Origin: a virus | Reading direction: 5' to 3' (one strand) | Virus record (IMG/VR): IMGVR_UViG_3300046692_000226 | Coordinates: 1-57,446 of that record | Length of the DNA stretch: 57,446 bases | Shown: one piece after another, positions 1 to 57,446 of the stretch | Numbering within the stretch: position 1 is the stretch's first letter | Layout of the letters: every line of letters begins with the position of its first letter | The notes under the pieces: model-generated | Told to the model about the DNA's origin: nothing | The model's input: the letters and a program-made list of their open reading frames with translations, nothing else | The model's database searches: none | Made by a program: the position numbers and the translations under genes

Positions 1-1
1 C

Positions 2-388
2 CACGTGATTGAAGAACAGAGCGCCGAGTGGCAGCGCAGCAAGGCCATGGACCTAATGAACAACTGGATTCTGTCGGGCAAAAAAATCGATGCCGTGGCC
101 GCCAACGCCGATGAAATGGCCATTGGCGCGGCCATGGCCATCAACCAGGCAGGAATGCGCTCGGGCAAGGACATTCTGGTCGGTGGCAGCGACGGCGGCC
201 CTGCCGGCCTGGACGCGATAAAGAAGGACCAACTACTGGTGACCGTCTACCAGGACAATAAAGGCCAGGCCATCGGGTCGATAGACCTGGCACTGAAGAT
301 GATCAGGAAAGAACCCTATACGGCACAGTTGACCATTCCCTATCAGCTGATTACCAAGGCCAACTATCAGGACTTCCTTAACCCTTGA
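2..388 (+). CDS. Sugar ABC transporter periplasmic binding protein, C-terminal fragment (host gene)
   Basis: The frame is open from the left window edge, so only the last 128 or so residues are present. The fragment reads like the C-terminal lobe of a periplasmic-binding-protein-type sugar receptor (ribose/rhizopine class): a stretch with NADEMAIGA, then VGGSDGGPAGLDAI, then TVYQDNKGQA, the order seen in that family. Such proteins bind a sugar in the periplasm and hand it to an ABC importer; permease and ATPase genes would lie outside this window. It is chromosomal, not phage, because it lies left of attL. The exact ligand cannot be told from this fragment. Confidence 0.85.
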   Translation, partial: HVIEEQSAEWQRSKAMDLMNNWILSGKKIDAVAANADEMAIGAAMAINQAGMRSGKDILVGGSDGGPAGLDAIKKDQLLVTVYQDNKGQAIGSIDLALKMIRKEPYTAQLTIPYQLITKANYQDFLNP

Positions 389-665
389 ATGGGGTGAGGC
401 TGCACGGCAGGCAGATGAAGGTGGATAGAAAGAAAAAGTCGCTCCGGAGTTCCAGTGTCAGCTCAGCCGACTGCAGCCCTTTCTAACGGGCGGCTATTGG
501 CCAATAGTGCCGGTAACGTGCCACAGGAATAAACCCAAAGAACCGTCGCCAACTCACTTATCAAGCTGGGAGCAAAGCCCACGGGACAAATTCCGGCCGG
601 GAAATCCGCTGAAGAGTCCACCCAGAGCCAGTCGTTTTGTAGGGGTAAAAACGCCTAAAAATAAA
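389..665. other. Host intergenic region between the transporter gene and attL
   Basis: No convincing gene is seen here. The only clear structure is a perfect 14-bp palindrome, CTATTGGCCAATAG, at 494-507, which could be a protein-binding site or part of a weak hairpin. An open frame at 507-743 runs through the terminator and the tRNA fragment and is not coding. Confidence 0.5.
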
Positions 666-698
666 AAGGGGTCGCGAGATAAAATCTCGCAACCCCTT
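666..698 (-). terminator. Original chromosomal terminator of the tRNA-Pro gene
   Basis: The stem AAGGGGT-c-GCGAGAT pairs with ATCTCGC-a-ACCCCTT around a 3-nt loop, with one internal mismatch. Read on the minus strand it is followed by a run of T (complement of 661-667). It lies directly downstream of the tRNA 3' fragment at attL, so before integration it would have ended the tRNA-Pro transcript. Confidence 0.75.
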
Positions 699-701
699 GA
701 G

Positions 702-753
702 TTATATGGTCGGGACGGAGTGATTCGAACACTCTACCCCTAGCACCCCATGC
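702..753. repeat. attL core (partial tRNA-Pro copy)
   Basis: Bases 702-753 match 57306-57357 except at 735 (T here, G at 57339). The copy holds the acceptor, T-arm and anticodon region of tRNA-Pro on the minus strand and then diverges after the bases CCCCATGC, that is, inside the anticodon loop/stem. This is the classic site of tyrosine-integrase crossover in tRNA genes. Confidence 0.92.
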
Positions 754-835
754 ACGCAGTACCCCTGTAAGACCTTGTGAAATGGCCGTTTTTACTGGCG
801 CTCGCTGCAATCGAATGCCCACAAGTGCTTACACG

Positions 836-865
836 TGCGTGAGAGAGTCACGCAAAAGTCACGCA
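836..865. promoter_or_regulatory. Putative integrase arm-type sites, left arm
   Basis: TCACGCA occurs at 848-854 and 859-865, with start-to-start spacing of 11 bp, plus an inverted copy (TGCGTGA) at 836-842. The same motif pair with the same 11-bp spacing lies beside attR at 57245-57262. Paired short direct repeats flanking the core on both sides are typical arm-binding sites of lambda-type integrases. Confidence 0.6.
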
Positions 866-945
866 CCCATCTCCGGCGTCCTGCCGACCGAACACCAATC
901 CTTTTTTGACTGCTACGCTTTTCCCAACCACCCAGAGGAATCGCC

Positions 946-1155
946 TTGCCAAATTCAGATCTGCTCCCTTCCCTGCTCTTCAAGATCAACGAAAACCAGC
1001 TCGCCCTGGAGGCCGCCATTATGGAGCTTTCCAATTGGGTCGAGGCCCGCGGTTCGGCTGACGTCGCGGACAACGTCCGCGGCGCCTTGGACACCATCGA
1101 CAAAAACGAAGAGTTCATCAAGCTTACGCTCGCGGTGCTGATGACACCGGAATGA
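946..1155 (+). CDS. Small phage hypothetical protein
   Basis: A 69-residue, acidic, helix-rich protein that I do not recognise. It begins at a TTG codon preceded by a good ribosome site (AGAGGAATCGCC), which is why this start was chosen. It is the first gene inside attL and probably belongs to the accessory left end. No cysteine cluster, signal peptide or membrane segment is visible. Confidence 0.6.
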   Translation: MPNSDLLPSLLFKINENQLALEAAIMELSNWVEARGSADVADNVRGALDTIDKNEEFIKLTLAVLMTPE

Positions 1156-1196
1156 CTGCTATTGGCTGTGGATTCAACCGGTCGCTGCACCTGGCA

Positions 1197-1433
1197 TCAA
1201 TTGGGTTGATCGACGAACCTAATCTGCGTCAGCCCTACCAGCTCAGCCTGCTCTAAAATCTCCCTCGGCGTCGCGTCCGCGGTTGGCATGATCAGGCTGT
1301 TCTCTCCATCCCCAAAATGCAGCTGTAGCAGGTGCATTGCCGCTTCATGGACGGGCAGTTGAGGCTGCTTTAATTCGAACATGTATGTGCGGGGCTCGCC
1401 GTTGAACAGGTATTCCAAGGTGAAGTTGCGCAT
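1197..1433 (-). CDS. Small phage hypothetical protein
   Basis: A 78-residue protein starting MRNFTLEYLFNGEPRTYMFE, with an ATG preceded by ATGAGGATTTCACC. It lacks any domain I can name. It diverges from the LexA-box operon at 1576 and ends close to the convergent gene at 946-1155. Similar short proteins are common at the ends of Pseudomonas prophages, but I cannot assign a role. Confidence 0.65.
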   Translation of the reverse strand: MRNFTLEYLFNGEPRTYMFELKQPQLPVHEAAMHLLQLHFGDGENSLIMPTADATPREILEQAELVGLTQIRFVDQPN

Positions 1434-1575
1434 GGTGAAATCCTCATAATGGGAGAAGTACAGCTAACTATCCTGACTTAATGGTCAGTTTTTAGTTCAA
1501 GTGTTCCACCGACCGTACATCTCTCATAACCTACGGTCCGTCGCCTCACCCTCGCCACAATAGTCACGTCTCGAT

Positions 1576-1595
1576 TACTGTACGTACAACCAGTA
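1576..1595 (+). promoter_or_regulatory. LexA (SOS) box
   Basis: TACTGTACGTACAACCAGTA is a near-perfect 20-bp LexA-type palindrome (TACTGT-N8-CCAGTA, compared with TACTGTATATATATACAGTA). It lies 22 bp upstream of the ATG at 1618, where it would cover the promoter of the two-gene unit 1618-3047. Confidence 0.8.
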
Positions 1596-1617
1596 TTTGT
1601 ACAGCGAATCCGTCCCC

Positions 1618-2424
1618 ATGAATTTCGACCAGGCTAAAGCGCTGAGACTTCAGCAGTGGCGCTCGACCCTCGACGACCACGACTTTCGAATGCAGAACCC
1701 TGAAGCCCACCGACAGACCCTTCACGAAATGAGCTCTGCCCTTGTCACCGAGGGATTGATCGATGAACTCCAGCAGTTCGACCTGAACGAGATGGCGAAC
1801 GCTGCCTACTGGCACGCCGTGGAGGAATTGCATGCTTCACCGGCCCGGTACTGCGGCGCTTCAGCCTACGACGTTTTGCCGCGCGGCAATGGCGAGCTAT
1901 TCGGCCGCATTGGACAGTCAATTTTCTATGCCACTAGCACGCTTGCCGACAGCGCACGGTTCTCATACGACGGAAAGATTTATCGCGATGCAACCGGGGC
2001 GAACCTCGTTTTCAGCCCGTCCGGAGTTATCGCGAGAATTGCCGGGCTTATATTGACGCTGCGTGATGGGCAGCAATACGACCTAGTCGAAACTGGGCGA
2101 ACAATCGAGGGGACGACCTACGAGCCGATAGAAGATCCGGACATCTACCGCGCATTGGTGGACGCCGCCCAAATTGCCCACGAGTGCTTTGATCTACGTG
2201 CTTTCGAAAGAGTGCGGCCGCGTCTCGACCTTGCCCGGTTCTGCACTTGCCCCGCTTGCCTTGATCGTTTTGATCGGCGTGAAGATTGCCCGACATGCGC
2301 TGGCAGAGGGTTTGTGACGAAGCCGGCGGCCACTGGTCTACCCTGGATGTACAGCCGGAGGGTTCAACCATGTGCGGACGACTTTCCCAGTACAGCGGGA
2401 TCCATGACTTTGTTGCAGCGCTGA
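1618..2424 (+). CDS. Uncharacterised protein with C-terminal DnaJ-like zinc finger, SOS operon
   Basis: About 268 residues. I do not recognise the N-terminal two thirds. The C-terminal part carries CTCPACLDRF and, about 15 residues on, CPTCAGRGFV, a CxCxxC/CxxCxGxG pattern like the zinc centre of DnaJ, so metal binding is likely. The gene follows a LexA box by 22 bp and overlaps the downstream SRAP gene by 55 bp, so the two are probably co-expressed during DNA damage. The start is uncertain: TTG at 1597 is also in frame, and neither start has a strong ribosome site, which may mean a near-leaderless message. Confidence 0.7.
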   Translation: MNFDQAKALRLQQWRSTLDDHDFRMQNPEAHRQTLHEMSSALVTEGLIDELQQFDLNEMANAAYWHAVEELHASPARYCGASAYDVLPRGNGELFGRIGQSIFYATSTLADSARFSYDGKIYRDATGANLVFSPSGVIARIAGLILTLRDGQQYDLVETGRTIEGTTYEPIEDPDIYRALVDAAQIAHECFDLRAFERVRPRLDLARFCTCPACLDRFDRREDCPTCAGRGFVTKPAATGLPWMYSRRVQPCADDFPSTAGSMTLLQR

Positions 2425-3047
2425 GCATGCCGAATCCGCTGATCAACAATGCCGGCGATCAGCCTTTTGAGCGCTATAACGCCGCTCCGACCACTCAGCT
2501 TGCCCTTCTTCACCAAGAAGGTCAGTTTCTGCGCGCTGACATGGTTCGCTGGGGCTGGCGCCCGCACTGGGCCAAAGACCGCGTCGCGCCAATCAATGCT
2601 CGAGTTGAGAAAGTAGCCCATGGTCCATTCTTCAAAGCGATCTGGCCTCACCGGGCGATTATCGCCATCGACAACTGGTTTGAGTGGGTTTATGAAGGCG
2701 GACCGAAGAAACAGCCTTACCTGATTCGCCACCATGATCGGACGCCAATCCTGTGTGCGGCGATTGGTCAGTACCCCATTGCCGAGCGTGAACCGGGCGA
2801 GCATGACGGCTTTGTCATCATCACCGCCGACAGCGCTGGCGGCATGGTGGACATTCATGACCGCCGCCCGGTGGCACTGTCACCTGAACTCGCTCGCGAA
2901 TGGCTGGACCCGGCGACACCGAAGGAACGCGCCGAACAGATGGTGCTGCTTCAGGGTGAGCCCACCGAGGCCTTCGAGTGGTTCAAGGTGGACCGGGCGA
3001 TCGGTAGCGTGCGCAATCAAGGGCATGAACTAATCGATCCAATATAG
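2370..3047 (+). CDS. SOS response-associated peptidase, SRAP/HMCES/YedK family
   Basis: The ATG at 2370 (ribosome site CGGAGGG) gives a protein beginning MCGR; in this family the initiator Met is removed and Cys2 forms a thiazolidine crosslink with abasic sites in single-stranded DNA. Other family marks are visible: INARVE, then DNWFEWV with the conserved Glu, and VDIHDRRPV with the conserved His. Length (225 residues) is normal. Known role: shielding abasic sites at stalled forks. An in-frame extension upstream overlaps the preceding gene and is unlikely to be used. The shared LexA box at 1576 points to expression on induction. Confidence 0.92.
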   Translation: MCGRLSQYSGIHDFVAALSMPNPLINNAGDQPFERYNAAPTTQLALLHQEGQFLRADMVRWGWRPHWAKDRVAPINARVEKVAHGPFFKAIWPHRAIIAIDNWFEWVYEGGPKKQPYLIRHHDRTPILCAAIGQYPIAEREPGEHDGFVIITADSAGGMVDIHDRRPVALSPELAREWLDPATPKERAEQMVLLQGEPTEAFEWFKVDRAIGSVRNQGHELIDPI

Positions 3048-3177
3048 GCCCGAGTTTCTGATAAAGCTGGTGGAAAGTACGCTGACCATGGTCTATATAT
3101 TATTGTTCATAATCGCATTTTAGCTATTCTTCGCTCGCTAGACTGGCTAATGAGAACTGCGAGCTAGGTACTAAAAA

Positions 3178-3492
3178 ATGTCTGATATTACAGTCAGTAA
3201 CCAATGGGATGCTATATCGAAAGACGAGCAGGAAAAGATAACGAACGGACTGCGCAGCTGTGGATCATTGAAGCCAGGCGATAACATTGTCAGCGGTTCA
3301 ACTAAAAGCTTCGACCCGGACTCTCCAATTAGCATTCAATGGGACCCGATTGGAGATATATGCAGAATAGGCTGTGATACGGCGGCGGGGACCGCTCTAG
3401 TCTGGTGCGATGCCAACACCGCAGGTCTTGGCCTGATCGCCTGTGTCGCTGCAGCCGAAGCGATTCGACAGTCCTGCCGAAATGGTTGCTGA
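3178..3492 (+). CDS. Cysteine-rich small protein, possible halocin-C8-like peptide
   Basis: A 104-residue protein with an AT-rich promoter region upstream (3080-3177) and a strong terminator just after it, so it forms its own transcription unit. The N-terminal half is polar. The C-terminal half has spaced cysteines (CRIGC, VWC, IAC, CRNGC) in an Ala/Gly-rich hydrophobic stretch, a layout reminiscent of halocin C8-type bacteriocin domains. No signal peptide is evident. Function is not established; the resemblance is by eye only. Confidence 0.65.
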   Translation: MSDITVSNQWDAISKDEQEKITNGLRSCGSLKPGDNIVSGSTKSFDPDSPISIQWDPIGDICRIGCDTAAGTALVWCDANTAGLGLIACVAAAEAIRQSCRNGC

Positions 3493-3522
3493 AATTTGCG
3501 CTAGTTAAGAAATTGACTGAAA

Positions 3523-3556
3523 AAATCCCGGCCTCAGTATGATCCGGCCGGGATTT
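3523..3556 (+). terminator. Rho-independent terminator, probably bidirectional
   Basis: A perfect 11-bp stem, AAATCCCGGCC / GGCCGGGATTT, follows the stop codon of the cysteine-rich gene by 30 bp. An A-run on its left would serve as the T tract for minus-strand transcripts coming from 3649 onward. Confidence 0.8.
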
Positions 3557-3648
3557 AGATATAGGCTCAACAGTGTTGCTCTGTTAGCTTCAATTTAAAC
3601 CACCATCATGGTTTCCGATGAAATGCGAAGTACCGCGCATTAACTTTT

Positions 3649-4073
3649 TCAAAGTACTCGATTGAAAAATAAGTGCTTTCCTAATGAGAGCGTCAGATGT
3701 GCATCTTTGGCCCAGGCCGGAGGCTTCGGCATGGTGGTCGCGTAGTAGTGCGTGGCGCCGCCGGTAGGATCCTGCACCTTGCCAGCCAGCACTTGGTCAG
3801 CAGCGATCTGCGCCTGAGCAAACTCGCGGAACGGGATTGGCTTTGCGTCACTCAGGTAGGCGAAGTTCGGGTCGTTCTTGTTCCAGCAACTGAACTGATA
3901 TGGCGCTTGGCACACGCCGGCATAGCCCTCGCCCCACCACGATTTGGCCTTTCCGTCGTTCACGCGGTTGCGGATGGTCCAGGCCACGGCGATCTGGCCG
4001 GCCGGCGATTCGCCGCGAGCCTCGCCCCAAAGGGTCCGCGCGAGGATGTCTCGGTCTTTGCGGTAACTGGCAT
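3649..4073 (-). pseudogene. Second copy of SleB-type cell wall hydrolase, frameshifted near its start
   Basis: From 3649 to 3987 this reads as a close paralogue of the endolysin at 6122-6547 (shared WWGEGYAGVCQ, YQFSCWNKNDPN, GGATHYYATTMPKPPAW). Upstream the homology continues to an equivalent ATG at 4073, but one base is missing about 14 nt after it (GTTACCGC-AAAGAC against GTTGCCGACAAAGAC), so the ATG leads into a wrong frame. No ATG, GTG or TTG is in the right frame before a GTG at 3987, which would skip the first third including the catalytic-region glutamate. It is therefore probably dead unless the missing base is a sequencing error. Confidence 0.8.
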
Positions 4074-4095
4074 CACTTTCCTCCGGGCAATAAAA

Positions 4096-4112
4096 AGCCG
4101 CTCAAGGCGGCT
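4096..4112 (-). terminator. Hairpin with T tail ahead of the hydrolase pseudogene
   Basis: AGCCGC / GCGGCT stem with a 5-nt loop, followed on the minus strand by a five-T run, then the ribosome site GGAGGAAAGTG and the ATG at 4073. The same hairpin, T-run and ribosome-site order precedes several late genes in this phage. Confidence 0.6.
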
Positions 4113-4262
4113 ATTTATCAGGGCTTTGCGAAACTATACGAAACCCTGTGAAACTTGAAATGGTGCGAAGCCGGAACCTAACTCAATCGGAAAACTCCAA
4201 TAAATACGACTCCGCTCCGAGCTTTCTGGAAGCAATGTACTTTCAGATGTACTAAAAACTCA

Positions 4263-5609
4263 TCACTGGGCGTGTGCTGGTGCTCGACTTTCCCTCTTGG
4301 AGTAGCTGCTCAGTACGCCGAATAAGAAGAAAGCAAGGGCGCCAGCACTCGGAACAATCAGGATATCCCAAGCCATGGCCATTGGGCCAAATGTCATAAG
4401 TACCGCGCTCCAGGTGAAGAACCTTTCAGGTGTTGCGGGTGTGAATTTCCTAGCTAACCACGCATCCCTAAAATTCATCAGCAGCATGGCAATAAATGGA
4501 ACAAAGAAAATTATTCCGCCCTTCCAAATCAAGGTTAGGTAATAGATGTGGGTCGACGTGTTGGCTGCAAGAATCTTTGAAGCACCAGCCCCGTCGTAAC
4601 GCCCATAGCTCGAGAAACCATTGCCGATAACTGGGCTGTTGACTACTTCCTTGATACCTTCGATGGCCAATTCAACGCGGCCAGTGGCAAACGCATCAGC
4701 CTCAGCTCGCAACTGTTCAACCGTTTCGCCCGATTCGCCCGATTCGCCCGATTCGCCCGAAATGGTTTCAGGATTGTGCATGCTGGCGATACTTTCAATC
4801 GACGTCGCCATGCGGTTTTCATTCATGCCCCGGGCATAAGTCAGAACCCCTGCTGCCAACGCGGCAATCAGCGTATACATCGCCAATTTCCGCACCGCTG
4901 GGTTCCACCACCCAAATAAGACCACCGATCCGACAATCCAACCTACCAGCATTTGAGCGCTGCGTGAGTCGCTTCCGAGTATCAGGAATACAGCACACCC
5001 AAAAGCAACGATGAGCGCCAAGCGGTTATTTGACTTCACAGCAGACCCAAAGATCGCACCACAAATTATCACTGCTTGTATGCAGATAAGATCTGCCAGG
5101 CTTAATACTCCGAATGTAGCGAACACCGGAAGCCCCAGAAATTCAGCATTCATAGCCGCTAAACCCAGCGGCCCGAAGTATATGCGAACAGGCTCGTTCA
5201 GCATCAAAACACGACCAGTGATCACTACGACGAATACTACCGAGAACGCAGCGAGCCAAAACACAACTCGCTGAATATCAATCCGCTCAGAGACATATTT
5301 GCCAAAGAAAATAAAGCTTGGCGCAAACATAATCAAAACCAAAGCTAGGAAGTGTCGTGCCATTGCTCCGTCGGCAAATTGTTGATCAGCTAATAATATT
5401 GAAATTGCACCACAGAAAAACGAAATGAAGAATAACAACCAGACCCGATCGGGCTCTCTCAACATAGTAAACGCGATTGCAGGAGCAAGGCAGAACGCTG
5501 GGTTTATGTCGTAGTTCATTACTGAAAACAAAACGATGGGGATCGTCAGTAGCAGCGCTATCACTGGCATCTTAAAATTCCAGTACCGTCGCATCAGTCC
5601 AGCATCCAT
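4263..5609 (-). CDS. O-antigen polymerase/ligase-like membrane protein (Wzy/WaaL type)
   Basis: About 448 residues starting at an ATG preceded by AAGGAG; a longer in-frame extension to 5735 has no comparable ribosome site and crosses the terminator. Roughly ten to twelve hydrophobic segments surround one large polar loop (near residues 260-340) that contains GNGFSSYG and the STHIYYLTLIWKGG stretch with a His, as in the Wzy_C/O-antigen ligase fold. Family role: joining or polymerising surface polysaccharide at the periplasmic face. Base composition is more AT-rich than the tail genes. Placed beside the endolysin, it looks like a lysogenic-conversion gene changing the lipopolysaccharide receptor. 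Polymerase and ligase cannot be told apart here. Confidence 0.8.
   Translation of the reverse strand: MDAGLMRRYWNFKMPVIALLLTIPIVLFSVMNYDINPAFCLAPAIAFTMLREPDRVWLLFFISFFCGAISILLADQQFADGAMARHFLALVLIMFAPSFIFFGKYVSERIDIQRVVFWLAAFSVVFVVVITGRVLMLNEPVRIYFGPLGLAAMNAEFLGLPVFATFGVLSLADLICIQAVIICGAIFGSAVKSNNRLALIVAFGCAVFLILGSDSRSAQMLVGWIVGSVVLFGWWNPAVRKLAMYTLIAALAAGVLTYARGMNENRMATSIESIASMHNPETISGESGESGESGETVEQLRAEADAFATGRVELAIEGIKEVVNSPVIGNGFSSYGRYDGAGASKILAANTSTHIYYLTLIWKGGIIFFVPFIAMLLMNFRDAWLARKFTPATPERFFTWSAVLMTFGPMAMAWDILIVPSAGALAFFLFGVLSSYSKRESRAPAHAQ
4725..4760. repeat. Four tandem 9-bp repeats inside the O-antigen gene
   Basis: TTCGCCCGA is repeated four times without change. On the coding strand it gives Ser-Gly-Glu repeated four times within the large periplasmic loop. 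Copy-number change would stay in frame. Confidence 0.9.
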
Positions 5610-5741
5610 ATAGCTAAGCTCCTTAGAGGTTCCAAAAGCGGCGAGCATAGCCGTATACGCTGGACTGCACCAGCGCCGAATCACGCCACCACGGCAGAAG
5701 CTGACAGAAATAGCAACGACCATGGTGCGTGGCAAACCTAG

Positions 5742-5770
5742 TTTCCAGTCGGCGTCCTGCCGACTGGAAA
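5742..5770. terminator. Perfect 12-bp hairpin, late-operon terminator
   Basis: TTTCCAGTCGGC and GCCGACTGGAAA form a perfect stem around a 5-nt loop, two bases after the stop of the last late gene (5772-6125). It separates that operon from the O-antigen gene, which then needs its own promoter between 5610 and 5740. Confidence 0.8.
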
Positions 5771-5771
5771 A

Positions 5772-6125
5772 TCAAACCTCCCTGCACCACCACGACTGTG
5801 CATACAGGCAGCCGTCGACTTCTTCCAGGCCGCTCAGCGTGAAAGCGTTGGTCGCCATCCCTGACAACCTGGCATCCAGTAGTGGCGGAAGCGGCACCGC
5901 ATCAAGAGGCATGCCTGCCGGACGAATCTCGGCGATGTCGCTTGTCCGGTTGAGCTGCTCGCACTTCTGGTTTCGGATGTTGATATCACCACGAATGCCG
6001 ACAGCTTGCCGGATAGCTTGCCTTGTTGTCGGAAACAGTCTTCCCGTAGCCGCCGCACCACTCCCCGTCATCAGCAGCATGATGAGTAGCAGCCACCCGG
6101 CCAACCGCCACGCCGCGGGGCTCAT
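5772..6125 (-). CDS. Secreted or membrane-anchored protein downstream of endolysin
   Basis: A 117-residue protein whose first 25 residues form a signal sequence or anchor (WRLAGWLLLIMLLMTGSGAA). The rest is soluble with two cysteines near the C-terminus (GCLYAQSWWC) and one at about residue 55. The start overlaps the endolysin stop by 4 nt (ATGA), so the two are translationally coupled and probably act together in lysis. It is not a typical Rz (no long coiled coil), and Rz/Rz1 exist elsewhere in this phage. I cannot name the family. Confidence 0.65.
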   Translation of the reverse strand: MSPAAWRLAGWLLLIMLLMTGSGAAATGRLFPTTRQAIRQAVGIRGDINIRNQKCEQLNRTSDIAEIRPAGMPLDAVPLPPLLDARLSGMATNAFTLSGLEEVDGCLYAQSWWCREV

Positions 6126-6547
6126 GGCACGTCCTTGAAGAATACGTGCCCACCGAGCTTCAGCGTCTGCTTGGCTTTCGCCGTCCAGGCCGGAGGCTTC
6201 GGCATGGTGGTCGCGTAGTAGTGCGTGGCGCCTCCGGTTGGATCTGGCACCTTGCCATCCATCACCTGGTCAGCGGCAATCCGTGCCTGAGCCAACTCGC
6301 GGAACGGGATCGGCTTCGCGCCACTCAAGTAGGCATAGTTCGGGTCATTCTTGTTCCAGCAGCTGAACTGGTACGGCTTCTGGCACACGCCTGCATAGCC
6401 CTCCCCCCACCATGAACGATCCTTGCCATCGAACACACGGTTGCGGATCGTCCAGGCCACGGCAATCTGGCCAGCCAGGGATTCACCGCGCGCCTCACCC
6501 CATAGCGTGCGCGCGAGGATGTCTCGGTCTTTGTCGGCAACTGGCAT
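6122..6547 (-). CDS. Endolysin-like cell wall hydrolase, SleB/Hydrolase_2 family
   Basis: 142 residues with no signal peptide. The N-terminal part DRDILARTLWGEARGES contains the conserved Glu of the SleB fold; then AVAWTIRNRV, WWGEGYAGVCQ, YQFSCWNKNDPN and GGATHYYA follow in family order. SleB proteins cleave peptidoglycan (lytic transglycosylase type). Start ATG has GGAGAAAAGTG upstream. It sits at the end of the late operon, about 24 kb from the holin/spanin cassette, and no other endolysin is visible, so it probably performs lysis. The paralogue at 3649-4073 is broken. Confidence 0.88.
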   Translation of the reverse strand: MPVADKDRDILARTLWGEARGESLAGQIAVAWTIRNRVFDGKDRSWWGEGYAGVCQKPYQFSCWNKNDPNYAYLSGAKPIPFRELAQARIAADQVMDGKVPDPTGGATHYYATTMPKPPAWTAKAKQTLKLGGHVFFKDVP

Positions 6548-6570
6548 CACTTTTCTCCAGGCAAAAAAAT

Positions 6571-6588
6571 ACCCGCTCGATGGCGGGT
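6571..6588 (-). terminator. Hairpin with T tail upstream of the endolysin
   Basis: ACCCGC / GCGGGT stem, then on the minus strand a run of seven T and the endolysin ribosome site. It would end transcription unless an antiterminator acts. Confidence 0.6.
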
Positions 6589-6614
6589 GCGTTGTGCAGC
6601 TGTGGTGCGTCAGA

Positions 6615-6995
6615 TCAGGTCAGCGCCCAGCGCCCAGCGCCCAGCGCCTGAGGATCGGCAACGATCACGGGCCCTACTGGCTCGTCGGGCCATACCGGCG
6701 CGGCGTACCAAGTCGGCTGGACCGTCACTTTGCCAAGCGCAAATTTGTAAGTTTTCCAAGACTTCAGATTGGCCAGTAACGCGGCCTGCTCTGCTTCGTC
6801 CTCTTCAGTCGCCTCGCCCGCATCGATGCCGTATCCCAGCGTGTTGATGCGATCCTGAATGCGGGCAATCTGAGCAACCGTCCTGGCATTCCTAGCGTAT
6901 AACTCCGCCTTCGCCGCTGCCAGTTGCGCAGCCTGCGCGGCTGCGTCCTTCATGGCTTTAGTGATCAGCTTTGACCAGTCGATATTATTCTGCAT
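6615..6995 (-). CDS. Tail fibre assembly protein
   Basis: 126 residues. The N-terminal half is an Ala-rich helix; the C-terminal half has LKSWKTYKFALGKV and PTWYAAPVWPDEP, the hallmark region of phage tail-fibre assembly chaperones. These help the fibre fold and trimerise and are usually not in the virion. It follows the fibre genes with an 11-bp overlap with the gene before it. A 7-bp tandem repeat sits in its last codons. Confidence 0.85.
   Translation of the reverse strand: MQNNIDWSKLITKAMKDAAAQAAQLAAAKAELYARNARTVAQIARIQDRINTLGYGIDAGEATEEDEAEQAALLANLKSWKTYKFALGKVTVQPTWYAAPVWPDEPVGPVIVADPQALGAGRWALT
6621..6648. repeat. Four tandem 7-bp repeats at the 3' end of the fibre-assembly gene
   Basis: CAGCGCC is repeated four times. 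As 7 is not a multiple of three, gain or loss of a unit would change the frame of the last dozen codons. Confidence 0.9.
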
Positions 6996-7353
6996 TTTTT
7001 AGCGCCTCGATCGTCTCCAGAAGTTCGTCTCGCGCGGCCTGCTCAGCCTCTGTTACAGCTCGTGGTAGCGCCAGCAAAACAGGCCCATCTGGAACATTCA
7101 GCAGCGGTTCTGGAAATGCCTGCTCCTGGCTGTAATTCCAAGGTAGCGGCAGGACCATCGTCAAAATAAGCTCACCATCAGTGACAATCGTGTCCCCATC
7201 AAACCAATTCGAAAGGATTGCCTCCCGAGGCAAAGTGTCACCCTCGGACATCTGAGAGAAATCGAACAGTTCCCCGTTTATCGTGAGGCTATTCCCCAGC
7301 TTACTTACTTCAACGTCTGGAAGGTTGCCCTTGGGAGAGAGAATAATTTTCAT
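6985..7353 (-). CDS. Phage tail protein between fibre and fibre-assembly genes
   Basis: 123 residues starting MKIILSPKG; the ATG overlaps the fibre stop by 4 nt, which fixes the start even though the frame is open further upstream. The pattern LTINGELFDFSQMSEGDTLP followed by a GDTIVTDGELILTMVLPLP strand is common to small proteins encoded next to Pseudomonas phage tail fibres. A structural or chaperone role is likely; mechanism unknown. Confidence 0.75.
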   Translation of the reverse strand: MKIILSPKGNLPDVEVSKLGNSLTINGELFDFSQMSEGDTLPREAILSNWFDGDTIVTDGELILTMVLPLPWNYSQEQAFPEPLLNVPDGPVLLALPRAVTEAEQAARDELLETIEALKNAE

Positions 7354-8324
7354 GCGTACCACCGCCCTATTGCAGTCCACATCGCAGTTACGCTGTTGGA
7401 AGCGGCTGCTGGATTTAGAATGAAAAAACCAGGCGTCGCAGTCGTAGTTGGAAACGCCGAACCTTGCGAAGCCCAAGCTAAACCGCCAGATGAAATTATG
7501 CCGACGTAGGTTTCAGGGAGACTTGTGAATACTTGAGGGAAGGGAATTCCCGAGAACACGCCCGTGTAGAAAACGTTTCCCACAGCAATAAATGATTGTG
7601 TCCCTAAGTCCTTCAACCCCCGACAAATCATCGTGCCGTCTGCGTACTTGGTCCATTCTCCGTTTGCGTTGCTACCGCGCTCTAAGATGGCGCCGGTAGG
7701 TATTCCGCCCGATTGGGAGGCAGTGCCAACAATCGGAGCAACAGCGGCGGAGCCGAGGCCCAGCCCTGTTCTGGCCGCAGACTGGCTTGTTCCACCGGTG
7801 CCACCCTTCGTCACCGGCACAGTGCTTTCAACTGCTACAGATCCAAGCCCAAGACCGGTGCGCGCACCTGCCTGATCCGTCCCGCCAGTGCCACCCTTCG
7901 TCACGGGGATTACATTTTCAGTTGCGGCAGTGCCTAGCCCGAGTCCGGTGCGCCCCGCAGCCTGATCAGTGCCACCCGTCCCCCCCTTGCTCACTGGCAA
8001 GACCTCGTAGTTGCCGGTGGTTCCCAATGCGGCCATTTTGACGCCGTACTGATTGACCAAAGCCCGCAGAGCATCGGCCGAGTCCTTCACGTAGCCCTGC
8101 ATCGGCGCCAGCGCATAGGTGCCGGCGGCATTACTCGCGCCCTGGTAGTTCGGCGAGATCGACAAGGCCGTGTCGCTGGCGATGTTCGTCACCTCGTACC
8201 AACCACCGTCCGGGCCACGGAAGGCATCGCCGACTCGGCTGTTGGCAATGAATGCCGTACCAGCGCCGATCACGGCGTTGGAATTTAGGACGACAGAGAC
8301 CGTTCCTGATTTGTACCAGGGCAT
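7350..8324 (-). CDS. Tail fibre protein
   Basis: 324 residues. The N-terminal domain (about 1-105) matches short Pseudomonas fibre bases (MPWYKSGTVSV, then AFRGPDGGWYEVTNI). The middle has three copies of a KGGTGGT...RTGLGLG module (about residues 110-190), a collagen-like fibre shaft repeat. The C-terminal 120 residues should be the receptor-binding head. It likely binds cell-surface lipopolysaccharide. Translationally coupled to the 123-residue protein downstream. Confidence 0.88.
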   Translation of the reverse strand: MPWYKSGTVSVVLNSNAVIGAGTAFIANSRVGDAFRGPDGGWYEVTNIASDTALSISPNYQGASNAAGTYALAPMQGYVKDSADALRALVNQYGVKMAALGTTGNYEVLPVSKGGTGGTDQAAGRTGLGLGTAATENVIPVTKGGTGGTDQAGARTGLGLGSVAVESTVPVTKGGTGGTSQSAARTGLGLGSAAVAPIVGTASQSGGIPTGAILERGSNANGEWTKYADGTMICRGLKDLGTQSFIAVGNVFYTGVFSGIPFPQVFTSLPETYVGIISSGGLAWASQGSAFPTTTATPGFFILNPAAASNSVTAMWTAIGRWYA

Positions 8325-8363
8325 TGAGTATCTCCAGAATGAATAGGTGCGAAGCGGAAGAAG

Positions 8364-9023
8364 TCAGGCCAGTAATTTGGCGCAGAGGAATGGACGGTGA
8401 CCTTGGTCAGTCCAGGCAGTTGTGGCGAGGCTGTACATCATGATCCGGCCGTTGGCGTAATCGACGCCAAGTGCGCAACCGCCACCCGACGCATTGTTGT
8501 GGCAGTTCATGGCGAAAGGGTTCAGGGAGACATACTCGCCTGAGCCGAGCATCTTGTTAATTCCCCAGAAATACCGGTGGCCCACAGTCAGCTGCTCGTC
8601 TCCGAGGTACGTCCAGTTACCTGCCGCGAAGGTCACGACAACCGCCGGGGCGCCGCTGTCGTAAACAAGCGCGGCGTTCTGATCCCACAAGCGCAGTCCA
8701 TAGGCTGCCGTCCCCATGGACGCCCACGCTGCCACGAAGTACTGGCCGCTTAACGTTGCGTTGACGTTGGATGCCTTCATGGCGAACCCGGTCCAGTTTC
8801 CCGGCCCACCGGTGAACCACACTGATATCGGAACCTGGATCGCGCCCTGATCCGGGCGAATGAACACTAGCGGCGGGTCCTGGCTTGTGATTGCTCTGGC
8901 AAACACCCCCGACGCATTGGTAGTCCCCGAATACGACCCCTTAGTGAGCATGCAAAGTCTGGGGGCCTCGGCGTCAATCTGAACAAATGCATTGTCGTTG
9001 ATGCTCTGAAAACCAAAACTCAT
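8364..9023 (-). CDS. Tail-associated structural protein
   Basis: 219 residues, beta-rich, starting MSFGFQSINDNAFVQID. Short proteins of this start lie between J and the fibre in many Pseudomonas phages. It overlaps the preceding gene by 4 nt and shares the late operon. Probably a fibre-tip or tail-tip accessory component; no enzymatic motif is seen. Confidence 0.7.
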   Translation of the reverse strand: MSFGFQSINDNAFVQIDAEAPRLCMLTKGSYSGTTNASGVFARAITSQDPPLVFIRPDQGAIQVPISVWFTGGPGNWTGFAMKASNVNATLSGQYFVAAWASMGTAAYGLRLWDQNAALVYDSGAPAVVVTFAAGNWTYLGDEQLTVGHRYFWGINKMLGSGEYVSLNPFAMNCHNNASGGGCALGVDYANGRIMMYSLATTAWTDQGHRPFLCAKLLA

Positions 9024-9376
9024 GTCGAGTACCTTATCGCGTAGGCCTTGGCGGCAACCGTTGAGCCGATAGTGGAAGCACTTGATGATGGGTTTTTGCG
9101 TCTGACAACCACCTGTCCCACCGCCGTCGTGACGAACGGATAGGACTTTTGGTTCCCGCTCCCGTCGGTTTCGGATGACTGCACATCCTGTGCTCTTGTC
9201 GGAATGATCATGAACACGCAGTTGGCCGGGTTGAAGCCCGGAATGCTCAGCGTGTAGTCGGGCGCGACGCCACTGAAGTCGATCACGCCCTGCCAGATAA
9301 CTTGGTAAGTGAAGCTGTTGGTGTCCATGGATAGGCCACCGCTCTCATCAAAAACACGAAGGCCAAATGAAGCCAT
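9020..9376 (-). CDS. Tail-associated structural protein
   Basis: 118 residues starting MASFGLRVFDESG, beta-rich with no charged helix. It follows J by 3 bp and overlaps the next gene by 4 nt, so it belongs to the tail-tip cluster. The start resembles that of the following gene (MSFGFQ), which suggests a shared attachment strand. Function beyond tail structure is unknown. Confidence 0.72.
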   Translation of the reverse strand: MASFGLRVFDESGGLSMDTNSFTYQVIWQGVIDFSGVAPDYTLSIPGFNPANCVFMIIPTRAQDVQSSETDGSGNQKSYPFVTTAVGQVVVRRKNPSSSASTIGSTVAAKAYAIRYST

Positions 9377-9379
9377 AGT

Positions 9380-12300
9380 TCACCCCAGATAACCGAGCCG
9401 CACACGCAGCACATTGTTGGCGTCGTAGACCGATACGTTCAGCGCATTGATGACCAGCCGCCCCTGGCCGGGGACGATGCCGTTGATTTCAAGCGTTCCG
9501 TCTTTATTGAGAATCCAGCCTTGCTGGCCGGCGATGTAGTTGGTCGAGCTGATGTAGCTGCCGATCTTGGCGTTGGTGATGCTGCCGTCCAGAATGAACG
9601 TCGATTGCATGAACACCTGGCCACCCTGCACCGCAAACGGAACCGAGATGGCGCCGCCAGCGATGGTGTTGACGATGGCGAAGCGATCGGCGCTCACCAG
9701 GAACTGGCTTTGCAGGCCGGCGCCGGTGTTCTCGATGCCCAAGCCGACGCCGGCGGCGACGTACTGTCCGCCCGCCGTGACTTGCATTTTCACCGACCAC
9801 ATCGTCGACAACTTGCCGGCGGTATCGGCGTAGGCCGTCGACGTCTGCTGAATTGCCGCTGCGTTCTGCTGAATTGCTGTACCGTTTTGCCCAACTGTGA
9901 CGCTGAGTTGATCGATCTTCGTGGCAGTTGCTGATTGGTTGGTGGCCACAACCTGCTCGAGCTCGGTGATGTTGGCCTCGTTCTCGCCGATCTTGACGTC
10001 GAAGGTTGTGATCCGCTGCGCCATCGCTTCGTTTTCAGAGGTGCGAACCTTTGATTCCGAAGCGATCGCCGCGGTGCTGGTCCAGCCTTTCAACGCGTCG
10101 GCCAGATCCCCTTCCCCATTGTCATCGCGCGATGATGCCCGCAACGCTTGGAAGGCCGTCGCCTGTGCAGTGACCACGCCGTCGAGCTCGGTGATATCGG
10201 CGGTGTTGAAAGCCACTTGTTGCGCCAGCCCATTCGCCGTCTCGATCAACCCCCCGACATCCAGCCAGTAAGTGGCATTCGGCGGCGGCGTGTTGATTGG
10301 CACCTGGACTTTGGCCTGGAATATCCGGCCATCCTCAACCACCATCTGGTCTTTCTCGTAAATCACGTCCGGCTTGTAGCCGGCCAAACCGTCGAGCGCA
10401 TCGATCTGCGCCTGAAGCCCAGGGATCTGGTTTATCTTGTCGACGATGTCCTGACCTAGCTCCGTCTCGCCAATCTCGCCAGCGATCATTTCCAAGACGG
10501 CCGAGGAGTCAGAGCTGGACTGTCCCTGCACCCCCATACCAATCGGGTACCACGGACCGATGTTGCCGATCCGATCCACCAGGCGCCCCCAGAAATAGAA
10601 CGTCACACCAGCACGTAAACCCAGCATCGAGAAATCGCTTTGCGGGTACGACAGGTCGGTCAGCTTGGTCGCGGCTTCCAGGCTGGTCGTCGGGCCGTAC
10701 CAGACTTCCGTCCGCTGGGTGTCCTCGGCACCAGCCGGGAAGCCCCACTTCAAGTAGATGCCGAACAGCAGCGGCGTGGCCGTCAGGTAGCTGAGCGCAG
10801 GCGGCAAGCCTTCCTTCCCCTTGAGGTTGGTCAAGATCGAACTGCGCCAGACCGACGAGATGTCGAAAGAACTGACCGCGCGAACACGGGCCAAATAAGC
10901 CCCAGCGTAGATCCCGACCACATCGACGCCGGTCGCACCGGTGCGCGGCAGCTTGATCCAGTTGCCGCTGTCCTTGCGCCACTCCACGTCGTAGCCGACT
11001 GCGCCGTTCACCGCAGGCCAGGTGATGGTCATGGTGGCCACGGCGATGCCCTGGGACACAACCGAGTTTGACGTAACGGTGACGCTGGCCGGCGCAGGAA
11101 CGACGGTGATGGGAATCACACTGATCGGCCGCTCTTCCAGCCGCGCACCTGTGTCGATGTGAGCGAACTTGCTCGGGTCGTACTGGACGGCCGAGATCTC
11201 GAATACGCCCGGTTCCGGGCGCGATACGCTGGTCACGCGGTACAGCGGCACCGCCAAGTCGTCAGCATCAAGCGCCCAGACAAGTTCGTGTTCCGGAACA
11301 GCAGAGTAAGCAACCGTCACGGTCACCACGCGCCCCGCTACGGACTGCACGGTACGGCCCTCGCACTTGCCGTTGGGCAGGTTCAGGATCAACCGGTCCC
11401 CTGCCTTGGCCTGGGTGTCGCGGTCGAGGGTGATCGAGCGCCCAGCGACCGCCGAAATACGCCCGCCAATCGCTCGGCCGGCCAACAGTTCATCAGCCAC
11501 CGGAATGACGTAGCCAGGCAACGGGATACGACCATCGAGGCCAACACGGAAGTTGATCCCGCGATCTTTCGAGTTGGTCAGCAGTGCCCATTTACCCCGG
11601 CGCTGCGCTTCCGATTCGCGGGTACAGCCGATTGCACTGATCTCCAAAGGGTTATCGCCGTAGCGCCGCTGAAGCTTGGCATCGGTCACCGCGGTGACGT
11701 CGGTGTCGTAGTTGTTGGCCGGGTTGTCGTAGCTGATCAGGGCTCGGCTGTAGCGAGTGCGCTCCGATGCGCTCGAGTAAGTGAACTTGCCATCGATGAC
11801 GTTTGCCCGGGTGTAGGCGAAGTCGAAGTCGGTGGCGCGCGGCATGTCGGAAAGCGTGAAGACTTGGCCTTGAGCCCAGTAGGTCATGCCCCGATAGATC
11901 GCCGAGATATCGCGCAGTAGCGCCCATGCATCGGCCTTGCCCTGAAGGTTCAGGTTGCAGATGAAGCGCGGCTCTTGGCCGCCTTTACCATCCGGCACCA
12001 GCTGATCACAGTACTGGGCGATTCGGTAAAGCTCCCATTTATCGACCTGCCACGGCTTGATGCGGCGGCCCAAGCCGAAACGGTCATTCACCGTAACGCC
12101 GTAGGTGATCCACGCCGGATTATCGGTCCAGGCCTCCTTGAGAGTGCCGTCCCAAATCCCGGTATAGCTTCGAGTTTCCGGATTGTAGTTGCTCGGCACC
12201 AGCCACTTACGGGCCTGGCAGTCGATGGTCACCGCCGGAATGTTGCGAAACTGCTCGGCCGAGAACTCGATGTAGAGCAGCGCTGTGTTCGGATAGCGCA

Positions 12301-12964
12301 ACTTGGCGTCGATGACTTCGGTGAAGCCAGCGATCTGCATGGTGTCGGCGATTTTGTTGTTGTTCTGGTTCGCCGTAATGCGGGTGACGCGGATCAGCCA
12401 GCCACTGGTAGCTGCGGGCAGATCAATGCGCCGGGTTCGCTCATAGGTGCTGGTGGTTTTACCGTCGACGGCTTCGCTCAGCACCTGCTGATAGGCGCCG
12501 CCATCGGTGGCCAGCTCAACCTTGTATTCAATCCGGTAGCCATTCACGTTGCCGCTGGCATCAACCGATTGCAGCGCCGGCCAGGCGAAGCGCAGGCGCA
12601 CTGCTGACAGTTCGGTATTGCTAATCGCTCGAACCCACGGCGTGCCGCTGCGCAATTCGATACCCAGAGAGGTTTCGTTCTCGATGGACGGGATACCCTG
12701 GATGTAACTCTGCTCGACCGAACCGCTGCGGAACTCCCACTTAACGTTCGGAAAATTCATGTTGCCTTGGGGATCTTGCAAGGGCGTGTTGTCGAGGAAG
12801 ATGTCTTGCGCGGTCGGGTTGCCGGCGAACTCACCCTCCCCGATCGCAATCAGGATCTTGGCCACGGCCACCGAGCGCAAGCTGTCCGGCGCCTCGGTCG
12901 GCGTCTTCGGTTTGTCCGATCCGCCCTTGGCGCCAAAGACGTCAATTTTCTCTGCTGCGCCCAT
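9380..12964 (-). CDS. J: Host specificity protein J, central tail fibre/tail tip
   Basis: 1194 residues. The start ATG at 12964 (MGAAEKIDVFGAKGG) has the ribosome site GGAGAAAAGC; an upstream extension crosses a hairpin and is not used. The N-terminal half contains the J hallmarks DSLRSVAVAKILIAIGEGE, then the hub domains and a fibronectin-III-like stretch around 650-850 (VSQGIAVATMTITWP). The C-terminal third has a long coiled region (ENEANITELEQ) and a DUF1983-type end. J forms the tail tip that contacts the outer-membrane receptor; the last 150 residues normally set the host range. Confidence 0.95.
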   Translation of the reverse strand: MGAAEKIDVFGAKGGSDKPKTPTEAPDSLRSVAVAKILIAIGEGEFAGNPTAQDIFLDNTPLQDPQGNMNFPNVKWEFRSGSVEQSYIQGIPSIENETSLGIELRSGTPWVRAISNTELSAVRLRFAWPALQSVDASGNVNGYRIEYKVELATDGGAYQQVLSEAVDGKTTSTYERTRRIDLPAATSGWLIRVTRITANQNNNKIADTMQIAGFTEVIDAKLRYPNTALLYIEFSAEQFRNIPAVTIDCQARKWLVPSNYNPETRSYTGIWDGTLKEAWTDNPAWITYGVTVNDRFGLGRRIKPWQVDKWELYRIAQYCDQLVPDGKGGQEPRFICNLNLQGKADAWALLRDISAIYRGMTYWAQGQVFTLSDMPRATDFDFAYTRANVIDGKFTYSSASERTRYSRALISYDNPANNYDTDVTAVTDAKLQRRYGDNPLEISAIGCTRESEAQRRGKWALLTNSKDRGINFRVGLDGRIPLPGYVIPVADELLAGRAIGGRISAVAGRSITLDRDTQAKAGDRLILNLPNGKCEGRTVQSVAGRVVTVTVAYSAVPEHELVWALDADDLAVPLYRVTSVSRPEPGVFEISAVQYDPSKFAHIDTGARLEERPISVIPITVVPAPASVTVTSNSVVSQGIAVATMTITWPAVNGAVGYDVEWRKDSGNWIKLPRTGATGVDVVGIYAGAYLARVRAVSSFDISSVWRSSILTNLKGKEGLPPALSYLTATPLLFGIYLKWGFPAGAEDTQRTEVWYGPTTSLEAATKLTDLSYPQSDFSMLGLRAGVTFYFWGRLVDRIGNIGPWYPIGMGVQGQSSSDSSAVLEMIAGEIGETELGQDIVDKINQIPGLQAQIDALDGLAGYKPDVIYEKDQMVVEDGRIFQAKVQVPINTPPPNATYWLDVGGLIETANGLAQQVAFNTADITELDGVVTAQATAFQALRASSRDDNGEGDLADALKGWTSTAAIASESKVRTSENEAMAQRITTFDVKIGENEANITELEQVVATNQSATATKIDQLSVTVGQNGTAIQQNAAAIQQTSTAYADTAGKLSTMWSVKMQVTAGGQYVAAGVGLGIENTGAGLQSQFLVSADRFAIVNTIAGGAISVPFAVQGGQVFMQSTFILDGSITNAKIGSYISSTNYIAGQQGWILNKDGTLEINGIVPGQGRLVINALNVSVYDANNVLRVRLGYLG

Positions 12965-12985
12965 GCTTTTCTCCAGGCAATAAAA

Positions 12986-13004
12986 AGCCGCCTCATGGGC
13001 GGCT
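12986..13004 (-). terminator. Hairpin with T tail between tail genes I and J
   Basis: AGCCGCC / GGCGGCT, 7-bp stem with 5-nt loop, followed on the minus strand by five T and the J ribosome site. It fits the repeated late-operon pattern. Confidence 0.6.
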
Positions 13005-13023
13005 GTGTTGTTCAGCGATTTGG

Positions 13024-13635
13024 CTACATCTGGTCTTCTGCGTAGATCGCGGCACTGATGATCGCGCCGCCCCACCGGCGCTTGCCGATGCAGAGCGGTA
13101 CCGGGTTACCGGACGCTGTCGTGTTCTTCGCACTGCCGAAGGCATAGCCCGGGGTGTTCTCGGGGGCTGCGCTCGTCTTCAATCCTTTGGCTTGCGGACT
13201 GAGCATTTGAATGACTCCACCAATAGCCATCGAAGCGCCCATCGTAATCAATGCCGAGCCGAACGGAGCACCCGCGCCAAATGTGCCCCCGGTGATGACT
13301 AGGCCGACCACGATTAACACCGCACCAATAATCGTCTGAAGCCCGCCAGCCTTCTTGCTGCCGGTGATGATCGGAGCGATGCGGATATCACCGTCTCCGC
13401 TGAAGCTCAGTTCTTGCTCCCCAATATTCGTTTTGCCGCGAAAAACGGCAAACTCCATGCCTCTCGATTTTGCGTTGGAAAGAAACCGCTCAAACCCCGG
13501 AATTTGCACACACAGGGCCTTGATGGCTTCAGCCGGCGATCGGACGGAAAGTCGGAACGACCGACCAAACTGCCGAAGTTGGCCATATAGCTTGATCGTG
13601 GTCATGGGTTGGTAATTGATCGCCAGCGCGCTCAT
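13024..13635 (-). CDS. I: Tail assembly protein I (lambda gpI-like)
   Basis: 203 residues from an ATG preceded by GGAGAAAAGC. Begins with a ubiquitin-like fold (TTIKLYGQLRQFGRSFRL), followed by two hydrophobic, Gly-rich segments around residues 100-150 and a C-terminal tail PVPLCIGKRRWGGAIISA. This is the family pattern for gpI, needed with K for tail tip initiation. Gene order K-I-J is as in lambda, with a lipoprotein gene inserted between K and I. Confidence 0.9.
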   Translation of the reverse strand: MSALAINYQPMTTIKLYGQLRQFGRSFRLSVRSPAEAIKALCVQIPGFERFLSNAKSRGMEFAVFRGKTNIGEQELSFSGDGDIRIAPIITGSKKAGGLQTIIGAVLIVVGLVITGGTFGAGAPFGSALITMGASMAIGGVIQMLSPQAKGLKTSAAPENTPGYAFGSAKNTTASGNPVPLCIGKRRWGGAIISAAIYAEDQM

Positions 13636-13655
13636 GCTTTTCTCCAAGCAACAAA

Positions 13656-13674
13656 AAACCCGCCGAAGCGGGCT
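13656..13674 (-). terminator. Hairpin with T tail upstream of gene I
   Basis: On the minus strand AGCCCGC-TTCG-GCGGGTT is followed by T residues, then the gene I ribosome site. UUCG-type loops are very stable. Confidence 0.65.
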
Positions 13675-13690
13675 TTGAAATAGGTTTCGT

Positions 13691-14041
13691 CTACAGGCAA
13701 CTTTGCAGGGCGGTCAGTCTTTTTGCGGATATCCAGTTGTTCAGCACAGCGTAGTACTTGGCTACCGCGCCGGACGCGCCTGGTTGGATGTCGGCGAAAT
13801 ACTCGGAGCCTGCAGTGAATACGGTGTACCCACCATCCCGGCCAGGCTGGAGCGTGGCTTCAGGCGTAACCCCGAACAGAGACTGATTCTGCCATTCGTA
13901 CTGGACGCACTGAGCCAGCGCTTTGTCAGATTTTTTCGAATACAGAATCTTGTCTGGCCCTTCCTGACGCGCTTCGTTCATCGTCGGCGCCATGCACCCC
14001 GCCAGCAGCATTACAGCCACAGCCCCTATCAAAATCCGCAT
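13691..14041 (-). CDS. Phage-encoded lipoprotein
   Basis: 116 residues with a clear type II signal peptide: MRILIGAVAVMLLAGC, lipobox LAGC with the lipidated Cys at residue 16. Start ATG has GAGGAAG upstream. The mature part has one further cysteine pair candidate (QCVQYEW and QSCL). It sits between K and I in the tail operon. Phage lipoproteins in this position often act in superinfection exclusion by masking a receptor, as Cor and Llp do, but this is inference from type and position. Confidence 0.82.
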   Translation of the reverse strand: MRILIGAVAVMLLAGCMAPTMNEARQEGPDKILYSKKSDKALAQCVQYEWQNQSLFGVTPEATLQPGRDGGYTVFTAGSEYFADIQPGASGAVAKYYAVLNNWISAKRLTALQSCL

Positions 14042-14073
14042 GATTCTTCCTCGTCCTGAAAGCGCCGACTGTA

Positions 14074-14829
14074 TCACCGAGCGCCACTATGTCGAAGGAT
14101 CAGCCTTGCGCGGTCCATCCACGGCCCGCCGAAGATGATGATCTCGCTCGGCCGGCCGTACAGGTGGTGCAGCAGAAAAGGCCCGGGGCCGAAGGTGTCA
14201 GCCTCTTCGCCAGGGAGTTGCGGGTCGGCACCAAGGTATATCCCGGCGTGGTTCGGATGAGCTGTGCGGCCCACTGTCATGACAATCATGTCGCCGCGCT
14301 GCGGCCGGTCAACTCGCATGAAGCCGGCGGCATCGTAGTTAGATTCGTACAGGCTTTCCGCTTCGGCACTCTCCCACCAACCCTCCACCCGCTTGAACGC
14401 TTCAAACTCCAACCCCCACTCACGGCTGTACCAGTCTGCACAGACCTGCCAGCAGTCCCAGGCGCCATGCACGAAGGGACGGTTTAGCAACGGCGTGTGG
14501 CCGGTCGGGGTAATGCTGCGCAGGTCGCCTTCCGGCCAGCTCAGGATGTGCCAGGGCAGTGCCGTGGCCTCGCACATAGCGAGGTCATGCGGTGATGGTC
14601 TACTGGTTGCATCCGGGTGCGTGTGGAAGATGCCGATCACCTCGCCAGCGTCTTCCGCCGCAGCGTAATCCTCCGGATCGATTCGAAACTCCTCGGTCGG
14701 CTCCGTGGCGATGTTCCGGCACGGGTAATACTTCTGCTTTCTACCGATCGCCAACAGCAGCCCACAGGCCTCCCTTGGATACTGCGCCGCCGCGTGCGCT
14801 GCCATTGCGCTCAAGATATGCTTGCGCAT
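14074..14829 (-). CDS. K: Tail assembly protein K: JAMM peptidase plus NlpC/P60 domain
   Basis: 251 residues from the ATG at 14829. The N-terminal domain is a JAB/MPN metalloprotease with HTHPDATSRPSPHD (exact HxH-x7-S-x2-D) at residues 69-82. The C-terminal domain is an NlpC/P60 cysteine peptidase with GAWDCWQVCADWY (Cys126) and HPNHAGIYLG for the His. This two-domain layout is that of lambda gpK, which helps build the tail tip and may cut peptidoglycan during entry. Confidence 0.95.
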   Translation of the reverse strand: MRKHILSAMAAHAAAQYPREACGLLLAIGRKQKYYPCRNIATEPTEEFRIDPEDYAAAEDAGEVIGIFHTHPDATSRPSPHDLAMCEATALPWHILSWPEGDLRSITPTGHTPLLNRPFVHGAWDCWQVCADWYSREWGLEFEAFKRVEGWWESAEAESLYESNYDAAGFMRVDRPQRGDMIVMTVGRTAHPNHAGIYLGADPQLPGEEADTFGPGPFLLHHLYGRPSEIIIFGGPWMDRARLILRHSGAR

Positions 14830-14831
14830 GG

Positions 14832-15584
14832 TCAGCTCCGTGCGATCAGGGACACCGCGGGGAATCCGCCGTGAGGAAGTTGGTTGTTCTGACCGAAACG
14901 CAACTTGCAGGACTTGAGCCCGCCTTTGCATTCATCCTTCGCGGGATCATCAGTGGGGTTGTCATCGTCGTCGAACATCGCACCGCCCGTGTACTGGCAG
15001 TCGGGCCCCCGGTAGCCGCCAGTCATCGCCCAATGACAAAACGTTGTCATCTGGCGCCCTGGCAAACCATGGTTATCAATCTCGCCTGGCGATGAAAGCT
15101 CCCACTGCACGACCTCGCCGTCCTCGCCAGTCTTCTGGTCGATGTACCAGATTTCCAGCGCCTCTTGGGTAGGGTCGGCAGTTGGATTGCCCCCGGGGAA
15201 GTTCACGGCGTCCAAATACTGCGCCATGGTCTCGCGCACGGTGAGAGTGAACTTTGCGAGGTCATCAAAAGCCAAGCACAGCGCCGTGATTCGCCCATTC
15301 ACGTTGCCGGCCATGAACGTCGGCCGGGTAGCGCTTCCGTTACTGTCGGCGCCGATCCCCTCAATCTGTACCGGCCAGGCCGCGTACTCGTTACCCTGCC
15401 ACCAAATCGATTTCGCCGGCAACTCTTCGACCGAACCCTCGTAGGCCAACAGTTCATCGGGCGTGTGCGGAATCGCGTGGGCATGGAAGCGCAGAAAGTC
15501 TGCACCGTATTCCGTCCCGTCGATTTCGAACAGACGAATCTCGCCGCCGGGCTCCAGTTTCTGGATGTCCGTAATCAAAGCCAT
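14832..15584 (-). CDS. L: Minor tail protein L (iron-sulfur tail tip protein)
   Basis: 250 residues starting MALITDIQKLEPGGEIRLFE, typical of gpL. Four cysteines in the C-terminal domain (TFCHWA, PDCQYT, DECKGG, KSCKLRFG) match the four ligands of the 4Fe-4S cluster known in lambda gpL. It forms the ring between tail tube and J. Separated from K by 2 bp. Confidence 0.93.
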   Translation of the reverse strand: MALITDIQKLEPGGEIRLFEIDGTEYGADFLRFHAHAIPHTPDELLAYEGSVEELPAKSIWWQGNEYAAWPVQIEGIGADSNGSATRPTFMAGNVNGRITALCLAFDDLAKFTLTVRETMAQYLDAVNFPGGNPTADPTQEALEIWYIDQKTGEDGEVVQWELSSPGEIDNHGLPGRQMTTFCHWAMTGGYRGPDCQYTGGAMFDDDDNPTDDPAKDECKGGLKSCKLRFGQNNQLPHGGFPAVSLIARS

Positions 15585-15595
15585 GCGGCGCTACC

Positions 15596-15934
15596 TCAGG
15601 GGTGAAAGGTTTGTTCGAAGGTGGCGGTCAGGGTGTAAACCGATCCGCCTTTGTTGGCCGGCTGATAGCCGGTGCATTTGTATAAACCGAGCTCACCGAG
15701 CGGCGGCGTCCAAAGGAATGCTTTCGCACCCTGGTGGCGATCGAGGAAGGCGATGACTTCCTTGATCCGCGCGGCGTTCCCGGTGTGGCTGATTGGCCAG
15801 GATTGCGTTTTGTTGTTGATGCCATCCGAAACCGACTGGCTGTAGCCGTCCCCGAATTGTTTACTGCGAACGCGCTGCTTGATGTCGCCCGTCGCTCCCT
15901 TTTCCGTCTGCCAAGTGAATCGCTCAATTGCCAT
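15596..15934 (-). CDS. M: Minor tail protein M
   Basis: 112 residues with RVRSKQFGDGYSQ and the C-terminal FEQTFHP, both typical of phage minor tail protein M. It attaches tape measure and tube to the tip. It lies between H and L exactly as in lambda. ATG preceded by GGGGTGATCC. Confidence 0.93.
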   Translation of the reverse strand: MAIERFTWQTEKGATGDIKQRVRSKQFGDGYSQSVSDGINNKTQSWPISHTGNAARIKEVIAFLDRHQGAKAFLWTPPLGELGLYKCTGYQPANKGGSVYTLTATFEQTFHP

Positions 15935-15937
15935 GGA

Positions 15938-18900
15938 TCACCCCTTGATGGCTCGGTTGATTTTTCCGCCCTGTCTCAGGTCCTGACTCACGAGCTTCTG
16001 GTAACGCTGATCAACGAAGTCGGCCAAGTCCTTGCCGAACTGGTCATACGCGGGATCGTCAGTCGTTGAGCTGGTCGTACCATCGCTGGCAATCGACACT
16101 TGCACACTAATGGCTGTGCCTCCAGAGCCGCCAAGCGCCCGAACCCCAAGCTGTCCACCTGCGGTACGCGTCAGCGGCATGATCGCTTCAGGCCCGGCCT
16201 CGCCCATCAATCCAGCGCCTTTAGCGAACGGAAAAAACGTCGGCGAACTGACCACGCTGTTCGAGTAAGCGCTGAGCCCGGGCGTATCAAAGACATTGCC
16301 CTTGGCGCTTGCTACTGGCGTGAAGCCCGACAGGTCGCCCGAGTATCCGGCCTGGGTCGATCCGGCTGAGCCCGTGCCGCCACCGGCGTACGAGGCTGCT
16401 GCCGAAGTGGCCAGACCGAATAGCCCGCTGAGTGCCGCAGAACTTGCCTGTCGAGTAGCAATCCGCGCCATGTCGGCCAAGATCGACTTCGCGAAATCAC
16501 CGAACGACGCCTTCCCAGTCATGGCGAAGTTGACGATCGCGTCTTCCATCGAACTGAACGCGTTGCTGAACAGGCTTTTAGTCTGTCCGGCAACATCACG
16601 CGCAGACTCAAGGTAGTTCTGCCACGCCGACGATGCGCCCGCGCTCCAGTCACCCTGAGCCGCGGTCATCTCGTCGTAGTTGGATTGCACCGTGTCATGC
16701 AGATCCTGCTGGGTGGTTTTCAGTGCAGCCAGCTTCTGGGTGTACTCGTCGAGGCTCATACCGCGCGAGCCATCACCGTACTGATTTGCCAGCTCAAGGC
16801 TCTGCTGATTGAAGCGGTCATCGATACCGTTCTGCTGATCCGTCAGCCCCCGCTGGCGGTCACCCTGACCAAGGCCGGAAGCCGCACGCAACCCCTGCTG
16901 CCGAAGTGTCTCGACCTGCTGCCGCAGTGCGCTGGTGTACGTGTTGACGGCCAAGGTCTGCTTGCGCAGGCGGCCTTCTTCGTTCGTGGCAATGACCGAC
17001 AGTTCGCTGTCGCTATCCTGCTGCGCCTTGACCATGGCGCTGCGGGCATCGGCAATCTTCTGATCAATCTGGATGACCTGCGCTGCAGTCGTGCCCTTTT
17101 TGGCCTTGGCCGCTTCGAGTGCATCGATTTCCGACTGGTAACTCTGGGCAACCTCTTCCGACTGTTGCTTCAGCAGGCTGACGCGCTGCTCGGTATAGCT
17201 GGACTGAGATATCACCCCGGCGCGCTGCGAGGCCTCGAGTTCTTTGTCTGCGTTTTTGTAGTAGGCCAGGGTCTCGGCCAGTGCGTTCTTCGCGTTGTTG
17301 AAGCCGGTGGTGTCGACGCTACCAGCGGCGGCCTTCGGATCCTTGAACTTGTCGTTGATGTTCGCCAGGTTCTTGTCAACGACTGACTGATCAAGACGCT
17401 TGTCCTTGGGGTCAGCCTTACGGATATCGTCGAGTTGTCGGCGATATTCCTTCAGCGCATCTGCGCGCTTTTGCTCATTCGTCCAAGAAGACTTTGTCAG
17501 AGCATCAACTTTCGCCATCGCGACAACTGCGCTTTGCTGTGCCTTTGCCTGCTCACCGTCGTATTTGGCAATGTCGGCCGCCGCGGCCCTCTGATCCTCC
17601 AGCATGTTGAGCTGGTTGCTGTAGACCTCAACCATCTCTTTCTGGTTTTGGAACAAGCCGACATCGCCGGATTGGGCCGATGCGAGATTGCGCCGGGCCT
17701 GCTCTATATCAGCATCGATATCTGGCCGGCCGATGTTCTTCAGGCCATCCGCAGCCCGGGCGACAGCGTTATAGCCCTTCTCCCAAAAGCTCAGGTTTTC
17801 GAGGATCTTAGGCGTGCGCTCGTTGATGGCGTCGGCGTATTGCTCGGTCGCCAGCTTCACAGCGCCCGTATGGTCGCCCTGCTCTTCCAAGGCGGCGATC
17901 TGCGAGTAAACAGAGGCAGTCAGATAGTGGTATTGCTCGTTCAGCGCGGCAGATGCCTTGACCGGATCGTCAGCCAGCTTCGAAAACTCAGCAACAGTTT
18001 CGCTGACAGCCTTGCCCGTCGCTTCCTGCATGGAAACGGCGGCCTGGGTAATGCTGGCGAAGCTCTCGCCCGCGATCTTGCCGTTGCCAGCCAGCAGCGC
18101 GAGAACAGCAGCAGCTTGGCCCGTGGTGCCCACGGTCGCGCTGACCTGCCGCGCCATTTCGCCCAATTGCTCGGAGCTCACGCCAGCGGAGTTGCCGGTG
18201 AGGACCAGGCCCTTGTTGTACGCATCCTGCTCTTCGCTGCCCTTGTAGTAGGCAACAGCCAGAGCGCCGACGGCGGCAGTGGCCAAGGCGATCGGGGCAA
18301 GGATGGCAAGCAGGCCGGCAGCAGAAGCCCCAGCCCCCGCGCCCAGTTGAGCCACGGCACGCACACCGCTACCCCAGTCGCCCGAAGACAGCGCATTGCC
18401 GAGCTGTACGACGTTTTCCTGCGCCTGGCGGGTGCCGAGCTTCAGCCGGTCAAATCCTGTAGCAGTTTTCTCCAGCGCCGCATAGTTGCCGTCGATCTTG
18501 CCCAGGGCCGAGTTGTACTGGTCCTGGCTGATCCGGCCTGCATCAAGGTGCTTGCCCAGCTGCTCGACCTGGGTGTCCAGCTTGCCCATGGCCGCGCGAG
18601 CAGGGTCAATTGCGCCGAGAAGGCTGTTCAAAGCCTTCTGCTCATCCAGCGTGGACTTGGCCAGGGCCACCTGCTGCTTATCGAGCTGCGCGGCGATCTT
18701 GGTGAACTCGGCCTCGCCATATGCGCCGGTCTTGGTGAGTTTCGCCAGACTCTCGCGCTGCTTGGCCAGTTCCTGCGTGGTGGTCGCGCCTTTCGACAAC
18801 GACTTTTCCAGCACCTCCATCTCTTTCATCAGGCCGACGGCGGATTGCTCTGCTCGCTCGCCGGACTTTGTCAGCTTGTCGAGATCGGTCGCAGCCTGGG

Positions 18901-18946
18901 CAGCATCAGCGGAGTCGACCTTGATGCCGAGTTCTGCAATGTTCAT
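15938..18946 (-). CDS. H: Tail length tape measure protein H
   Basis: 1002 residues, mostly coiled coil and Ala/Gln-rich helix, with a hydrophobic stretch near residues 200-250 (GAGAGASAAGLLAILAPIALATAA) that would cross the membrane during DNA ejection. The N-terminus LGIKVDSADAAQAATDLDKL is the tape-measure N domain, and the C-terminal region has the lambda-tail family signature AGEAGPEAIMPLTR in the form MGEAGPEAIMPLTR. Length predicts a tail of about 150 nm using the usual 0.15 nm per residue rule. Confidence 0.95.
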   Translation of the reverse strand: MNIAELGIKVDSADAAQAATDLDKLTKSGERAEQSAVGLMKEMEVLEKSLSKGATTTQELAKQRESLAKLTKTGAYGEAEFTKIAAQLDKQQVALAKSTLDEQKALNSLLGAIDPARAAMGKLDTQVEQLGKHLDAGRISQDQYNSALGKIDGNYAALEKTATGFDRLKLGTRQAQENVVQLGNALSSGDWGSGVRAVAQLGAGAGASAAGLLAILAPIALATAAVGALAVAYYKGSEEQDAYNKGLVLTGNSAGVSSEQLGEMARQVSATVGTTGQAAAVLALLAGNGKIAGESFASITQAAVSMQEATGKAVSETVAEFSKLADDPVKASAALNEQYHYLTASVYSQIAALEEQGDHTGAVKLATEQYADAINERTPKILENLSFWEKGYNAVARAADGLKNIGRPDIDADIEQARRNLASAQSGDVGLFQNQKEMVEVYSNQLNMLEDQRAAAADIAKYDGEQAKAQQSAVVAMAKVDALTKSSWTNEQKRADALKEYRRQLDDIRKADPKDKRLDQSVVDKNLANINDKFKDPKAAAGSVDTTGFNNAKNALAETLAYYKNADKELEASQRAGVISQSSYTEQRVSLLKQQSEEVAQSYQSEIDALEAAKAKKGTTAAQVIQIDQKIADARSAMVKAQQDSDSELSVIATNEEGRLRKQTLAVNTYTSALRQQVETLRQQGLRAASGLGQGDRQRGLTDQQNGIDDRFNQQSLELANQYGDGSRGMSLDEYTQKLAALKTTQQDLHDTVQSNYDEMTAAQGDWSAGASSAWQNYLESARDVAGQTKSLFSNAFSSMEDAIVNFAMTGKASFGDFAKSILADMARIATRQASSAALSGLFGLATSAAASYAGGGTGSAGSTQAGYSGDLSGFTPVASAKGNVFDTPGLSAYSNSVVSSPTFFPFAKGAGLMGEAGPEAIMPLTRTAGGQLGVRALGGSGGTAISVQVSIASDGTTSSTTDDPAYDQFGKDLADFVDQRYQKLVSQDLRQGGKINRAIKG

Positions 18947-18973
18947 CGACTCACCTTGAATAAGTGCCCGTCT

Positions 18974-19677
18974 TCACGGGCTGTTGTCGCGGGCTTGGGC
19001 CATGACCGCAATGGCTTCCGATTCCATTACGCGGATGTCCTGGAACACTCGGGGGCGATCCTTCGCAGGGACGCCGACGAGCTTCATCACATCGGGTAAT
19101 ACGCCGTAATCAAGTCCGGTTGCGCCGCATGCACCCGTACGCCACTGGGTCCCCATCGAATCCATGACGAGGAAGGCCTTCCAATTGTCTGGCCAGACTT
19201 CGAAGGTTTCGTCGTAGTCCTCTGGCGAGAAGCCGAACAAGGCCATCTGTTCGGCTGAGCCATCGGACTCGTACAACGCGCGGGCAGCGGCGGTCAGTTT
19301 CCCAAGCGTGCCTTGCCGAAGGCTTCGCTGTAGGCCTTCACCACGGAATCTGAAACACCGACGCAGCTCTTCACCAGAGCAGTGATCGACTCATCGGTGA
19401 GCTTGTCGCCAAAGCCCCACGACACGACCAGATCCTTGATCTGATCGACTCCCTGCTCAACCTCGGCTGCGGTTATCTCCACAATGGTTGGTTTCGTGCC
19501 CTTGAAGCGTTCGCCAATGGCATCCGCTTTTTCCTTCCACGAGTCGAACAGTTCAGCCAGCGCCGTACGGTCGCGATACTTGAAGGTGAACGGCACCATG
19601 GCGGGCTTGTCGCCAACTTGCGGGATGGCCACGTCGACAGTGAACGTCGGCTTTGGCGCGATGGAAAACTTTGCCAT
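18974..19677 (-). CDS. Tail assembly chaperone GT, made by -1 ribosomal frameshift
   Basis: The 127-residue G frame ends at 19294, but GGGAAAC just before the stop lets ribosomes slip back one base and continue through LTAAARALYES into the downstream frame ending at 18974. The downstream part is DUF1799-like (FEVWPDNW...F). The predicted fusion has about 234 residues. In lambda the G to GT ratio (roughly 30:1) is needed for tail assembly on the tape measure. A separate start at TTG 19276 for the second part is possible but not needed. Confidence 0.85.
19294..19677 (-). CDS. G: Tail assembly chaperone G
   Basis: 127 residues starting MAKFSIAPKPTFTVDVAIPQ, a phage tail assembly chaperone. It coats the tape measure until tube subunits replace it. 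It lies between V and H, as gene G does in lambda, and ends at the slippery site that yields GT. Confidence 0.88.
   Translation of the reverse strand: MAKFSIAPKPTFTVDVAIPQVGDKPAMVPFTFKYRDRTALAELFDSWKEKADAIGERFKGTKPTIVEITAAEVEQGVDQIKDLVVSWGFGDKLTDESITALVKSCVGVSDSVVKAYSEAFGKARLGN
19297..19303 (-). promoter_or_regulatory. Programmed -1 frameshift slippery heptamer
   Basis: On the minus strand G GGA AAC is directly followed by the TGA stop of G. It is an X XXY YYZ heptamer in the right phase, one base different from lambda's GGGAAAG. Confidence 0.88.
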
Positions 19678-19686
19678 GGAAACCCC

Positions 19687-20334
19687 TTAGGCGTTGTAGC
19701 GAGTTGGGCGGGAGGCGAACGACAGAGTGATGGTCCGCGTCATGATGTTGTTGCGACTCAGCGTCGGGGTCGCGGTGATCGACACGTACGCGTAGTAGTA
19801 AATGGTCGCGCCGCCTGGGAGGTTCGCGCGCACCAGACGCGGCTCCTTGTCTTCGTCCGCAGCCTCGACAATCGCGACGTACGCTTGAGCCGGATCATCA
19901 GCAACCGGCAACGTCATGCTGCTGGCCGACTTGGTGGTGGGCAGTTGACGGTCATCATCGTCTTCGAGGAAGCCGTAGGTGAGGAATTGCTGTTCGCCGC
20001 CGTTGGCAGCTGGCTCAGTGATTTGCGCGATCTGCGTCCAGCCAGAAGCGGCACGGACAGAGCCCGCACCAGAACCGGCCGGGTAGTTCTTCACGCTGGT
20101 GGTATCTACGCCTTCAGCCGCGAACTCGCCGATTTCGGAGTCGATGACGCGAGCCGGTCGACCGTTCAGCTTCGCCCAGGCGGAATCAATTACGATCACG
20201 TCGCCATCGGCCAGGCCGTGGGCGGCAGCGGTCAGCACTGCCGGTTTGGCGTTACTGATAGCAGTGAACGCTTTGGCAGTACTCAGGATGGCCGCGATCT
20301 CGAACGTGGTGCCGTTGGGAATCTTGACACTCAT
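19687..20334 (-). CDS. V: Major tail tube protein V
   Basis: 215 residues from ATG 20334 (ribosome site GAAAAGAGGAAAACCC). The first part is a lambdoid tube-protein fold with IPNGTTFEIAAIL; the end RTITLSFASRPTRY is typical of tube proteins. Hexamers of it stack into the tail tube. The middle region (residues 20-70, HGLADGDVIVIDSAWAKLNG) resembles an Ig-like or prophage-tube insert. Position before G supports the call. Confidence 0.88.
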   Translation of the reverse strand: MSVKIPNGTTFEIAAILSTAKAFTAISNAKPAVLTAAAHGLADGDVIVIDSAWAKLNGRPARVIDSEIGEFAAEGVDTTSVKNYPAGSGAGSVRAASGWTQIAQITEPAANGGEQQFLTYGFLEDDDDRQLPTTKSASSMTLPVADDPAQAYVAIVEAADEDKEPRLVRANLPGGATIYYYAYVSITATPTLSRNNIMTRTITLSFASRPTRYNA

Positions 20335-20361
20335 GGGTTTTCCTCTTTTCAGAAATGACAA

Positions 20362-20381
20362 AACCCGCTCAATGGCGGGTT
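20362..20381 (-). terminator. Hairpin upstream of the tail tube gene
   Basis: AACCCGC / GCGGGTT, 7-bp stem, followed on the minus strand by TTTGTCATTTC and the ribosome site of V. It probably tunes or partly blocks transcription into the tail genes. Confidence 0.55.
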
Positions 20382-20404
20382 CTGGGTTTGCCCAACGGGC
20401 TAAT

Positions 20405-20821
20405 TCAGTTGGTGTCGGCTCGGTACAAGAACGAGACCGGCACCGTATAGGTGGTGTCGTCTGGAATTCCGGGGCCGGGATCGACCGGCGTCATCGTCAC
20501 AACGGTCAATGCGCCTTTCGTGTTCCGCTCGTACTGAGGGAACAGCGCTGCGATCTGATCAGCGATCACACCCGCTGCACCGCGATACTTGCCCGATGGC
20601 GTCACGATGCTGACCTGAAAAACGCCGGTGTACAGCTTGTGGTCACCACCAAGCGTGTTGCTCGCGGTGTCCGCTGGCAGCGTGAATGCTTTCAGATAGG
20701 TCACGCCGTTCGCAGGCGTATACGCTTCATTCTCGACGACGACCTTCAGCGGCACCGGTAATGCTTTCGCCCAGTTGATCAGCTTGGCCTCGTAGATCGA
20801 GGCGATGATGTTGTGGGACAT
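20405..20821 (-). CDS. Tail terminator protein (DUF4128-like, lambda U position)
   Basis: 138 residues starting MSHNIIASIYEAKLINWAK, with PYTPANG-like AYTPANGVTYL and a YTVPVSFLY ending, the pattern of DUF4128 tail terminators. These proteins cap the finished tube and join it to the head. It lies directly ahead of V in the operon, where gene U sits in lambda. Confidence 0.82.
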   Translation of the reverse strand: MSHNIIASIYEAKLINWAKALPVPLKVVVENEAYTPANGVTYLKAFTLPADTASNTLGGDHKLYTGVFQVSIVTPSGKYRGAAGVIADQIAALFPQYERNTKGALTVVTMTPVDPGPGIPDDTTYTVPVSFLYRADTN

Positions 20822-21015
20822 CAGGCCTCCTCATAGGTCAGCGACGGGGATATCACTTGCAGACCTTTCCGCGCACCACATGCTTTGCACTGATGTGGGT
20901 AAATGGTCGGCCGGGCATTCCAAACCACGGCACCCTCTTCCTGTGTCAGTCGCCCGCCACAGGCACACAGCGCGTATCGCATCACCGGTCGGACCGGAAT
21001 GTCTTCGAATTTCAT
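20821..21015 (-). CDS. Small zinc-ribbon-like protein in the head-tail region
   Basis: 64 residues with CACGGR near residue 18 and QCKACGARKG near residue 43, a two-knuckle CxC...CxxC arrangement likely to bind zinc. The gene overlaps both neighbours by 1-4 nt, so it is made together with the connector proteins. I know similar small proteins at this place in other Pseudomonas phages but no assigned function. Confidence 0.72.
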   Translation of the reverse strand: MKFEDIPVRPVMRYALCACGGRLTQEEGAVVWNARPTIYPHQCKACGARKGLQVISPSLTYEEA

Positions 21016-21608
21016 ATCTGGTTGTTCCTGATGGCCTCCTGCACGATCTGCTGGAAGCGGGCCACGGTGATGCGGACCATGCCGCCGGGTGCCTGGGTCG
21101 AATGCCCGAACTCCAGCGGGATCGCATACGGCAGGTTGTTGATGAGGTAGGCAGTCTGTCCGGCGGTGAAGTCGCTGACAGCCGAAACCAATGCGGCGAT
21201 TGTTGCTTGCCCGCCTGGATCAACCTCGTCAAAGGTCACGTTCTCCACTACATCGATCGAGAGGTGCCAATTCGCTCGGAACCGCCCGCCGACGTAGCCT
21301 TCAGGGGCAACGATATCCATGCCGTCGTTCAGCTTGCGCCCAGGTTTAAGTCGACCCGCCTTCGTCAGGTTGGCCGGATCGCTGCGCAAATCGCTGTTGT
21401 GATCGTCCACTGCCTTGTTGTACTGCCGGGCCACCGTGTTCTGCGCCCAGATCTCGGGATTCCCCACCGGCGACATCCGGATAACGCTGCTTCCAACCTC
21501 GATGATGATCTCGCGCAGACTGGCGTCGATGGCTTGCGTGGCTTGAGCCGCGAACTCGGCAAGGCTCAGCGCAAAGCTGCCCGATTGGCCGGCGCCAGCG
21601 CGGCTCAT
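21012..21608 (-). CDS. Head-tail joining/tail completion protein (HK97 gp10 / lambda Z-like)
   Basis: 198 residues from ATG 21608 (MSRAGAGQSGSFALSL), overlapping the upstream gene by 4 nt. Contains SSVIRMSPVGNPEIW and a late NNLPYAIPLEFGHSTQAPGGMVR, a pattern shared by tail-completion proteins of the gp10/Z group. It would act at the head-tail interface. The frame continues upstream but inside the neighbouring gene. Confidence 0.78.
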   Translation of the reverse strand: MSRAGAGQSGSFALSLAEFAAQATQAIDASLREIIIEVGSSVIRMSPVGNPEIWAQNTVARQYNKAVDDHNSDLRSDPANLTKAGRLKPGRKLNDGMDIVAPEGYVGGRFRANWHLSIDVVENVTFDEVDPGGQATIAALVSAVSDFTAGQTAYLINNLPYAIPLEFGHSTQAPGGMVRITVARFQQIVQEAIRNNQI

Positions 21609-21973
21609 GAGCGCACCTGCAATTCGTACAGGATCGGTGTGCCGGCCGGGTTGATCTCCTTCAGCGGTGGGACAATTGACCAGGTGCGCCCCTGAACGAC
21701 GACCTTGTTTAGCAGGTCCGGCACCCATTCAAGCCCCCGCGCGGCGATCTTGAGCTTCTTGTCGCCCTGCTTGATGAGGCCGTTGTTCTGGAATTCTTGG
21801 CCAGTGAAGTCGAGCAGGATGCCTTGGGCGATCTGCTCGGTGATGGTGTCAGGCGGTGCGCTACCGGTGTCGGGTTCGTACTCGCCGACGGTGATTGCCC
21901 GGATGGTCACGGGCAGACCGAACTCTGTGATCATCTCCAGCGCCATCACGGCCATTTCATCGTAGAAGGCCAT
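21605..21973 (-). CDS. Head-tail connector/stopper-like protein
   Basis: 122 residues, beta-rich: GLPVTIRAITVGEYEPDTGS, then a QGDKKLKIAARG strand and VVVQGRTWSIVPPLKEI. The layout and position between the DnaT-like adaptor and the Z-like protein point to the head-closure (stopper) role. No catalytic residues expected. Overlaps the next gene by 4 nt. Confidence 0.72.
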   Translation of the reverse strand: MAFYDEMAVMALEMITEFGLPVTIRAITVGEYEPDTGSAPPDTITEQIAQGILLDFTGQEFQNNGLIKQGDKKLKIAARGLEWVPDLLNKVVVQGRTWSIVPPLKEINPAGTPILYELQVRS

Positions 21974-21989
21974 GGGGGCTCCGTTTTAG

Positions 21990-22493
21990 CTATGCGCGGA
22001 CGGCGAACAGGCCCCGCTTCTGTAGGTAGTCAGCGAACTGCGTGGCGCTCGGGCGATCCGGCGCCGCGGGCAACAGTCGGCCGCTGGTGTTGGAAATCGT
22101 CGCGTACTCGCGAGTGACCGCGCCTTCGACTCGCTCCAGGGTGATTGCGCCTTTGCGCTTATCCACCGGATCGATATCGTCCTGATGAATCTCGGCAGCC
22201 AAGGCCATCTGCCCATATTGGATGCGAGCCGGCAGGTAGTTGTCGGGCTTGATCTGACAATCCAGTTCAACCCCTCGCCTCGGCCAGGCCAATGCCTGAT
22301 CACTGTTCGTCTTGCGGCCCTTCCAGGTCATGCCATCCATCGCCAAGGCGGACCGGCGAAGCAGTGCTTCTTGCGCTGGCTCGTCCGCAGGGATGGTCAC
22401 GCCGAACTTGCCGGCGTACATGACCAAGTCCGCGGTGCTCGCGTAGCTTTCGGAGTCTGGCTTGCCGGTACCGTTCTCGATGATGAGTGTCAT
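21990..22493 (-). CDS. Head-tail adaptor, DnaT-like fold protein
   Basis: 167 residues starting MTLIIENGTGKPDSESYAS, a start shared by Pseudomonas phage proteins commonly labelled 'DnaT-like ssDNA-binding'. Helical, with WKGRKTNSDQALAWPRRGV, typical of gp6-type head-tail adaptors that dock on the portal. Placed right after the capsid genes, an adaptor role is more likely than replication. Confidence 0.78.
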   Translation of the reverse strand: MTLIIENGTGKPDSESYASTADLVMYAGKFGVTIPADEPAQEALLRRSALAMDGMTWKGRKTNSDQALAWPRRGVELDCQIKPDNYLPARIQYGQMALAAEIHQDDIDPVDKRKGAITLERVEGAVTREYATISNTSGRLLPAAPDRPSATQFADYLQKRGLFAVRA

Positions 22494-22554
22494 GGATCAA
22501 CTCGCTGAATTGAGTTTTGAATGATTGGCCACCGGATTGCCGGTAGCCGCAGTA

Positions 22555-23127
22555 TCACGCCTTGGGCAGGTCGGCGACGAGCTTTTCCAAGGACTCTTTC
22601 GAGGCATTGGCCCGGTAGGTCACACCAGCAGAATCGAGTTTAGCCTTCAGGTCTTCAACTTCCACGCCTTCGCCCGCCTTCAACTCAGCGAGTTCATTGC
22701 GCAGCGTCTCATTTTCCGTTGCGAGATCATCGCGCGCACCGGCCAGATCGACCATCTGAAGGCGGATGCCGTCGAGCGCCTGAAACAGGCGGATTGCGAG
22801 CTCGCCGGCTTCCGGCTTTTCAACCTCACCAACGTCAAGCCCATCAATGACAGCGCGGACCATATCGCTTTCGATGCGCAGTTTGCCGATCAGCTCTTCA
22901 AGTTCAGCCTGCTTATTACCAGTACCAACAACCAGCACAAGGCGCGGCTCCGCCTCCTTCAGCGTCACTTCGACGCCGACATTCTCGTAGGCATCAACCA
23001 CGTTTGGCCAGTCGCCAACCACCAGCACGTTGGTCACGCCGGCTTCTGGTCGTTCGAAGTGCTCTGGGTTTCGGTAGCGCTTTTGCGGATCAAAATCCGA
23101 CTTCTGAGCGGAGTAGATGAGTTCCAT
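22555..23127 (-). CDS. Phage structural-region protein with C-terminal HeH/LEM-like motif
   Basis: 190 residues from ATG 23127 (MELIYSAQKSDF). The middle is a charged helix; the last 35 residues (VEDLKAKLDSAGVTY...SLEKLVADL) look like a HeH/LEM helix-extended-helix DNA-binding motif. It lies between major capsid and adaptor genes and is preceded by a 9-bp hairpin. The role could be capsid decoration or DNA contact; I do not recognise a characterised homologue. Confidence 0.68.
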   Translation of the reverse strand: MELIYSAQKSDFDPQKRYRNPEHFERPEAGVTNVLVVGDWPNVVDAYENVGVEVTLKEAEPRLVLVVGTGNKQAELEELIGKLRIESDMVRAVIDGLDVGEVEKPEAGELAIRLFQALDGIRLQMVDLAGARDDLATENETLRNELAELKAGEGVEVEDLKAKLDSAGVTYRANASKESLEKLVADLPKA

Positions 23128-23138
23128 GAATATCTCCA

Positions 23139-23160
23139 GGGCGACCACTGATGGTCGCCC
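23139..23160 (-). terminator. Perfect 9-bp hairpin after the capsid gene
   Basis: GGGCGACCA / TGGTCGCCC around CTGA, between the capsid stop (23177) and the ribosome site of the next gene. There is no T tail, so it may protect or process the capsid mRNA instead of ending transcription. Confidence 0.55.
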
Positions 23161-23176
23161 GTTACGAGTAAGCCGA

Positions 23177-24124
23177 TTAAGGAGCAGACAGGTCGATCAG
23201 GACGCCGGCAGTAACCTTGTCGCTGGTCGCGTATTTGGTCCAGTTGGCACCTGCACCGATTGCAGCCAGGTTCGGGTTAACACCACCGGTGGAGTCCTTC
23301 CAGCTGTACCCCAGCAGGTCCAGGTTGAAAGTGCCTTCGGCACGGAACCCCATCGCCAAGTTTTCCTGGTTGTCGATGTTGTACGAACGGAAGCCCGGAG
23401 CCTGGGACTCAGTGATTTTGATCGCACCCGCCTGCAGGCCGAAAATGGTTTCAGCAGGGATGGTGTCCGATACCAGGACCGGCTTGCCCATGGTGCCCGG
23501 CTGGCCGCCGTAGATGACCACGCCAGCTTCTTCGTAGACCTTCTCGGTGATGGCCTGATCGACCATGTCGAAGTAGGTCGCCGAGTCCATGGTCCACAGT
23601 GCGATGCGGCCGAAACGGTCACCGAACTTGCGCATGCCCTTGGTCAGCGCCTTCTTGCCGTCGGTGGCAAAGCTGGCGGTAGCGACCATGTTAGCGTTCG
23701 CGCCGATGGCGGCTTTCAGAGCGGCCATTGCGTACTGAATATAGCCTTCCAGCACTGCGTCGGCGTAATCCATGCCGACCAGTTCGGAAAACTCTTCTGG
23801 CGAGCGTGCACGGCGTTTGAAGGCCTCTTCAGTGGTTTCGTAAGGACCGTATTTGAACGGAACCTTCACACCGACCATTTCACCGGAGCCAATCTTCTGG
23901 CCGGTAACAGCTGCGACCGAGTTGACATCACGGTGAGCGATGGCGCCGCCGAGCTTGTAGAAAGCACGCTTGCGCAGATCGCCCTCGATCAGTTCGTTAT
24001 CCAGAATCAACGCGCCATTGGAAGATGCGTTGAACACGTCGATCACGTCCTGGATACGCTCCAGATAGGCGGTTTGGGCAAGGTCGTTGTAAACGATCAT
24101 GTCCGAGTTGACGGTAGTCGCCAT
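23177..24124 (-). CDS. Major capsid protein
   Basis: 315 residues starting MATTVNSDMIVYNDLAQTAYLERIQDV in form, with an HK97-fold layout: E-loop region near 60-100 (VAAVTGQKIGSGEMVGVKVPFKYGP follows a helix), spine helix around 125-160, and a C-terminal GFRAEGTFNLDLLGYSWKD strand. It builds the icosahedral head. It follows the scaffold gene by 11 bp, the usual order. No delta domain is obvious, in line with a separate scaffold protein. Confidence 0.88.
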   Translation of the reverse strand: MATTVNSDMIVYNDLAQTAYLERIQDVIDVFNASSNGALILDNELIEGDLRKRAFYKLGGAIAHRDVNSVAAVTGQKIGSGEMVGVKVPFKYGPYETTEEAFKRRARSPEEFSELVGMDYADAVLEGYIQYAMAALKAAIGANANMVATASFATDGKKALTKGMRKFGDRFGRIALWTMDSATYFDMVDQAITEKVYEEAGVVIYGGQPGTMGKPVLVSDTIPAETIFGLQAGAIKITESQAPGFRSYNIDNQENLAMGFRAEGTFNLDLLGYSWKDSTGGVNPNLAAIGAGANWTKYATSDKVTAGVLIDLSAP

Positions 24125-24135
24125 GGGTTACTCCA

Positions 24136-24852
24136 TTATTTAGGCAATTTCAGGTACGCGTCCTGGCCGTTAGCGGTGATGAACTCACGCTTAGCCACGG
24201 ACGTCATTTCAGAGCGTTTCAAAGCGGCCCCACCGCCATTTCCAGCACCCCCGGCCCCGCCGCCAGATGCTTTGCTACCCGCGATCAACGGCGCGAACGC
24301 CGTGTTGTTTGCAAATTCTGCTTTCAGCTCGTCCAGCGAGGATGCGGAGAGCTTGCCCTGCTTATCGAGCACGACCACAACAGGTTTCCCGTCCCGCTGC
24401 TCGACACTCAGACGGCGCTCAATGTGGGGCAATAAGGCTTCTGCGCTACCCGGGATTGCCAGGGCAGACGCGATATCAGTCGCGGTACGACCGACAGTCA
24501 GATCCCGGATCTGAGTGCTCAGCGTTCCACGCTCCTGCTCCAGCATGCCGTTCAGCTCCGCTTCGCGGCGGGTGTACTTTTCGGACCAGGACTTTTCGAG
24601 CTCTTCGACGTTGCCGGACTTGCGAGCAGCTTCTTCGCGCTCCAGTCGAGCCTGATCCTCGGCATCCTTGCGAGCCTTCTCGGCTGCCTTCTTCTCGCCG
24701 AGCAATTCTTCAACCTTCGACTTCAAACCCGAAACGTCTTCGGGTTGTGGCAGACCTTCAATGCCGAGCACGAACTTGCCGTCCTTCTCGGTGTAAAGAG
24801 CGCGCACGGATTCATCGACACCATCAAGGCTGTCCAGTTGGAATTTCAGCAT
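24136..24852 (-). CDS. Scaffolding protein
   Basis: 238 residues: a short N-terminal domain (LKFQLDSLDGVDESVRALY), a long Glu/Lys/Ala-rich coiled coil (about 45-110), a Gly-rich linker (GGGAGGAGNGGG) and a basic C-terminus. This is the standard form of siphophage scaffolds, which direct capsid assembly and then leave. Position directly ahead of the capsid gene supports this. Confidence 0.82.
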   Translation of the reverse strand: MLKFQLDSLDGVDESVRALYTEKDGKFVLGIEGLPQPEDVSGLKSKVEELLGEKKAAEKARKDAEDQARLEREEAARKSGNVEELEKSWSEKYTRREAELNGMLEQERGTLSTQIRDLTVGRTATDIASALAIPGSAEALLPHIERRLSVEQRDGKPVVVVLDKQGKLSASSLDELKAEFANNTAFAPLIAGSKASGGGAGGAGNGGGAALKRSEMTSVAKREFITANGQDAYLKLPK

Positions 24853-24976
24853 TTGTTGTCTCCCAGAGACGTTGGTGCAGGCCCGGCCTGCGAATCGAAT
24901 TTCTAACCATGGTTTCGGCGTGCACTTCGCGCCGGCTTTGGTAGGCTCTGTTTACCCATCACCCGGAGTGCATCAA

Positions 24977-25294
24977 TTGGAATTCGCAACTATCGCTTTT
25001 GTTATCGCTTGCTATTTCTTGCCAGGCATTGTGGCGGCGTATCGGAATCACCACTCTGCTGCGGCAATCATGTGGTTGAACTTGTTTTTGGGCTGGACCC
25101 TCTTGGGTTGGGTCGGCGCGCTGGTGTGGGCGTTTGCTGCGGTGAACAAACCGTCAGAAGCGCCGAGCAAGCATGTGTCCACAGCCTCCCACAGCCCTGC
25201 AGATGAACTGACCAAATTCTCCGACTTGTTGGATAAGGGCCACATCACCACTGAACAATTCAATGAGCAGAAGAAGCGGATACTCGGCAGCTAA
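24977..25294 (+). CDS. Superinfection immunity membrane protein with SHOCT tail
   Basis: 105 residues from TTG at 24977, chosen because GGAG lies 9 nt upstream. Two hydrophobic segments (FATIAFVIACYFLPGIVAAY and AAIMWLNLFLGWTLLGWVGALVW) match the superinfection-immunity (Imm) family related to T4 Imm, which blocks DNA entry of later phages at the inner membrane. The C-terminus DELTKFSDLLDKGHITTEQF is a SHOCT motif. It is the only plus-strand gene within the head operon, so it has its own promoter and is probably expressed in the lysogen. Confidence 0.85.
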   Translation: MEFATIAFVIACYFLPGIVAAYRNHHSAAAIMWLNLFLGWTLLGWVGALVWAFAAVNKPSEAPSKHVSTASHSPADELTKFSDLLDKGHITTEQFNEQKKRILGS

Positions 25295-26376
25295 ACTCCC
25301 GCCCGCTCGAACGCCAGAGGCTCAAGAGCCTTCATCTGAAGAAGGGTCAGCGGTTTGAAGTTTCGATCAAGCTGCAGCTCGGAGAATCGTTCGATGCTCA
25401 GGCCGCCTTCGCGGAACAGCTTGGCGCGGACCGGGCCGATGGCCTTGTCCTGAAACGATGCCGGCTGCTGCTTGAGCCAGTCGTAATAACTGAGGTCTGC
25501 CCTCACCTGCTGGGCACCGCCATCGCCTATGGATGCCCGCGTGGCGTCCTTGGCAAACAGAGCGCTGAAGCGAGTCACCGCCACCACAGTCGAGCGACAG
25601 TTGATGTGAATCGGCGGCCGCGGCCCTTCAGTCAACTTGAAGCGCTGCTTGTCGAGCGATCGGCACTGGCTGGTCGTCTTCGTATCCAGGGTGCTGACCC
25701 ATTCCACCGCCTGCACGACGTCGGAGTTCTCTTTCAGCGTCTCCATGCGTGCTTGGGTGGCAACGTGCTGCACTGCCGTCCGCACTACGGCGCCGACGTT
25801 GCGGTTGGTCGTGGCCAGGATGCCGTCGTTGTACTGGAGCGCCTTGGTACCGCGAATGTTCTTGATGATCTGGAAGTTGGTTTGGCCTTCGAAGAAGCCC
25901 TGCCGGATCGCGCCTGTGAGGCGTTGTCGCTCGGTGGTGGTGAAGCCATCGATAAACGTCTTGAGCAGCTTGCCGCCATCCGCACCGCGCACGCTGAGCG
26001 GGTTGCCGAGGATTGCCGTCCTGATTGCAGCAGCACCTGGTACCGCCGCATCAAACGAGACGCCGACTGGCGCCGCCCGGGTCAGGCTGGTCGCTTCGAA
26101 CTCGGCCTCGTAGTTCGCAATGTCGATCAGGTCGAGGTTCAGCTTCTCGCTGTAGCGGTCGAATATGCCCAGCAGCAGGCTATCAACCTCACTCAGCAGC
26201 CGCTCAAGCCGTGCGACGGTGTAATCCGTCAGGTCGGTCCGGGTCAGCCGCTCCCGGATCGAGCGGTCGATCTCCTTGAGGAAAGGCCCGAACGTCGCGA
26301 CCTCCCCCGACTTCAGTTGCTCGAGGAAAACCGCGTGCCGAATCGTGGCATCAAGGATCGCTTGGTTTGCCGCCAT
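25291..26376 (-). CDS. Minor head / head morphogenesis protein (SPP1 gp7, Mu F type)
   Basis: 361 residues. The C-terminal half has the Mu F/SPP1 gp7 signature: AVVRTAVQHVATQAR, then EWVSTLDTKTTSQCRSLDKQ and PPIHINCRSTVV with paired cysteines. A few copies per head bind portal and aid DNA ejection. The start overlaps portal by 26 bp; the stop overlaps the convergent immunity gene by 4 bp. Confidence 0.9.
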   Translation of the reverse strand: MAANQAILDATIRHAVFLEQLKSGEVATFGPFLKEIDRSIRERLTRTDLTDYTVARLERLLSEVDSLLLGIFDRYSEKLNLDLIDIANYEAEFEATSLTRAAPVGVSFDAAVPGAAAIRTAILGNPLSVRGADGGKLLKTFIDGFTTTERQRLTGAIRQGFFEGQTNFQIIKNIRGTKALQYNDGILATTNRNVGAVVRTAVQHVATQARMETLKENSDVVQAVEWVSTLDTKTTSQCRSLDKQRFKLTEGPRPPIHINCRSTVVAVTRFSALFAKDATRASIGDGGAQQVRADLSYYDWLKQQPASFQDKAIGPVRAKLFREGGLSIERFSELQLDRNFKPLTLLQMKALEPLAFERAGV

Positions 26377-27811
26377 TAGGGATTACCTCGTCGTCATCCA
26401 GATCAGGCCCGGGATTCTCGGTTTCCAGTTCGTCACGAATTTGGTCGTCGGTCTTTTCGGGATCGATCACCCCACGATCGCGCAGGTACTGCCAGAAGTC
26501 GCCCGCCGGCAATTTGCCGCCCTGCACTGCGTTGAACAGTGCGGATAGGATCGTCGCGTCCAGGGTGATCTGACTGAAGTCCTGATTGAGCTTGTAGAGG
26601 GTTTCACCTGGAGCGTTCACGAACTCTGCCATCCAGACCAGGCACTGGCTGTAGGCTTCGCTGACGTTGCTGACAACCAGAGAGAGAACGCTGTGTTCTG
26701 CGGCGCTGTCGTTGTCGGCCTGAGTTGCGGTCTTCACCGCGCTGCCCCGCTCGATAAGCCGGGCGCCGAGCGACACCATGTCCTCTTTCTTGCTGTCCAT
26801 GGCCTCTTTGGCGACGGTGTTGGGCTGAGCCTGCCAGACGCCGCACGTGCCACTGACCGGAAGCAGCCAAGGCGCACGGGAGCCCAGGAAAATGCCGCCC
26901 TTCTCCATGTGGTCGCGCCACTGCTCATCGAGTCCCGCCATCCACGGTTGAGGCTGGCCCACCAGATAGGCCGCCTCTTCGTAGTCCGCGCTGTTTCGGT
27001 AATGGCCGATGTTCACTTCGGCCATGTCGTACAGCGGCGAGTCGTCGATGCTGGTGTCGTTGTTCTCGCTGCCCAGGAACTGAAACGGGATCACCCGCCA
27101 CGGCTGACCAAGGCCATTCAGCGGAGTGAAGGGCGCGATGATCAGTGTCGTCTGGCTGGAACTCTCTTCCCACACCTCCTGCGTGTAGACGCCGGCGGCA
27201 TCCAGGCGCAGCACTCGGAATTGAACGACCTGCTCGCTACCGAAACCATCATCCGTATCTTTGTCAGCCTCTTCGCGCAGGACAACCAGGCTCAGCAGGT
27301 GCTGACCACCGACCTTGCGAGTCTTCCAGTTGATGATGGCCTCAGCTGGATAGCTGGCGACGTTCGCCCGGGCCCGACCGGCTTGTTCGTCTGCCTTGCT
27401 CACAGAGCCGGCCACAACAGCCGCGTAATCCACCAACAGCCCGTGACGGCCGACTTCGAGCAGATGCCCGATGACCGATTGCGACTGCTGGTAAATGCTC
27501 ACGCCTTGCCCGTCGATGTCCTTCGACACGTAGTCGAGGGCGCCGGGAACGGTTAGCGTTGGCCAGGTGCGGAATACCGCGCCCACCAAGCTGTGCTTCG
27601 TCCGGCCCGTGGCGTTGTAGAACACCGCGCGCTTCTTGTACGCGTCGTAGCGATCCTTGTTGTCCTTGCTGGCGTCCGTGGCATTCGGTCGAGGCAGGTA
27701 CTGATCACCGGCAGCCTTAATGGTTTCCGAGCCTTTGCAGACGTCGCGCACCAAGCGCCAGCGGTATCGTGCCGCTGTGTACTCAGGGCGAGTAAAAGTG
27801 ACGTCCGTCAT
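26351..27811 (-). CDS. Portal protein, DUF4055 family
   Basis: 486 residues; opens with YTAARYRWRLVRDVCKG and has YNATGRTKHSLVGAVFR, the typical beginning of DUF4055 portals. A dodecamer of portal forms the DNA channel at one vertex. Starts within the end of terminase (4-bp overlap). The acidic C-terminus (DDQIRDELETENPGPDLDDD) is usual. Confidence 0.9.
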   Translation of the reverse strand: MTDVTFTRPEYTAARYRWRLVRDVCKGSETIKAAGDQYLPRPNATDASKDNKDRYDAYKKRAVFYNATGRTKHSLVGAVFRTWPTLTVPGALDYVSKDIDGQGVSIYQQSQSVIGHLLEVGRHGLLVDYAAVVAGSVSKADEQAGRARANVASYPAEAIINWKTRKVGGQHLLSLVVLREEADKDTDDGFGSEQVVQFRVLRLDAAGVYTQEVWEESSSQTTLIIAPFTPLNGLGQPWRVIPFQFLGSENNDTSIDDSPLYDMAEVNIGHYRNSADYEEAAYLVGQPQPWMAGLDEQWRDHMEKGGIFLGSRAPWLLPVSGTCGVWQAQPNTVAKEAMDSKKEDMVSLGARLIERGSAVKTATQADNDSAAEHSVLSLVVSNVSEAYSQCLVWMAEFVNAPGETLYKLNQDFSQITLDATILSALFNAVQGGKLPAGDFWQYLRDRGVIDPEKTDDQIRDELETENPGPDLDDDEVIPNGGKPSDP

Positions 27812-29109
27812 CGGGCGACTCCCATTTTCATTGTGGTGACCGGTTTAATGATCGGGTACTCGCGATGGATGAAGTAACCACCGCCGTCGTTGGCGTGGTC
27901 GTTGCCTTGGCTCTTATCCGGCTCACCATTGGGCGCCCAGATCTGCTGTTCGAGGCCGTCTGCATAGGTCGGGCATGTGAAGGGATTGACCAGGTAACGC
28001 CGCTCGCCCTGCGCATTACAGAACATGGCATTCATGGCGTTTATCCGGTCCTTCACTGGGGGGTTGGCCGCCGGCGCGATGACTGTGAAGCCCGCCTGTT
28101 TGAGCATGGCGATATCGGTGACACTGGCGTTGACCGACTTGCGTGAATCACCCGAGGCGTCCGGGTAGATCCGAATCTCGCAGGTCTTCTTGTAGTCGTT
28201 GCCGGTGTGCTCCCAGTAGCGTTCCTTGATGCGTCGGATCATGTCCGGCGTATCGTAGCCATCCATCAGCTCATCCACCGCGCGGGGCAGGCCCTGGACG
28301 CGCTTGACGTGCGTGATCGCCGCCATCTTGCCGACGTTGAAGTCCATGCCGATGAACAGCGGTTCGCCTGGCTGCACGGTGTCGAAGCACTGATTTAGCT
28401 TGCGGTCGTAAGCGTGGTAGATCGATCCAGACGTCAGGTTGACGAACTGGCCGTTGAGGTAAGCGCGGATCAGCTGCTCGGGGTACGACTCCATCAGCGA
28501 TGGGATGTAGTCGTCGGGCAAATTGAGCTCGTTGTCGAACGTGCTGGCCTGGACCAGGCCGTACAGCGCAGCCGTCGCCGGCCGATCCCGCACCTGCTTA
28601 ACGAATTGCTGGTAGACAAACTTGAAGCCTTCCGGCGTTGTGGTTACGTCTACCCCATTGCGGAGACCGTCGGCCTTGTAGCGCATCCGGGCAATAATCT
28701 TCCGCCAGGCCTGCTGCGCCTTGACTGCGCTCAGCACGTCCAACTCATCGACCAGTGCGTGACCGATCTTGAAGCCGACGATAGTCTGCGGTTTTTCCAT
28801 CGACCGGCATATCACCGTGCCGCGGTATTGCCTGCCGCTGTAGACGTGGACCTCATGGTTCGACTGATTGATATCGGTGCGAAGCCCCCAGTCGTGCGCC
28901 ACCTCTTCCATGGTCGGATAGAAGATGTCGCGGATCTGAGCATAAGTCGGAGCGAAGTAGCCGGCGTTGATGCGCGGCCACTCCCAAAAATGTTTGCTAA
29001 TAGCCGAGCAGCCTACCCAGGTTTTACCCGAGCCGAAGCCAGCTACGAACCCTCGGAACTTGTGAGGCAGTGCCAGAAACTGCGATTGAGGGACGTTAAG
29101 GCTCGGCAT
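27808..29109 (-). CDS. terL: Terminase large subunit
   Basis: 433 residues. ATPase domain: Walker A GFGSGKT at 24-30 and Walker B HALVDELDV with D121/E122. The C-terminal nuclease domain has IGMDFNVGKMA carrying an RNase H-like Asp. It powers packaging and cuts the concatemer. The start overlaps the small subunit by 14 bp. The family looks like the headful or cos type used by Pseudomonas siphophages; the mode cannot be decided here. Confidence 0.94.
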   Translation of the reverse strand: MPSLNVPQSQFLALPHKFRGFVAGFGSGKTWVGCSAISKHFWEWPRINAGYFAPTYAQIRDIFYPTMEEVAHDWGLRTDINQSNHEVHVYSGRQYRGTVICRSMEKPQTIVGFKIGHALVDELDVLSAVKAQQAWRKIIARMRYKADGLRNGVDVTTTPEGFKFVYQQFVKQVRDRPATAALYGLVQASTFDNELNLPDDYIPSLMESYPEQLIRAYLNGQFVNLTSGSIYHAYDRKLNQCFDTVQPGEPLFIGMDFNVGKMAAITHVKRVQGLPRAVDELMDGYDTPDMIRRIKERYWEHTGNDYKKTCEIRIYPDASGDSRKSVNASVTDIAMLKQAGFTVIAPAANPPVKDRINAMNAMFCNAQGERRYLVNPFTCPTYADGLEQQIWAPNGEPDKSQGNDHANDGGGYFIHREYPIIKPVTTMKMGVAR

Positions 29110-29635
29110 TTGGGCGCCTCGCGTCTGTCACGACCACCTCGATGCGTTGCGGCGCTGGGCCTTCATCTTCGCCATTCAGTTCACGGCGCAGTTTCTCGTT
29201 GGTGAGGCGGCGCGTCTCAAGGTCTTCCTTGGTCCGCTCCAGGCTCTCAACGCGAGCAGTGAGCCGGTCGATCAATCCTGAGTAGTCGCGCACCTTGCTG
29301 GTGGTCGTCCTCTCGCCGTCTTCGAGCTTCTCCGAATCAATCTCCAGTTCATTACCGAACTCGTTCTCACGACCCAGTGCCCGCATCAGACGGATACGCG
29401 TCAGGCGCAGCTCATCGTCCACACGACCCAGCTCAATGCTGGCGAGTATGTCGTTCTCTTCGTCGGTCAGGAACTGGCTGTAGATAGAGCCAGGCTTCGC
29501 GGCGTTCTTGTTGCCCCGTTGTTCTTTGGGGCCTGAACTCTTGCCGCCATGTAGCTTGCAGCGAGAGGAACCCGGTATTGCGTGACGCTTACATGGTTCC
29601 CCGTTGCCGCGCTTGGATGCGCCGCATAGGGCCAT
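29096..29635 (-). CDS. terS: Terminase small subunit
   Basis: 179 residues from the ATG at 29635 (GAGG six bases upstream; an ATG four codons earlier lacks a site). N-terminal CGASKRGNGEPCKRHAIPG and KLHGGKSSGPK with paired cysteines is typical of the HGG-type small terminases, followed by a long coiled coil. It recognises phage DNA and delivers it to TerL. Confidence 0.88.
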   Translation of the reverse strand: MALCGASKRGNGEPCKRHAIPGSSRCKLHGGKSSGPKEQRGNKNAAKPGSIYSQFLTDEENDILASIELGRVDDELRLTRIRLMRALGRENEFGNELEIDSEKLEDGERTTTSKVRDYSGLIDRLTARVESLERTKEDLETRRLTNEKLRRELNGEDEGPAPQRIEVVVTDARRPNAEP

Positions 29636-29706
29636 AGTCAGCCTCATTCATGGGGTTGGTTTTCGCAGAACGATTCATTCAATGCATTCGAACGTCATTC
29701 AATGAT

Positions 29707-29955
29707 TCATTCGATATCGAGCAGCACATCAATCAGCTTCTGCTCACCCAGGCGCATGGCGCCCAAGCACTGCAGGTCGTCGCACTTAGGCCCCAACCCG
29801 AACACAGTAACCTCGCCTTTTGGGCCGATCAGGGTTGAGGCACCAACAGTACAATCCGGATGCTCGCCGGCATCGAGATCATCAGCAATCTTGCGCAGGG
29901 TTTTGGCGGCGTCGCGCCAGTCCTCCCGCTTGAACTCCAGAACCTTGACGGTCAT
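29707..29955 (-). CDS. Small hypothetical protein of the late operon
   Basis: 82 residues: helical start (VLEFKREDWRDAAKTLRKIADDL) and a C-terminal GAMRLGEQKLIDVLLDI. One residue before it the upstream gene ends, so it is translated with it. I know similar proteins next to terminases in Pseudomonas but no function. Confidence 0.65.
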   Translation of the reverse strand: MTVKVLEFKREDWRDAAKTLRKIADDLDAGEHPDCTVGASTLIGPKGEVTVFGLGPKCDDLQCLGAMRLGEQKLIDVLLDIE

Positions 29956-30144
29956 TCAGCTCACCATGATGTTGGTCTGCATCAGGGCGTGCCCGTGCAA
30001 GAGTGATACAACCAATCCTTGAGGGAGGCCGGCAGCCTTGGCAGCGTCAATCGCTTTGGCGATCGTGCTATCCAGTTCAGTGATCGCTTGGTTGATGGCG
30101 GGGCTCAGCGGCAGAGCGTGATGCAGACGCGTTACGTTGCTCAT
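29956..30144 (-). CDS. Small hypothetical protein
   Basis: 62 residues from ATG 30144 (MSNVTRLHHALPLSPAIN), helical, without cysteine or membrane segment. It is coupled end to end with the next gene. Upstream, between 30145 and 30197, lies an operator-like inverted repeat, which hints that transcription may also start here. Confidence 0.62.
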   Translation of the reverse strand: MSNVTRLHHALPLSPAINQAITELDSTIAKAIDAAKAAGLPQGLVVSLLHGHALMQTNIMVS

Positions 30145-30159
30145 GGCTCGCTCCAATGT

Positions 30160-30195
30160 CGCGACACAATTTGCTGATTCGCGAAACGTGTCGCG
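30160..30195. promoter_or_regulatory. Operator-like inverted repeat CGCGACAC-N20-GTGTCGCG, copy 1
   Basis: CGCGACAC at 30160-30167 and GTGTCGCG at 30188-30195, exactly 20 bp apart, in the short gap between the spanin genes and 29956-30144. The same pair with the same spacing occurs inside rha at 36085-36120. Confidence 0.55.
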
Positions 30196-30197
30196 GA

Positions 30198-30695
30198 TTA
30201 CCTATTCTTCTGTGCAGCCGAGTAGGCAGCCTCACACGCAAAGCCAGCTATTCGGCTTCGATCAAGCGCTTCTGCCAGGCTTCCCGCTGTTTCGTCAGCG
30301 CTTCTGCGCAGGTCGGCAAGCAGAACTGTAAGGTCGGCTCTTGCCTTGCTTCCGCTGGCAACCTCGGCAGTACAGGACTTTCGGCTGGCAACGAGGTCGG
30401 TGATTTGCTGCTGCAGGCTGCGAGCCCGGCTATCAGCAATAACAACGGCAGCCGTAACGTGTTCAGTCTTGGCTTTCGCATCGTCGGAGACTCGGTTGAT
30501 GTCATCAGTGATTTGGCGTTGTAGGCGCAGCGTGTTGCCGAGCGACGTCACCCGAGCGTTGGCGGTGTCGCGCTCGGTTGCTACGAGTGCGCGATCAGCC
30601 TTCACGCTATCCAGCCGCCAGGAGAGGTAGCTGATGGATGCCAGCGCCAACAGGACGACCCACAACCACATCGGGACCATCCGAAGAAGAGTCAC
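30198..30695 (-). CDS. Inner-membrane spanin Rz (DUF2514-like)
   Basis: 165 residues. The GTG at 30695 overlaps the stop of the holin-like gene (GTGA), which fixes the start. One N-terminal membrane anchor (MWLWVVLLALASISYLSW) is followed by a long periplasmic coiled coil, with SRARSLQQQITDLVASRK as in DUF2514/Rz-like proteins. Joined to Rz1 it spans the periplasm and fuses the membranes at the last step of lysis. Rz1 is nested in the +1 frame. Confidence 0.85.
   Translation of the reverse strand: MTLLRMVPMWLWVVLLALASISYLSWRLDSVKADRALVATERDTANARVTSLGNTLRLQRQITDDINRVSDDAKAKTEHVTAAVVIADSRARSLQQQITDLVASRKSCTAEVASGSKARADLTVLLADLRRSADETAGSLAEALDRSRIAGFACEAAYSAAQKNR
30248..30481 (-). CDS. Outer-membrane spanin lipoprotein Rz1, nested in Rz
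   Basis: 77 residues in a different frame inside Rz. MRKPRLNTLRLPLLLLIAGL then AACSS gives a clean lipobox with the lipidated Cys at residue 23. The mature part is proline-rich (ESPVLPRLPAEAR), as Rz1 proteins are. An ATG eight codons upstream (30505) is also possible; this start gives the best signal peptide. Nested Rz/Rz1 is the lambda arrangement. Confidence 0.85.
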   Translation of the reverse strand: MRKPRLNTLRLPLLLLIAGLAACSSKSPTSLPAESPVLPRLPAEARQEPTLQFCLPTCAEALTKQREAWQKRLIEAE

Positions 30696-31036
30696 GGGGT
30701 CTTTCTCTCTGGTGCCTTGCCGACCTTGTCGCACGTCATGCAGTGCTCGCAGTTCAGCGTCCGGCAGAGCCATGCTTTCACCGGTTGCCAGAACGTGACC
30801 ATGAAGATGTGGCGGGCGCCGGCCAGAGCCAGGGATACATGCAGCGTCAGTCCGGCGGTGGTTGGGCCGAAGAAGATGTTTTGGCACCGAACCATTACCA
30901 CAAAACCGCTAATGGCGATCGTCGAGTAGATCAGCTTCCCGAGGATGCCGTCTCTCACCTTCCCGCTCAGTACGCACCAGGTGGCCCACAACGAAATCAG
31001 GCCGACCGCGATGGAGTTGATCAATTCGTAGTTCAT
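30692..31036 (-). CDS. Holin-like membrane protein
   Basis: 114 residues with two to three hydrophobic segments (about 6-25, 34-52 and 60-85) and a cytoplasmic-looking tail containing CRTLNCEHCMTC. It lies between the other small membrane protein and Rz, the place of a holin or antiholin. The cysteine cluster at the end is unusual for a holin. Four-base overlaps link it to both neighbours. Confidence 0.68.
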   Translation of the reverse strand: MNYELINSIAVGLISLWATWCVLSGKVRDGILGKLIYSTIAISGFVVMVRCQNIFFGPTTAGLTLHVSLALAGARHIFMVTFWQPVKAWLCRTLNCEHCMTCDKVGKAPERKTP

Positions 31037-31365
31037 GGTGGGTTGCCTCCCCCGAACCGCTGGCGGATGAATGCCCAGAGGTCAGCTGCTTTTATGGCCC
31101 GGGTGATAGCCGCAATCAGCGATCCGCCGAACGTACCCAGCAGGAAGCCGATACCGGCAACGCTTCGAGGCTCGACGACGCCGAGGTAGGTGCTGACCAA
31201 CCCCGTCAAGTAATGAGCGCAGGCAGCACCCGAGAAAATAAAGATCACCCAGGCCCTACGGTCTACCAGGTCGTCCCGGTGCCACCAACTCGCAGTAATC
31301 GCCCCGAGCAGCCCAGCTGTGAACCATGTATCCAACCTGTCGAGCAGGCGGTAGAGAAGCTCCAT
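31033..31365 (-). CDS. Putative holin
   Basis: 110 residues with three hydrophobic segments (TAGLLGAITASWW; RRAWVIFIFSGAACAHYLTG; GIGFLLGTFGGSLIAAI) and a basic C-terminus, a form common for phage holins. It is the first gene of the late operon. It should form the inner-membrane hole that starts lysis. No separate antiholin start is obvious. Confidence 0.75.
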   Translation of the reverse strand: MELLYRLLDRLDTWFTAGLLGAITASWWHRDDLVDRRAWVIFIFSGAACAHYLTGLVSTYLGVVEPRSVAGIGFLLGTFGGSLIAAITRAIKAADLWAFIRQRFGGGNPP

Positions 31366-31455
31366 GCGCTCGACTCCGTTGGCATGACTTGATTTGAATC
31401 AGCCCCAGCAGCACTCCCAGCTCAGAGCGATAGGTGTGGTGGAGCCGAAAACGAA

Positions 31456-31481
31456 AAAGCCCAGCACGATGGCTGGGCTTT
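31456..31481 (-). terminator. Terminator upstream of the late operon
   Basis: AAAGCCCAGC / GCTGGGCTTT stem with a five-T run on the minus strand. It would stop transcripts from 31501-31713 before the lysis genes unless an antiterminator acts. Confidence 0.78.
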
Positions 31482-31500
31482 GTGAATATCTCGATGCTGC

Positions 31501-31713
31501 TTAAGGTGCTTTGTCAGCTTTGGTTCCGAACACCGTGGAAACATTTTCCGCTGCATCTTTGTCATTCAATATTTTGTAGCCTGCATATAGAAGCAAAGCT
31601 GCAGCGGCGGTCGCAACCACCACCTCAACGACGGGATTATCCGTGCTCACCGGGCCAACTTTCGTAAAATGATCGACTAGACCAAGATCGCCACCGCCAA
31701 TTAATTCCTTCAT
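31501..31713 (-). CDS. Small single-pass membrane protein
   Basis: 70 residues from ATG 31713 (CGAGGTGGCT upstream). One hydrophobic stretch (VVEVVVATAAAALLLYAGY) sits in the middle, with a short polar end. It lies alone between two terminators, so it has its own transcript, perhaps from the late promoter. Function unknown; a lysis regulator or a leader of the Q-dependent transcript are both possible. Confidence 0.65.
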   Translation of the reverse strand: MKELIGGGDLGLVDHFTKVGPVSTDNPVVEVVVATAAAALLLYAGYKILNDKDAAENVSTVFGTKADKAP

Positions 31714-31761
31714 AGCCACCTCGAGACATGATGATGGCCAAATCATATCACTTAAAACAAA

Positions 31762-31787
31762 AAAGCCCGACTCATTAACCGGGCTTT
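31762..31787 (-). terminator. Terminator of the minus-strand early operon
   Basis: AAAGCCCG / CGGGCTTT with a T-rich stretch (TTTTTTGTTTT) on the minus strand, placed about 80 bp after the stop of the Q-position gene. Confidence 0.8.
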
Positions 31788-31867
31788 CAGTGTCAATCCC
31801 TAACGCGCAAGATCGATAGGATGGGGGAATACTCTCTCACTTTCTCACTCATTGCAATGGCTATTTG

Positions 31868-32413
31868 CTACGCCGCGAAACTTTCGATCAGCCCCTCTGT
31901 GTCCAGCAGCTCCTGAGCAGCAGCGAGCGCTTCGTTCACCTGGTCATCCAGCGCCTTGCGGATATTCGATCGCCACCGATATCGGGTCGATTCCGGCTTG
32001 CCGTCATTGTCCCAGTTGGTGATGTCGTACCAGGTAGCGGGTAGGACCGCGGCGGACCGCTTGCCCTCTGCCCCTGCCACTTGCGGGATTGCCCAGGTCA
32101 GCACTGCGCATTCCCGGAAGCGTTGCGGTGCTGGAGACTGCGCCGTCTTGATCAGCTCAAGGATCGCCCCATGTTTGCGCTCGTCATGTGTGGAGTACTT
32201 CGCCACCAGAGCCCGCCAATGCGCAGCCGGCAGCGACTTGTGCAACCGGCCGAACACCCAGCAGTCAGTGAGGAACGCAGCCTCCTTGCCGACAATCGCC
32301 CCCTTCTGCTTTGCGCATTGCACCTTTGGCTCGAAGTCGCAGCCGCCAGCGGAGTTGATGGTCTCGGCGGCGAGCGCCCGAACAACTGCTGATACCACGT
32401 TGCGATAGGTCAT
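31868..32413 (-). CDS. Putative late antiterminator (Q position)
   Basis: 181 residues starting MTYRNVVSAVVRALAAETIN, a protein common at the end of the early operon of Pseudomonas lambdoid phages. It is rich in Lys and Trp with one CDFEPKVQC pair. No HTH is certain. As the last gene before the late region it is best explained as the Q-type regulator that carries polymerase through late terminators. The assignment rests mainly on position and remembered relatives. Confidence 0.62.
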   Translation of the reverse strand: MTYRNVVSAVVRALAAETINSAGGCDFEPKVQCAKQKGAIVGKEAAFLTDCWVFGRLHKSLPAAHWRALVAKYSTHDERKHGAILELIKTAQSPAPQRFRECAVLTWAIPQVAGAEGKRSAAVLPATWYDITNWDNDGKPESTRYRWRSNIRKALDDQVNEALAAAQELLDTEGLIESFAA

Positions 32414-33030
32414 GCTGCTCTCCCCTTCAGCTCTTTTGTTTTTGCCCGGTAGTCGGCGGTCATCGCCTTCAGTTCTTCGACGGTGTACTTCTTCGGCTCA
32501 TGCGGGCCTTCCAGCCAGTCGACCTGCTCGGCGCCGATCCTTTTAACCAGCGCGATGCGGTAGTTCACGATGTTCCCGGAAAGCTGGGTGTTGCATGGCG
32601 AGCACTGGCGGTGGCAATTCAGCGGCTCAAAGCGAAGCGCGGGATTGCTGCCGACGGTGCGGTAATGCCCCGCGTCGTACTTGCCCTGGTGGTGCCGGCC
32701 GCAACTGATGCACGGCAACTCGGCGTCTCGCTCGCGGACCCAAGCATTGAACGCGACCTGCGTGTCCTTGAGGTGGTCGGCCCGGCTCTTCAGCTTCTCC
32801 TTGCGGACCTTGATCTCGCGGCGCTCGACATCAGCCAAAGCTTTTCGCGCTCGCACCTGATTGGCCGGTGCATGGGCAATGGCGCAAGTGATCTCCCCGC
32901 ACACTGCCTGGAAGTTGCGAACCGGAGTGAATATGGCTTCGCACACTTTGCAGCGCTTCTTGCGGCGTTCGCGGGCCTGGATTCCGCCGGAGGTTAGTGG
33001 CGCGGATCGCTTCAGCTCTGTGCTCTTCAT
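32410..33030 (-). CDS. ninG: NinG recombination protein
   Basis: 206 residues with the full NinG pattern: KRCKVCEAIFTP zinc knuckle at about 26, a basic helix, then PCISCGRHHQGKYDAGHYRTV and the CSPCNTQLSGN end resembling an HNH core. In lambda, NinG (Rap) is a Holliday-junction nuclease of the Red pathway. It would work here with RecT and the YqaJ-type nuclease. Overlaps both neighbours by 4 nt. Confidence 0.94.
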   Translation of the reverse strand: MKSTELKRSAPLTSGGIQARERRKKRCKVCEAIFTPVRNFQAVCGEITCAIAHAPANQVRARKALADVERREIKVRKEKLKSRADHLKDTQVAFNAWVRERDAELPCISCGRHHQGKYDAGHYRTVGSNPALRFEPLNCHRQCSPCNTQLSGNIVNYRIALVKRIGAEQVDWLEGPHEPKKYTVEELKAMTADYRAKTKELKGRAA

Positions 33031-33614
33031 GCGTAACTCCCCAACTGATCGGCCGCTGAAAGCGCGTCAGCTTCATTCTCAAAGTGTGCGGACAGCACCA
33101 ACCGCCAGCAGGCGTTGAAGACGTCGCGATAAAGCGGCTCGAAGGCGGAGTCGTCCATGTTTGCCCAACTGATCGACTTCGCCTCTTTGCGGATTCCTTC
33201 AGGCGTATGCACCAGGTGGAAGTGACCGGCCTCAATCGTCACCCACTCACGAAAGGCTTCGCGGCTCTTGTCCACGGCCGGGAAACGCTCGGCGCGAGTC
33301 ACCTCAAGGCCGGAGACGTATGCCGCGACAGCGTCCGACAGCTGCCCCGGCTTGCCGCTCTGCGCTTCGAAGAACTTGGCCAAGCCCTGAATGCCGCGCA
33401 TCTCCTGTCGCGGGATCAAGCCACCAACGGGCTCCCAGTAATCCCATGCCAGATCGAGCATCGAGAAGAACTTGCCGTGGAACTTGCCATTGCGCATACG
33501 GGTGAACTTGCCGTGGATGATTTGGCCTGCCTTCCACTTTTGGACGGTTTCACGGTCCGCTTCGGTGGCCGGCACCAAGCCTTGAGCGGTGCGGATAAGC
33601 GCGAGCTCAGCCAT
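33027..33614 (-). CDS. DUF1367 family protein
   Basis: 195 residues. The start LALIRTAQGLVPATEADRE and RNGKFHGKFFSMLDLAW are the DUF1367 hallmarks. This family is frequent in the nin-like region of lambdoid phages and has no assigned biochemistry. It overlaps ninG and the upstream gene by 4-8 nt. Confidence 0.88.
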   Translation of the reverse strand: MAELALIRTAQGLVPATEADRETVQKWKAGQIIHGKFTRMRNGKFHGKFFSMLDLAWDYWEPVGGLIPRQEMRGIQGLAKFFEAQSGKPGQLSDAVAAYVSGLEVTRAERFPAVDKSREAFREWVTIEAGHFHLVHTPEGIRKEAKSISWANMDDSAFEPLYRDVFNACWRLVLSAHFENEADALSAADQLGSYA

Positions 33615-34395
33615 GTGACGCCCTCCCCGATTCCAATTCTTCCATCTGCTTCAGCAGCAGAGCCCGGCGATCAGCCAGCTCATTGGCCGCCTCGATCCGC
33701 ATTTCGTCTTTCCTTTCAGCGGTCGCCGCTCGCATTTCCAGCATTGACTCCTTCACTGCCTTGAGCTTTTCGCGCACTGCCGGCGTCGGCCGCGCCACCT
33801 CACCAGTGATCAGCCCCGCCAGGGCGCGGCCATCTTCGGTGACAGGCACCACCCGCAGATCAGCCAAGTACTTCTGTCCGCTCTCCTGGGGGATCCGCTG
33901 CATCTGCACAGCCTTGGCAATTGCCTCAACTCGACGATTCGCGTCGAAGCCCATGGACACATGCCAATTCACCGACCTCACGTCATCGCGCGCCTGTGAC
34001 ACAAACCGTTCGTAGGCGCTGATGAATGCCATTCGCGCGCCGATCTTGTCTCCTGCATCGAGAACAGGCTTCGCGGCCGCCAATGCGAGCTGAATCTCGT
34101 CGGTCAGCACCACCGTCTCGAACTCGTCGTTCGTGGTCATGGCGATCGCCCAAGCTTCGTCTTTGCCCGGACGTCCGTCTTCGGCCTGAATGCGTTGCAG
34201 GACTGCAGCCAGGGTCAGCTTCCCGGTCAGTTCCCGGCGGCATGATTGAAGTGCTTTGCGGATATTGGCTGGGGCAAACACGGCCAGGTCCTCAGCCATC
34301 AACTCGGCAGCCGTGGCGCTGATGGTTTGGCCTAGGGTTTCGGCCGTAGCGCAGATGGCGCCGGCCAGTTGTGCGCGGTCGTCAGAGGAAAGCAT
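33607..34395 (-). CDS. Uncharacterised protein in the replication-P position
   Basis: 262 residues from the ATG at 34395 (AAGGGGG about 9 nt upstream); the frame runs further upstream through the initiator gene and is not used. Helical; the segment LAVFAPANIRKALQSCRREL reads like a DNA-associated helix-turn fold, and the end is a Lys/Glu coiled coil. It directly follows the O-like initiator, where lambda P (helicase loader) is found. That role is inferred from place only. Confidence 0.62.
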   Translation of the reverse strand: MLSSDDRAQLAGAICATAETLGQTISATAAELMAEDLAVFAPANIRKALQSCRRELTGKLTLAAVLQRIQAEDGRPGKDEAWAIAMTTNDEFETVVLTDEIQLALAAAKPVLDAGDKIGARMAFISAYERFVSQARDDVRSVNWHVSMGFDANRRVEAIAKAVQMQRIPQESGQKYLADLRVVPVTEDGRALAGLITGEVARPTPAVREKLKAVKESMLEMRAATAERKDEMRIEAANELADRRALLLKQMEELESGRASHG

Positions 34396-35353
34396 TGCGC
34401 TTACCCCCTTCGCGAATGTTTCGAGCAGCTTCCTGCGCGGCGTTGATGTTGGCCTGGGTGTCTTCCTGCTGGCGGGCGGTGCGGCCATTGATCTGGGTCT
34501 GTGTCACCCACTGGGTGTGGTAGCTCTCGGCGTTGGCCAGCAGCTCGCTGAAGCTGTGGCACTTGCGGATCAACTGGGCGTCGTTGATCCCGAGGTAGTA
34601 CGCAGCAACGCTGTGGGCGACGTCGATTCCGAGGCGGCCGATCAGCAAACCAACCTGCCCTCCCACTTTGGCGTTCCAGACTGGCCAAGCCTTGTAACGT
34701 TTGCGGTAGGACATGGCGTAGTTCGCCCAGGTCTTGAACGTTTTGCAGGACTGGTCTTTTGGGCCCGGCATGTCAGCAGGGATTTCAACCCGTGGCGCTT
34801 CGATACGGTCAACGACCAACACCAAGCCGCCGGACCGGTTCGGCTTGTCCGAGCCGTCCTGCAAATCCTGATTACTGGTTACCTGATTGGTACCCTGATT
34901 ATTGGTACCCTGATTTGTCGGAGATTTTTCCGACCCTGCATCGGATTTTTTTCCGACCTTGCTCGGAGATTTTTCCGAGGTAGATCGGATTTTTTTCCGA
35001 CCTTGAGTTGTTTCTGAGGTCGGATATTTTTCCGACCCGTCCAGTTTACGATTCCACTCTTTGGCCTTCTCGGTGAGACGGATCAAAGTGATGCTCGAAG
35101 TGCTGGAAAGCTCGATCAGTCCAGCCTCCGCCAGAGCCTTAAGCAGGCGGTAAGCGGTGTCCGGTTTGTCAGTGAGCAGGGGCAATTCTTCGACGATCTT
35201 GCTCTTGCTCAGCGCGAAGTAGATCCCGGTGTCCGTCTTGATTGGATTGGCCCAGCTCGGGCTCTCGTAGACGAAGGCGAACAGCAGGGCCTGCTGAGAG
35301 TTCAGCCCCCACTCCAGCGCCTTCACCTGGTTGATCGTGACGGTGTATTGCAT
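34382..35353 (-). CDS. Phage replication initiator (O-like, winged helix)
   Basis: 323 residues. The N-terminal 95 residues form a winged-helix domain (ALLFAFVYESPSWA, SKSKIVEELPLL, YRLLKALAEAGLIEL). A low-complexity linker (residues 105-170) is encoded by iteron DNA. The C-terminal domain contains FKTWANYAMSYRKRYK. As in lambda, the origin lies within the initiator gene. The linker peptide (repeats of SEKSP and TNQG type) is dictated by the iterons. Confidence 0.82.
   Translation of the reverse strand: MQYTVTINQVKALEWGLNSQQALLFAFVYESPSWANPIKTDTGIYFALSKSKIVEELPLLTDKPDTAYRLLKALAEAGLIELSSTSSITLIRLTEKAKEWNRKLDGSEKYPTSETTQGRKKIRSTSEKSPSKVGKKSDAGSEKSPTNQGTNNQGTNQVTSNQDLQDGSDKPNRSGGLVLVVDRIEAPRVEIPADMPGPKDQSCKTFKTWANYAMSYRKRYKAWPVWNAKVGGQVGLLIGRLGIDVAHSVAAYYLGINDAQLIRKCHSFSELLANAESYHTQWVTQTQINGRTARQQEDTQANINAAQEAARNIREGGKRNAFL
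34870..35035. repeat. Putative phage replication origin: iterons inside the initiator gene
   Basis: Five 16-bp near-palindromes of the form TCGGANATTTTTCCGA lie at 34918, 34941, 34963, 34985 and 35020 (start positions), spaced 23, 22, 22 and 35 bp, so most face the same side of the helix. Next to them, 34870-34917 carries further direct repeats (GATTGGTACCCT and variants). The AT-rich spacers of the iterons could also melt. This is the standard lambda-type ori arrangement. Confidence 0.8.
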
Positions 35354-35354
35354 G

Positions 35355-36158
35355 TCAGGCCTTCCCGACCAGTGCGGCCAGTTCGAGGAAACGATTGACG
35401 TACCAGTGAGGCTGCGTCTCGCGGGGTGATTGGGGGTTGGTGAGGTTCTTGCCGTAGGTCATGCCCTTATCGGTCACGCACCAGAAGTCGACCATTTCCT
35501 GCTTGGAGTTCTTGCGCTGTAGCTGCTTGAGGAGGCCCTTGGCGGCCAGTGCACGATTGAAAGCGGCGGCGGTGCTGGCGATGCCGTGATCTTTGATCAG
35601 TGCAGTGATGGCCTTGGTCGGCATCGAGGATCCGCCGGCGGCATCTGGCGCGGCGTCAACTGCGTAGCCAGGGAGGAACTTGGCGTCGAGGCCATTATTC
35701 GCGGCGATCTTGGCCAGCATAAGCATCTGACTGGACGGCGCTGGCTTCAGGAGGCGCGTGAAGCACTCGAGGATCGCGAGTTCGCCTACCACCTTTGTGC
35801 CATTGAGCAGGACTTGCTCGCGGGCGCCCTGCTGCTGTTCCAGTTCGCGCCAGCGGCGAATCACCTTCATGCGCATTGGTGCGCTGTAGCCGGTTAGCAA
35901 GCAGTCGGTATGCTCGCGATCGAGCAAATATTGAAGCTGCTCACGATTTCGGCCGTCCAAATAGATGTCCTCAAATCTGAGGAGATCGACTTTCAGGTCT
36001 TTCAGCATGGCAGCGATGTCGCGCAACACATTGTCGTGGCGCTTGCCAGTGACGTTGGCGATCTCGCGGGATGACATCGTAGTGCGCGACACGTTTTCGG
36101 AATTATTAAAACGTGTCGCGACTTGTCCGGTATTGTCCCGTTGTGTCTGTGCGTGCAT
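35355..36158 (-). CDS. rha: Rha family phage regulatory protein
   Basis: 267 residues from ATG 36158 (GGAGAAG upstream). The Rha domain is clear: MSSREIANVTGKRHDNVLRD at about 28, then LLTGYSAPMRMKVIRRWREL at about 88. Rha proteins bind DNA and affect growth of phages in hosts lacking IHF. The C-terminal domain (KAITALIKDHGIASTAAAFN) is a second winged-helix-like antirepressor type. The first codons contain a 13-bp inverted repeat. Confidence 0.9.
   Translation of the reverse strand: MHAQTQRDNTGQVATRFNNSENVSRTTMSSREIANVTGKRHDNVLRDIAAMLKDLKVDLLRFEDIYLDGRNREQLQYLLDREHTDCLLTGYSAPMRMKVIRRWRELEQQQGAREQVLLNGTKVVGELAILECFTRLLKPAPSSQMLMLAKIAANNGLDAKFLPGYAVDAAPDAAGGSSMPTKAITALIKDHGIASTAAAFNRALAAKGLLKQLQRKNSKQEMVDFWCVTDKGMTYGKNLTNPQSPRETQPHWYVNRFLELAALVGKA
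36085..36120. promoter_or_regulatory. Operator-like inverted repeat inside rha, copy 2
   Basis: CGCGACACGTTTT at 36085-36097 and AAAACGTGTCGCG at 36108-36120 form a perfect 13-bp inverted repeat with a 10-bp centre, near the rha start codon. Its outer 8 bp and geometry match 30160-30195. It may be an autoregulatory Rha site; not proven. Confidence 0.6.
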
Positions 36159-36189
36159 AATCTTCTCCACTTGCTTTACCGCTGTAGAA

Positions 36190-36214
36190 AAAGCCGACCT
36201 CGTACGTCGGCTTT
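36190..36214. terminator. Bidirectional terminator between the CII-like gene and rha
   Basis: AAAGCCGAC / GTCGGCTTT with T-runs on both strands. It would limit readthrough from cro/CII into rha and the replication genes, so antitermination or a separate rha promoter is expected. Confidence 0.8.
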
Positions 36215-36228
36215 TTTGTGTCTGAAAT

Positions 36229-36660
36229 TCAGGCAGCCTTCAGCGACTCGCGCAGTACATGCAGCGCGTCGATGGCTTCCTGAATGGCTTTATCGCCTTG
36301 GGCTTTTTCGTGCTGGCTGATGTGGTTGTCAGAGGCGGCGTCGAAGATCAGCCGACCCACGTCCCCGCACTCGGCAGTCAGGTGGCACAGCGCGGCCATG
36401 AGTGGTTTCGGCTCTGGGCGCTTGCGCAGGACAACGTCACATTCGAATTGGTTGGTGAGTGCGCCCAGCACGCTCAGGCGCCCCTCCAGTGGCAAGTGAG
36501 TCAGAACCATACCCAGCATCTGAATGTTCATCTTGTGATTCGCCCGGTTTGGGTTCGCGCAATCCAGCAGCGTGGTTTCGTTCACACCCATCCGCTTGGC
36601 CAGCGCAGTGCCGCCGTCAGCCTTCACTTCCCGGTGCAGCGTTCTTTCAAATTCTTCCAT
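36229..36660 (-). CDS. Phage regulatory protein CII (CP76-type)
   Basis: 143 residues from ATG 36660 (GAGGTGATTTCGCA upstream). The HTH is at about 18-40 (GGTALAKRMGVNETTLLDCANP), followed by HKMNIQMLGMVL and VLGALTNQFECDV, as in the Phage_CP76/CII family. Such proteins set the lysis-lysogeny choice by activating repressor or integrase transcription. It is the fourth gene after cro. Confidence 0.85.
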   Translation of the reverse strand: MEEFERTLHREVKADGGTALAKRMGVNETTLLDCANPNRANHKMNIQMLGMVLTHLPLEGRLSVLGALTNQFECDVVLRKRPEPKPLMAALCHLTAECGDVGRLIFDAASDNHISQHEKAQGDKAIQEAIDALHVLRESLKAA

Positions 36661-36759
36661 TGCGAAATCACCTCTTCTTCTCGCGTGGCACCGAGCCACT
36701 ACTTCCGCGATCATTCGTTCATCAACTGATCAGGGACGAATCCATGACCTTTTCTTATT

Positions 36760-36827
36760 GGCCCCTAATTAGGTGCCAGCCCCGCTTGGCCCAAGCGCTG
36801 CCAAGTTGGCCCCTAATAAGGGGCCAG
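36760..36827. repeat. Two 20-bp palindromic repeats ahead of the CII-like gene
   Basis: GGCCCCTAATTAGGTGCCAG at 36760-36779 and GGCCCCTAATAAGGGGCCAG at 36808-36827, start-to-start distance 48 bp. A third related copy, GGCACCCAATCAGGGGCCAG, is at 40597-40616 near the left operators. They may be protein sites or transcript hairpins. The rest of the gap 36661-36831 shows nothing else. Confidence 0.75.
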
Positions 36828-36831
36828 ACCG

Positions 36832-37083
36832 TTACCTCACGGGGAAAATCGAAACCACGTTTCCGGTCCGAGCTTCTTGTGCGCAGTGATCAGCGAGGCG
36901 TCTTCGCAAGTTTGTTTTATCCGTTGCGAGGCGAGCAGCACTGCGCCGCTCGACCGCCCGCTCTGTCATTTGCAAAATCCGGTCAGCGAGTTGATCCATG
37001 CCGATACCAACCTCATCAGCCCAACGTTCAAGTTCGTCCTTCTCGTCCTGCGTGTACTGCCCTACTTCGGGTATTGCAGACAT
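36832..37083 (-). CDS. Small early protein of unknown function
   Basis: 83 residues from ATG 37083, with GGAGG upstream. Helical and charged (YTQDEKDELERWADEVGIG, then a basic stretch TNLRRRLADHC). It lies in the early operon between cro and the CII-like gene. No known domain is recognised. Confidence 0.68.
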   Translation of the reverse strand: MSAIPEVGQYTQDEKDELERWADEVGIGMDQLADRILQMTERAVERRSAARLATDKTNLRRRLADHCAQEARTGNVVSIFPVR

Positions 37084-37105
37084 TGGTGCCTCCTCCATGG
37101 CCTAG

Positions 37106-37459
37106 TCAGGCGCTAAGTTTCTTGTCGTTAACCTGGGAAATCGTGTCCTGCTCTCGCCTGGCTTTCAGAGCCGCACGAATAAGGTCGCGAACCAGTGCGC
37201 CAGGCTGAATTTTCAGCTCGCGGGCCAGTTCGCCCAGTGCTGGAAAGCCGTCCAGCTCGTCCGATTCGCTGTCATCGACCAGCGGGAAGTACCCGTAATC
37301 CTCCTTGAACCGCAGAGCCGCCAATGTGAGTTCGCGAACCAAGGCGCCCGGCTGAAGCTCACGCGCTAACGCTTCCACCTCAAGAGCGGCGTAAGCGGCG
37401 TCATTGAGGCGCGACTTCAGCTGGTGGGTGTTGCGATGCGTCTTGTTTTTGTAGGCCAT
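37106..37459 (-). CDS. Early protein with an internal duplicated motif
   Basis: 117 residues from ATG 37459 (MAYKNKTHRNTHQLKSRL). Two copies of a motif are visible: ARELQPGALVRELTLAALRF (about 34-53) and ARELKIQPGALVRDLIRAAL (about 87-106). The spacing and the LxxPGALVRxL pattern suggest a tandem ribbon-helix-helix or helix pair for DNA binding. It directly follows cro; an accessory regulator is plausible but unproven. Confidence 0.68.
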   Translation of the reverse strand: MAYKNKTHRNTHQLKSRLNDAAYAALEVEALARELQPGALVRELTLAALRFKEDYGYFPLVDDSESDELDGFPALGELARELKIQPGALVRDLIRAALKARREQDTISQVNDKKLSA

Positions 37460-37496
37460 TGGTTCACTTCCGCTTTCGAGGAGTAACGGGACTGGG

Positions 37497-37703
37497 TTAG
37501 GCGGCTGATTTCTTTGGGGTCGCTTGCGCTGGGAAGGACTTGAGCTCGTGCGCTTCATAAGTCCCGTCCTGATTGCAGGTGACGGAAATATTTCGCTCAG
37601 CTGCGATGGCCTTGCTGATCGCAGCCGGGCTGACCCGAAGAGCCTTGGCCGCAAAAACCTGCCCTTTCGTAGCAACCAATTCTGTAAGTGGGATCTGCTT
37701 CAT
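37497..37703 (-). CDS. cro: Cro repressor
   Basis: 68 residues from ATG 37703. MKQIPLTELVATKGQVFAA then ALRVSPAAISKAI is a Cro-type helix-turn-helix with the second helix at about 26-38. It is the first gene of the minus-strand early operon and faces cI across the operators. It should bind the same AACCGCCGGTT sites and favour lytic growth. The PR -10/-35 pair at 37736-37764 serves it. Confidence 0.9.
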   Translation of the reverse strand: MKQIPLTELVATKGQVFAAKALRVSPAAISKAIAAERNISVTCNQDGTYEAHELKSFPAQATPKKSAA

Positions 37704-37735
37704 TCTGGAAATCTCGAATGGTGTTCTCGAGATCA

Positions 37736-37764
37736 ATATTAACCGCCGGTTAGGTTTCTAGCAA
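37736..37764 (-). promoter_or_regulatory. PR-type promoter for cro
   Basis: On the minus strand TTGCTA (37764-37759) is followed after 17 bp by TAATAT (37741-37736). Operator O1 lies between the two boxes, so repressor binding would block polymerase. Confidence 0.72.
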
Positions 37765-37800
37765 CACCGCCGGTTGCCGCAAATAAATTAACCAACGGTT
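37741..37800. promoter_or_regulatory. Right operators O1-O3 between cro and cI
   Basis: Three sites with dyad AACC-NNN-GGTT: AACCGCCGGTT (37741-37751), ACCGCCGGTT (37766-37775) and AACCAACGGTT (37790-37800). Centres are 24-25 bp apart, close to the lambda OR spacing. O3 lies just before the cI start and could mediate autorepression. Confidence 0.85.
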
Positions 37801-37811
37801 AAATTTCACGG

Positions 37812-38684
37812 ATGAGTAAAAAGAAAGAACTTTCCCCAGAGCTGAAAGCCGAGTGCGACGCCGCGAAGGCGCTTTTCGTATCGAAAAAGAACGCCCTCGG
37901 TCTCACTCAAGCAAGTCTTGCAGAAGCGGCTGATATCTCTGCTGCAGCTGTTGCGATGTACCTGAACGGCACCAATCCGCTGAATGTAAAGTTTGCGGCC
38001 GTCCTGTCGCGCTTACTTGACGTGCCTATTGAGAAATTCAGCAAGAGGCTGGCGGCTGAGATCAGCGGGCTTACAAGTGCTGCCGATAACATCAACGCCT
38101 CATCAGAAAGTACGTCTGCTGCAGACTTGGTTCGCCAAATGCTCGCCAAGCAAGGGAAAGGCTTGTCTGATGATGCGCGTAGACGGTTACTTGCAGCGGC
38201 TGAAGCCGATGATGGCGGTGGCGTCATCGAGCTCGATTACTACCGCCCTGGCGCTGTAGGCGACGAAGTATGGATCGCGCATTACGACGTCCGCGCCGCC
38301 ATGGGTGGCGGGCAGATCCCCCACGACTACCCGGAGATGCTTCAGGATGTTCGGGTAAGCCCGCAGCATCTACGCGAGATGGGAGTCGAGTTCAAGGAAC
38401 ACTTCCATCTAAAGATGGTAACCGGATGGGGCCAGTCAATGGCTCCCACGATCAAGCACCGGGATCCGCTTCTGGTAGACGTTAGCGTTCGTGAGTTCGC
38501 AGGCGACGGAATTTACATGTTTTCCTGGGATGGGCACCTGTATATCAAGCGGCTCCAATGGATGGGGGAAGAACGGGTCAAAATGATTTCTGATAACACC
38601 AAACATTCGCCCGAGACGATCCGGGCGGAAGAGGTGCACATCCAGGCGCGGGTGCTGCTGGTGTGGAATGCTCATTTGGTTTGA
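37812..38684 (+). CDS. cI: CI repressor, self-cleaving S24 family
   Basis: 290 residues. The N-terminal HTH domain (LGLTQASLAEAADISAAAVA, about 29-48) contacts operators. The C-terminal S24 peptidase domain has GQSMAPTIKHRD with the Ser nucleophile at 209 and the Lys base at 246 (LYIKRLQ). Cleavage should occur in the linker near DVRAAMGGG (about 157-165), where an Ala-Gly-like bond would be, though AM-GGG is not standard. RecA-stimulated cleavage would induce the prophage. Start is only 11 bp after O3 and lacks a strong ribosome site. Confidence 0.92.
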   Translation: MSKKKELSPELKAECDAAKALFVSKKNALGLTQASLAEAADISAAAVAMYLNGTNPLNVKFAAVLSRLLDVPIEKFSKRLAAEISGLTSAADNINASSESTSAADLVRQMLAKQGKGLSDDARRRLLAAAEADDGGGVIELDYYRPGAVGDEVWIAHYDVRAAMGGGQIPHDYPEMLQDVRVSPQHLREMGVEFKEHFHLKMVTGWGQSMAPTIKHRDPLLVDVSVREFAGDGIYMFSWDGHLYIKRLQWMGEERVKMISDNTKHSPETIRAEEVHIQARVLLVWNAHLV

Positions 38685-38796
38685 GCTGGGCACTTGACGA
38701 TAAAACGTTGCGTACAGTGCTTTAAGAAGCGTCCGACACGGTTTGCAGTATCTGAGCTACCGAATCCAATTGAAAGAATATACCTAGGTCGATATA

Positions 38797-39216
38797 GTGT
38801 TCGAACTGATTCCTCATGATGACATTGATCAAGACCTCGAACGATTGGACGCTATCAATTCCGAGATCGTTGACCAGGTCGCAACATTAATTCAGCAGCT
38901 GATGGACGATCCTCAGCTGGTGGATGATTTGCTCCGCAACGGGTACGGGGGAGAGCCTTGGAAGCCGACTCGCGGTGCGGTTTTCAATGTCAGGACTTGG
39001 GGCGACGCACAAAAAGCGGGATTCAACCTTTGGGCGATTCGTGATTTCGAGCTTTGGCGCAAAGGTTTTGAATTTAGGATCGTTTACGCAGTATTCCCGA
39101 GGTGCGAGAAGATTTACATCCTCGCGATCATAGAAAGAGCATGGGATTATGACCTTAGCCATCCAACATCAAGACGCATCATCGCCACCTATCAAGCTCT
39201 TGACGACGAGCTCTGA
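38797..39216 (+). CDS. RelE/ParE-fold toxin-like protein
   Basis: 139 residues beginning at a GTG (AGG about 10 nt upstream). The core W-x-IRDFELWRKGFEFRIVYAVF is a RelE/HigB-type beta sheet with basic residues, with KIYILAIIERAWDYD after it. Such toxins cut mRNA on the ribosome. It is somewhat longer than usual, with an N-terminal helical extension. Overlaps the antitoxin gene by 68 bp. Located directly after cI, so expressed in the lysogen. Confidence 0.78.
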   Translation: MFELIPHDDIDQDLERLDAINSEIVDQVATLIQQLMDDPQLVDDLLRNGYGGEPWKPTRGAVFNVRTWGDAQKAGFNLWAIRDFELWRKGFEFRIVYAVFPRCEKIYILAIIERAWDYDLSHPTSRRIIATYQALDDEL

Positions 39217-39637
39217 CAAGGCCAGCGCTTCTGCCTCAGCGTTTAAGCCAAAAATTCATTGGTTTGATAACAGCCCAAAGATATCCGAGGCTGCAGTTAA
39301 GCATGGGAAGTTCGCATCGTTCATGGAGCGGCGCGAGAGAGATCCTGCGCGCGCTAAGGGGTTGGCTGCAGCCAGAGCCTCCCTAGCAGACGCCCTTTAC
39401 CCGGACGATGGCGTTACTCTCAAAACCTTACGGTTGAAGGCTGGCTTCACCCAGATTCAACTAGCGGCCGCGCTCGAAACGAGTCAACCGCATGTTGCTC
39501 GTATCGAGTCAGGGAGGCAGGAGCCGAATCTTTCGACCCTTCGCAAACTCGCTAGGGTGATGGGCGTTTCGATTGATGATTTGATTTCGGCTATCGACCG
39601 GCAAACCGAGATAAACGAAGGCAAGGCCAACGTATGA
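39149..39637 (+). CDS. XRE-family antitoxin
   Basis: 162 residues. The C-terminal 65 residues are a canonical HTH_3 domain (LKAGFTQIQLAAALETSQPHVARIESG in two steps, then LRKLARVMGVSIDDL). The N-terminal half is a flexible, Ser/Ala-rich stretch, likely the toxin-neutralising arm. The toxin-first order and overlap are of HigBA type. It ends in an ATGA overlap with the DUF6941 gene. Confidence 0.82.
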   Translation: MTLAIQHQDASSPPIKLLTTSSDKASASASAFKPKIHWFDNSPKISEAAVKHGKFASFMERRERDPARAKGLAAARASLADALYPDDGVTLKTLRLKAGFTQIQLAAALETSQPHVARIESGRQEPNLSTLRKLARVMGVSIDDLISAIDRQTEINEGKANV

Positions 39638-40074
39638 CTAGATATGCTCACGCCGTATTTTGCGACGATATACGCCAAGAGGTCGGTGGAAAAATCACGC
39701 TTGTCGGGATCTATGCGGGACAATGTCTTGTACCAAGCATTCCTTGCTCGCTACCTAAGCTCTGTCTGGTATTGAATATTTCGGCCACGAGAGCGGCACC
39801 AGTCCAATCAGTCACCGTTACAGGAGCTTTCGCCGGTAACGAAGTTCTCAATATGACCTTGGACAAGAATCATATCGCCGAAATCATGGATCCAAGCATC
39901 AACGCCCGACCTGATGGCAAGAACATGATGCTCGTTCTAATGGCCATTATGGCGCCATTCAACGTATCGACCAGCGGTAAACTGACGATTACAGTCACGG
40001 CAGATGGCGAAGATATGTTTTGCGAAGGGCTAGAAATATCGGTAGCGGCTCCAGAGACAGTCTTCAGCTTCTAA
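39634..40074 (+). CDS. DUF6941-type protein, third gene of the TA-like operon
   Basis: 146 residues: MTRYAHAVFCDDIRQEVGGK then LVGIYAGQCLVP, the DUF6941 start, followed by a beta-rich body resembling an Ig-like fold. No signal peptide. It overlaps the antitoxin stop by 4 nt and is followed by a terminator, so toxin, antitoxin and this protein form one operon. Its role is unknown. Confidence 0.78.
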   Translation: MTRYAHAVFCDDIRQEVGGKITLVGIYAGQCLVPSIPCSLPKLCLVLNISATRAAPVQSVTVTGAFAGNEVLNMTLDKNHIAEIMDPSINARPDGKNMMLVLMAIMAPFNVSTSGKLTITVTADGEDMFCEGLEISVAAPETVFSF

Positions 40075-40126
40075 AAACAATAGCAAAACGGCCAACGTTT
40101 TTATTACATGGGACCGCGTGAAGAAT

Positions 40127-40151
40127 AGCCCGCCATCAAGCGGGCTTTTTT
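40127..40151 (+). terminator. Terminator of the cI-side operon
   Basis: AGCCCGC / GCGGGCT, 7-bp stem, then six T. It follows the DUF6941 gene and separates it from the convergent DUF1654 gene. Confidence 0.85.
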
Positions 40152-40158
40152 GTGGTCG

Positions 40159-40470
40159 TCAGAAAGGCGCCAGCTCTTCTTCTGGCTCGATCATCTTTAT
40201 TAACCGGTCTTCTTCCGCGCTCGCCTCCCACTTCAGCGTGATCGACTCGTCGTCGTTGAAGGTCATGTCTATGCCGTCCGTCTCTGACAGCAAACCCATC
40301 ACCTCCTCCCACTCCCGATCCCCATCCGTATCCAGGCGGTGAATCGTCACCCAGCGCTGAATCTGCGCTACGGGGTGATTGATCATCGACGATACGCGTA
40401 AACCAAGTCGCTCGATTCCGCTTACCTCCTGCCGCACTGCCGGCTTCTCTGTCTTCTTTGCCTTCGTCAT
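40159..40470 (-). CDS. DUF1654 family protein, SOS-boxed
   Basis: 103 residues from ATG 40470, with AGGGGGCGAG upstream. IERLGLRVSSMINHPVAQ, QRWVTIHRLDTDGD and ETDGIDMTFNDDES follow the DUF1654 pattern, a family largely confined to Pseudomonas and its phages. Acidic, soluble, no HTH. A LexA-type box 14 bp upstream of the ATG suggests damage-induced expression. It is transcribed towards cI from beside the left operators, so it could modulate induction. Confidence 0.82.
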   Translation of the reverse strand: MTKAKKTEKPAVRQEVSGIERLGLRVSSMINHPVAQIQRWVTIHRLDTDGDREWEEVMGLLSETDGIDMTFNDDESITLKWEASAEEDRLIKMIEPEEELAPF

Positions 40471-40483
40471 CTCGCCCCCTAAA

Positions 40484-40503
40484 TACTGGATATACATACA
40501 GGA
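40484..40503 (-). promoter_or_regulatory. LexA-like (SOS) box of the DUF1654 gene
   Basis: TACTGGATATACATACAGGA matches the 20-bp LexA palindrome at most positions (CTGG-N8-ACAG core). It lies directly upstream of the ribosome site, where LexA would block transcription. Confidence 0.65.
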
Positions 40504-40539
40504 TAAATAGAATCATACGGCATCGCATTAAAAAATAAC

Positions 40540-40581
40540 TTAACCGCCGGTGTTGACTATGTATAAACCGCCGGTTAATTT
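40540..40581 (+). promoter_or_regulatory. Left operators and PL-like promoter
   Basis: Two sites identical in core to the right operators: TTAACCGCCGGTG (40540-40552) and AACCGCCGGTT (40566-40576), centres 25 bp apart. TTGACT at 40553-40558 sits between them as a -35, with a weak -10 (TAATTT, 40576-40581) 17 bp on. CI bound here would silence the plus-strand early operon. Confidence 0.78.
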
Positions 40582-40935
40582 AACTCCATCGCAACCGGCA
40601 CCCAATCAGGGGCCAGGTGCGAAGGGTCGAGAGATCCGCCGCTCTTTAACAGCTCAGGATCCTCGCCATCGACTACCCCGGGTTTCAGCCGGTAAGCGCG
40701 AGCAATAAATAGTCGATGCCACGCCAGCTCTGGAACTGGCCGTGCTCACCAGATGTGAGTACGCGAAACCACGCAAGCCAGCCGTACCAGCACCGAACAT
40801 GAAATGTGCAACGACGGCCAGAGATATGAATCCGGCGATGCGCGTGGTGGAGAAAACAGATTTCACTGGCTGGCCTTGGCGACAGGGCCAGACGGGAAAT
40901 CAACCAGACGACATAAATGGGATGAGGTAAAGACC
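40582..40935. other. Leader region between PL and the first plus-strand early gene
   Basis: This holds the third GGCACCCAATCAGGGGCCAG palindrome (40597-40616) and otherwise no firm gene. Weak frames exist on both strands (about 40654-40866 minus, 40742-40930 plus), without good ribosome sites. No N-type antiterminator gene is recognised here. Confidence 0.45.
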
Positions 40936-41610
40936 ATGACTGTAGACATCAGCAACTTCACCATCGCTACTCCGCTTCCAATTTCCGACACAAACCCAAT
41001 CTCCCTGGATCTGATCGGTTGGCGAGCGCTAATCGAATGCCCTGACGTTGTCTCAATGCTTCCTGACGGATCGCTGCAGATGACAGCGCCAACCCTTGGT
41101 GCTTCGAGCAAAAGCACTCATCGAACTCGCTGCGAATGGAAAGAGCCTGGCTTTTGGCTGTTTTCGAGCGCCGCAGATCATTGGAGCCGCCAAGAAATGC
41201 GGCTGACGAAGGTCAACTCGCTACAGAAAGTGGTGATAGCCCAAATTCATGTGCAAGGGTCCGAGCGACCACCAGTAAAGGTGTTCTGGAACAAGGGCAA
41301 AATCACCATGGGGTTCCGGTCGAGCTACCTTCAAGACGATCCAGTCAACACGACGGTTCTGGAAAACGTGCCCCTCGGCGAGCTCTTCAAGATCAACATT
41401 CACGCTAATTCGAGCGGCGCTGTTTCCGTGTCAGCGAGCTGCAACGGCGCGAAATCTACCTCTGCAATCATGCGCCTCGACAACACTTGGGACACGAAGA
41501 CTCTCGCCTTCCATGGCGGCGTGTACAACCAGATCGATTACTCAGAGACCACGGACCCGGATGACGGCTCTGTGTGCATCATCAGCGACCTTTCCATTAC
41601 CCACGTCTGA
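40936..41610 (+). CDS. Polysaccharide lyase family 7 (alginate lyase-like)
   Basis: 224 residues from ATG 40936 (GAGG upstream). The three PL7 core strands are present: RTRCEW (63-68, in place of R-T/S-E-L-R), QIH (103-105) and GVYNQ (195-199), with a KVFWNKGKITMGFR strand between. PL7 enzymes cut alginate by beta-elimination using the His and Tyr seen here. There is no signal peptide and no link to tail genes, so it is not a classical spike depolymerase. As an early gene it might be released at lysis to loosen the exopolysaccharide around the host. Confidence 0.85.
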   Translation: MTVDISNFTIATPLPISDTNPISLDLIGWRALIECPDVVSMLPDGSLQMTAPTLGASSKSTHRTRCEWKEPGFWLFSSAADHWSRQEMRLTKVNSLQKVVIAQIHVQGSERPPVKVFWNKGKITMGFRSSYLQDDPVNTTVLENVPLGELFKINIHANSSGAVSVSASCNGAKSTSAIMRLDNTWDTKTLAFHGGVYNQIDYSETTDPDDGSVCIISDLSITHV

Positions 41611-41937
41611 TAACGCTCAACCGGCGCTACGACAGCTTGTCATTAACTGCCCTATACCGGTGATGGTTGGATGAAGTGGGTGGTCACTTCGAATCCGGTT
41701 CACCCACCCGATGCCCTGGTACTCCCCAGCACCAGGCCGCATCGGAGAGTGATCGAAGCGTGCCCAAGTGGGCTGCAGCGCTAGGATCGCAAAGCCCCGG
41801 GAATCTCCTGAGCCGGTATGAGCGAGACGGCCAACACTATAAACGCGGCGGGAAACAAGCAGGGGTTGCGCCCTGGTGTTTCGATCACTCTCCGATGCGG
41901 ACGAAACTGCGGCCTATAACCGCCCACCTGCATCAAA
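41611..41937. other. Gene-free stretch with a long inverted repeat
   Basis: No convincing gene. Perfect 21-bp inverted arms lie at 41737-41757 (CCGCATCGGAGAGTGATCGA plus A) and 41880-41900, separated by 122 bp. A transcript would fold into a large stem-loop; it could be a small RNA or the ends of a lost insertion. Confidence 0.75.
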
Positions 41938-42234
41938 TCAAGCATCAATAATGACTAATGTCCCATGGCTTCCGGTTAACACCGCGTGCGGAACACCGGC
42001 TTCGGCCAAGTACATCTGCCCCTCCCCAACGGTGATGGCTTCGCCTTCGACGCCCAGCAGTAGCTGTCCTGAATTGACCAGCAAGCCTTCGGTATAGTCA
42101 TGCACCTCTGCCGCAGAAGACATTTCATCCATGCGCAGAACTTTGATGTTCGAGTTGCCTACCCGCCCAAGCACGGTGGACTTCCAAGCTTGAGGCAAAG
42201 CCTTCGAGATCAAATCAAGATCCAGTAGTGACAT
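41938..42234 (-). CDS. Small cupin-domain protein
   Basis: 98 residues from ATG 42234 (AAGGAAA upstream). A single cupin-like beta barrel is suggested by EVHDYTEGLLVNSGQLLLG and VGEGQMYLAEAGVPHAV, containing the usual His residues. Cupins bind metal or small ligands; a regulatory or enzymatic role cannot be chosen. It is antisense to the surrounding early genes and thus probably separately expressed cargo. Confidence 0.78.
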   Translation of the reverse strand: MSLLDLDLISKALPQAWKSTVLGRVGNSNIKVLRMDEMSSAAEVHDYTEGLLVNSGQLLLGVEGEAITVGEGQMYLAEAGVPHAVLTGSHGTLVIIDA

Positions 42235-42373
42235 AGAAATTTCCTTATTTATCCCTGGCCTCATTTATACCCTCCGACACCACCCGCATGCACTCCCCTC
42301 CGCGCCCAACGGCAACCAGCGGAACGGATGAGTGCAGCCGAGTTTTGTTGGATCAACCACAGAGGTTTCCGTA

Positions 42374-42961
42374 ATGCCGAAGATCATTGATGTGATCAGG
42401 ACGAGGCAGGGCCAGACGTTCCTGCTTCTCGATGAAATGCCACGCAGCGTTTACGAGCGTACCGGAAACCTTCTGGTGTCGAACGACGGCGGCTTCTACG
42501 ACTTCCTGAAGATCGAGCCTGGCTCGCGTGACGCATTCGCTGGCCGAACATTCACGATCAACCTTGCAGATGGCTCAATGCTTGAATGCAAAGGTCAGGT
42601 CTGGTCATGCGGAGCCGATGTTGGCGTGCCAACCATGCATGTAGGTGTAGGCACGCTCAAGTCTCTTGAAGGCTGCTACGTGTTTAGCTCGGCCACCGTG
42701 AATGTATCGCTGGTGAATGAATGGCTCGCCGAAAACAAGCCGAGCAGCCGCTACTACAAGTACGACAAGCGCGAAACGGTTGAGAACTGGGAGTCGGTAT
42801 ACAGCCGCGAAAACTGGGGAATACCAATATCCCCGGCTCGGGCCCGAAAGCTGCGAAAGCGCGGCGCCACTATCTGGAGAGTCGAAGGAAAGCCCACATG
42901 GAGCGCTCGCTTCGAGAAGCGGAAGGCTCAAATCCTCGCAGACATCGCCGCAGACTCCTAA
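42374..42961 (+). CDS. Early hypothetical protein
   Basis: 195 residues from ATG 42374 (MPKIIDVIRTRQGQTFLLLD). N-terminal half beta-rich, C-terminal end basic (ARARKLRKRGATIWR). The basic tail suggests nucleic-acid contact. I do not recognise the family. First of a run of closely packed small genes up to 43869. Confidence 0.68.
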   Translation: MPKIIDVIRTRQGQTFLLLDEMPRSVYERTGNLLVSNDGGFYDFLKIEPGSRDAFAGRTFTINLADGSMLECKGQVWSCGADVGVPTMHVGVGTLKSLEGCYVFSSATVNVSLVNEWLAENKPSSRYYKYDKRETVENWESVYSRENWGIPISPARARKLRKRGATIWRVEGKPTWSARFEKRKAQILADIAADS

Positions 42962-42985
42962 CCCCCCGCCACTCTGGAGGCGACC

Positions 42986-43234
42986 ATGGCAACCAGCTAT
43001 GCAGACAGTGCGCAGGCCCGGGATTGGGATCGGCGCTATGACGCTTGGGGACGCGAGAAGAAAGCGAAGCCCGACCAGTTCCACGACTACGAGGCCGCCG
43101 CCCTCAAGCGCACCCAGGCACTGGCAGACCGCGATGTTCGTTTGCTTGCAGAGCGCAAGGCGAGTGCGAAACGTGTAGCCGCAGCGGTCGATGCCATCAG
43201 TGAGTTTTGGGGCTTGAAGGAGGCGTCAGCATGA
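42986..43234 (+). CDS. Small early protein
   Basis: 82 residues from ATG 42986 with GGAGGCGACC upstream. Strongly helical and charged (DWDRRYDAWGREKKAKPDQF). No domain recognised. Overlaps the next start by 4 nt. Confidence 0.65.
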   Translation: MATSYADSAQARDWDRRYDAWGREKKAKPDQFHDYEAAALKRTQALADRDVRLLAERKASAKRVAAAVDAISEFWGLKEASA

Positions 43235-43443
43235 GCAGCCAGCACGATCTTGCTACCGGCATGCTTGATGGCTACATCCAAAGCATGATCGACCCACAGT
43301 GCAGCGCCATAGCGGTAAAGGCATCAGCCAACACCGCGATCCTCATCTTCCGCACGCTGAGCATCATCAGCGCCGACGAAGACGCCAAATACACCGAGCG
43401 TTTGCGCCGCACCTTTGATATGCGGCAAGGGAGAGCGTCATGA
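43231..43443 (+). CDS. Small early protein
   Basis: 70 residues from ATG 43231 (MSSQHDLATGMLDGYIQSMI), in an ATGA overlap with the gene before and another with the gene after. Helical, no known domain. Part of a translationally coupled run. Confidence 0.65.
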   Translation: MSSQHDLATGMLDGYIQSMIDPQCSAIAVKASANTAILIFRTLSIISADEDAKYTERLRRTFDMRQGRAS

Positions 43444-43634
43444 CCACCGCACCAGTGAAAACACTGATCGACGAACAGCTTGACGACATCGAGCGCAAGA
43501 TCGCCCTGCTCGGCTTCGGTCTGCCCTTCAACGAGGTGATCGGCCGCAAGCGCGAAGAGCTGGTCGTCAACCTGCCGCAGCGCTTGGCGCCGACCATGAA
43601 GGGTCGCCGGATTGCGGTGAGGGTTCGGTCGTGA
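43440..43634 (+). CDS. Small early protein
   Basis: 64 residues starting MTTAPVKTLIDEQLDDIERK, amphipathic helix then a basic end (MKGRRIAVRV). Coupled by 4-nt overlaps on both sides. No function known. Confidence 0.65.
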   Translation: MTTAPVKTLIDEQLDDIERKIALLGFGLPFNEVIGRKREELVVNLPQRLAPTMKGRRIAVRVRS

Positions 43635-43756
43635 AGACCTTCTACTGGATTCTCACCGCTGGCCTGGTATTCGTTCTGATGGCTTACAGCGTCACCCGAG
43701 ACGCATCCAGCATCTGCCAAGTGCCGCACGAGATGACTTACCGGGTGCTCCGGTGA
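43631..43756 (+). CDS. Tiny single-pass membrane protein
   Basis: 41 codons from GTG 43631, overlapping the previous stop (GTGA). One hydrophobic segment, FYWILTAGLVFVLMAYSV, then a short tail with one Cys. The overlaps on both sides support real translation. Function unknown. Confidence 0.55.
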   Translation: MKTFYWILTAGLVFVLMAYSVTRDASSICQVPHEMTYRVLR

Positions 43757-43869
43757 CCAGTCGCCAGCGGGCACGTCGCCTGCTGATCTGGCGCGGCTCT
43801 CTGCCTGTCCTCGCCCTCTTTGCTTTCCTGATGCTGCTCAGCGCCCTCGCTGATCGCGTCAGTCAATAA
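43753..43869 (+). CDS. Tiny single-pass membrane protein
   Basis: 38 codons from GTG 43753 (GTGA overlap with the previous stop). Basic start (TSRQRARRLLIWR), then a hydrophobic segment (LPVLALFAFLMLLSAL). It forms a pair with the preceding tiny membrane protein. Function unknown. Confidence 0.5.
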   Translation: MTSRQRARRLLIWRGSLPVLALFAFLMLLSALADRVSQ

Positions 43870-43914
43870 CTCTCACACCTTTCAAAGCTGCGCACCGCGC
43901 CGCAAGGAACCGTC

Positions 43915-45066
43915 ATGTCCGCAAATACTAAACAAGCACTCGCGCAAGAAATGAGCGAAACCGACGACGTACAAAAATCTGTAGTCCCTGCGGTTGCCGT
44001 CACCGACATCGCCGAATATCGGCCGCACGAGGAACAGATCGTCCGCCTGGAGACCACTTACGCGAAGCTGGTCGTTGACTGCTCGACCAGCGAAGGTTTG
44101 GCGAATGCGAAGGAAGTTCGGGTCGATATCCGCGACGTGCGCTATGCCTTGGCGAACACCACCAAGACTGCACTCGTTCCCTATCAGCAGAAGGTCAAAG
44201 ATGCCCAGGCGCGCGTGAACCAGGTTAAGGAATTCGGCGAGGCGCTGAAAGATCGAGTCTTGGCGATTGAAGCGCCTGTTGACGAAGCAATCAAGGCTGA
44301 AGAAAAACGCGTAGCTGACGCCAAGGCCGAGCGCGAGCGAGTCGAGGCTGAACGTGTCGAAGCCATCCGGGCAAAGATTACCCGCTTCAGCTCTGTCGCT
44401 GCCGCATATGCAAGCCGTAGCGCTGCCGATATCGCCGACATCCTGCAAGGCGTCAAGGTGTCAGTGATCCTGCCCGAAGAATATGCCGAGTTCGAAGCTG
44501 AAGGCACCATCGCTCGCGACAACGCTATTGAGCAGTTGGAAACACTGCACAAGTCTGCCGTTGAGCGAGAAGAGGCTGCCGCCAAGCTGCTGGCCCAGCA
44601 GAAAGAACTCGACGAGCTGCGCGAGAAGCAACGCATTGCCGACGCTGAAGCAGAGGAGCTGCGCAAGCAGCGGGCCGAGGAAGACCGCCTGCGTTTGAAG
44701 AAGCAGCAGGACGATCTGGACCAGCAGCGCCGCGACATGGAAGCACAGCAACGCCAACAGCGTGAGCAGCAGGAAGAGCAACAGCGCCAGCAGCGCGAAC
44801 GTGACGCACAGTATCAACGTGACCAGGAAGAGCTGGCCCGTCTGCGTGCCCAGGCTGCCGCACCGGCTCCAGTCACCCCAATGGCTACCCAAGTGGTCGC
44901 AGGGAAGGTCGAAGTAACGCCTATCAGCACACATACAGCTGCTGCTGAATCCGACGACGTAACTACGACCGCCCCATCGGTTGACGACATTGTCGAGGTT
45001 GTAGCCCTGGGCTTCGACGTGGACCTCGGCACTGCTCGCGCCTGGCTTCAAGCCATCCGCTTCTAA
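43915..45066 (+). CDS. Large coiled-coil protein next to RecT
   Basis: 383 residues with AAGGAACCGTC upstream. The N-terminal 180 residues hold a conserved-looking helical domain (NAKEVRVDIRDVRYALANT); the middle (about 215-320) is a Gln/Glu/Arg-rich coiled coil. DUF1351-like proteins with this build often lie before recT in phages. It probably assists recombination, perhaps by linking RecT and exonuclease, but direct evidence is absent. Confidence 0.72.
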   Translation: MSANTKQALAQEMSETDDVQKSVVPAVAVTDIAEYRPHEEQIVRLETTYAKLVVDCSTSEGLANAKEVRVDIRDVRYALANTTKTALVPYQQKVKDAQARVNQVKEFGEALKDRVLAIEAPVDEAIKAEEKRVADAKAERERVEAERVEAIRAKITRFSSVAAAYASRSAADIADILQGVKVSVILPEEYAEFEAEGTIARDNAIEQLETLHKSAVEREEAAAKLLAQQKELDELREKQRIADAEAEELRKQRAEEDRLRLKKQQDDLDQQRRDMEAQQRQQREQQEEQQRQQRERDAQYQRDQEELARLRAQAAAPAPVTPMATQVVAGKVEVTPISTHTAAAESDDVTTTAPSVDDIVEVVALGFDVDLGTARAWLQAIRF

Positions 45067-45119
45067 CCACCCTTTCCATCTAACGGCCGCCCCACTCCTT
45101 GTCGGCCACGGAGAGCGCA

Positions 45120-46109
45120 ATGACTGACTCAGACACCCATGCCCCAACTGGCCTAGCCACGTACCACGATCCATCGCACAACGCAGCTGCGCTCATTCTC
45201 GACCCGGGCACCATGAAGTCGATGAGCGACCTCGCACTGATGATGTCGAAGGGCGTGACAACCGTCCCCAAGCATCTGAAGGGTAATCAAGCTGACTGCA
45301 TGGCGGTAGTGCTGCAAGCGATGCAGTGGCAGATGAACCCGTTCGCTGTTGCGCAGAAGACGTTCATCGTCAACGGCGGTGCGTTGAGCTATGAGGCGCA
45401 GCTCGTCAACGCAGTAATCACCGCCAAGGCACCAGTCAAGGGTCGCTTGAACTTCGAGTGGTTCGGCACCTGGGAAAACGTCATCGGGAAGATGCGCGAA
45501 GTAACCAGCAAAACCAAGAAGGACGAGGACACTGGCGAGTTCAAGAAGTACCGCGTTCCGGCATGGAGCTTTGACGACGAGAGAGGTCTCGGGATCAAGG
45601 TTTGGGCAACCTTCAAAGGCGAAGACGAGCCACGCGTTCTGGAACTTCTGCTCACCCAGGTCCGCACGCGAAACTCTACTCTTTGGGCGGAAGACCCCAA
45701 ACAGCAGATTGCCTACCTGGTGACCAAAAAATGGGCGAGGCTCTTCTGCCCTGACGTCATCCTCGGCGTCTACACACCCGATGAGTTCGAAGACTCGTAC
45801 GGCGGCGAAATCGATATCACCCCTGCGAAGCAGGCTTCAAACACCGCTGCCGCTGCTGGTGTGTCGTTCGGCCCGAAATCCCCGTCGCCGGAAATCGACG
45901 GAGTATTCGCAGACCTTTTGGTCGTCGCGAAGCGGCAGGACATCGAAGCCTATGCGACAGCCTGGGCAGGTCTCAAGCCTAAGCAGCGCGCAGCGATCGG
46001 CCTGGAATGCCACGAAGCGCTAAAGAACATGGCCGCAACCGTTGATGGCGACTTTACCGATATGACTGGCAATAACGACGGCCTGTCTCAGGTCGAGGAA
46101 GCGGCGTAG
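45120..46109 (+). CDS. recT: RecT family single-strand annealing protein
   Basis: 329 residues from ATG 45120 (GGAGAGCGCA upstream). RecT hallmarks: DCMAVVLQAMQWQMNPFAVA, GGALSYEAQLVNAVI and YLVTKKWARLFCPDVILGVYT. RecT anneals complementary single strands during phage recombination. Directly followed by the exonuclease gene with overlapping stop/start, a classic pair. Confidence 0.95.
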   Translation: MTDSDTHAPTGLATYHDPSHNAAALILDPGTMKSMSDLALMMSKGVTTVPKHLKGNQADCMAVVLQAMQWQMNPFAVAQKTFIVNGGALSYEAQLVNAVITAKAPVKGRLNFEWFGTWENVIGKMREVTSKTKKDEDTGEFKKYRVPAWSFDDERGLGIKVWATFKGEDEPRVLELLLTQVRTRNSTLWAEDPKQQIAYLVTKKWARLFCPDVILGVYTPDEFEDSYGGEIDITPAKQASNTAAAAGVSFGPKSPSPEIDGVFADLLVVAKRQDIEAYATAWAGLKPKQRAAIGLECHEALKNMAATVDGDFTDMTGNNDGLSQVEEAA

Positions 46110-46771
46110 TGAGAACGGAACTTCAGGGCACTGAAAAGTGGCATGCAGACCGATCTGGCCGAGTGACAGCCAGCCGGTTTAAAGACGTGATGGCCTGGGG
46201 GAAGCCTGACAAAAATGGGAAGCGCGAGCCTATGGGTGCGCGGACCTCATACATGCGCGAACTGTGCTTTGAGCGACTAGCAAAGAAGTCCAAGCACAAC
46301 GTCAGCAGCGCTTCCATGAAGTGGGGTCACACCGAAGAACAGAAGGCTCAGGACGCCTACGAGATGTTGACCGGCAACATCGTCATACCGTCAGAGTTCA
46401 TCGTCCACCCGAAGTACGACTGGCTCGGTTGCTCGCCAGACGGCCTGATCAACGATGACGGGGGCACCGAGTCGAAGTGCCCCTTCAACGAGGCGATACA
46501 CGTCAAGACTTGGCTCGAAGGCATGCCCGAGGAACACATGCCGCAGATCCAGGGCTGCATGTTCGTTACGGGACGGAAATGGTGGGACTTTCTGTCGTTC
46601 GATTCTCGCCAGGATGAGGAGTGTCAGCTCTACATCGAGACGATTCACCGCGACGAAGACTACATCGCCAACCTGCACAAAGAGCTGGTCCAGTTCAACC
46701 TGGAACTGAATCGCATGGTTGATGAGGTCGCGGACAAAGCCAGGGCGCAAGCCCATCGTTTAGGAGCCTGA
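46109..46771 (+). CDS. YqaJ-type / lambda exonuclease-like nuclease
   Basis: 220 residues from a GTG overlapping the recT stop. The PD-(D/E)xK core is seen: GHTEEQKAQDAYE (about 73-85), CSPDGLI with Asp111 and the ESK motif with Glu121 and Lys123. It would resect double-stranded ends to give tails for RecT. NinG completes the set. Confidence 0.92.
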   Translation: MRTELQGTEKWHADRSGRVTASRFKDVMAWGKPDKNGKREPMGARTSYMRELCFERLAKKSKHNVSSASMKWGHTEEQKAQDAYEMLTGNIVIPSEFIVHPKYDWLGCSPDGLINDDGGTESKCPFNEAIHVKTWLEGMPEEHMPQIQGCMFVTGRKWWDFLSFDSRQDEECQLYIETIHRDEDYIANLHKELVQFNLELNRMVDEVADKARAQAHRLGA

Positions 46772-46773
46772 TC

Positions 46774-47016
46774 ATGATCAGCAACCACCTCAACTTGGTC
46801 GAGCAGCAGCGGCAGAACGCTGAATCAATCTCCAGCCGGACCACCGAGTTTCTGGCCGCCGGCGGACAAATCGCTCAACTGAAAAGCCCGCCGCGCAACC
46901 CGCTACCGCCTCCCCGCTCACAGAAAATCGATCCCGGCACGGTCCTCAAGAGAAAGCCCAAGGCGTTGACAGCCGCTGATCGAAAGGCCCTCCGGTTAAT
47001 GGCGGACTCAATATGA
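46774..47016 (+). CDS. Small early protein
   Basis: 80 residues with TAGGAGCC upstream of ATG 46774. Basic, proline-rich middle (PPRNPLPPPR) and LTAADRKALRLMADSI at the end. Probably disordered; unknown function. Overlaps the next gene by 4 nt. Confidence 0.68.
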   Translation: MISNHLNLVEQQRQNAESISSRTTEFLAAGGQIAQLKSPPRNPLPPPRSQKIDPGTVLKRKPKALTAADRKALRLMADSI

Positions 47017-47474
47017 GCAAGCGCAAACCCAACAACATGCGCGCCCGAGTCGAGCGATCGTGCCGGGCACTGCTCAGCACTAACCACGTCGCCGTGGTGA
47101 ACATCGACCCCAGCGGTCACCAGGGCATGATCAATTACAAGTCGCTGAAGAACTTCGCGCCCGGGAAGATTGGCCAAGCCGTGTGCGGCATCCCCCACCG
47201 CTGGACGATCTACCTCAGCGCTCTCTGTATTGATGCTCGCGGCGACCGCTATAGCAAGTCGATTGAAGTGGCGCCGGACGGTGTCTATCTCTCCGACCAC
47301 CTGGAGGACGTGATCGAGCATTGCTACAGGCAGCTGCGCGACTCGGCCAATCAAAGCCAGATGGTGGCTTCTGGATGGATTGCAATTCCGGAGTCCTTGT
47401 CGCTCGACGAAGCTCATGCAGCAAGGATTTTTGAAGCGGTTGGAGCCTGGAATCAGGTCAAGGTCGCAGCGTGA
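47013..47474 (+). CDS. Early hypothetical protein
   Basis: 153 residues starting MSKRKPNNMRARVERSCRAL, a protein often found after the exonuclease in Pseudomonas phages. It contains VVNIDPSGHQGMINYKSLKN and PHRWTIYLSALC. No catalytic motif is evident; role unknown, perhaps in early takeover. Confidence 0.72.
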   Translation: MSKRKPNNMRARVERSCRALLSTNHVAVVNIDPSGHQGMINYKSLKNFAPGKIGQAVCGIPHRWTIYLSALCIDARGDRYSKSIEVAPDGVYLSDHLEDVIEHCYRQLRDSANQSQMVASGWIAIPESLSLDEAHAARIFEAVGAWNQVKVAA

Positions 47475-47549
47475 GACGTTTCCGCACCCAGCAACGCAAA
47501 CGACAAACCTGGCTGGCTCTGCCGGCCAGTGGCATAGAAGAGGTTGGCC

Positions 47550-47873
47550 ATGGCCAAGAGTGGACAAGAGCGATCGGCCAAAGCAGCCGAGAAGCGAAGT
47601 CAGTACGACGAGAAGGAGTTGCGGCACCGGGTCAGACTCGGTACCCGGCAGAAGCTTGATGAGCTGATGGCCTGGAACGGCATCGAGGAAATCAACGAGG
47701 CAGTGCAGAACCTGATTCTGAACGCTCATGCGCTCGGGCCGACCCTATCATTTCAAGCGATGGAAAGTCCGCGCCACAAAGTGCAGATAAGCGAGAGCGT
47801 GGCGCGGATGTTTCGGAATGAGAGCTTGGCCGAGCTGAAGCGCGATCCTGGCGACGAACATTTCGCGCCTTGA
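47550..47873 (+). CDS. Early hypothetical protein, possible DNA-binding
   Basis: 107 residues from ATG 47550 (AGAAGAGGTTGGCC upstream). Basic start, then KELRHRVRLGTRQKLDELMA, which resembles a ribbon-helix-helix-type element, and a polar tail. Last of the recombination cluster. A gene at 47471-47659 in another frame is less likely. Confidence 0.65.
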   Translation: MAKSGQERSAKAAEKRSQYDEKELRHRVRLGTRQKLDELMAWNGIEEINEAVQNLILNAHALGPTLSFQAMESPRHKVQISESVARMFRNESLAELKRDPGDEHFAP

Positions 47874-47888
47874 GCGACCCCTTGGCTA

Positions 47889-48092
47889 TCAATTACCTCG
47901 GCTGAGCTGCAGGTTCTGGCTTGTGCACTCGGTTGTGCTGACGGTACCCATGAAAGCATTCATCTTCACGGCGCATTTCTCGATGTTCAAGCCGTTACGT
48001 CCATCGCTCGAGATGTTGGTGACATATGGTCCAGCGGTTGTGCAGCCAGCCAAAACAGCGAGCAGGCCCAAGGCAACAGTATTGAATTTCAT
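47889..48092 (-). CDS. Small phage lipoprotein
   Basis: 67 residues from ATG 48092 (AAGGACTCAC upstream). Type II signal peptide MKFNTVALGLLAVLAGC with lipidated Cys17; the mature part has two more Cys (EKCAVK, TECTSQ), probably a disulfide. It is read against the early operon, hence a separate unit, likely active in lysogeny. Candidates: receptor masking or envelope stress; not established. Confidence 0.8.
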   Translation of the reverse strand: MKFNTVALGLLAVLAGCTTAGPYVTNISSDGRNGLNIEKCAVKMNAFMGTVSTTECTSQNLQLSRGN

Positions 48093-48240
48093 GTGAGTCC
48101 TTTCGAGCAGTGGCCTGAGCCAATTGGTTCGCCGAAAGCGGCATTGATATGTAGTCAAAAGCGTAGACCAACCCGAACAAACCACCCACACCACTGTCGC
48201 ATCCGGTCACGGAGGGCGGCGCCTACCCGAGGTAACCGCA

Positions 48241-49251
48241 ATGCCTGTTCTTCACAGCATCATCCACAAGATCGACAAGAAGCCCGACGGTAGCCCTGCC
48301 GTCTTGCACATCGGCAGCCATGAGCTGGCCGAAAGCGGCGCCCGTGACGACCTCATCAGCCAGCTCAACGAAAGCTACAACGCAAAGACCGGCAAGGCCT
48401 GGGGCTTCTTCCACGCCGAATCGGGTGCCAACCCCTTAAGTGGTTGGCTGGGTAAATACCTGGCCGGCACCAAAGACTTCTGGGAGTTCAGCAATGTCGC
48501 CGTCGAGCACTTAACCAAGCTGATGGAAGAATCGAACCTCAGCGTCGGCGGCAGCGTCCTGTTTTGCCACTACCAACAAGGCATGACCGAATACCTGACC
48601 ATTGCATTGGTGCAGGAAACCGAGGCGGTAATGCTCTCCGATGGTCTGACGTTGTTTCCGGCTCGACGCCTGGACCTGGACCGCCTCCATCTGGCTGCGC
48701 GGATCAATCTGAGGGAGTGGAAGAGCAACCCCAAGTCGCTGCAGTACATCTCGTTCATACGCGGGAAAGGACGAGGTAGCCGCGCAAGCCGGTACTTCCA
48801 AGACTTCATCGGCTGCCAAGAGGGTGTCGACGGCCCAGGTGAAACCCGCACCCTGCTCAAGGCGTTCAGCGACTTCGTTGAAAGCGAAGACCTCGGCGAG
48901 GAATCAGCCCGGGAGAAAACTAATACCTTGGTCAGCTACGCGATGGCACAAGCCAAGCTCGGCGAGCCGATTACCCTGGACGAATTGTCCGAAGCGCTAA
49001 ACGACGAACAGCCAAAGGCGTTTGCCGACTTCCTCCGCGACAAGGATTACGGCCTGTCGGCTTCACTGCCGCCGGACAAGAAGACCCTGAACAAATTCCG
49101 GCGTTTCACTGGTCGCTCCGATGGCCTGTCGATCAGCTTCGAACAGCACCTGCTGGGCTCGAAGGTCGAGTTCGACGAAGTCGGCGGAACGCTGACGCTG
49201 CGAGGACTGCCTACCCAGCTCACTGATCAACTCAAGCGCGCAGCCGCCTGA
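48241..49251 (+). CDS. yejK: Nucleoid-associated protein YejK/NdpA family
   Basis: 336 residues from ATG 48241 (CGAGGTAACCGC upstream). Starts [19 protein letters not shown]; contains [28 protein letters not shown] and [13 protein letters not shown], typical of the 37-kDa nucleoid-associated proteins. The host usually has its own copy; a phage version may compact or remodel DNA, or counter host silencing. Confidence 0.9.
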
Positions 49252-49271
49252 CCCACCCTCACCTTTTGCAT

Positions 49272-50090
49272 TCATTTTTTGTAACGATGGCTCATTACAC
49301 CGTCCTTAATTTCAAGTTGGCCTCGCCTCAATGTAATAGCTTGAGACGCAAATTGCTTAACAGGAACAATGGACGTGATGTCACTTAGGTCGCCAATTTC
49401 AAGTTCGAGCGCACCATCGGCGTTTAAAGCCCCTGAGGTACAACCAATACAAAATCTATACTCCCGCTGCCATGCATACTCAATATCTTTTCTAAAAAGG
49501 CCGACGATGCCGCTGTGATTACTCATATCTACATAATCAACTTGTCCATAGCCACCTTCAAAAAATGGAGAACTATATAAATACGGGTGCGCAAGGATCG
49601 CCGCACTCAATCTCTTTGAAAACTCACCATGATTATTGACCTTCAACACATGATCGCCAAATTCTGTGAAGCGATTACTTAACGTAACCTGACCTGCATG
49701 TTCACCTGGGATCAGGCCGTCAAGACCATCAGCTAAAGCAGCCATGCAGAAAATAAAAATATTTGATGGCTTAGGTAGATCCACATGGAACATAGCTTCC
49801 GACCCTAGCGAAACTTCTTTCCCATCGACCTCAACAAAAAATTCACCGACCTGCTTTCCATCTAATTGACTATGAACCGTTAAATAATTTTTTTCTAACA
49901 CATCTTTTCTTAGCGCTGTAGCCTCTTCACCTTTGAGTCCTGAAAAATAATTCACACTATTCATATACATTTTACCCTTCTGAAATTGTTTCAGACGGGA
50001 AAGCGAGCCAGCTCGGAAAAGCAACCAACACTGACAATTCGGACTTCGATCTGGAAATACATCCGATTGAATAAAACCAGAAAAAACCAT
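49272..50090 (-). CDS. AT-rich uncharacterised cargo protein
   Basis: 272 residues from ATG 50090 with a strong AAGGGGAATC site. FQKGKMYMNSVNYFSGLKGEE and a late DIEYAWQREYRFCIG are notable, and I recall the general 'KGxxYMNSxxYF' pattern from uncharacterised bacterial proteins. No signal peptide or membrane segment. Clearly more AT-rich than its neighbours and read against them, hence acquired cargo. An anti-phage or host-fitness role is a guess. Confidence 0.72.
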   Translation of the reverse strand: MVFSGFIQSDVFPDRSPNCQCWLLFRAGSLSRLKQFQKGKMYMNSVNYFSGLKGEEATALRKDVLEKNYLTVHSQLDGKQVGEFFVEVDGKEVSLGSEAMFHVDLPKPSNIFIFCMAALADGLDGLIPGEHAGQVTLSNRFTEFGDHVLKVNNHGEFSKRLSAAILAHPYLYSSPFFEGGYGQVDYVDMSNHSGIVGLFRKDIEYAWQREYRFCIGCTSGALNADGALELEIGDLSDITSIVPVKQFASQAITLRRGQLEIKDGVMSHRYKK

Positions 50091-50118
50091 GATTCCCCTT
50101 AAATTCTCACAGTTGTTT

Positions 50119-50171
50119 ATCCGGCCTCATGCCGGGCTAACACAAATACCCAATTAAACGAATCACGCCAG
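50119..50171. repeat. Intergenic direct repeat, copy A
   Basis: CCGGCCTCATGCCGG (small hairpin) followed by ACACAAATACCCAATTAAAC and GAATCACGCCAG. Nearly the same sequence, in the same order, lies at 51131-51187, and the last part (CACGCCAGCC-ACGAGG) recurs at about 50438-50454. Confidence 0.75.
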
Positions 50172-50196
50172 TTAGCTGGGCGGCTGGCTTCGTCGC

Positions 50197-50382
50197 CTAC
50201 CGCACCAAAGGCTCAGCAACTCGGTCTATCGCCTTCCTGTAGGTGGCAAGCTCAATGATCTGCCGTAAGCAGATTATGACCTCAAGCTTCTGCTTATCGT
50301 CGGGGATCCCTATTCGCTTGAGCATCATTTGAGCGTCTTCCTCGATTGCCGCGAGTGCATCGATATCACTTTGCAATCTCAT
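50197..50382 (-). CDS. Small hypothetical protein
   Basis: 61 residues from ATG 50382 with GGGAGGCCCGC upstream. One helical bundle-like sequence (MRLQSDIDALAAIEEDAQMM). First of several short minus-strand genes alternating with plus-strand ones. Unknown function. Confidence 0.65.
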   Translation of the reverse strand: MRLQSDIDALAAIEEDAQMMLKRIGIPDDKQKLEVIICLRQIIELATYRKAIDRVAEPLVR

Positions 50383-50492
50383 GCGGGCCTCCCATCAGGC
50401 TGAATTCGACATAGATACATAGTCCACAAACACACTTCACGCCAGCCGACGAGGCAGGCGCCTGACTGGAGATAACCCATGCCGTATTCGGA

Positions 50493-50831
50493 ATGAATGA
50501 ACACTTCGCCCGCGAAGAGGCGAAGCGCAAGGTTCGCGACTTCAAGATCGAAAAGGGTAAGCGGGTTGAGCTGTCGATGAGCCAGTGGCTCCAGGCCGTT
50601 GAAGATCGTGTCGTCAAGATCATGGACGGCAAGCGGGTCGCCCAACTCAGCAGCATGTTCGATGCCCCCCAGTACGCCGCCGATTACGCTGAGCGCATCC
50701 GCAAGCTGGGGCGGTGCCGCGATGTAATCATCAGGGCGAAGATCAAGTTGCCGCAGAACGACTTGAGACGGAAGTCAGCAACCAAGCTTTCGTGGTTGGA
50801 CTACGCGCCGGAATCGACGGCGGCCGCCTGA
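50493..50831 (+). CDS. Early hypothetical protein with a possible leader peptide
   Basis: 112 residues from ATG 50493 (MNEHFAREEAKRKVRDFKIE). Helical, basic. A five-codon reading frame (MPYSE, 50479-50496) with a good ribosome site ends in ATGA overlap with this start, so translation is either coupled through a leader peptide or the gene once began at 50479 and suffered a frameshift. Function unknown. Confidence 0.65.
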   Translation: MNEHFAREEAKRKVRDFKIEKGKRVELSMSQWLQAVEDRVVKIMDGKRVAQLSSMFDAPQYAADYAERIRKLGRCRDVIIRAKIKLPQNDLRRKSATKLSWLDYAPESTAAA

Positions 50832-50863
50832 CCCACCCTCACCTATTGCGCCGAATACTGTTT

Positions 50864-51118
50864 TCAAGCCGAAAGATCAGGCCCAAGAGTCAAATCGATG
50901 TCTAGCCTCGCCAATGCTTTACCGCGGGCTAACGCCTCATTGAAGCTGTTGTACTTGGCATTTTCACGGATTGCTTCAACCTGCCTTTCTTCGATCTCAA
51001 CAGCGATTCTAAGTCCCGTTGGCACAGAATCACTGTCGCTATCCCATTCAAAATCAATCTTCGCTTTAACGCCTCGATGCTCATAGACAACTGGGTACGG
51101 CCTATCCACTAACACCAT
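50864..51118 (-). CDS. Small hypothetical protein
   Basis: 84 residues from ATG 51118 with AAGGAGATCGAA upstream. Acidic; VVYEHRGVKAKIDFEWDSDS then RIAVEIEERQVEAI. Antisense to neighbouring genes, with its own ribosome site. No domain recognised. Confidence 0.68.
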   Translation of the reverse strand: MVLVDRPYPVVYEHRGVKAKIDFEWDSDSDSVPTGLRIAVEIEERQVEAIRENAKYNSFNEALARGKALARLDIDLTLGPDLSA

Positions 51119-51130
51119 TTCGATCTCCTT

Positions 51131-51187
51131 GATCCGGCTCCATGCCGGCCCGAACACAAATAACCCAATTCAACGAATCACGCCAGC
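51131..51187. repeat. Intergenic direct repeat, copy B
   Basis: CCGGCTCCATGCCGG hairpin, then AACACAAATAACCCAATTCA and GAATCACGCCAG, matching copy A at 50119-50171 with few changes. It leads into the methyltransferase gene. Confidence 0.75.
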
Positions 51188-51202
51188 CGGCGAGGATCCC
51201 CT

Positions 51203-53008
51203 ATGTCCGCACAACAGAAGTTACCCCAGTTCATCCATGGACAGCCAAGCATGGGACTGCCGTTCGAAAAGGAGCTGGTGGTTGACCTGTTCGCCGGTGG
51301 CGGCGGCGCCAGCACCGGCATTGCCAGGGCATACCGGGAGCCGGATGTGGCGGTAAACCACAATCCGATTGCCTTGGCTGTGCACCGAGCAAACCACCCG
51401 CAGACAGAGCACTATGTCGCCGACGTGTATGAGGTGTGCCCCAGGAAAGCAACCGGTGGCCAGCCAGTGGCGATTATCTGGGCGTCACCTGACTGCCGTC
51501 ATCACAGCAAAGCCAAGGGCGGGGCGCCGCGTGACCGTGGAGTTCGCGGGCTGGCCTGGGTAGTGATTCGCTGGTGTTTCGTCACCAAGACGCGGCTGCT
51601 CTTCCTGGAGAACGTCGAAGAGTTCTGCGACTGGGGGCCGATCGATGACGAAGGCCAGCCGATCAAGGCCGAGCGCGGGCGCACCTTCAAGGCGTTCATT
51701 GCTGCGATCAGCAGCGGGCTTGCTGCCGATCACCCTGACATGGCGGAAATCATGGAGGCCATCGGGGAGTTCGTGCCGATGGAAGCACTGGTGCGCGGCC
51801 TTGGTTACAACGTCGAATGGCGCGAGCGTATTGCAGCCAACGCCGGCACTCCTACAATCCGCAAGCGCCTGTACCTGGTAGCGCGAAGTGACGGCAAAGC
51901 GATCGTTTGGCCAGAACCCAAGCGCCACAAGAAGCCGACGGCGAAACAGCAACCTTGGCGCACTGCTGCGGAGTGCATCGACTGGAGCAACCTTGGCCGC
52001 ACGATCTTCCGTGAAAGGCCGATGGCAGTGAACACGATGCGCCGCGTAGCCAAAGGCTGCTGGCGTCACGTGCTGACTAGCGCGAAGCCTTTCATTGTCC
52101 CAATGCGCGGAACATCGGAATCACACACCAGCACTCACGGTGTTGACGAAGCGCTGACGACGATCAGCGCCGGCGGCACACATCACGCTCTGGTCCATCC
52201 AGTGGCGGCGCCATTCCTCACCGAGTGCGCCAACGGCTCAGCGCAGCGCAACTTCAGCGCGGTCGAACCGTTGCGCACGCAAGTCGCCCAGGTCAAGGGC
52301 GGGCACTTCGCGCTGGCCGCGGCGAACATGGTCACTCTGCGAAAAGGTTCGGTTGGCGCTGATGTCGACAACCCCCTCGGCGTGGTCGCTACCAGCACCG
52401 GGCACCATGCTGTATCGGCTGCATTCTTCGAGCAGGCAAATGGTGGCTTCTATAAAGGCGACGGCCGATCGGCTTACGACCCGATTTCGACCATCTGCCA
52501 ATCCGGCGCCAATCAGCGGCTGGTGAACGCTTACCTGGTGAAGTACTACGGCAATGAGAAGGATGGAATATCACTGGCCGAGCCGATGCACACCCTGCCG
52601 ACGAAGGATCGGGTTGCGCTGGTTGAAGTCGTGCAGGTGCCGGACACACTGACGCCGGAACAGATGGAAGGCGCCCGACGTTGTGCCGCTTTCATGCATG
52701 AATACCTGCCGGAGCATTTCAAAGACCCGGCCGAAATGGTGATGGTTGGCGGCTATGTGTTGGTGGACATCACCCTACGCATGCTGCAACCGCCTGAGCT
52801 GAAGGCCGCTCAGGGCTTCGACAAGGACTACATCATCGATCGCGGGCTATTCGTCGATCCGGTCACCGGCGCCGAAGAATGGCGCGACATCAATAAAACA
52901 GATCAAGTCCGGCTGATAGGCAACAGCGTCTGTCCGGACGAAGCCGAGGCCCTGGTCGCGGCTAACGCCGCCGACATCATCGAGCTTTACCAGCGCCTTG
53001 CAGCCTGA
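51203..53008 (+). CDS. DNA (cytosine-5) methyltransferase
   Basis: 601 residues, GGCGAGGATCCCCT upstream of ATG 51203. Motif I DLFAGGGGASTG (28-39) binds S-adenosylmethionine; motif IV is SPDCRHH with catalytic Cys98 in place of the usual PPC; motif VI ENVEEF (136-141). The long C-terminal half holds a variable target-recognition region and a late GNSVC motif X-like stretch. No restriction partner is nearby, so it probably shields phage DNA from host restriction. Confidence 0.93.
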   Translation: MSAQQKLPQFIHGQPSMGLPFEKELVVDLFAGGGGASTGIARAYREPDVAVNHNPIALAVHRANHPQTEHYVADVYEVCPRKATGGQPVAIIWASPDCRHHSKAKGGAPRDRGVRGLAWVVIRWCFVTKTRLLFLENVEEFCDWGPIDDEGQPIKAERGRTFKAFIAAISSGLAADHPDMAEIMEAIGEFVPMEALVRGLGYNVEWRERIAANAGTPTIRKRLYLVARSDGKAIVWPEPKRHKKPTAKQQPWRTAAECIDWSNLGRTIFRERPMAVNTMRRVAKGCWRHVLTSAKPFIVPMRGTSESHTSTHGVDEALTTISAGGTHHALVHPVAAPFLTECANGSAQRNFSAVEPLRTQVAQVKGGHFALAAANMVTLRKGSVGADVDNPLGVVATSTGHHAVSAAFFEQANGGFYKGDGRSAYDPISTICQSGANQRLVNAYLVKYYGNEKDGISLAEPMHTLPTKDRVALVEVVQVPDTLTPEQMEGARRCAAFMHEYLPEHFKDPAEMVMVGGYVLVDITLRMLQPPELKAAQGFDKDYIIDRGLFVDPVTGAEEWRDINKTDQVRLIGNSVCPDEAEALVAANAADIIELYQRLAA

Positions 53009-53242
53009 TCAGACAGCCCAGAAAACAAAAGCGCTTGTGATGACCGGAATCCGCTGGGGATGAGCACGCCGCTGGCGCTCAAACCACCACCTCGTTTGCG
53101 TAACGTCGAATCGACGGTTGTACTGAACTGAAAGCAGACTCCCCGAAACGCCGAAGTGGCCACAATCCGGGCAACTAAGTTCTTTTCCATCAAGATCTGA
53201 CTCAACTTTAAAAGCATCGACCCCGCAGACCAAGCACTCCAT
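53009..53242 (-). CDS. Small zinc-ribbon protein, paralogue 1
   Basis: 77 residues from ATG 53242 (AAGGAGAGCGGT upstream). MECLVCG and, 20 residues on, CPDCGHFGVSG form a CxxC-CxxC zinc ribbon, followed by RRFDVTQTRWWFERQR. It ends one base after the methyltransferase stop on the other strand. The gene at 53770-54003 is a relative. Role unknown. Confidence 0.75.
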   Translation of the reverse strand: MECLVCGVDAFKVESDLDGKELSCPDCGHFGVSGSLLSVQYNRRFDVTQTRWWFERQRRAHPQRIPVITSAFVFWAV

Positions 53243-53330
53243 ACCGCTCTCCTTAATTTTGTTAATTGCTGAACTGTAGCTGACCCTCACAACCCTCCAC
53301 CGCCCGGGCATGACCCGGCTAGGACGCCCC

Positions 53331-53762
53331 ATGCCCACAGAAAACAAACTCGCTCTGAAGCGCCAGCGCGTCGAGCACGTCAACCAGGCGATCCGGATCA
53401 TCGCCGACCACGGCCGCCGGTTCTTTTACAGCCAGAGCGTGAATCGCTACGCCAGCATGGAAGTCGATCACCGCGGCAAGGTCTGGTTCATCGACGACTA
53501 CAGCGGGAAGCGCGTCTTCACGCATGAAACGGTATGGGGTGGCCGGTGGCGCGGGTTCACACATGGCGGCACGCTGCGCGATCTGGTCAAAGAATTCCGG
53601 GACTACATCTGCACCGGTGAACAGCTGCACCCTGGTTGTCTCGGACCTGAACGGTTCGATGACAGCAATATCTGGGGTTACGACGAACCGGGCATGAAGG
53701 CAGTGCGCGAGCAAGCCGGCGCCCTTTCTGTGTTCCGCCAGACTGCCGCACAAGCAGCATGA
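53331..53762 (+). CDS. Early hypothetical protein
   Basis: 143 residues from ATG 53331 (AGGACGCC upstream). VWFIDDYSGKRVFTHET and GGRWRGFTHGGTLRDLVKEF are characteristic of a family common in Pseudomonas phages near the methyltransferase. Soluble; no catalytic motif recognised. Confidence 0.75.
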   Translation: MPTENKLALKRQRVEHVNQAIRIIADHGRRFFYSQSVNRYASMEVDHRGKVWFIDDYSGKRVFTHETVWGGRWRGFTHGGTLRDLVKEFRDYICTGEQLHPGCLGPERFDDSNIWGYDEPGMKAVREQAGALSVFRQTAAQAA

Positions 53763-53769
53763 AGCGAAT

Positions 53770-54003
53770 CTAAACGTCGATTAAGCGAGCTGCCTGGTGA
53801 GAATCGATTGTAGGGAGAACGGTACCTTGATGCTCTGAGATCCACCTCCGAACCAGCTCTACATCGAAACGCCAGTTGTAGGCTTTCATCAGCACTAGCG
53901 CCGCACCGGTGACTCTATATTGTCCACACTTTGGACAGACTCTTTCCAAATAGTCATCAGCATCAATTGCCACTGCAGGCTCACCACAAATCATGCAAGT
54001 CAT
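53770..54003 (-). CDS. Small zinc-ribbon protein, paralogue 2
   Basis: 77 residues from ATG 54003 (AAAAAAGGGATAGTTC upstream). MTCMICG and CPKCGQYRVTG give the same zinc ribbon as 53009-53242, followed by a related NWRFDVELVRRWISEHQ tail. Duplicated, both on the minus strand, both after a plus-strand gene. Role unknown. Confidence 0.75.
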   Translation of the reverse strand: MTCMICGEPAVAIDADDYLERVCPKCGQYRVTGAALVLMKAYNWRFDVELVRRWISEHQGTVLPTIDSHQAARLIDV

Positions 54004-54154
54004 GAACTATCCCTTTTTTGGCTGATCGCTTAAATGTAGTGGACCGCCGCGAGATGTTTCACTTCCGTGACAAACCTGAATCGATTCACCCACGCAACCC
54101 GATAATCGGTTACCCCCCTTCAAAGTCAGCCGCTATAGCGGCAAAGGAACAGTC

Positions 54155-54421
54155 ATGCCTGAAGAAAACGTACTGAAATGTTACGCGGTCGGCGATTGCG
54201 ATTTTGTCGCAGCCTTCGACGAAGACGGCGCGATCGCTGTGCTGGCCAACACGAACGGTGATGAACCAATCAATTATGCAGATTGGGATGTCGAGTTGGC
54301 CGATGAGGACCAGCTCGATAAACCGTGGTGCGACGAGGATGACCGCGCCAAGATCGTTGGCACTCTTCGCGAGTGGCTGGCGGCTGCGACCGAACCAACC
54401 TGGCTAGCCGGGACGGAGTGA
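54155..54421 (+). CDS. Small acidic early protein
   Basis: 88 residues from ATG 54155 (AAGGAACAGTC upstream). Strongly acidic (DVELADEDQLDKPWCDEDD), perhaps a DNA mimic by charge. Unknown function. Four bases separate it from the next gene. Confidence 0.7.
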   Translation: MPEENVLKCYAVGDCDFVAAFDEDGAIAVLANTNGDEPINYADWDVELADEDQLDKPWCDEDDRAKIVGTLREWLAAATEPTWLAGTE

Positions 54422-54425
54422 CGAA

Positions 54426-55127
54426 ATGTCCGACATCAAAGAACGGCCGATCTTGTTCTCGGCCCCGATGGTGCGCGCCATCCTGGAAGGCCGCAAGATA
54501 GTCACGCGGCGGGCGGTGAAAGGTGGACAGATTCCTACTGAGGATACCTCCATTACCGCCGGTGAGCGCCAGCGGTGGAGCGCAATCGGCCAGCGTGATC
54601 CGCGCTACGGCTTCTGCGTATTTGGATCGACCGAAGCTGAGTGCGCCAAGGAACTGGAAGAGTTTGCAACTTGCCCGTATGGACGGCGCGGCGAGCGGCT
54701 TTGGGTGCGCGAGACCTGGTACTGCGATCACTTCGAGGTTCAGCGCGGCCCATACCTGCAGCCAGCCGACATGGTGGATCTGGGCCAGGCCCGCGAGGAT
54801 GGTGACCTAGTTTATGCGGCAGATGGCCTGACTCCTTATGAGCAGGCGCAGCCTACATGGAAGCCCAGCATCCACATGCCCCGCTGGGCAAGCCGCATCC
54901 TGCTGGAAATCACCGAGGTCCGTATCGAGCGGTTGCAGGACATTAGCCGCAGCGACATCCGCGCAGAAGGACTTGAGTGTCCGCCAGAATTCGCCAGTGA
55001 TGACGTTTCGCCGAACTACCGCGACTGGTATCCGGCGGCATGGCGGGAGTTGTGGGAGTCCACCGGCGGCAACTGGGACGCAAACCCGTGGGTCTGGGTC
55101 GTCGAGTTCAAGCAGGTGACGCCATGA
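54426..55127 (+). CDS. Phage ASCH-like protein
   Basis: 233 residues. MVRAILEGRKIVTRRAVK at about 15 and RLWVRETWYC, then SIHMPRWASRILLEITEVR, is the usual pattern of phage proteins with an ASCH/PUA-like fold. Such domains bind RNA or modified bases; the actual substrate is not known. Overlaps the following tiny gene by 4 nt. Confidence 0.85.
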   Translation: MSDIKERPILFSAPMVRAILEGRKIVTRRAVKGGQIPTEDTSITAGERQRWSAIGQRDPRYGFCVFGSTEAECAKELEEFATCPYGRRGERLWVRETWYCDHFEVQRGPYLQPADMVDLGQAREDGDLVYAADGLTPYEQAQPTWKPSIHMPRWASRILLEITEVRIERLQDISRSDIRAEGLECPPEFASDDVSPNYRDWYPAAWRELWESTGGNWDANPWVWVVEFKQVTP

Positions 55128-55192
55128 TCCTACTCACAGCGCCAGCCCTCGCCTACATGGCCTGGCTCATCTACTCGGGGCCTCGGCGATGA
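55124..55192 (+). CDS. Tiny hydrophobic peptide
   Basis: 22 codons in an ATGA overlap with the ASCH-like gene: hydrophobic MILLTAPALAYMAWLIY then a basic end. May be a real membrane peptide, but so short a frame could also be chance. Confidence 0.4.
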   Translation: MILLTAPALAYMAWLIYSGPRR

Positions 55193-55196
55193 ATCA

Positions 55197-55304
55197 ATGG
55201 GCCAGCGCCTCACCGAAGATGACCAGTGTGGCTCTGACCGTCATTTCGAGGTTGTTTTCAGGCTGCAGACGGTCGATGAGCGTGAGGGCATGAAGGTTGA
55301 CTAG
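55197..55304 (+). CDS. Short acidic peptide gene
   Basis: 35 codons, MGQRLTEDDQCGSDRHFEVV at the start, soluble and charged as real proteins are. It overlaps the 3' end of the convergent gene 55258-55593. Ribosome site is weak, so the call is tentative. Confidence 0.4.
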   Translation: MGQRLTEDDQCGSDRHFEVVFRLQTVDEREGMKVD

Positions 55305-55593
55305 CGTCAGTCTGAGCACCGAGCACCAAGTAGCTATCTGCAATTGCCCGTGCCCTAGCTACACCCCATGCGAGCGCGGTAGTCATCGTGTCGTTGGGCA
55401 AATGGTCGTGGGCCTCCTCAAACACGGGCGATCCGTTTTTGTCGTAGACACCAATAAATAGTTGGGTTCTTCCCTTTCTGGAAACTCGGCTCTGAACATC
55501 AATAACAGTGCCGTCACTAAGCACTTCGTCATGCGACCGACTATGCAACTCGCAGTCCGCCCAGAGCCAATATTTAGAACCTCTACGCATCAT
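55258..55593 (-). CDS. Small hypothetical protein
   Basis: 111 residues. ATG 55593 is chosen because AAGGAGG lies 8 nt upstream; an in-frame GTG at 55617 would put that site inside the gene. KYWLWADCELHSRSHDEVLS and RTQLFIGVYDKNGSPVFEEA suggest a compact alpha/beta domain. Minus-strand, against its neighbours. Unknown function. Confidence 0.7.
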   Translation of the reverse strand: MMRRGSKYWLWADCELHSRSHDEVLSDGTVIDVQSRVSRKGRTQLFIGVYDKNGSPVFEEAHDHLPNDTMTTALAWGVARARAIADSYLVLGAQTDASQPSCPHAHRPSAA

Positions 55594-55763
55594 CTTTGCG
55601 GCCTCCTTTTTGTTCACATGTCAAAGAAACCACCGGAACAAGAAAATATTTAGTCCGGTAACAAGGCCATGTCAATTCCCAAGGGCTCCATTCATCTGAC
55701 GCCTTTTCGCGCCCAAATCTCCCTCCACCCAACTTCTGCCGCCATGCGCGGCATGGAGCACTT

Positions 55764-56183
55764 ATGTCTGCAGAACTGGCGCTGGCGCCCTCCCGGCCCC
55801 GGCGCGAAAACATCCTTCCCCGCTTCATCCGTGCCGGCGCTGCTCCCATCTATTTGGGCATGTGCCGCGCCGAGTTCGACAAAACAGTCCGCCCCTATGT
55901 CAGCGAGTTCCCGATCGGAGAACGCGGTGTTGGATTCGACCGGGAAGAGCTCGACGACTGGGCCACGGCCTACGTCGCAGCAAAGGCAATTGATAAACAT
56001 GGCGCTTCGGAGCAACAATCGCCCCGCAGCGAGCGCCAGAAAGGAGATAAATCATGGCGCGAAAATCGATCACAGGCCTCTCCGAGAGGAAAGGTATCTG
56101 GCATATCGACAAGAAAATCAACGGAGAACGACTTTACGAAAGCACTGGAACTGGTGACCGGGAAGAAGCGGAACGCTACCTGA
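55764..56183 (+). CDS. Putative excisionase / integration accessory protein
   Basis: 139 residues from ATG 55764 (GGAG upstream). LGMCRAEFDKTVRPYVSEFP and GFDREELDDWATAY form a winged-helix, AlpA/Xis-type DNA-binding domain in the first 75 residues; the rest is polar. It overlaps the integrase gene by 130 bp, so it is made with it. It should steer excision. Confidence 0.72.
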   Translation: MSAELALAPSRPRRENILPRFIRAGAAPIYLGMCRAEFDKTVRPYVSEFPIGERGVGFDREELDDWATAYVAAKAIDKHGASEQQSPRSERQKGDKSWRENRSQASPRGKVSGISTRKSTENDFTKALELVTGKKRNAT

Positions 56184-57232
56184 TCTACCGGCTGGAGCAG
56201 ATCCGGCAACAGAAGGTGTACGGCGTAAAGAAGGTCAGGATCTGGCGGGAGGCGGCGACTCGCTTCCTGCTGGAGTTCAAAGACCAGGCTTCAATCAAGC
56301 TTTCGGCGCACCACCTTTCCCAGCTGGACCCGTTCATTGGCGACATGCCGCTGACCCACATCGATGATCAGGCCTTAATGCCGTTCATCAAGGACAGGTT
56401 GGCGACAAAGAAGCTTGAGAGCGGCAAGGTGAAGAAAGGCGTCAGCAACAGAACGGTGAATATCTCGATCGAGCGTGTGGTTCGAGTTTTGTCGTTGTGT
56501 GCCAGGAAGTGGCGAGATGATGAGCGCAGGCCGTGGCTGGATAGCGTGCCGATGCTCACGAAGCTGGAAGAGAAGAAGTCGAGCCGAAAGCCGTACCCGA
56601 TGTCGTGGCTCGAGCAGTCGATTCTTTTCGGGGAGTTGCCGGCCCACCTGCAAACAATGGCGCTGTTCAAAGTGAACACCGGCACTCGGGAGCAGGAGGT
56701 TTGCAAACTGCGATGGGATTGGGAGATTTCGGTGCCAGAGCTCGGGACCAGCGTCTTTCTGATTCCGGCTGATTTTGGCGGCAGACACGAACGGTCTGGA
56801 GTGAAAAACGGTGATGAGCGCTTGGTCGTGCTCAATAGCGTGGCTAAGTCGATTATCGAGAAACAACGCGGTGTGAGTAAGGAATGGGTTTTCCCTTACA
56901 ACGGCACCGCGATGCATCGAATGAATGACACGGCTTGGAAGAAGGCTCGGGTGAGAGCGGCGAAACTCTGGCAGGAGGAAAACCTTCGCCCCGCTCACCC
57001 AGGTTATGCATCCATAAGGATCCATGACCTCAAGCACACATTTGGCCGTCGGCTGCGCGCAGCAGGCGTAACCGAGGAAGACCGCAAGGCTCTTCTTGGC
57101 CACAAGAACGGCAGCATCACCAGTCATTACTCGGGCGCTGAGCTCGGGCATCTGATTGAAGCTGCGAATATGGTATCAGCAACCGATTCGCGTGGACCGG
57201 TCCTGACAATATTGAAGAGAAAGCAGGCGTGA
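56054..57232 (+). CDS. int: Tyrosine integrase
   Basis: 392 residues from ATG 56054 (AAGGAGATAAATC upstream). N-terminal arm-binding and core-binding domains, then the catalytic domain: Arg212 (GTREQE), His324 and Lys327 in HDLKHTFGRRL (Lys where most have Arg), His350 (LLGHKN) and Tyr359 (TSHYSG). It lies 74 bp from attR and must act on tRNA-Pro. The H-x-x-K form is normal for this Pseudomonas/Burkholderia subgroup as I recall it. Confidence 0.95.
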   Translation: MARKSITGLSERKGIWHIDKKINGERLYESTGTGDREEAERYLIYRLEQIRQQKVYGVKKVRIWREAATRFLLEFKDQASIKLSAHHLSQLDPFIGDMPLTHIDDQALMPFIKDRLATKKLESGKVKKGVSNRTVNISIERVVRVLSLCARKWRDDERRPWLDSVPMLTKLEEKKSSRKPYPMSWLEQSILFGELPAHLQTMALFKVNTGTREQEVCKLRWDWEISVPELGTSVFLIPADFGGRHERSGVKNGDERLVVLNSVAKSIIEKQRGVSKEWVFPYNGTAMHRMNDTAWKKARVRAAKLWQEENLRPAHPGYASIRIHDLKHTFGRRLRAAGVTEEDRKALLGHKNGSITSHYSGAELGHLIEAANMVSATDSRGPVLTILKRKQA

Positions 57233-57244
57233 AAATTAGAGGAG

Positions 57245-57262
57245 TCACGCAAATCTCACGCA
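57245..57262. promoter_or_regulatory. Putative integrase arm-type sites, right arm
   Basis: TCACGCA at 57245-57251 and 57256-57262, spaced 11 bp, as on the left arm. Confidence 0.6.
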
Positions 57263-57270
57263 CATGAAAA

Positions 57271-57294
57271 AGCCCAACCTGAAAAGATTGGGCT
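57271..57294 (-). terminator. Phage-supplied terminator for tRNA-Pro
   Basis: AGCCCAA / TTGGGCT stem with a T-run on the minus strand, 16 bp after the tRNA 3' end. Integration swaps the host terminator (666-698) for this one. Confidence 0.75.
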
Positions 57295-57305
57295 AAGTCA
57301 TTGAA

Positions 57306-57357
57306 TTATATGGTCGGGACGGAGTGATTCGAACACTCGACCCCTAGCACCCCATGC
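57306..57357. repeat. attR core
   Basis: The 52-bp repeat partner of attL; here it is part of the complete tRNA-Pro gene. Confidence 0.92.
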
Positions 57358-57387
57358 TAGTGCGCTACCGGACTGCGCTACGCCCCG
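57311..57387 (-). tRNA. tRNA-Pro (anticodon GGG)
   Basis: Read on the minus strand it gives a full cloverleaf: acceptor CGGGGCG / CGTCCCG, D-arm with AGTCCGGTAG, anticodon stem CTAGC / GCTAG around ATGGGGT (anticodon GGG for CCC codons), T-arm GAGTG-TTCGAAT-CACTC and an encoded CCA. Length is 77 nt. The phage core supplies the 3' half without breaking the gene. Confidence 0.96.
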
Positions 57388-57446
57388 ACTAGGCGTGAAA
57401 TCCGTTCCTCTTCTCGAAGAACGCTCAAGAATATATCGCAAGCTTT

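Follow-up and report, generated by a model that had tools for sequence, protein, structure and literature searches.

An opposite-strand cargo gene behind a conserved leader in a temperate phage, and its distant relationship to DUF2971/PDC-S31

Closest described systems and the host phage

Tab of Pseudomonas phage JBD26 is a well-studied moron that lies on the minus strand, carries its own promoter and protects the lysogen from other phages (PMC10884400). The gene analyzed in this study, a 272-aa ORF, resembles Tab as a putative minus-strand moron of a Pseudomonas prophage; Tab differs in its size of 83 aa, in its place between terminase genes and in the anti-Tab gene that accompanies it (PMC10884400). 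Proteins with DUF2971 are catalogued by PADLOC as PDC-S31, which is a phage defence candidate and not a proven system. In the literature, we found DUF2971 mentioned only in passing and PDC-S31 not at all. PHROG 26561, which all the relatives tested match, and PHROG 13198 are families of unknown function, and the entry for PHROG 26561 is silent on the integron, plasmid and restriction-modification (RM) contexts of the family that are described below.

The window, that is, the whole stretch of 57,446 nucleotides (IMG/VR virus record IMGVR_UViG_3300046692_000226), is a temperate phage or prophage, judging from the tyrosine integrase gene that adjoins tRNA-Pro at the right end of the record. Among named phages, the longest matches to the record are Pseudomonas phages. 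The tRNA-Pro itself (57311–57387, minus strand) lies just past the integrase gene and is the probable attachment site at the right end of the prophage.

The ORF occupies positions 49272–50090 on the minus strand, begins with ATG and was confirmed as real. Its GC content is 41.4% (GC3 34%) vs. 57.5% for the whole window, and the GC minimum of the record, measured over 819 bp at a time, falls on the ORF, which bears out the first-pass annotation of an AT-rich, 272-residue ORF on the opposite strand. The ribosome site noted at that stage was also found, as a plausible Shine-Dalgarno sequence, AAGGGG (50095–50100, minus strand), read 4 nt 5′ of the ATG. Differences between the ORF and its 67–68% identical relatives are dominated by third codon positions (67/42/149 and 76/36/158 at codon positions 1/2/3), and dN/dS between its two close relatives, compared with each other, is 0.048. 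This bias and this ratio indicate a protein under purifying selection for function, more than a chance ORF.

The surroundings of the ORF are an early region with methyltransferase and recombination genes. On its left, the gene for an NA37 nucleoid-associated protein (48241–49251, plus strand; Pfam PF04245) is convergent with it, and on its right stands a conserved phage gene of 112 aa (50493–50831, plus strand; PHROG 20424), which served as the anchor of the slot comparison. A large cytosine methyltransferase gene (51203–53008, plus strand) follows, again in the orientation opposite to the ORF. The spacing between the NA37 gene and the 112-aa gene varies from 165 to 3700 bp over 24 loci, being 396 bp in L028 vs. 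1245 bp in the window, and the ORF is missing from related phages at the corresponding place. An alternative occupant of the slot is a 61-aa ORF (50197–50382 in the window, minus strand), which is present in some sister phages (e.g., L042 and L038).

Protein family and its distant link to DUF2971

The protein had been regarded as an orphan, wrongly, as it matches the profile of PHROG 26561 with E = 5.6e-17 (residues 33–254 of 272 against 24–247 of 249) and belongs to a family of about 50 non-redundant members. This match and the distant DUF2971 link considered below came from the HMM search that had been suggested as a check. Pfam, PADLOC and NCBIfam gave no match to the window protein, tblastn against named phage records likewise gave none, and a single-sequence protein scan of IMG/VR found nothing. 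The six-sequence alignment of the family was too diverse for collection scans, and the distant relatives were obtained solely through a degenerate DNA pattern for G-x-x-Y-M-N-x-x-x-[YFW]-F, which retrieved about 40 more viral contigs that were confirmed by profile search. In 50 non-redundant members, the residues G39, Y42, M43, N44, F49, D63, E66, C115, G145, F157, Y186, K201, Q208, E210 and R212 are near-invariant. The pattern KGKMYMNSVNYF, previously said to recall uncharacterised proteins scattered in defence-rich regions, is indeed the signature of an uncharacterised family, in which its G, Y, M, N and F hardly vary, and the link to defence is an indirect one, through the distant DUF2971/PDC-S31 tie and the RM neighbours of a few distant relatives.

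Two related phages (L156 and L082/L157) carry homologues with 67–69% identity in an early region that corresponds to that of the window, and the three Pseudomonas-type phages with the gene in this region form a single clade of the tree. In Shewanella and Rheinheimera, relatives with 39–42% identity take the form of integron cassettes that terminate in attC-like sites (L002, L008 and L009), one of which adjoins an apparent integron integrase gene; unlike them, the window copy has no attC and is phage cargo instead. Plasmid relatives (23–42% identity) were found in Shewanella, Aquicella, Photobacterium, Acinetobacter and Methylobacterium, and one relative lies on an inovirus-like contig. Of 49 family genes, 47 exceed their flanks in AT content, with a median difference of 11 points, and this AT-richness together with the scattered contexts points to a mobile accessory gene.

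The family profile was scanned blind against 398 Pseudomonadota genomes. The weak hits included one protein (L262) that matches Pfam DUF2971 at 26.2 bits, above the cut-off, and another (L260) that has matches at either end and the look of an intermediate between the two families. An hhalign comparison of the family with DUF2971 scored 28.5, vs. 25.7 for the best of 116 shuffles. Taken together, these two hits of the blind scan and this score suggest, with independent support that is moderate but not overwhelming, that the window family is distantly related to DUF2971 and belongs to a DUF2971-like superfamily. The window protein itself gave no hit to Pfam DUF2971 (PF11185; gathering cut-off 22 bits) at E ≤ 1 and none to the PADLOC PDC-S31 models PDLC04990–04994 at E ≤ 10; the best family members reach DUF2971 at E = 0.05 to 0.6, and one member matches PDC-S31 at E = 0.0036. 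The order of motifs is common to both families, with a basic residue in strand 1, G/N-x-L-Y/W-x-N/S..F..D..E and C-[LM]-S/x, continuing with V-x-Y and K..[WY]..[EQ]-x-E-[YF]-R, and the two are also alike in size, phage region, strand and AT-richness. In contrast, the MW-x-H-Y-A motif occurs in DUF2971 only, and the window family has a strict Y-M-N and Q-x-E-Y-R in its place.

In genomes, DUF2971/PDC-S31 was found at 21 places in 143. Within 1.5 Mb of sister-phage sequence surrounding the NA37 gene and the gene for the 112-aa protein, a DUF2971 gene is present in the early region of seven distinct records (L065, L029, L101, L070, L025, L108 and L053), six of them called PDC-S31. All seven genes are on the minus strand, with 42–47% GC vs. 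54–59% in the flanks, and intermediate types are also present in sister phages (L120, L034 and L118). Therefore, members of the superfamily are recurrent opposite-strand cargo of the phage group to which the window belongs.

Two confident structure models (pLDDT 84.9 and 88.8; pTM 0.80 and 0.84) predict a compact alpha/beta fold, in which the conserved polar set Y42, N44, D63, E66, C115, Y186, K201, Q208, E210 and R212 looks like an active site. The structure search that had been suggested as a further check came back empty: no fold in the PDB (both models) or BFVD (first model) matched below E 0.1, so that the predicted fold appears unlike any solved structure at this threshold and function could not be read from it. 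A sequence search of the PDB found no relative. As some distant relatives are linked to type II and IIG RM genes, action on nucleic acids is our first guess at the chemistry, made with low confidence. An ADP-ribosyltransferase of the DarT type had been considered because of the QxE motif and the basic residue in strand 1, and is not supported: the hhalign score of 14.7, from a comparison set that included a few wrong ORFs, was close to those of shuffled profiles, and Foldseek gave no hit. BamHI and other weak Pfam hits were treated as noise.

The leader upstream of the cargo genes

A leader with a 69-nt consensus, GgTGGCanttTnnnTTGnnnTGGGGTATTacgGgtGaCCGGCATGGaGCCGGATCAAGGAG, lies directly 5′ of the start codon of many minus-strand cargo genes. 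The copy upstream of the ORF (50116–50173, minus strand; nhmmer E = 1.4e-7) comprises a promoter-like part and a hairpin, CCGGC-ATGAG-GCCGG (50121–50135, minus strand), and both close homologues of the ORF are also preceded by the leader. A second copy in the window (51125–51193, minus strand; E = 2.4e-14) precedes a small ORF (50864–51157, minus strand) whose true start is probably internal, near 51118. Of 137 sister-phage records, 102 contain the leader, and its profile detected 152 copies in them. The minus strand has 147 of these, and among the five on the plus strand are hits in loci that had been stored the other way round; a reversed-sequence control gave no hits. The proteins encoded behind the leader form 80 clusters, and of 130 genes in this position, 126 have a higher AT content than the record in which they lie. 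Named carriers are the Pseudomonas phages PseuP_222, phiAH14a and UFJF_PfDIW6, and the leader was absent from the other phage groups checked. No Rfam family matches it, and we found no description of it in the literature.

Stem pairs of the hairpin are kept in 604 of 675 cells vs. at most 591 in shuffles, a difference that weakly supports the leader hairpin. No promoter was called in the leader by a sigma-70 scan. Its TGGC..TTG spacing is reminiscent of a sigma-54 promoter, but TTGC is lacking, and such a promoter is not claimed here. From its position and content, we infer that the leader is a promoter-and-ribosome-site cassette.

With regard to the features by which morons are recognised, the gene is absent from related phages and its base composition is atypical; for a promoter of its own, it has the conserved leader upstream, but no standard sigma-70 match at its start, and a search for a terminator between 49150 and 50500 found none. 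The view that the ORF is acquired cargo with its own control is supported by the AT-richness of the family, the variable slot and a leader that stands before about 80 kinds of cargo, and we regard the cargo, superfamily and leader claims as well supported. We further propose, tentatively, that in a large group of temperate Pseudomonas phages the leader could serve as an unrecognised plug-in control cassette, through which any AT-rich gene inserted behind it on the opposite strand would be expressed from the silent prophage. As such, it could be the genomic address of some 80 mostly uncharacterised anti-phage gene families, the ORF among them. If the model described below is true, the leader would matter more than the protein family, as a searchable tag with which prophage cargo in Pseudomonas genomes could be listed directly, in place of the reliance on nearness to known defence genes.

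Probable function and alternative explanations

Considering the above results, we propose a model in which the ORF is a plug-in moron that is expressed from the prophage and probably encodes an enzyme giving anti-phage protection, a reading that we hold with middling confidence. The moron would have landed next to the NA37 gene, in an orientation opposed to that of the early operon. Its modular leader, with a promoter-like stretch, a hairpin and then a ribosome site, is common to many unrelated cargo genes of the phage group and would make expression of the gene from the resident prophage independent of the lytic operon. The product would be a stand-alone enzyme that shields the lysogen from other phages or mobile DNA. 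If true, this model would give a first molecular handle on DUF2971/PDC-S31, which is catalogued in defence lists and for which we found no tested function, as well as a conserved family in which the residues to mutate are clearly defined.

An anti-phage role seems the most likely one from the analogy with Tab, the superfamily and the company of the distant relatives. One of these relatives has an MmeI-type restriction enzyme gene upstream, with an overlap of 1 nt (L281, 3816–7276); another lies directly downstream of an Eco57I-type enzyme gene (L282, 2440–7310), a third behind methyltransferase and BsuBI/PstI endonuclease genes (L158, 5085–8762) and a fourth near a type I RM system with SIR2 (L160). 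The first-pass annotation had put the gene forward as a defence or anti-defence candidate. This stands in so far as the distant DUF2971/PDC-S31 tie and these few RM neighbours point that way, but PADLOC and Pfam make no direct call. In their neighbourhoods, a few distant relatives stand beside RM genes, and other family members lie within head or baseplate operons.

These operons are the main argument for a different role, in which the protein would act in the lytic cycle to block a host restriction or abortive system and would hence be kept in early and late operons. In other phages, the gene stands in line within late operons, between head-morphogenesis and DUF2213 genes (L202, L204, L210, L216 and others) or between Mu-like baseplate genes (L161, L196, L227 and others). 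The gaps are too tight for a promoter of its own, which makes late lytic and not lysogenic expression likely for these copies, and the early-region position of the window gene beside methyltransferase and recombination genes would also suit counter-defence. However, the gene of the window's phage group is on the opposite strand with a separate leader, and an RM inhibitor would make little sense on conjugative plasmids, in integron cassettes or inside RM operons, where relatives occur; we consider counter-defence rather unlikely. The gene could also be a selfish one, for instance a free-standing homing endonuclease that moves from phage to phage, in keeping with copies that sit in intergenic slots among conserved structural genes. 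Erwinia phage vB_EhrS_49 has nothing in the head slot (27 bp between genes), whereas an HNH endonuclease gene lies there in Klebsiella phage 2b and other ORFs in further phages; the sharing of this slot with an HNH gene is the chief argument for a selfish element. Nevertheless, no HNH, GIY-YIG, LAGLIDADG or other nuclease family was recognised by Pfam in 36 members, relatives reside in integron cassettes and RM operons, and the tree has slot-bound clades, with the baseplate slot in one and the window slot in another, all of which makes a selfish gene improbable.

Morons often confer lysogenic conversion, and the product might instead be a toxin or a protein of host physiology with no anti-phage action. 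One distant relative adjoins a YhaV/PrlF toxin–antitoxin pair and another is near AbiJ-like genes, in keeping with such a role, but there is no conserved partner gene to serve as antitoxin and the superfamily is listed as a defence candidate, so we judge this explanation improbable. The anti-phage moron is our preferred reading.

Two observations are added on the wider surroundings of the family and of the window. One relative (L199, 8986–11349) adjoins genes for a CHAT-domain protein and a tyrosine recombinase. In the window, two small, related-looking, zinc-ribbon-like ORFs (CxxC...CPxCG) at 53009–53401 and 53770–54003 are both on the minus strand, opposite to the operon, and are candidates for further cargo.
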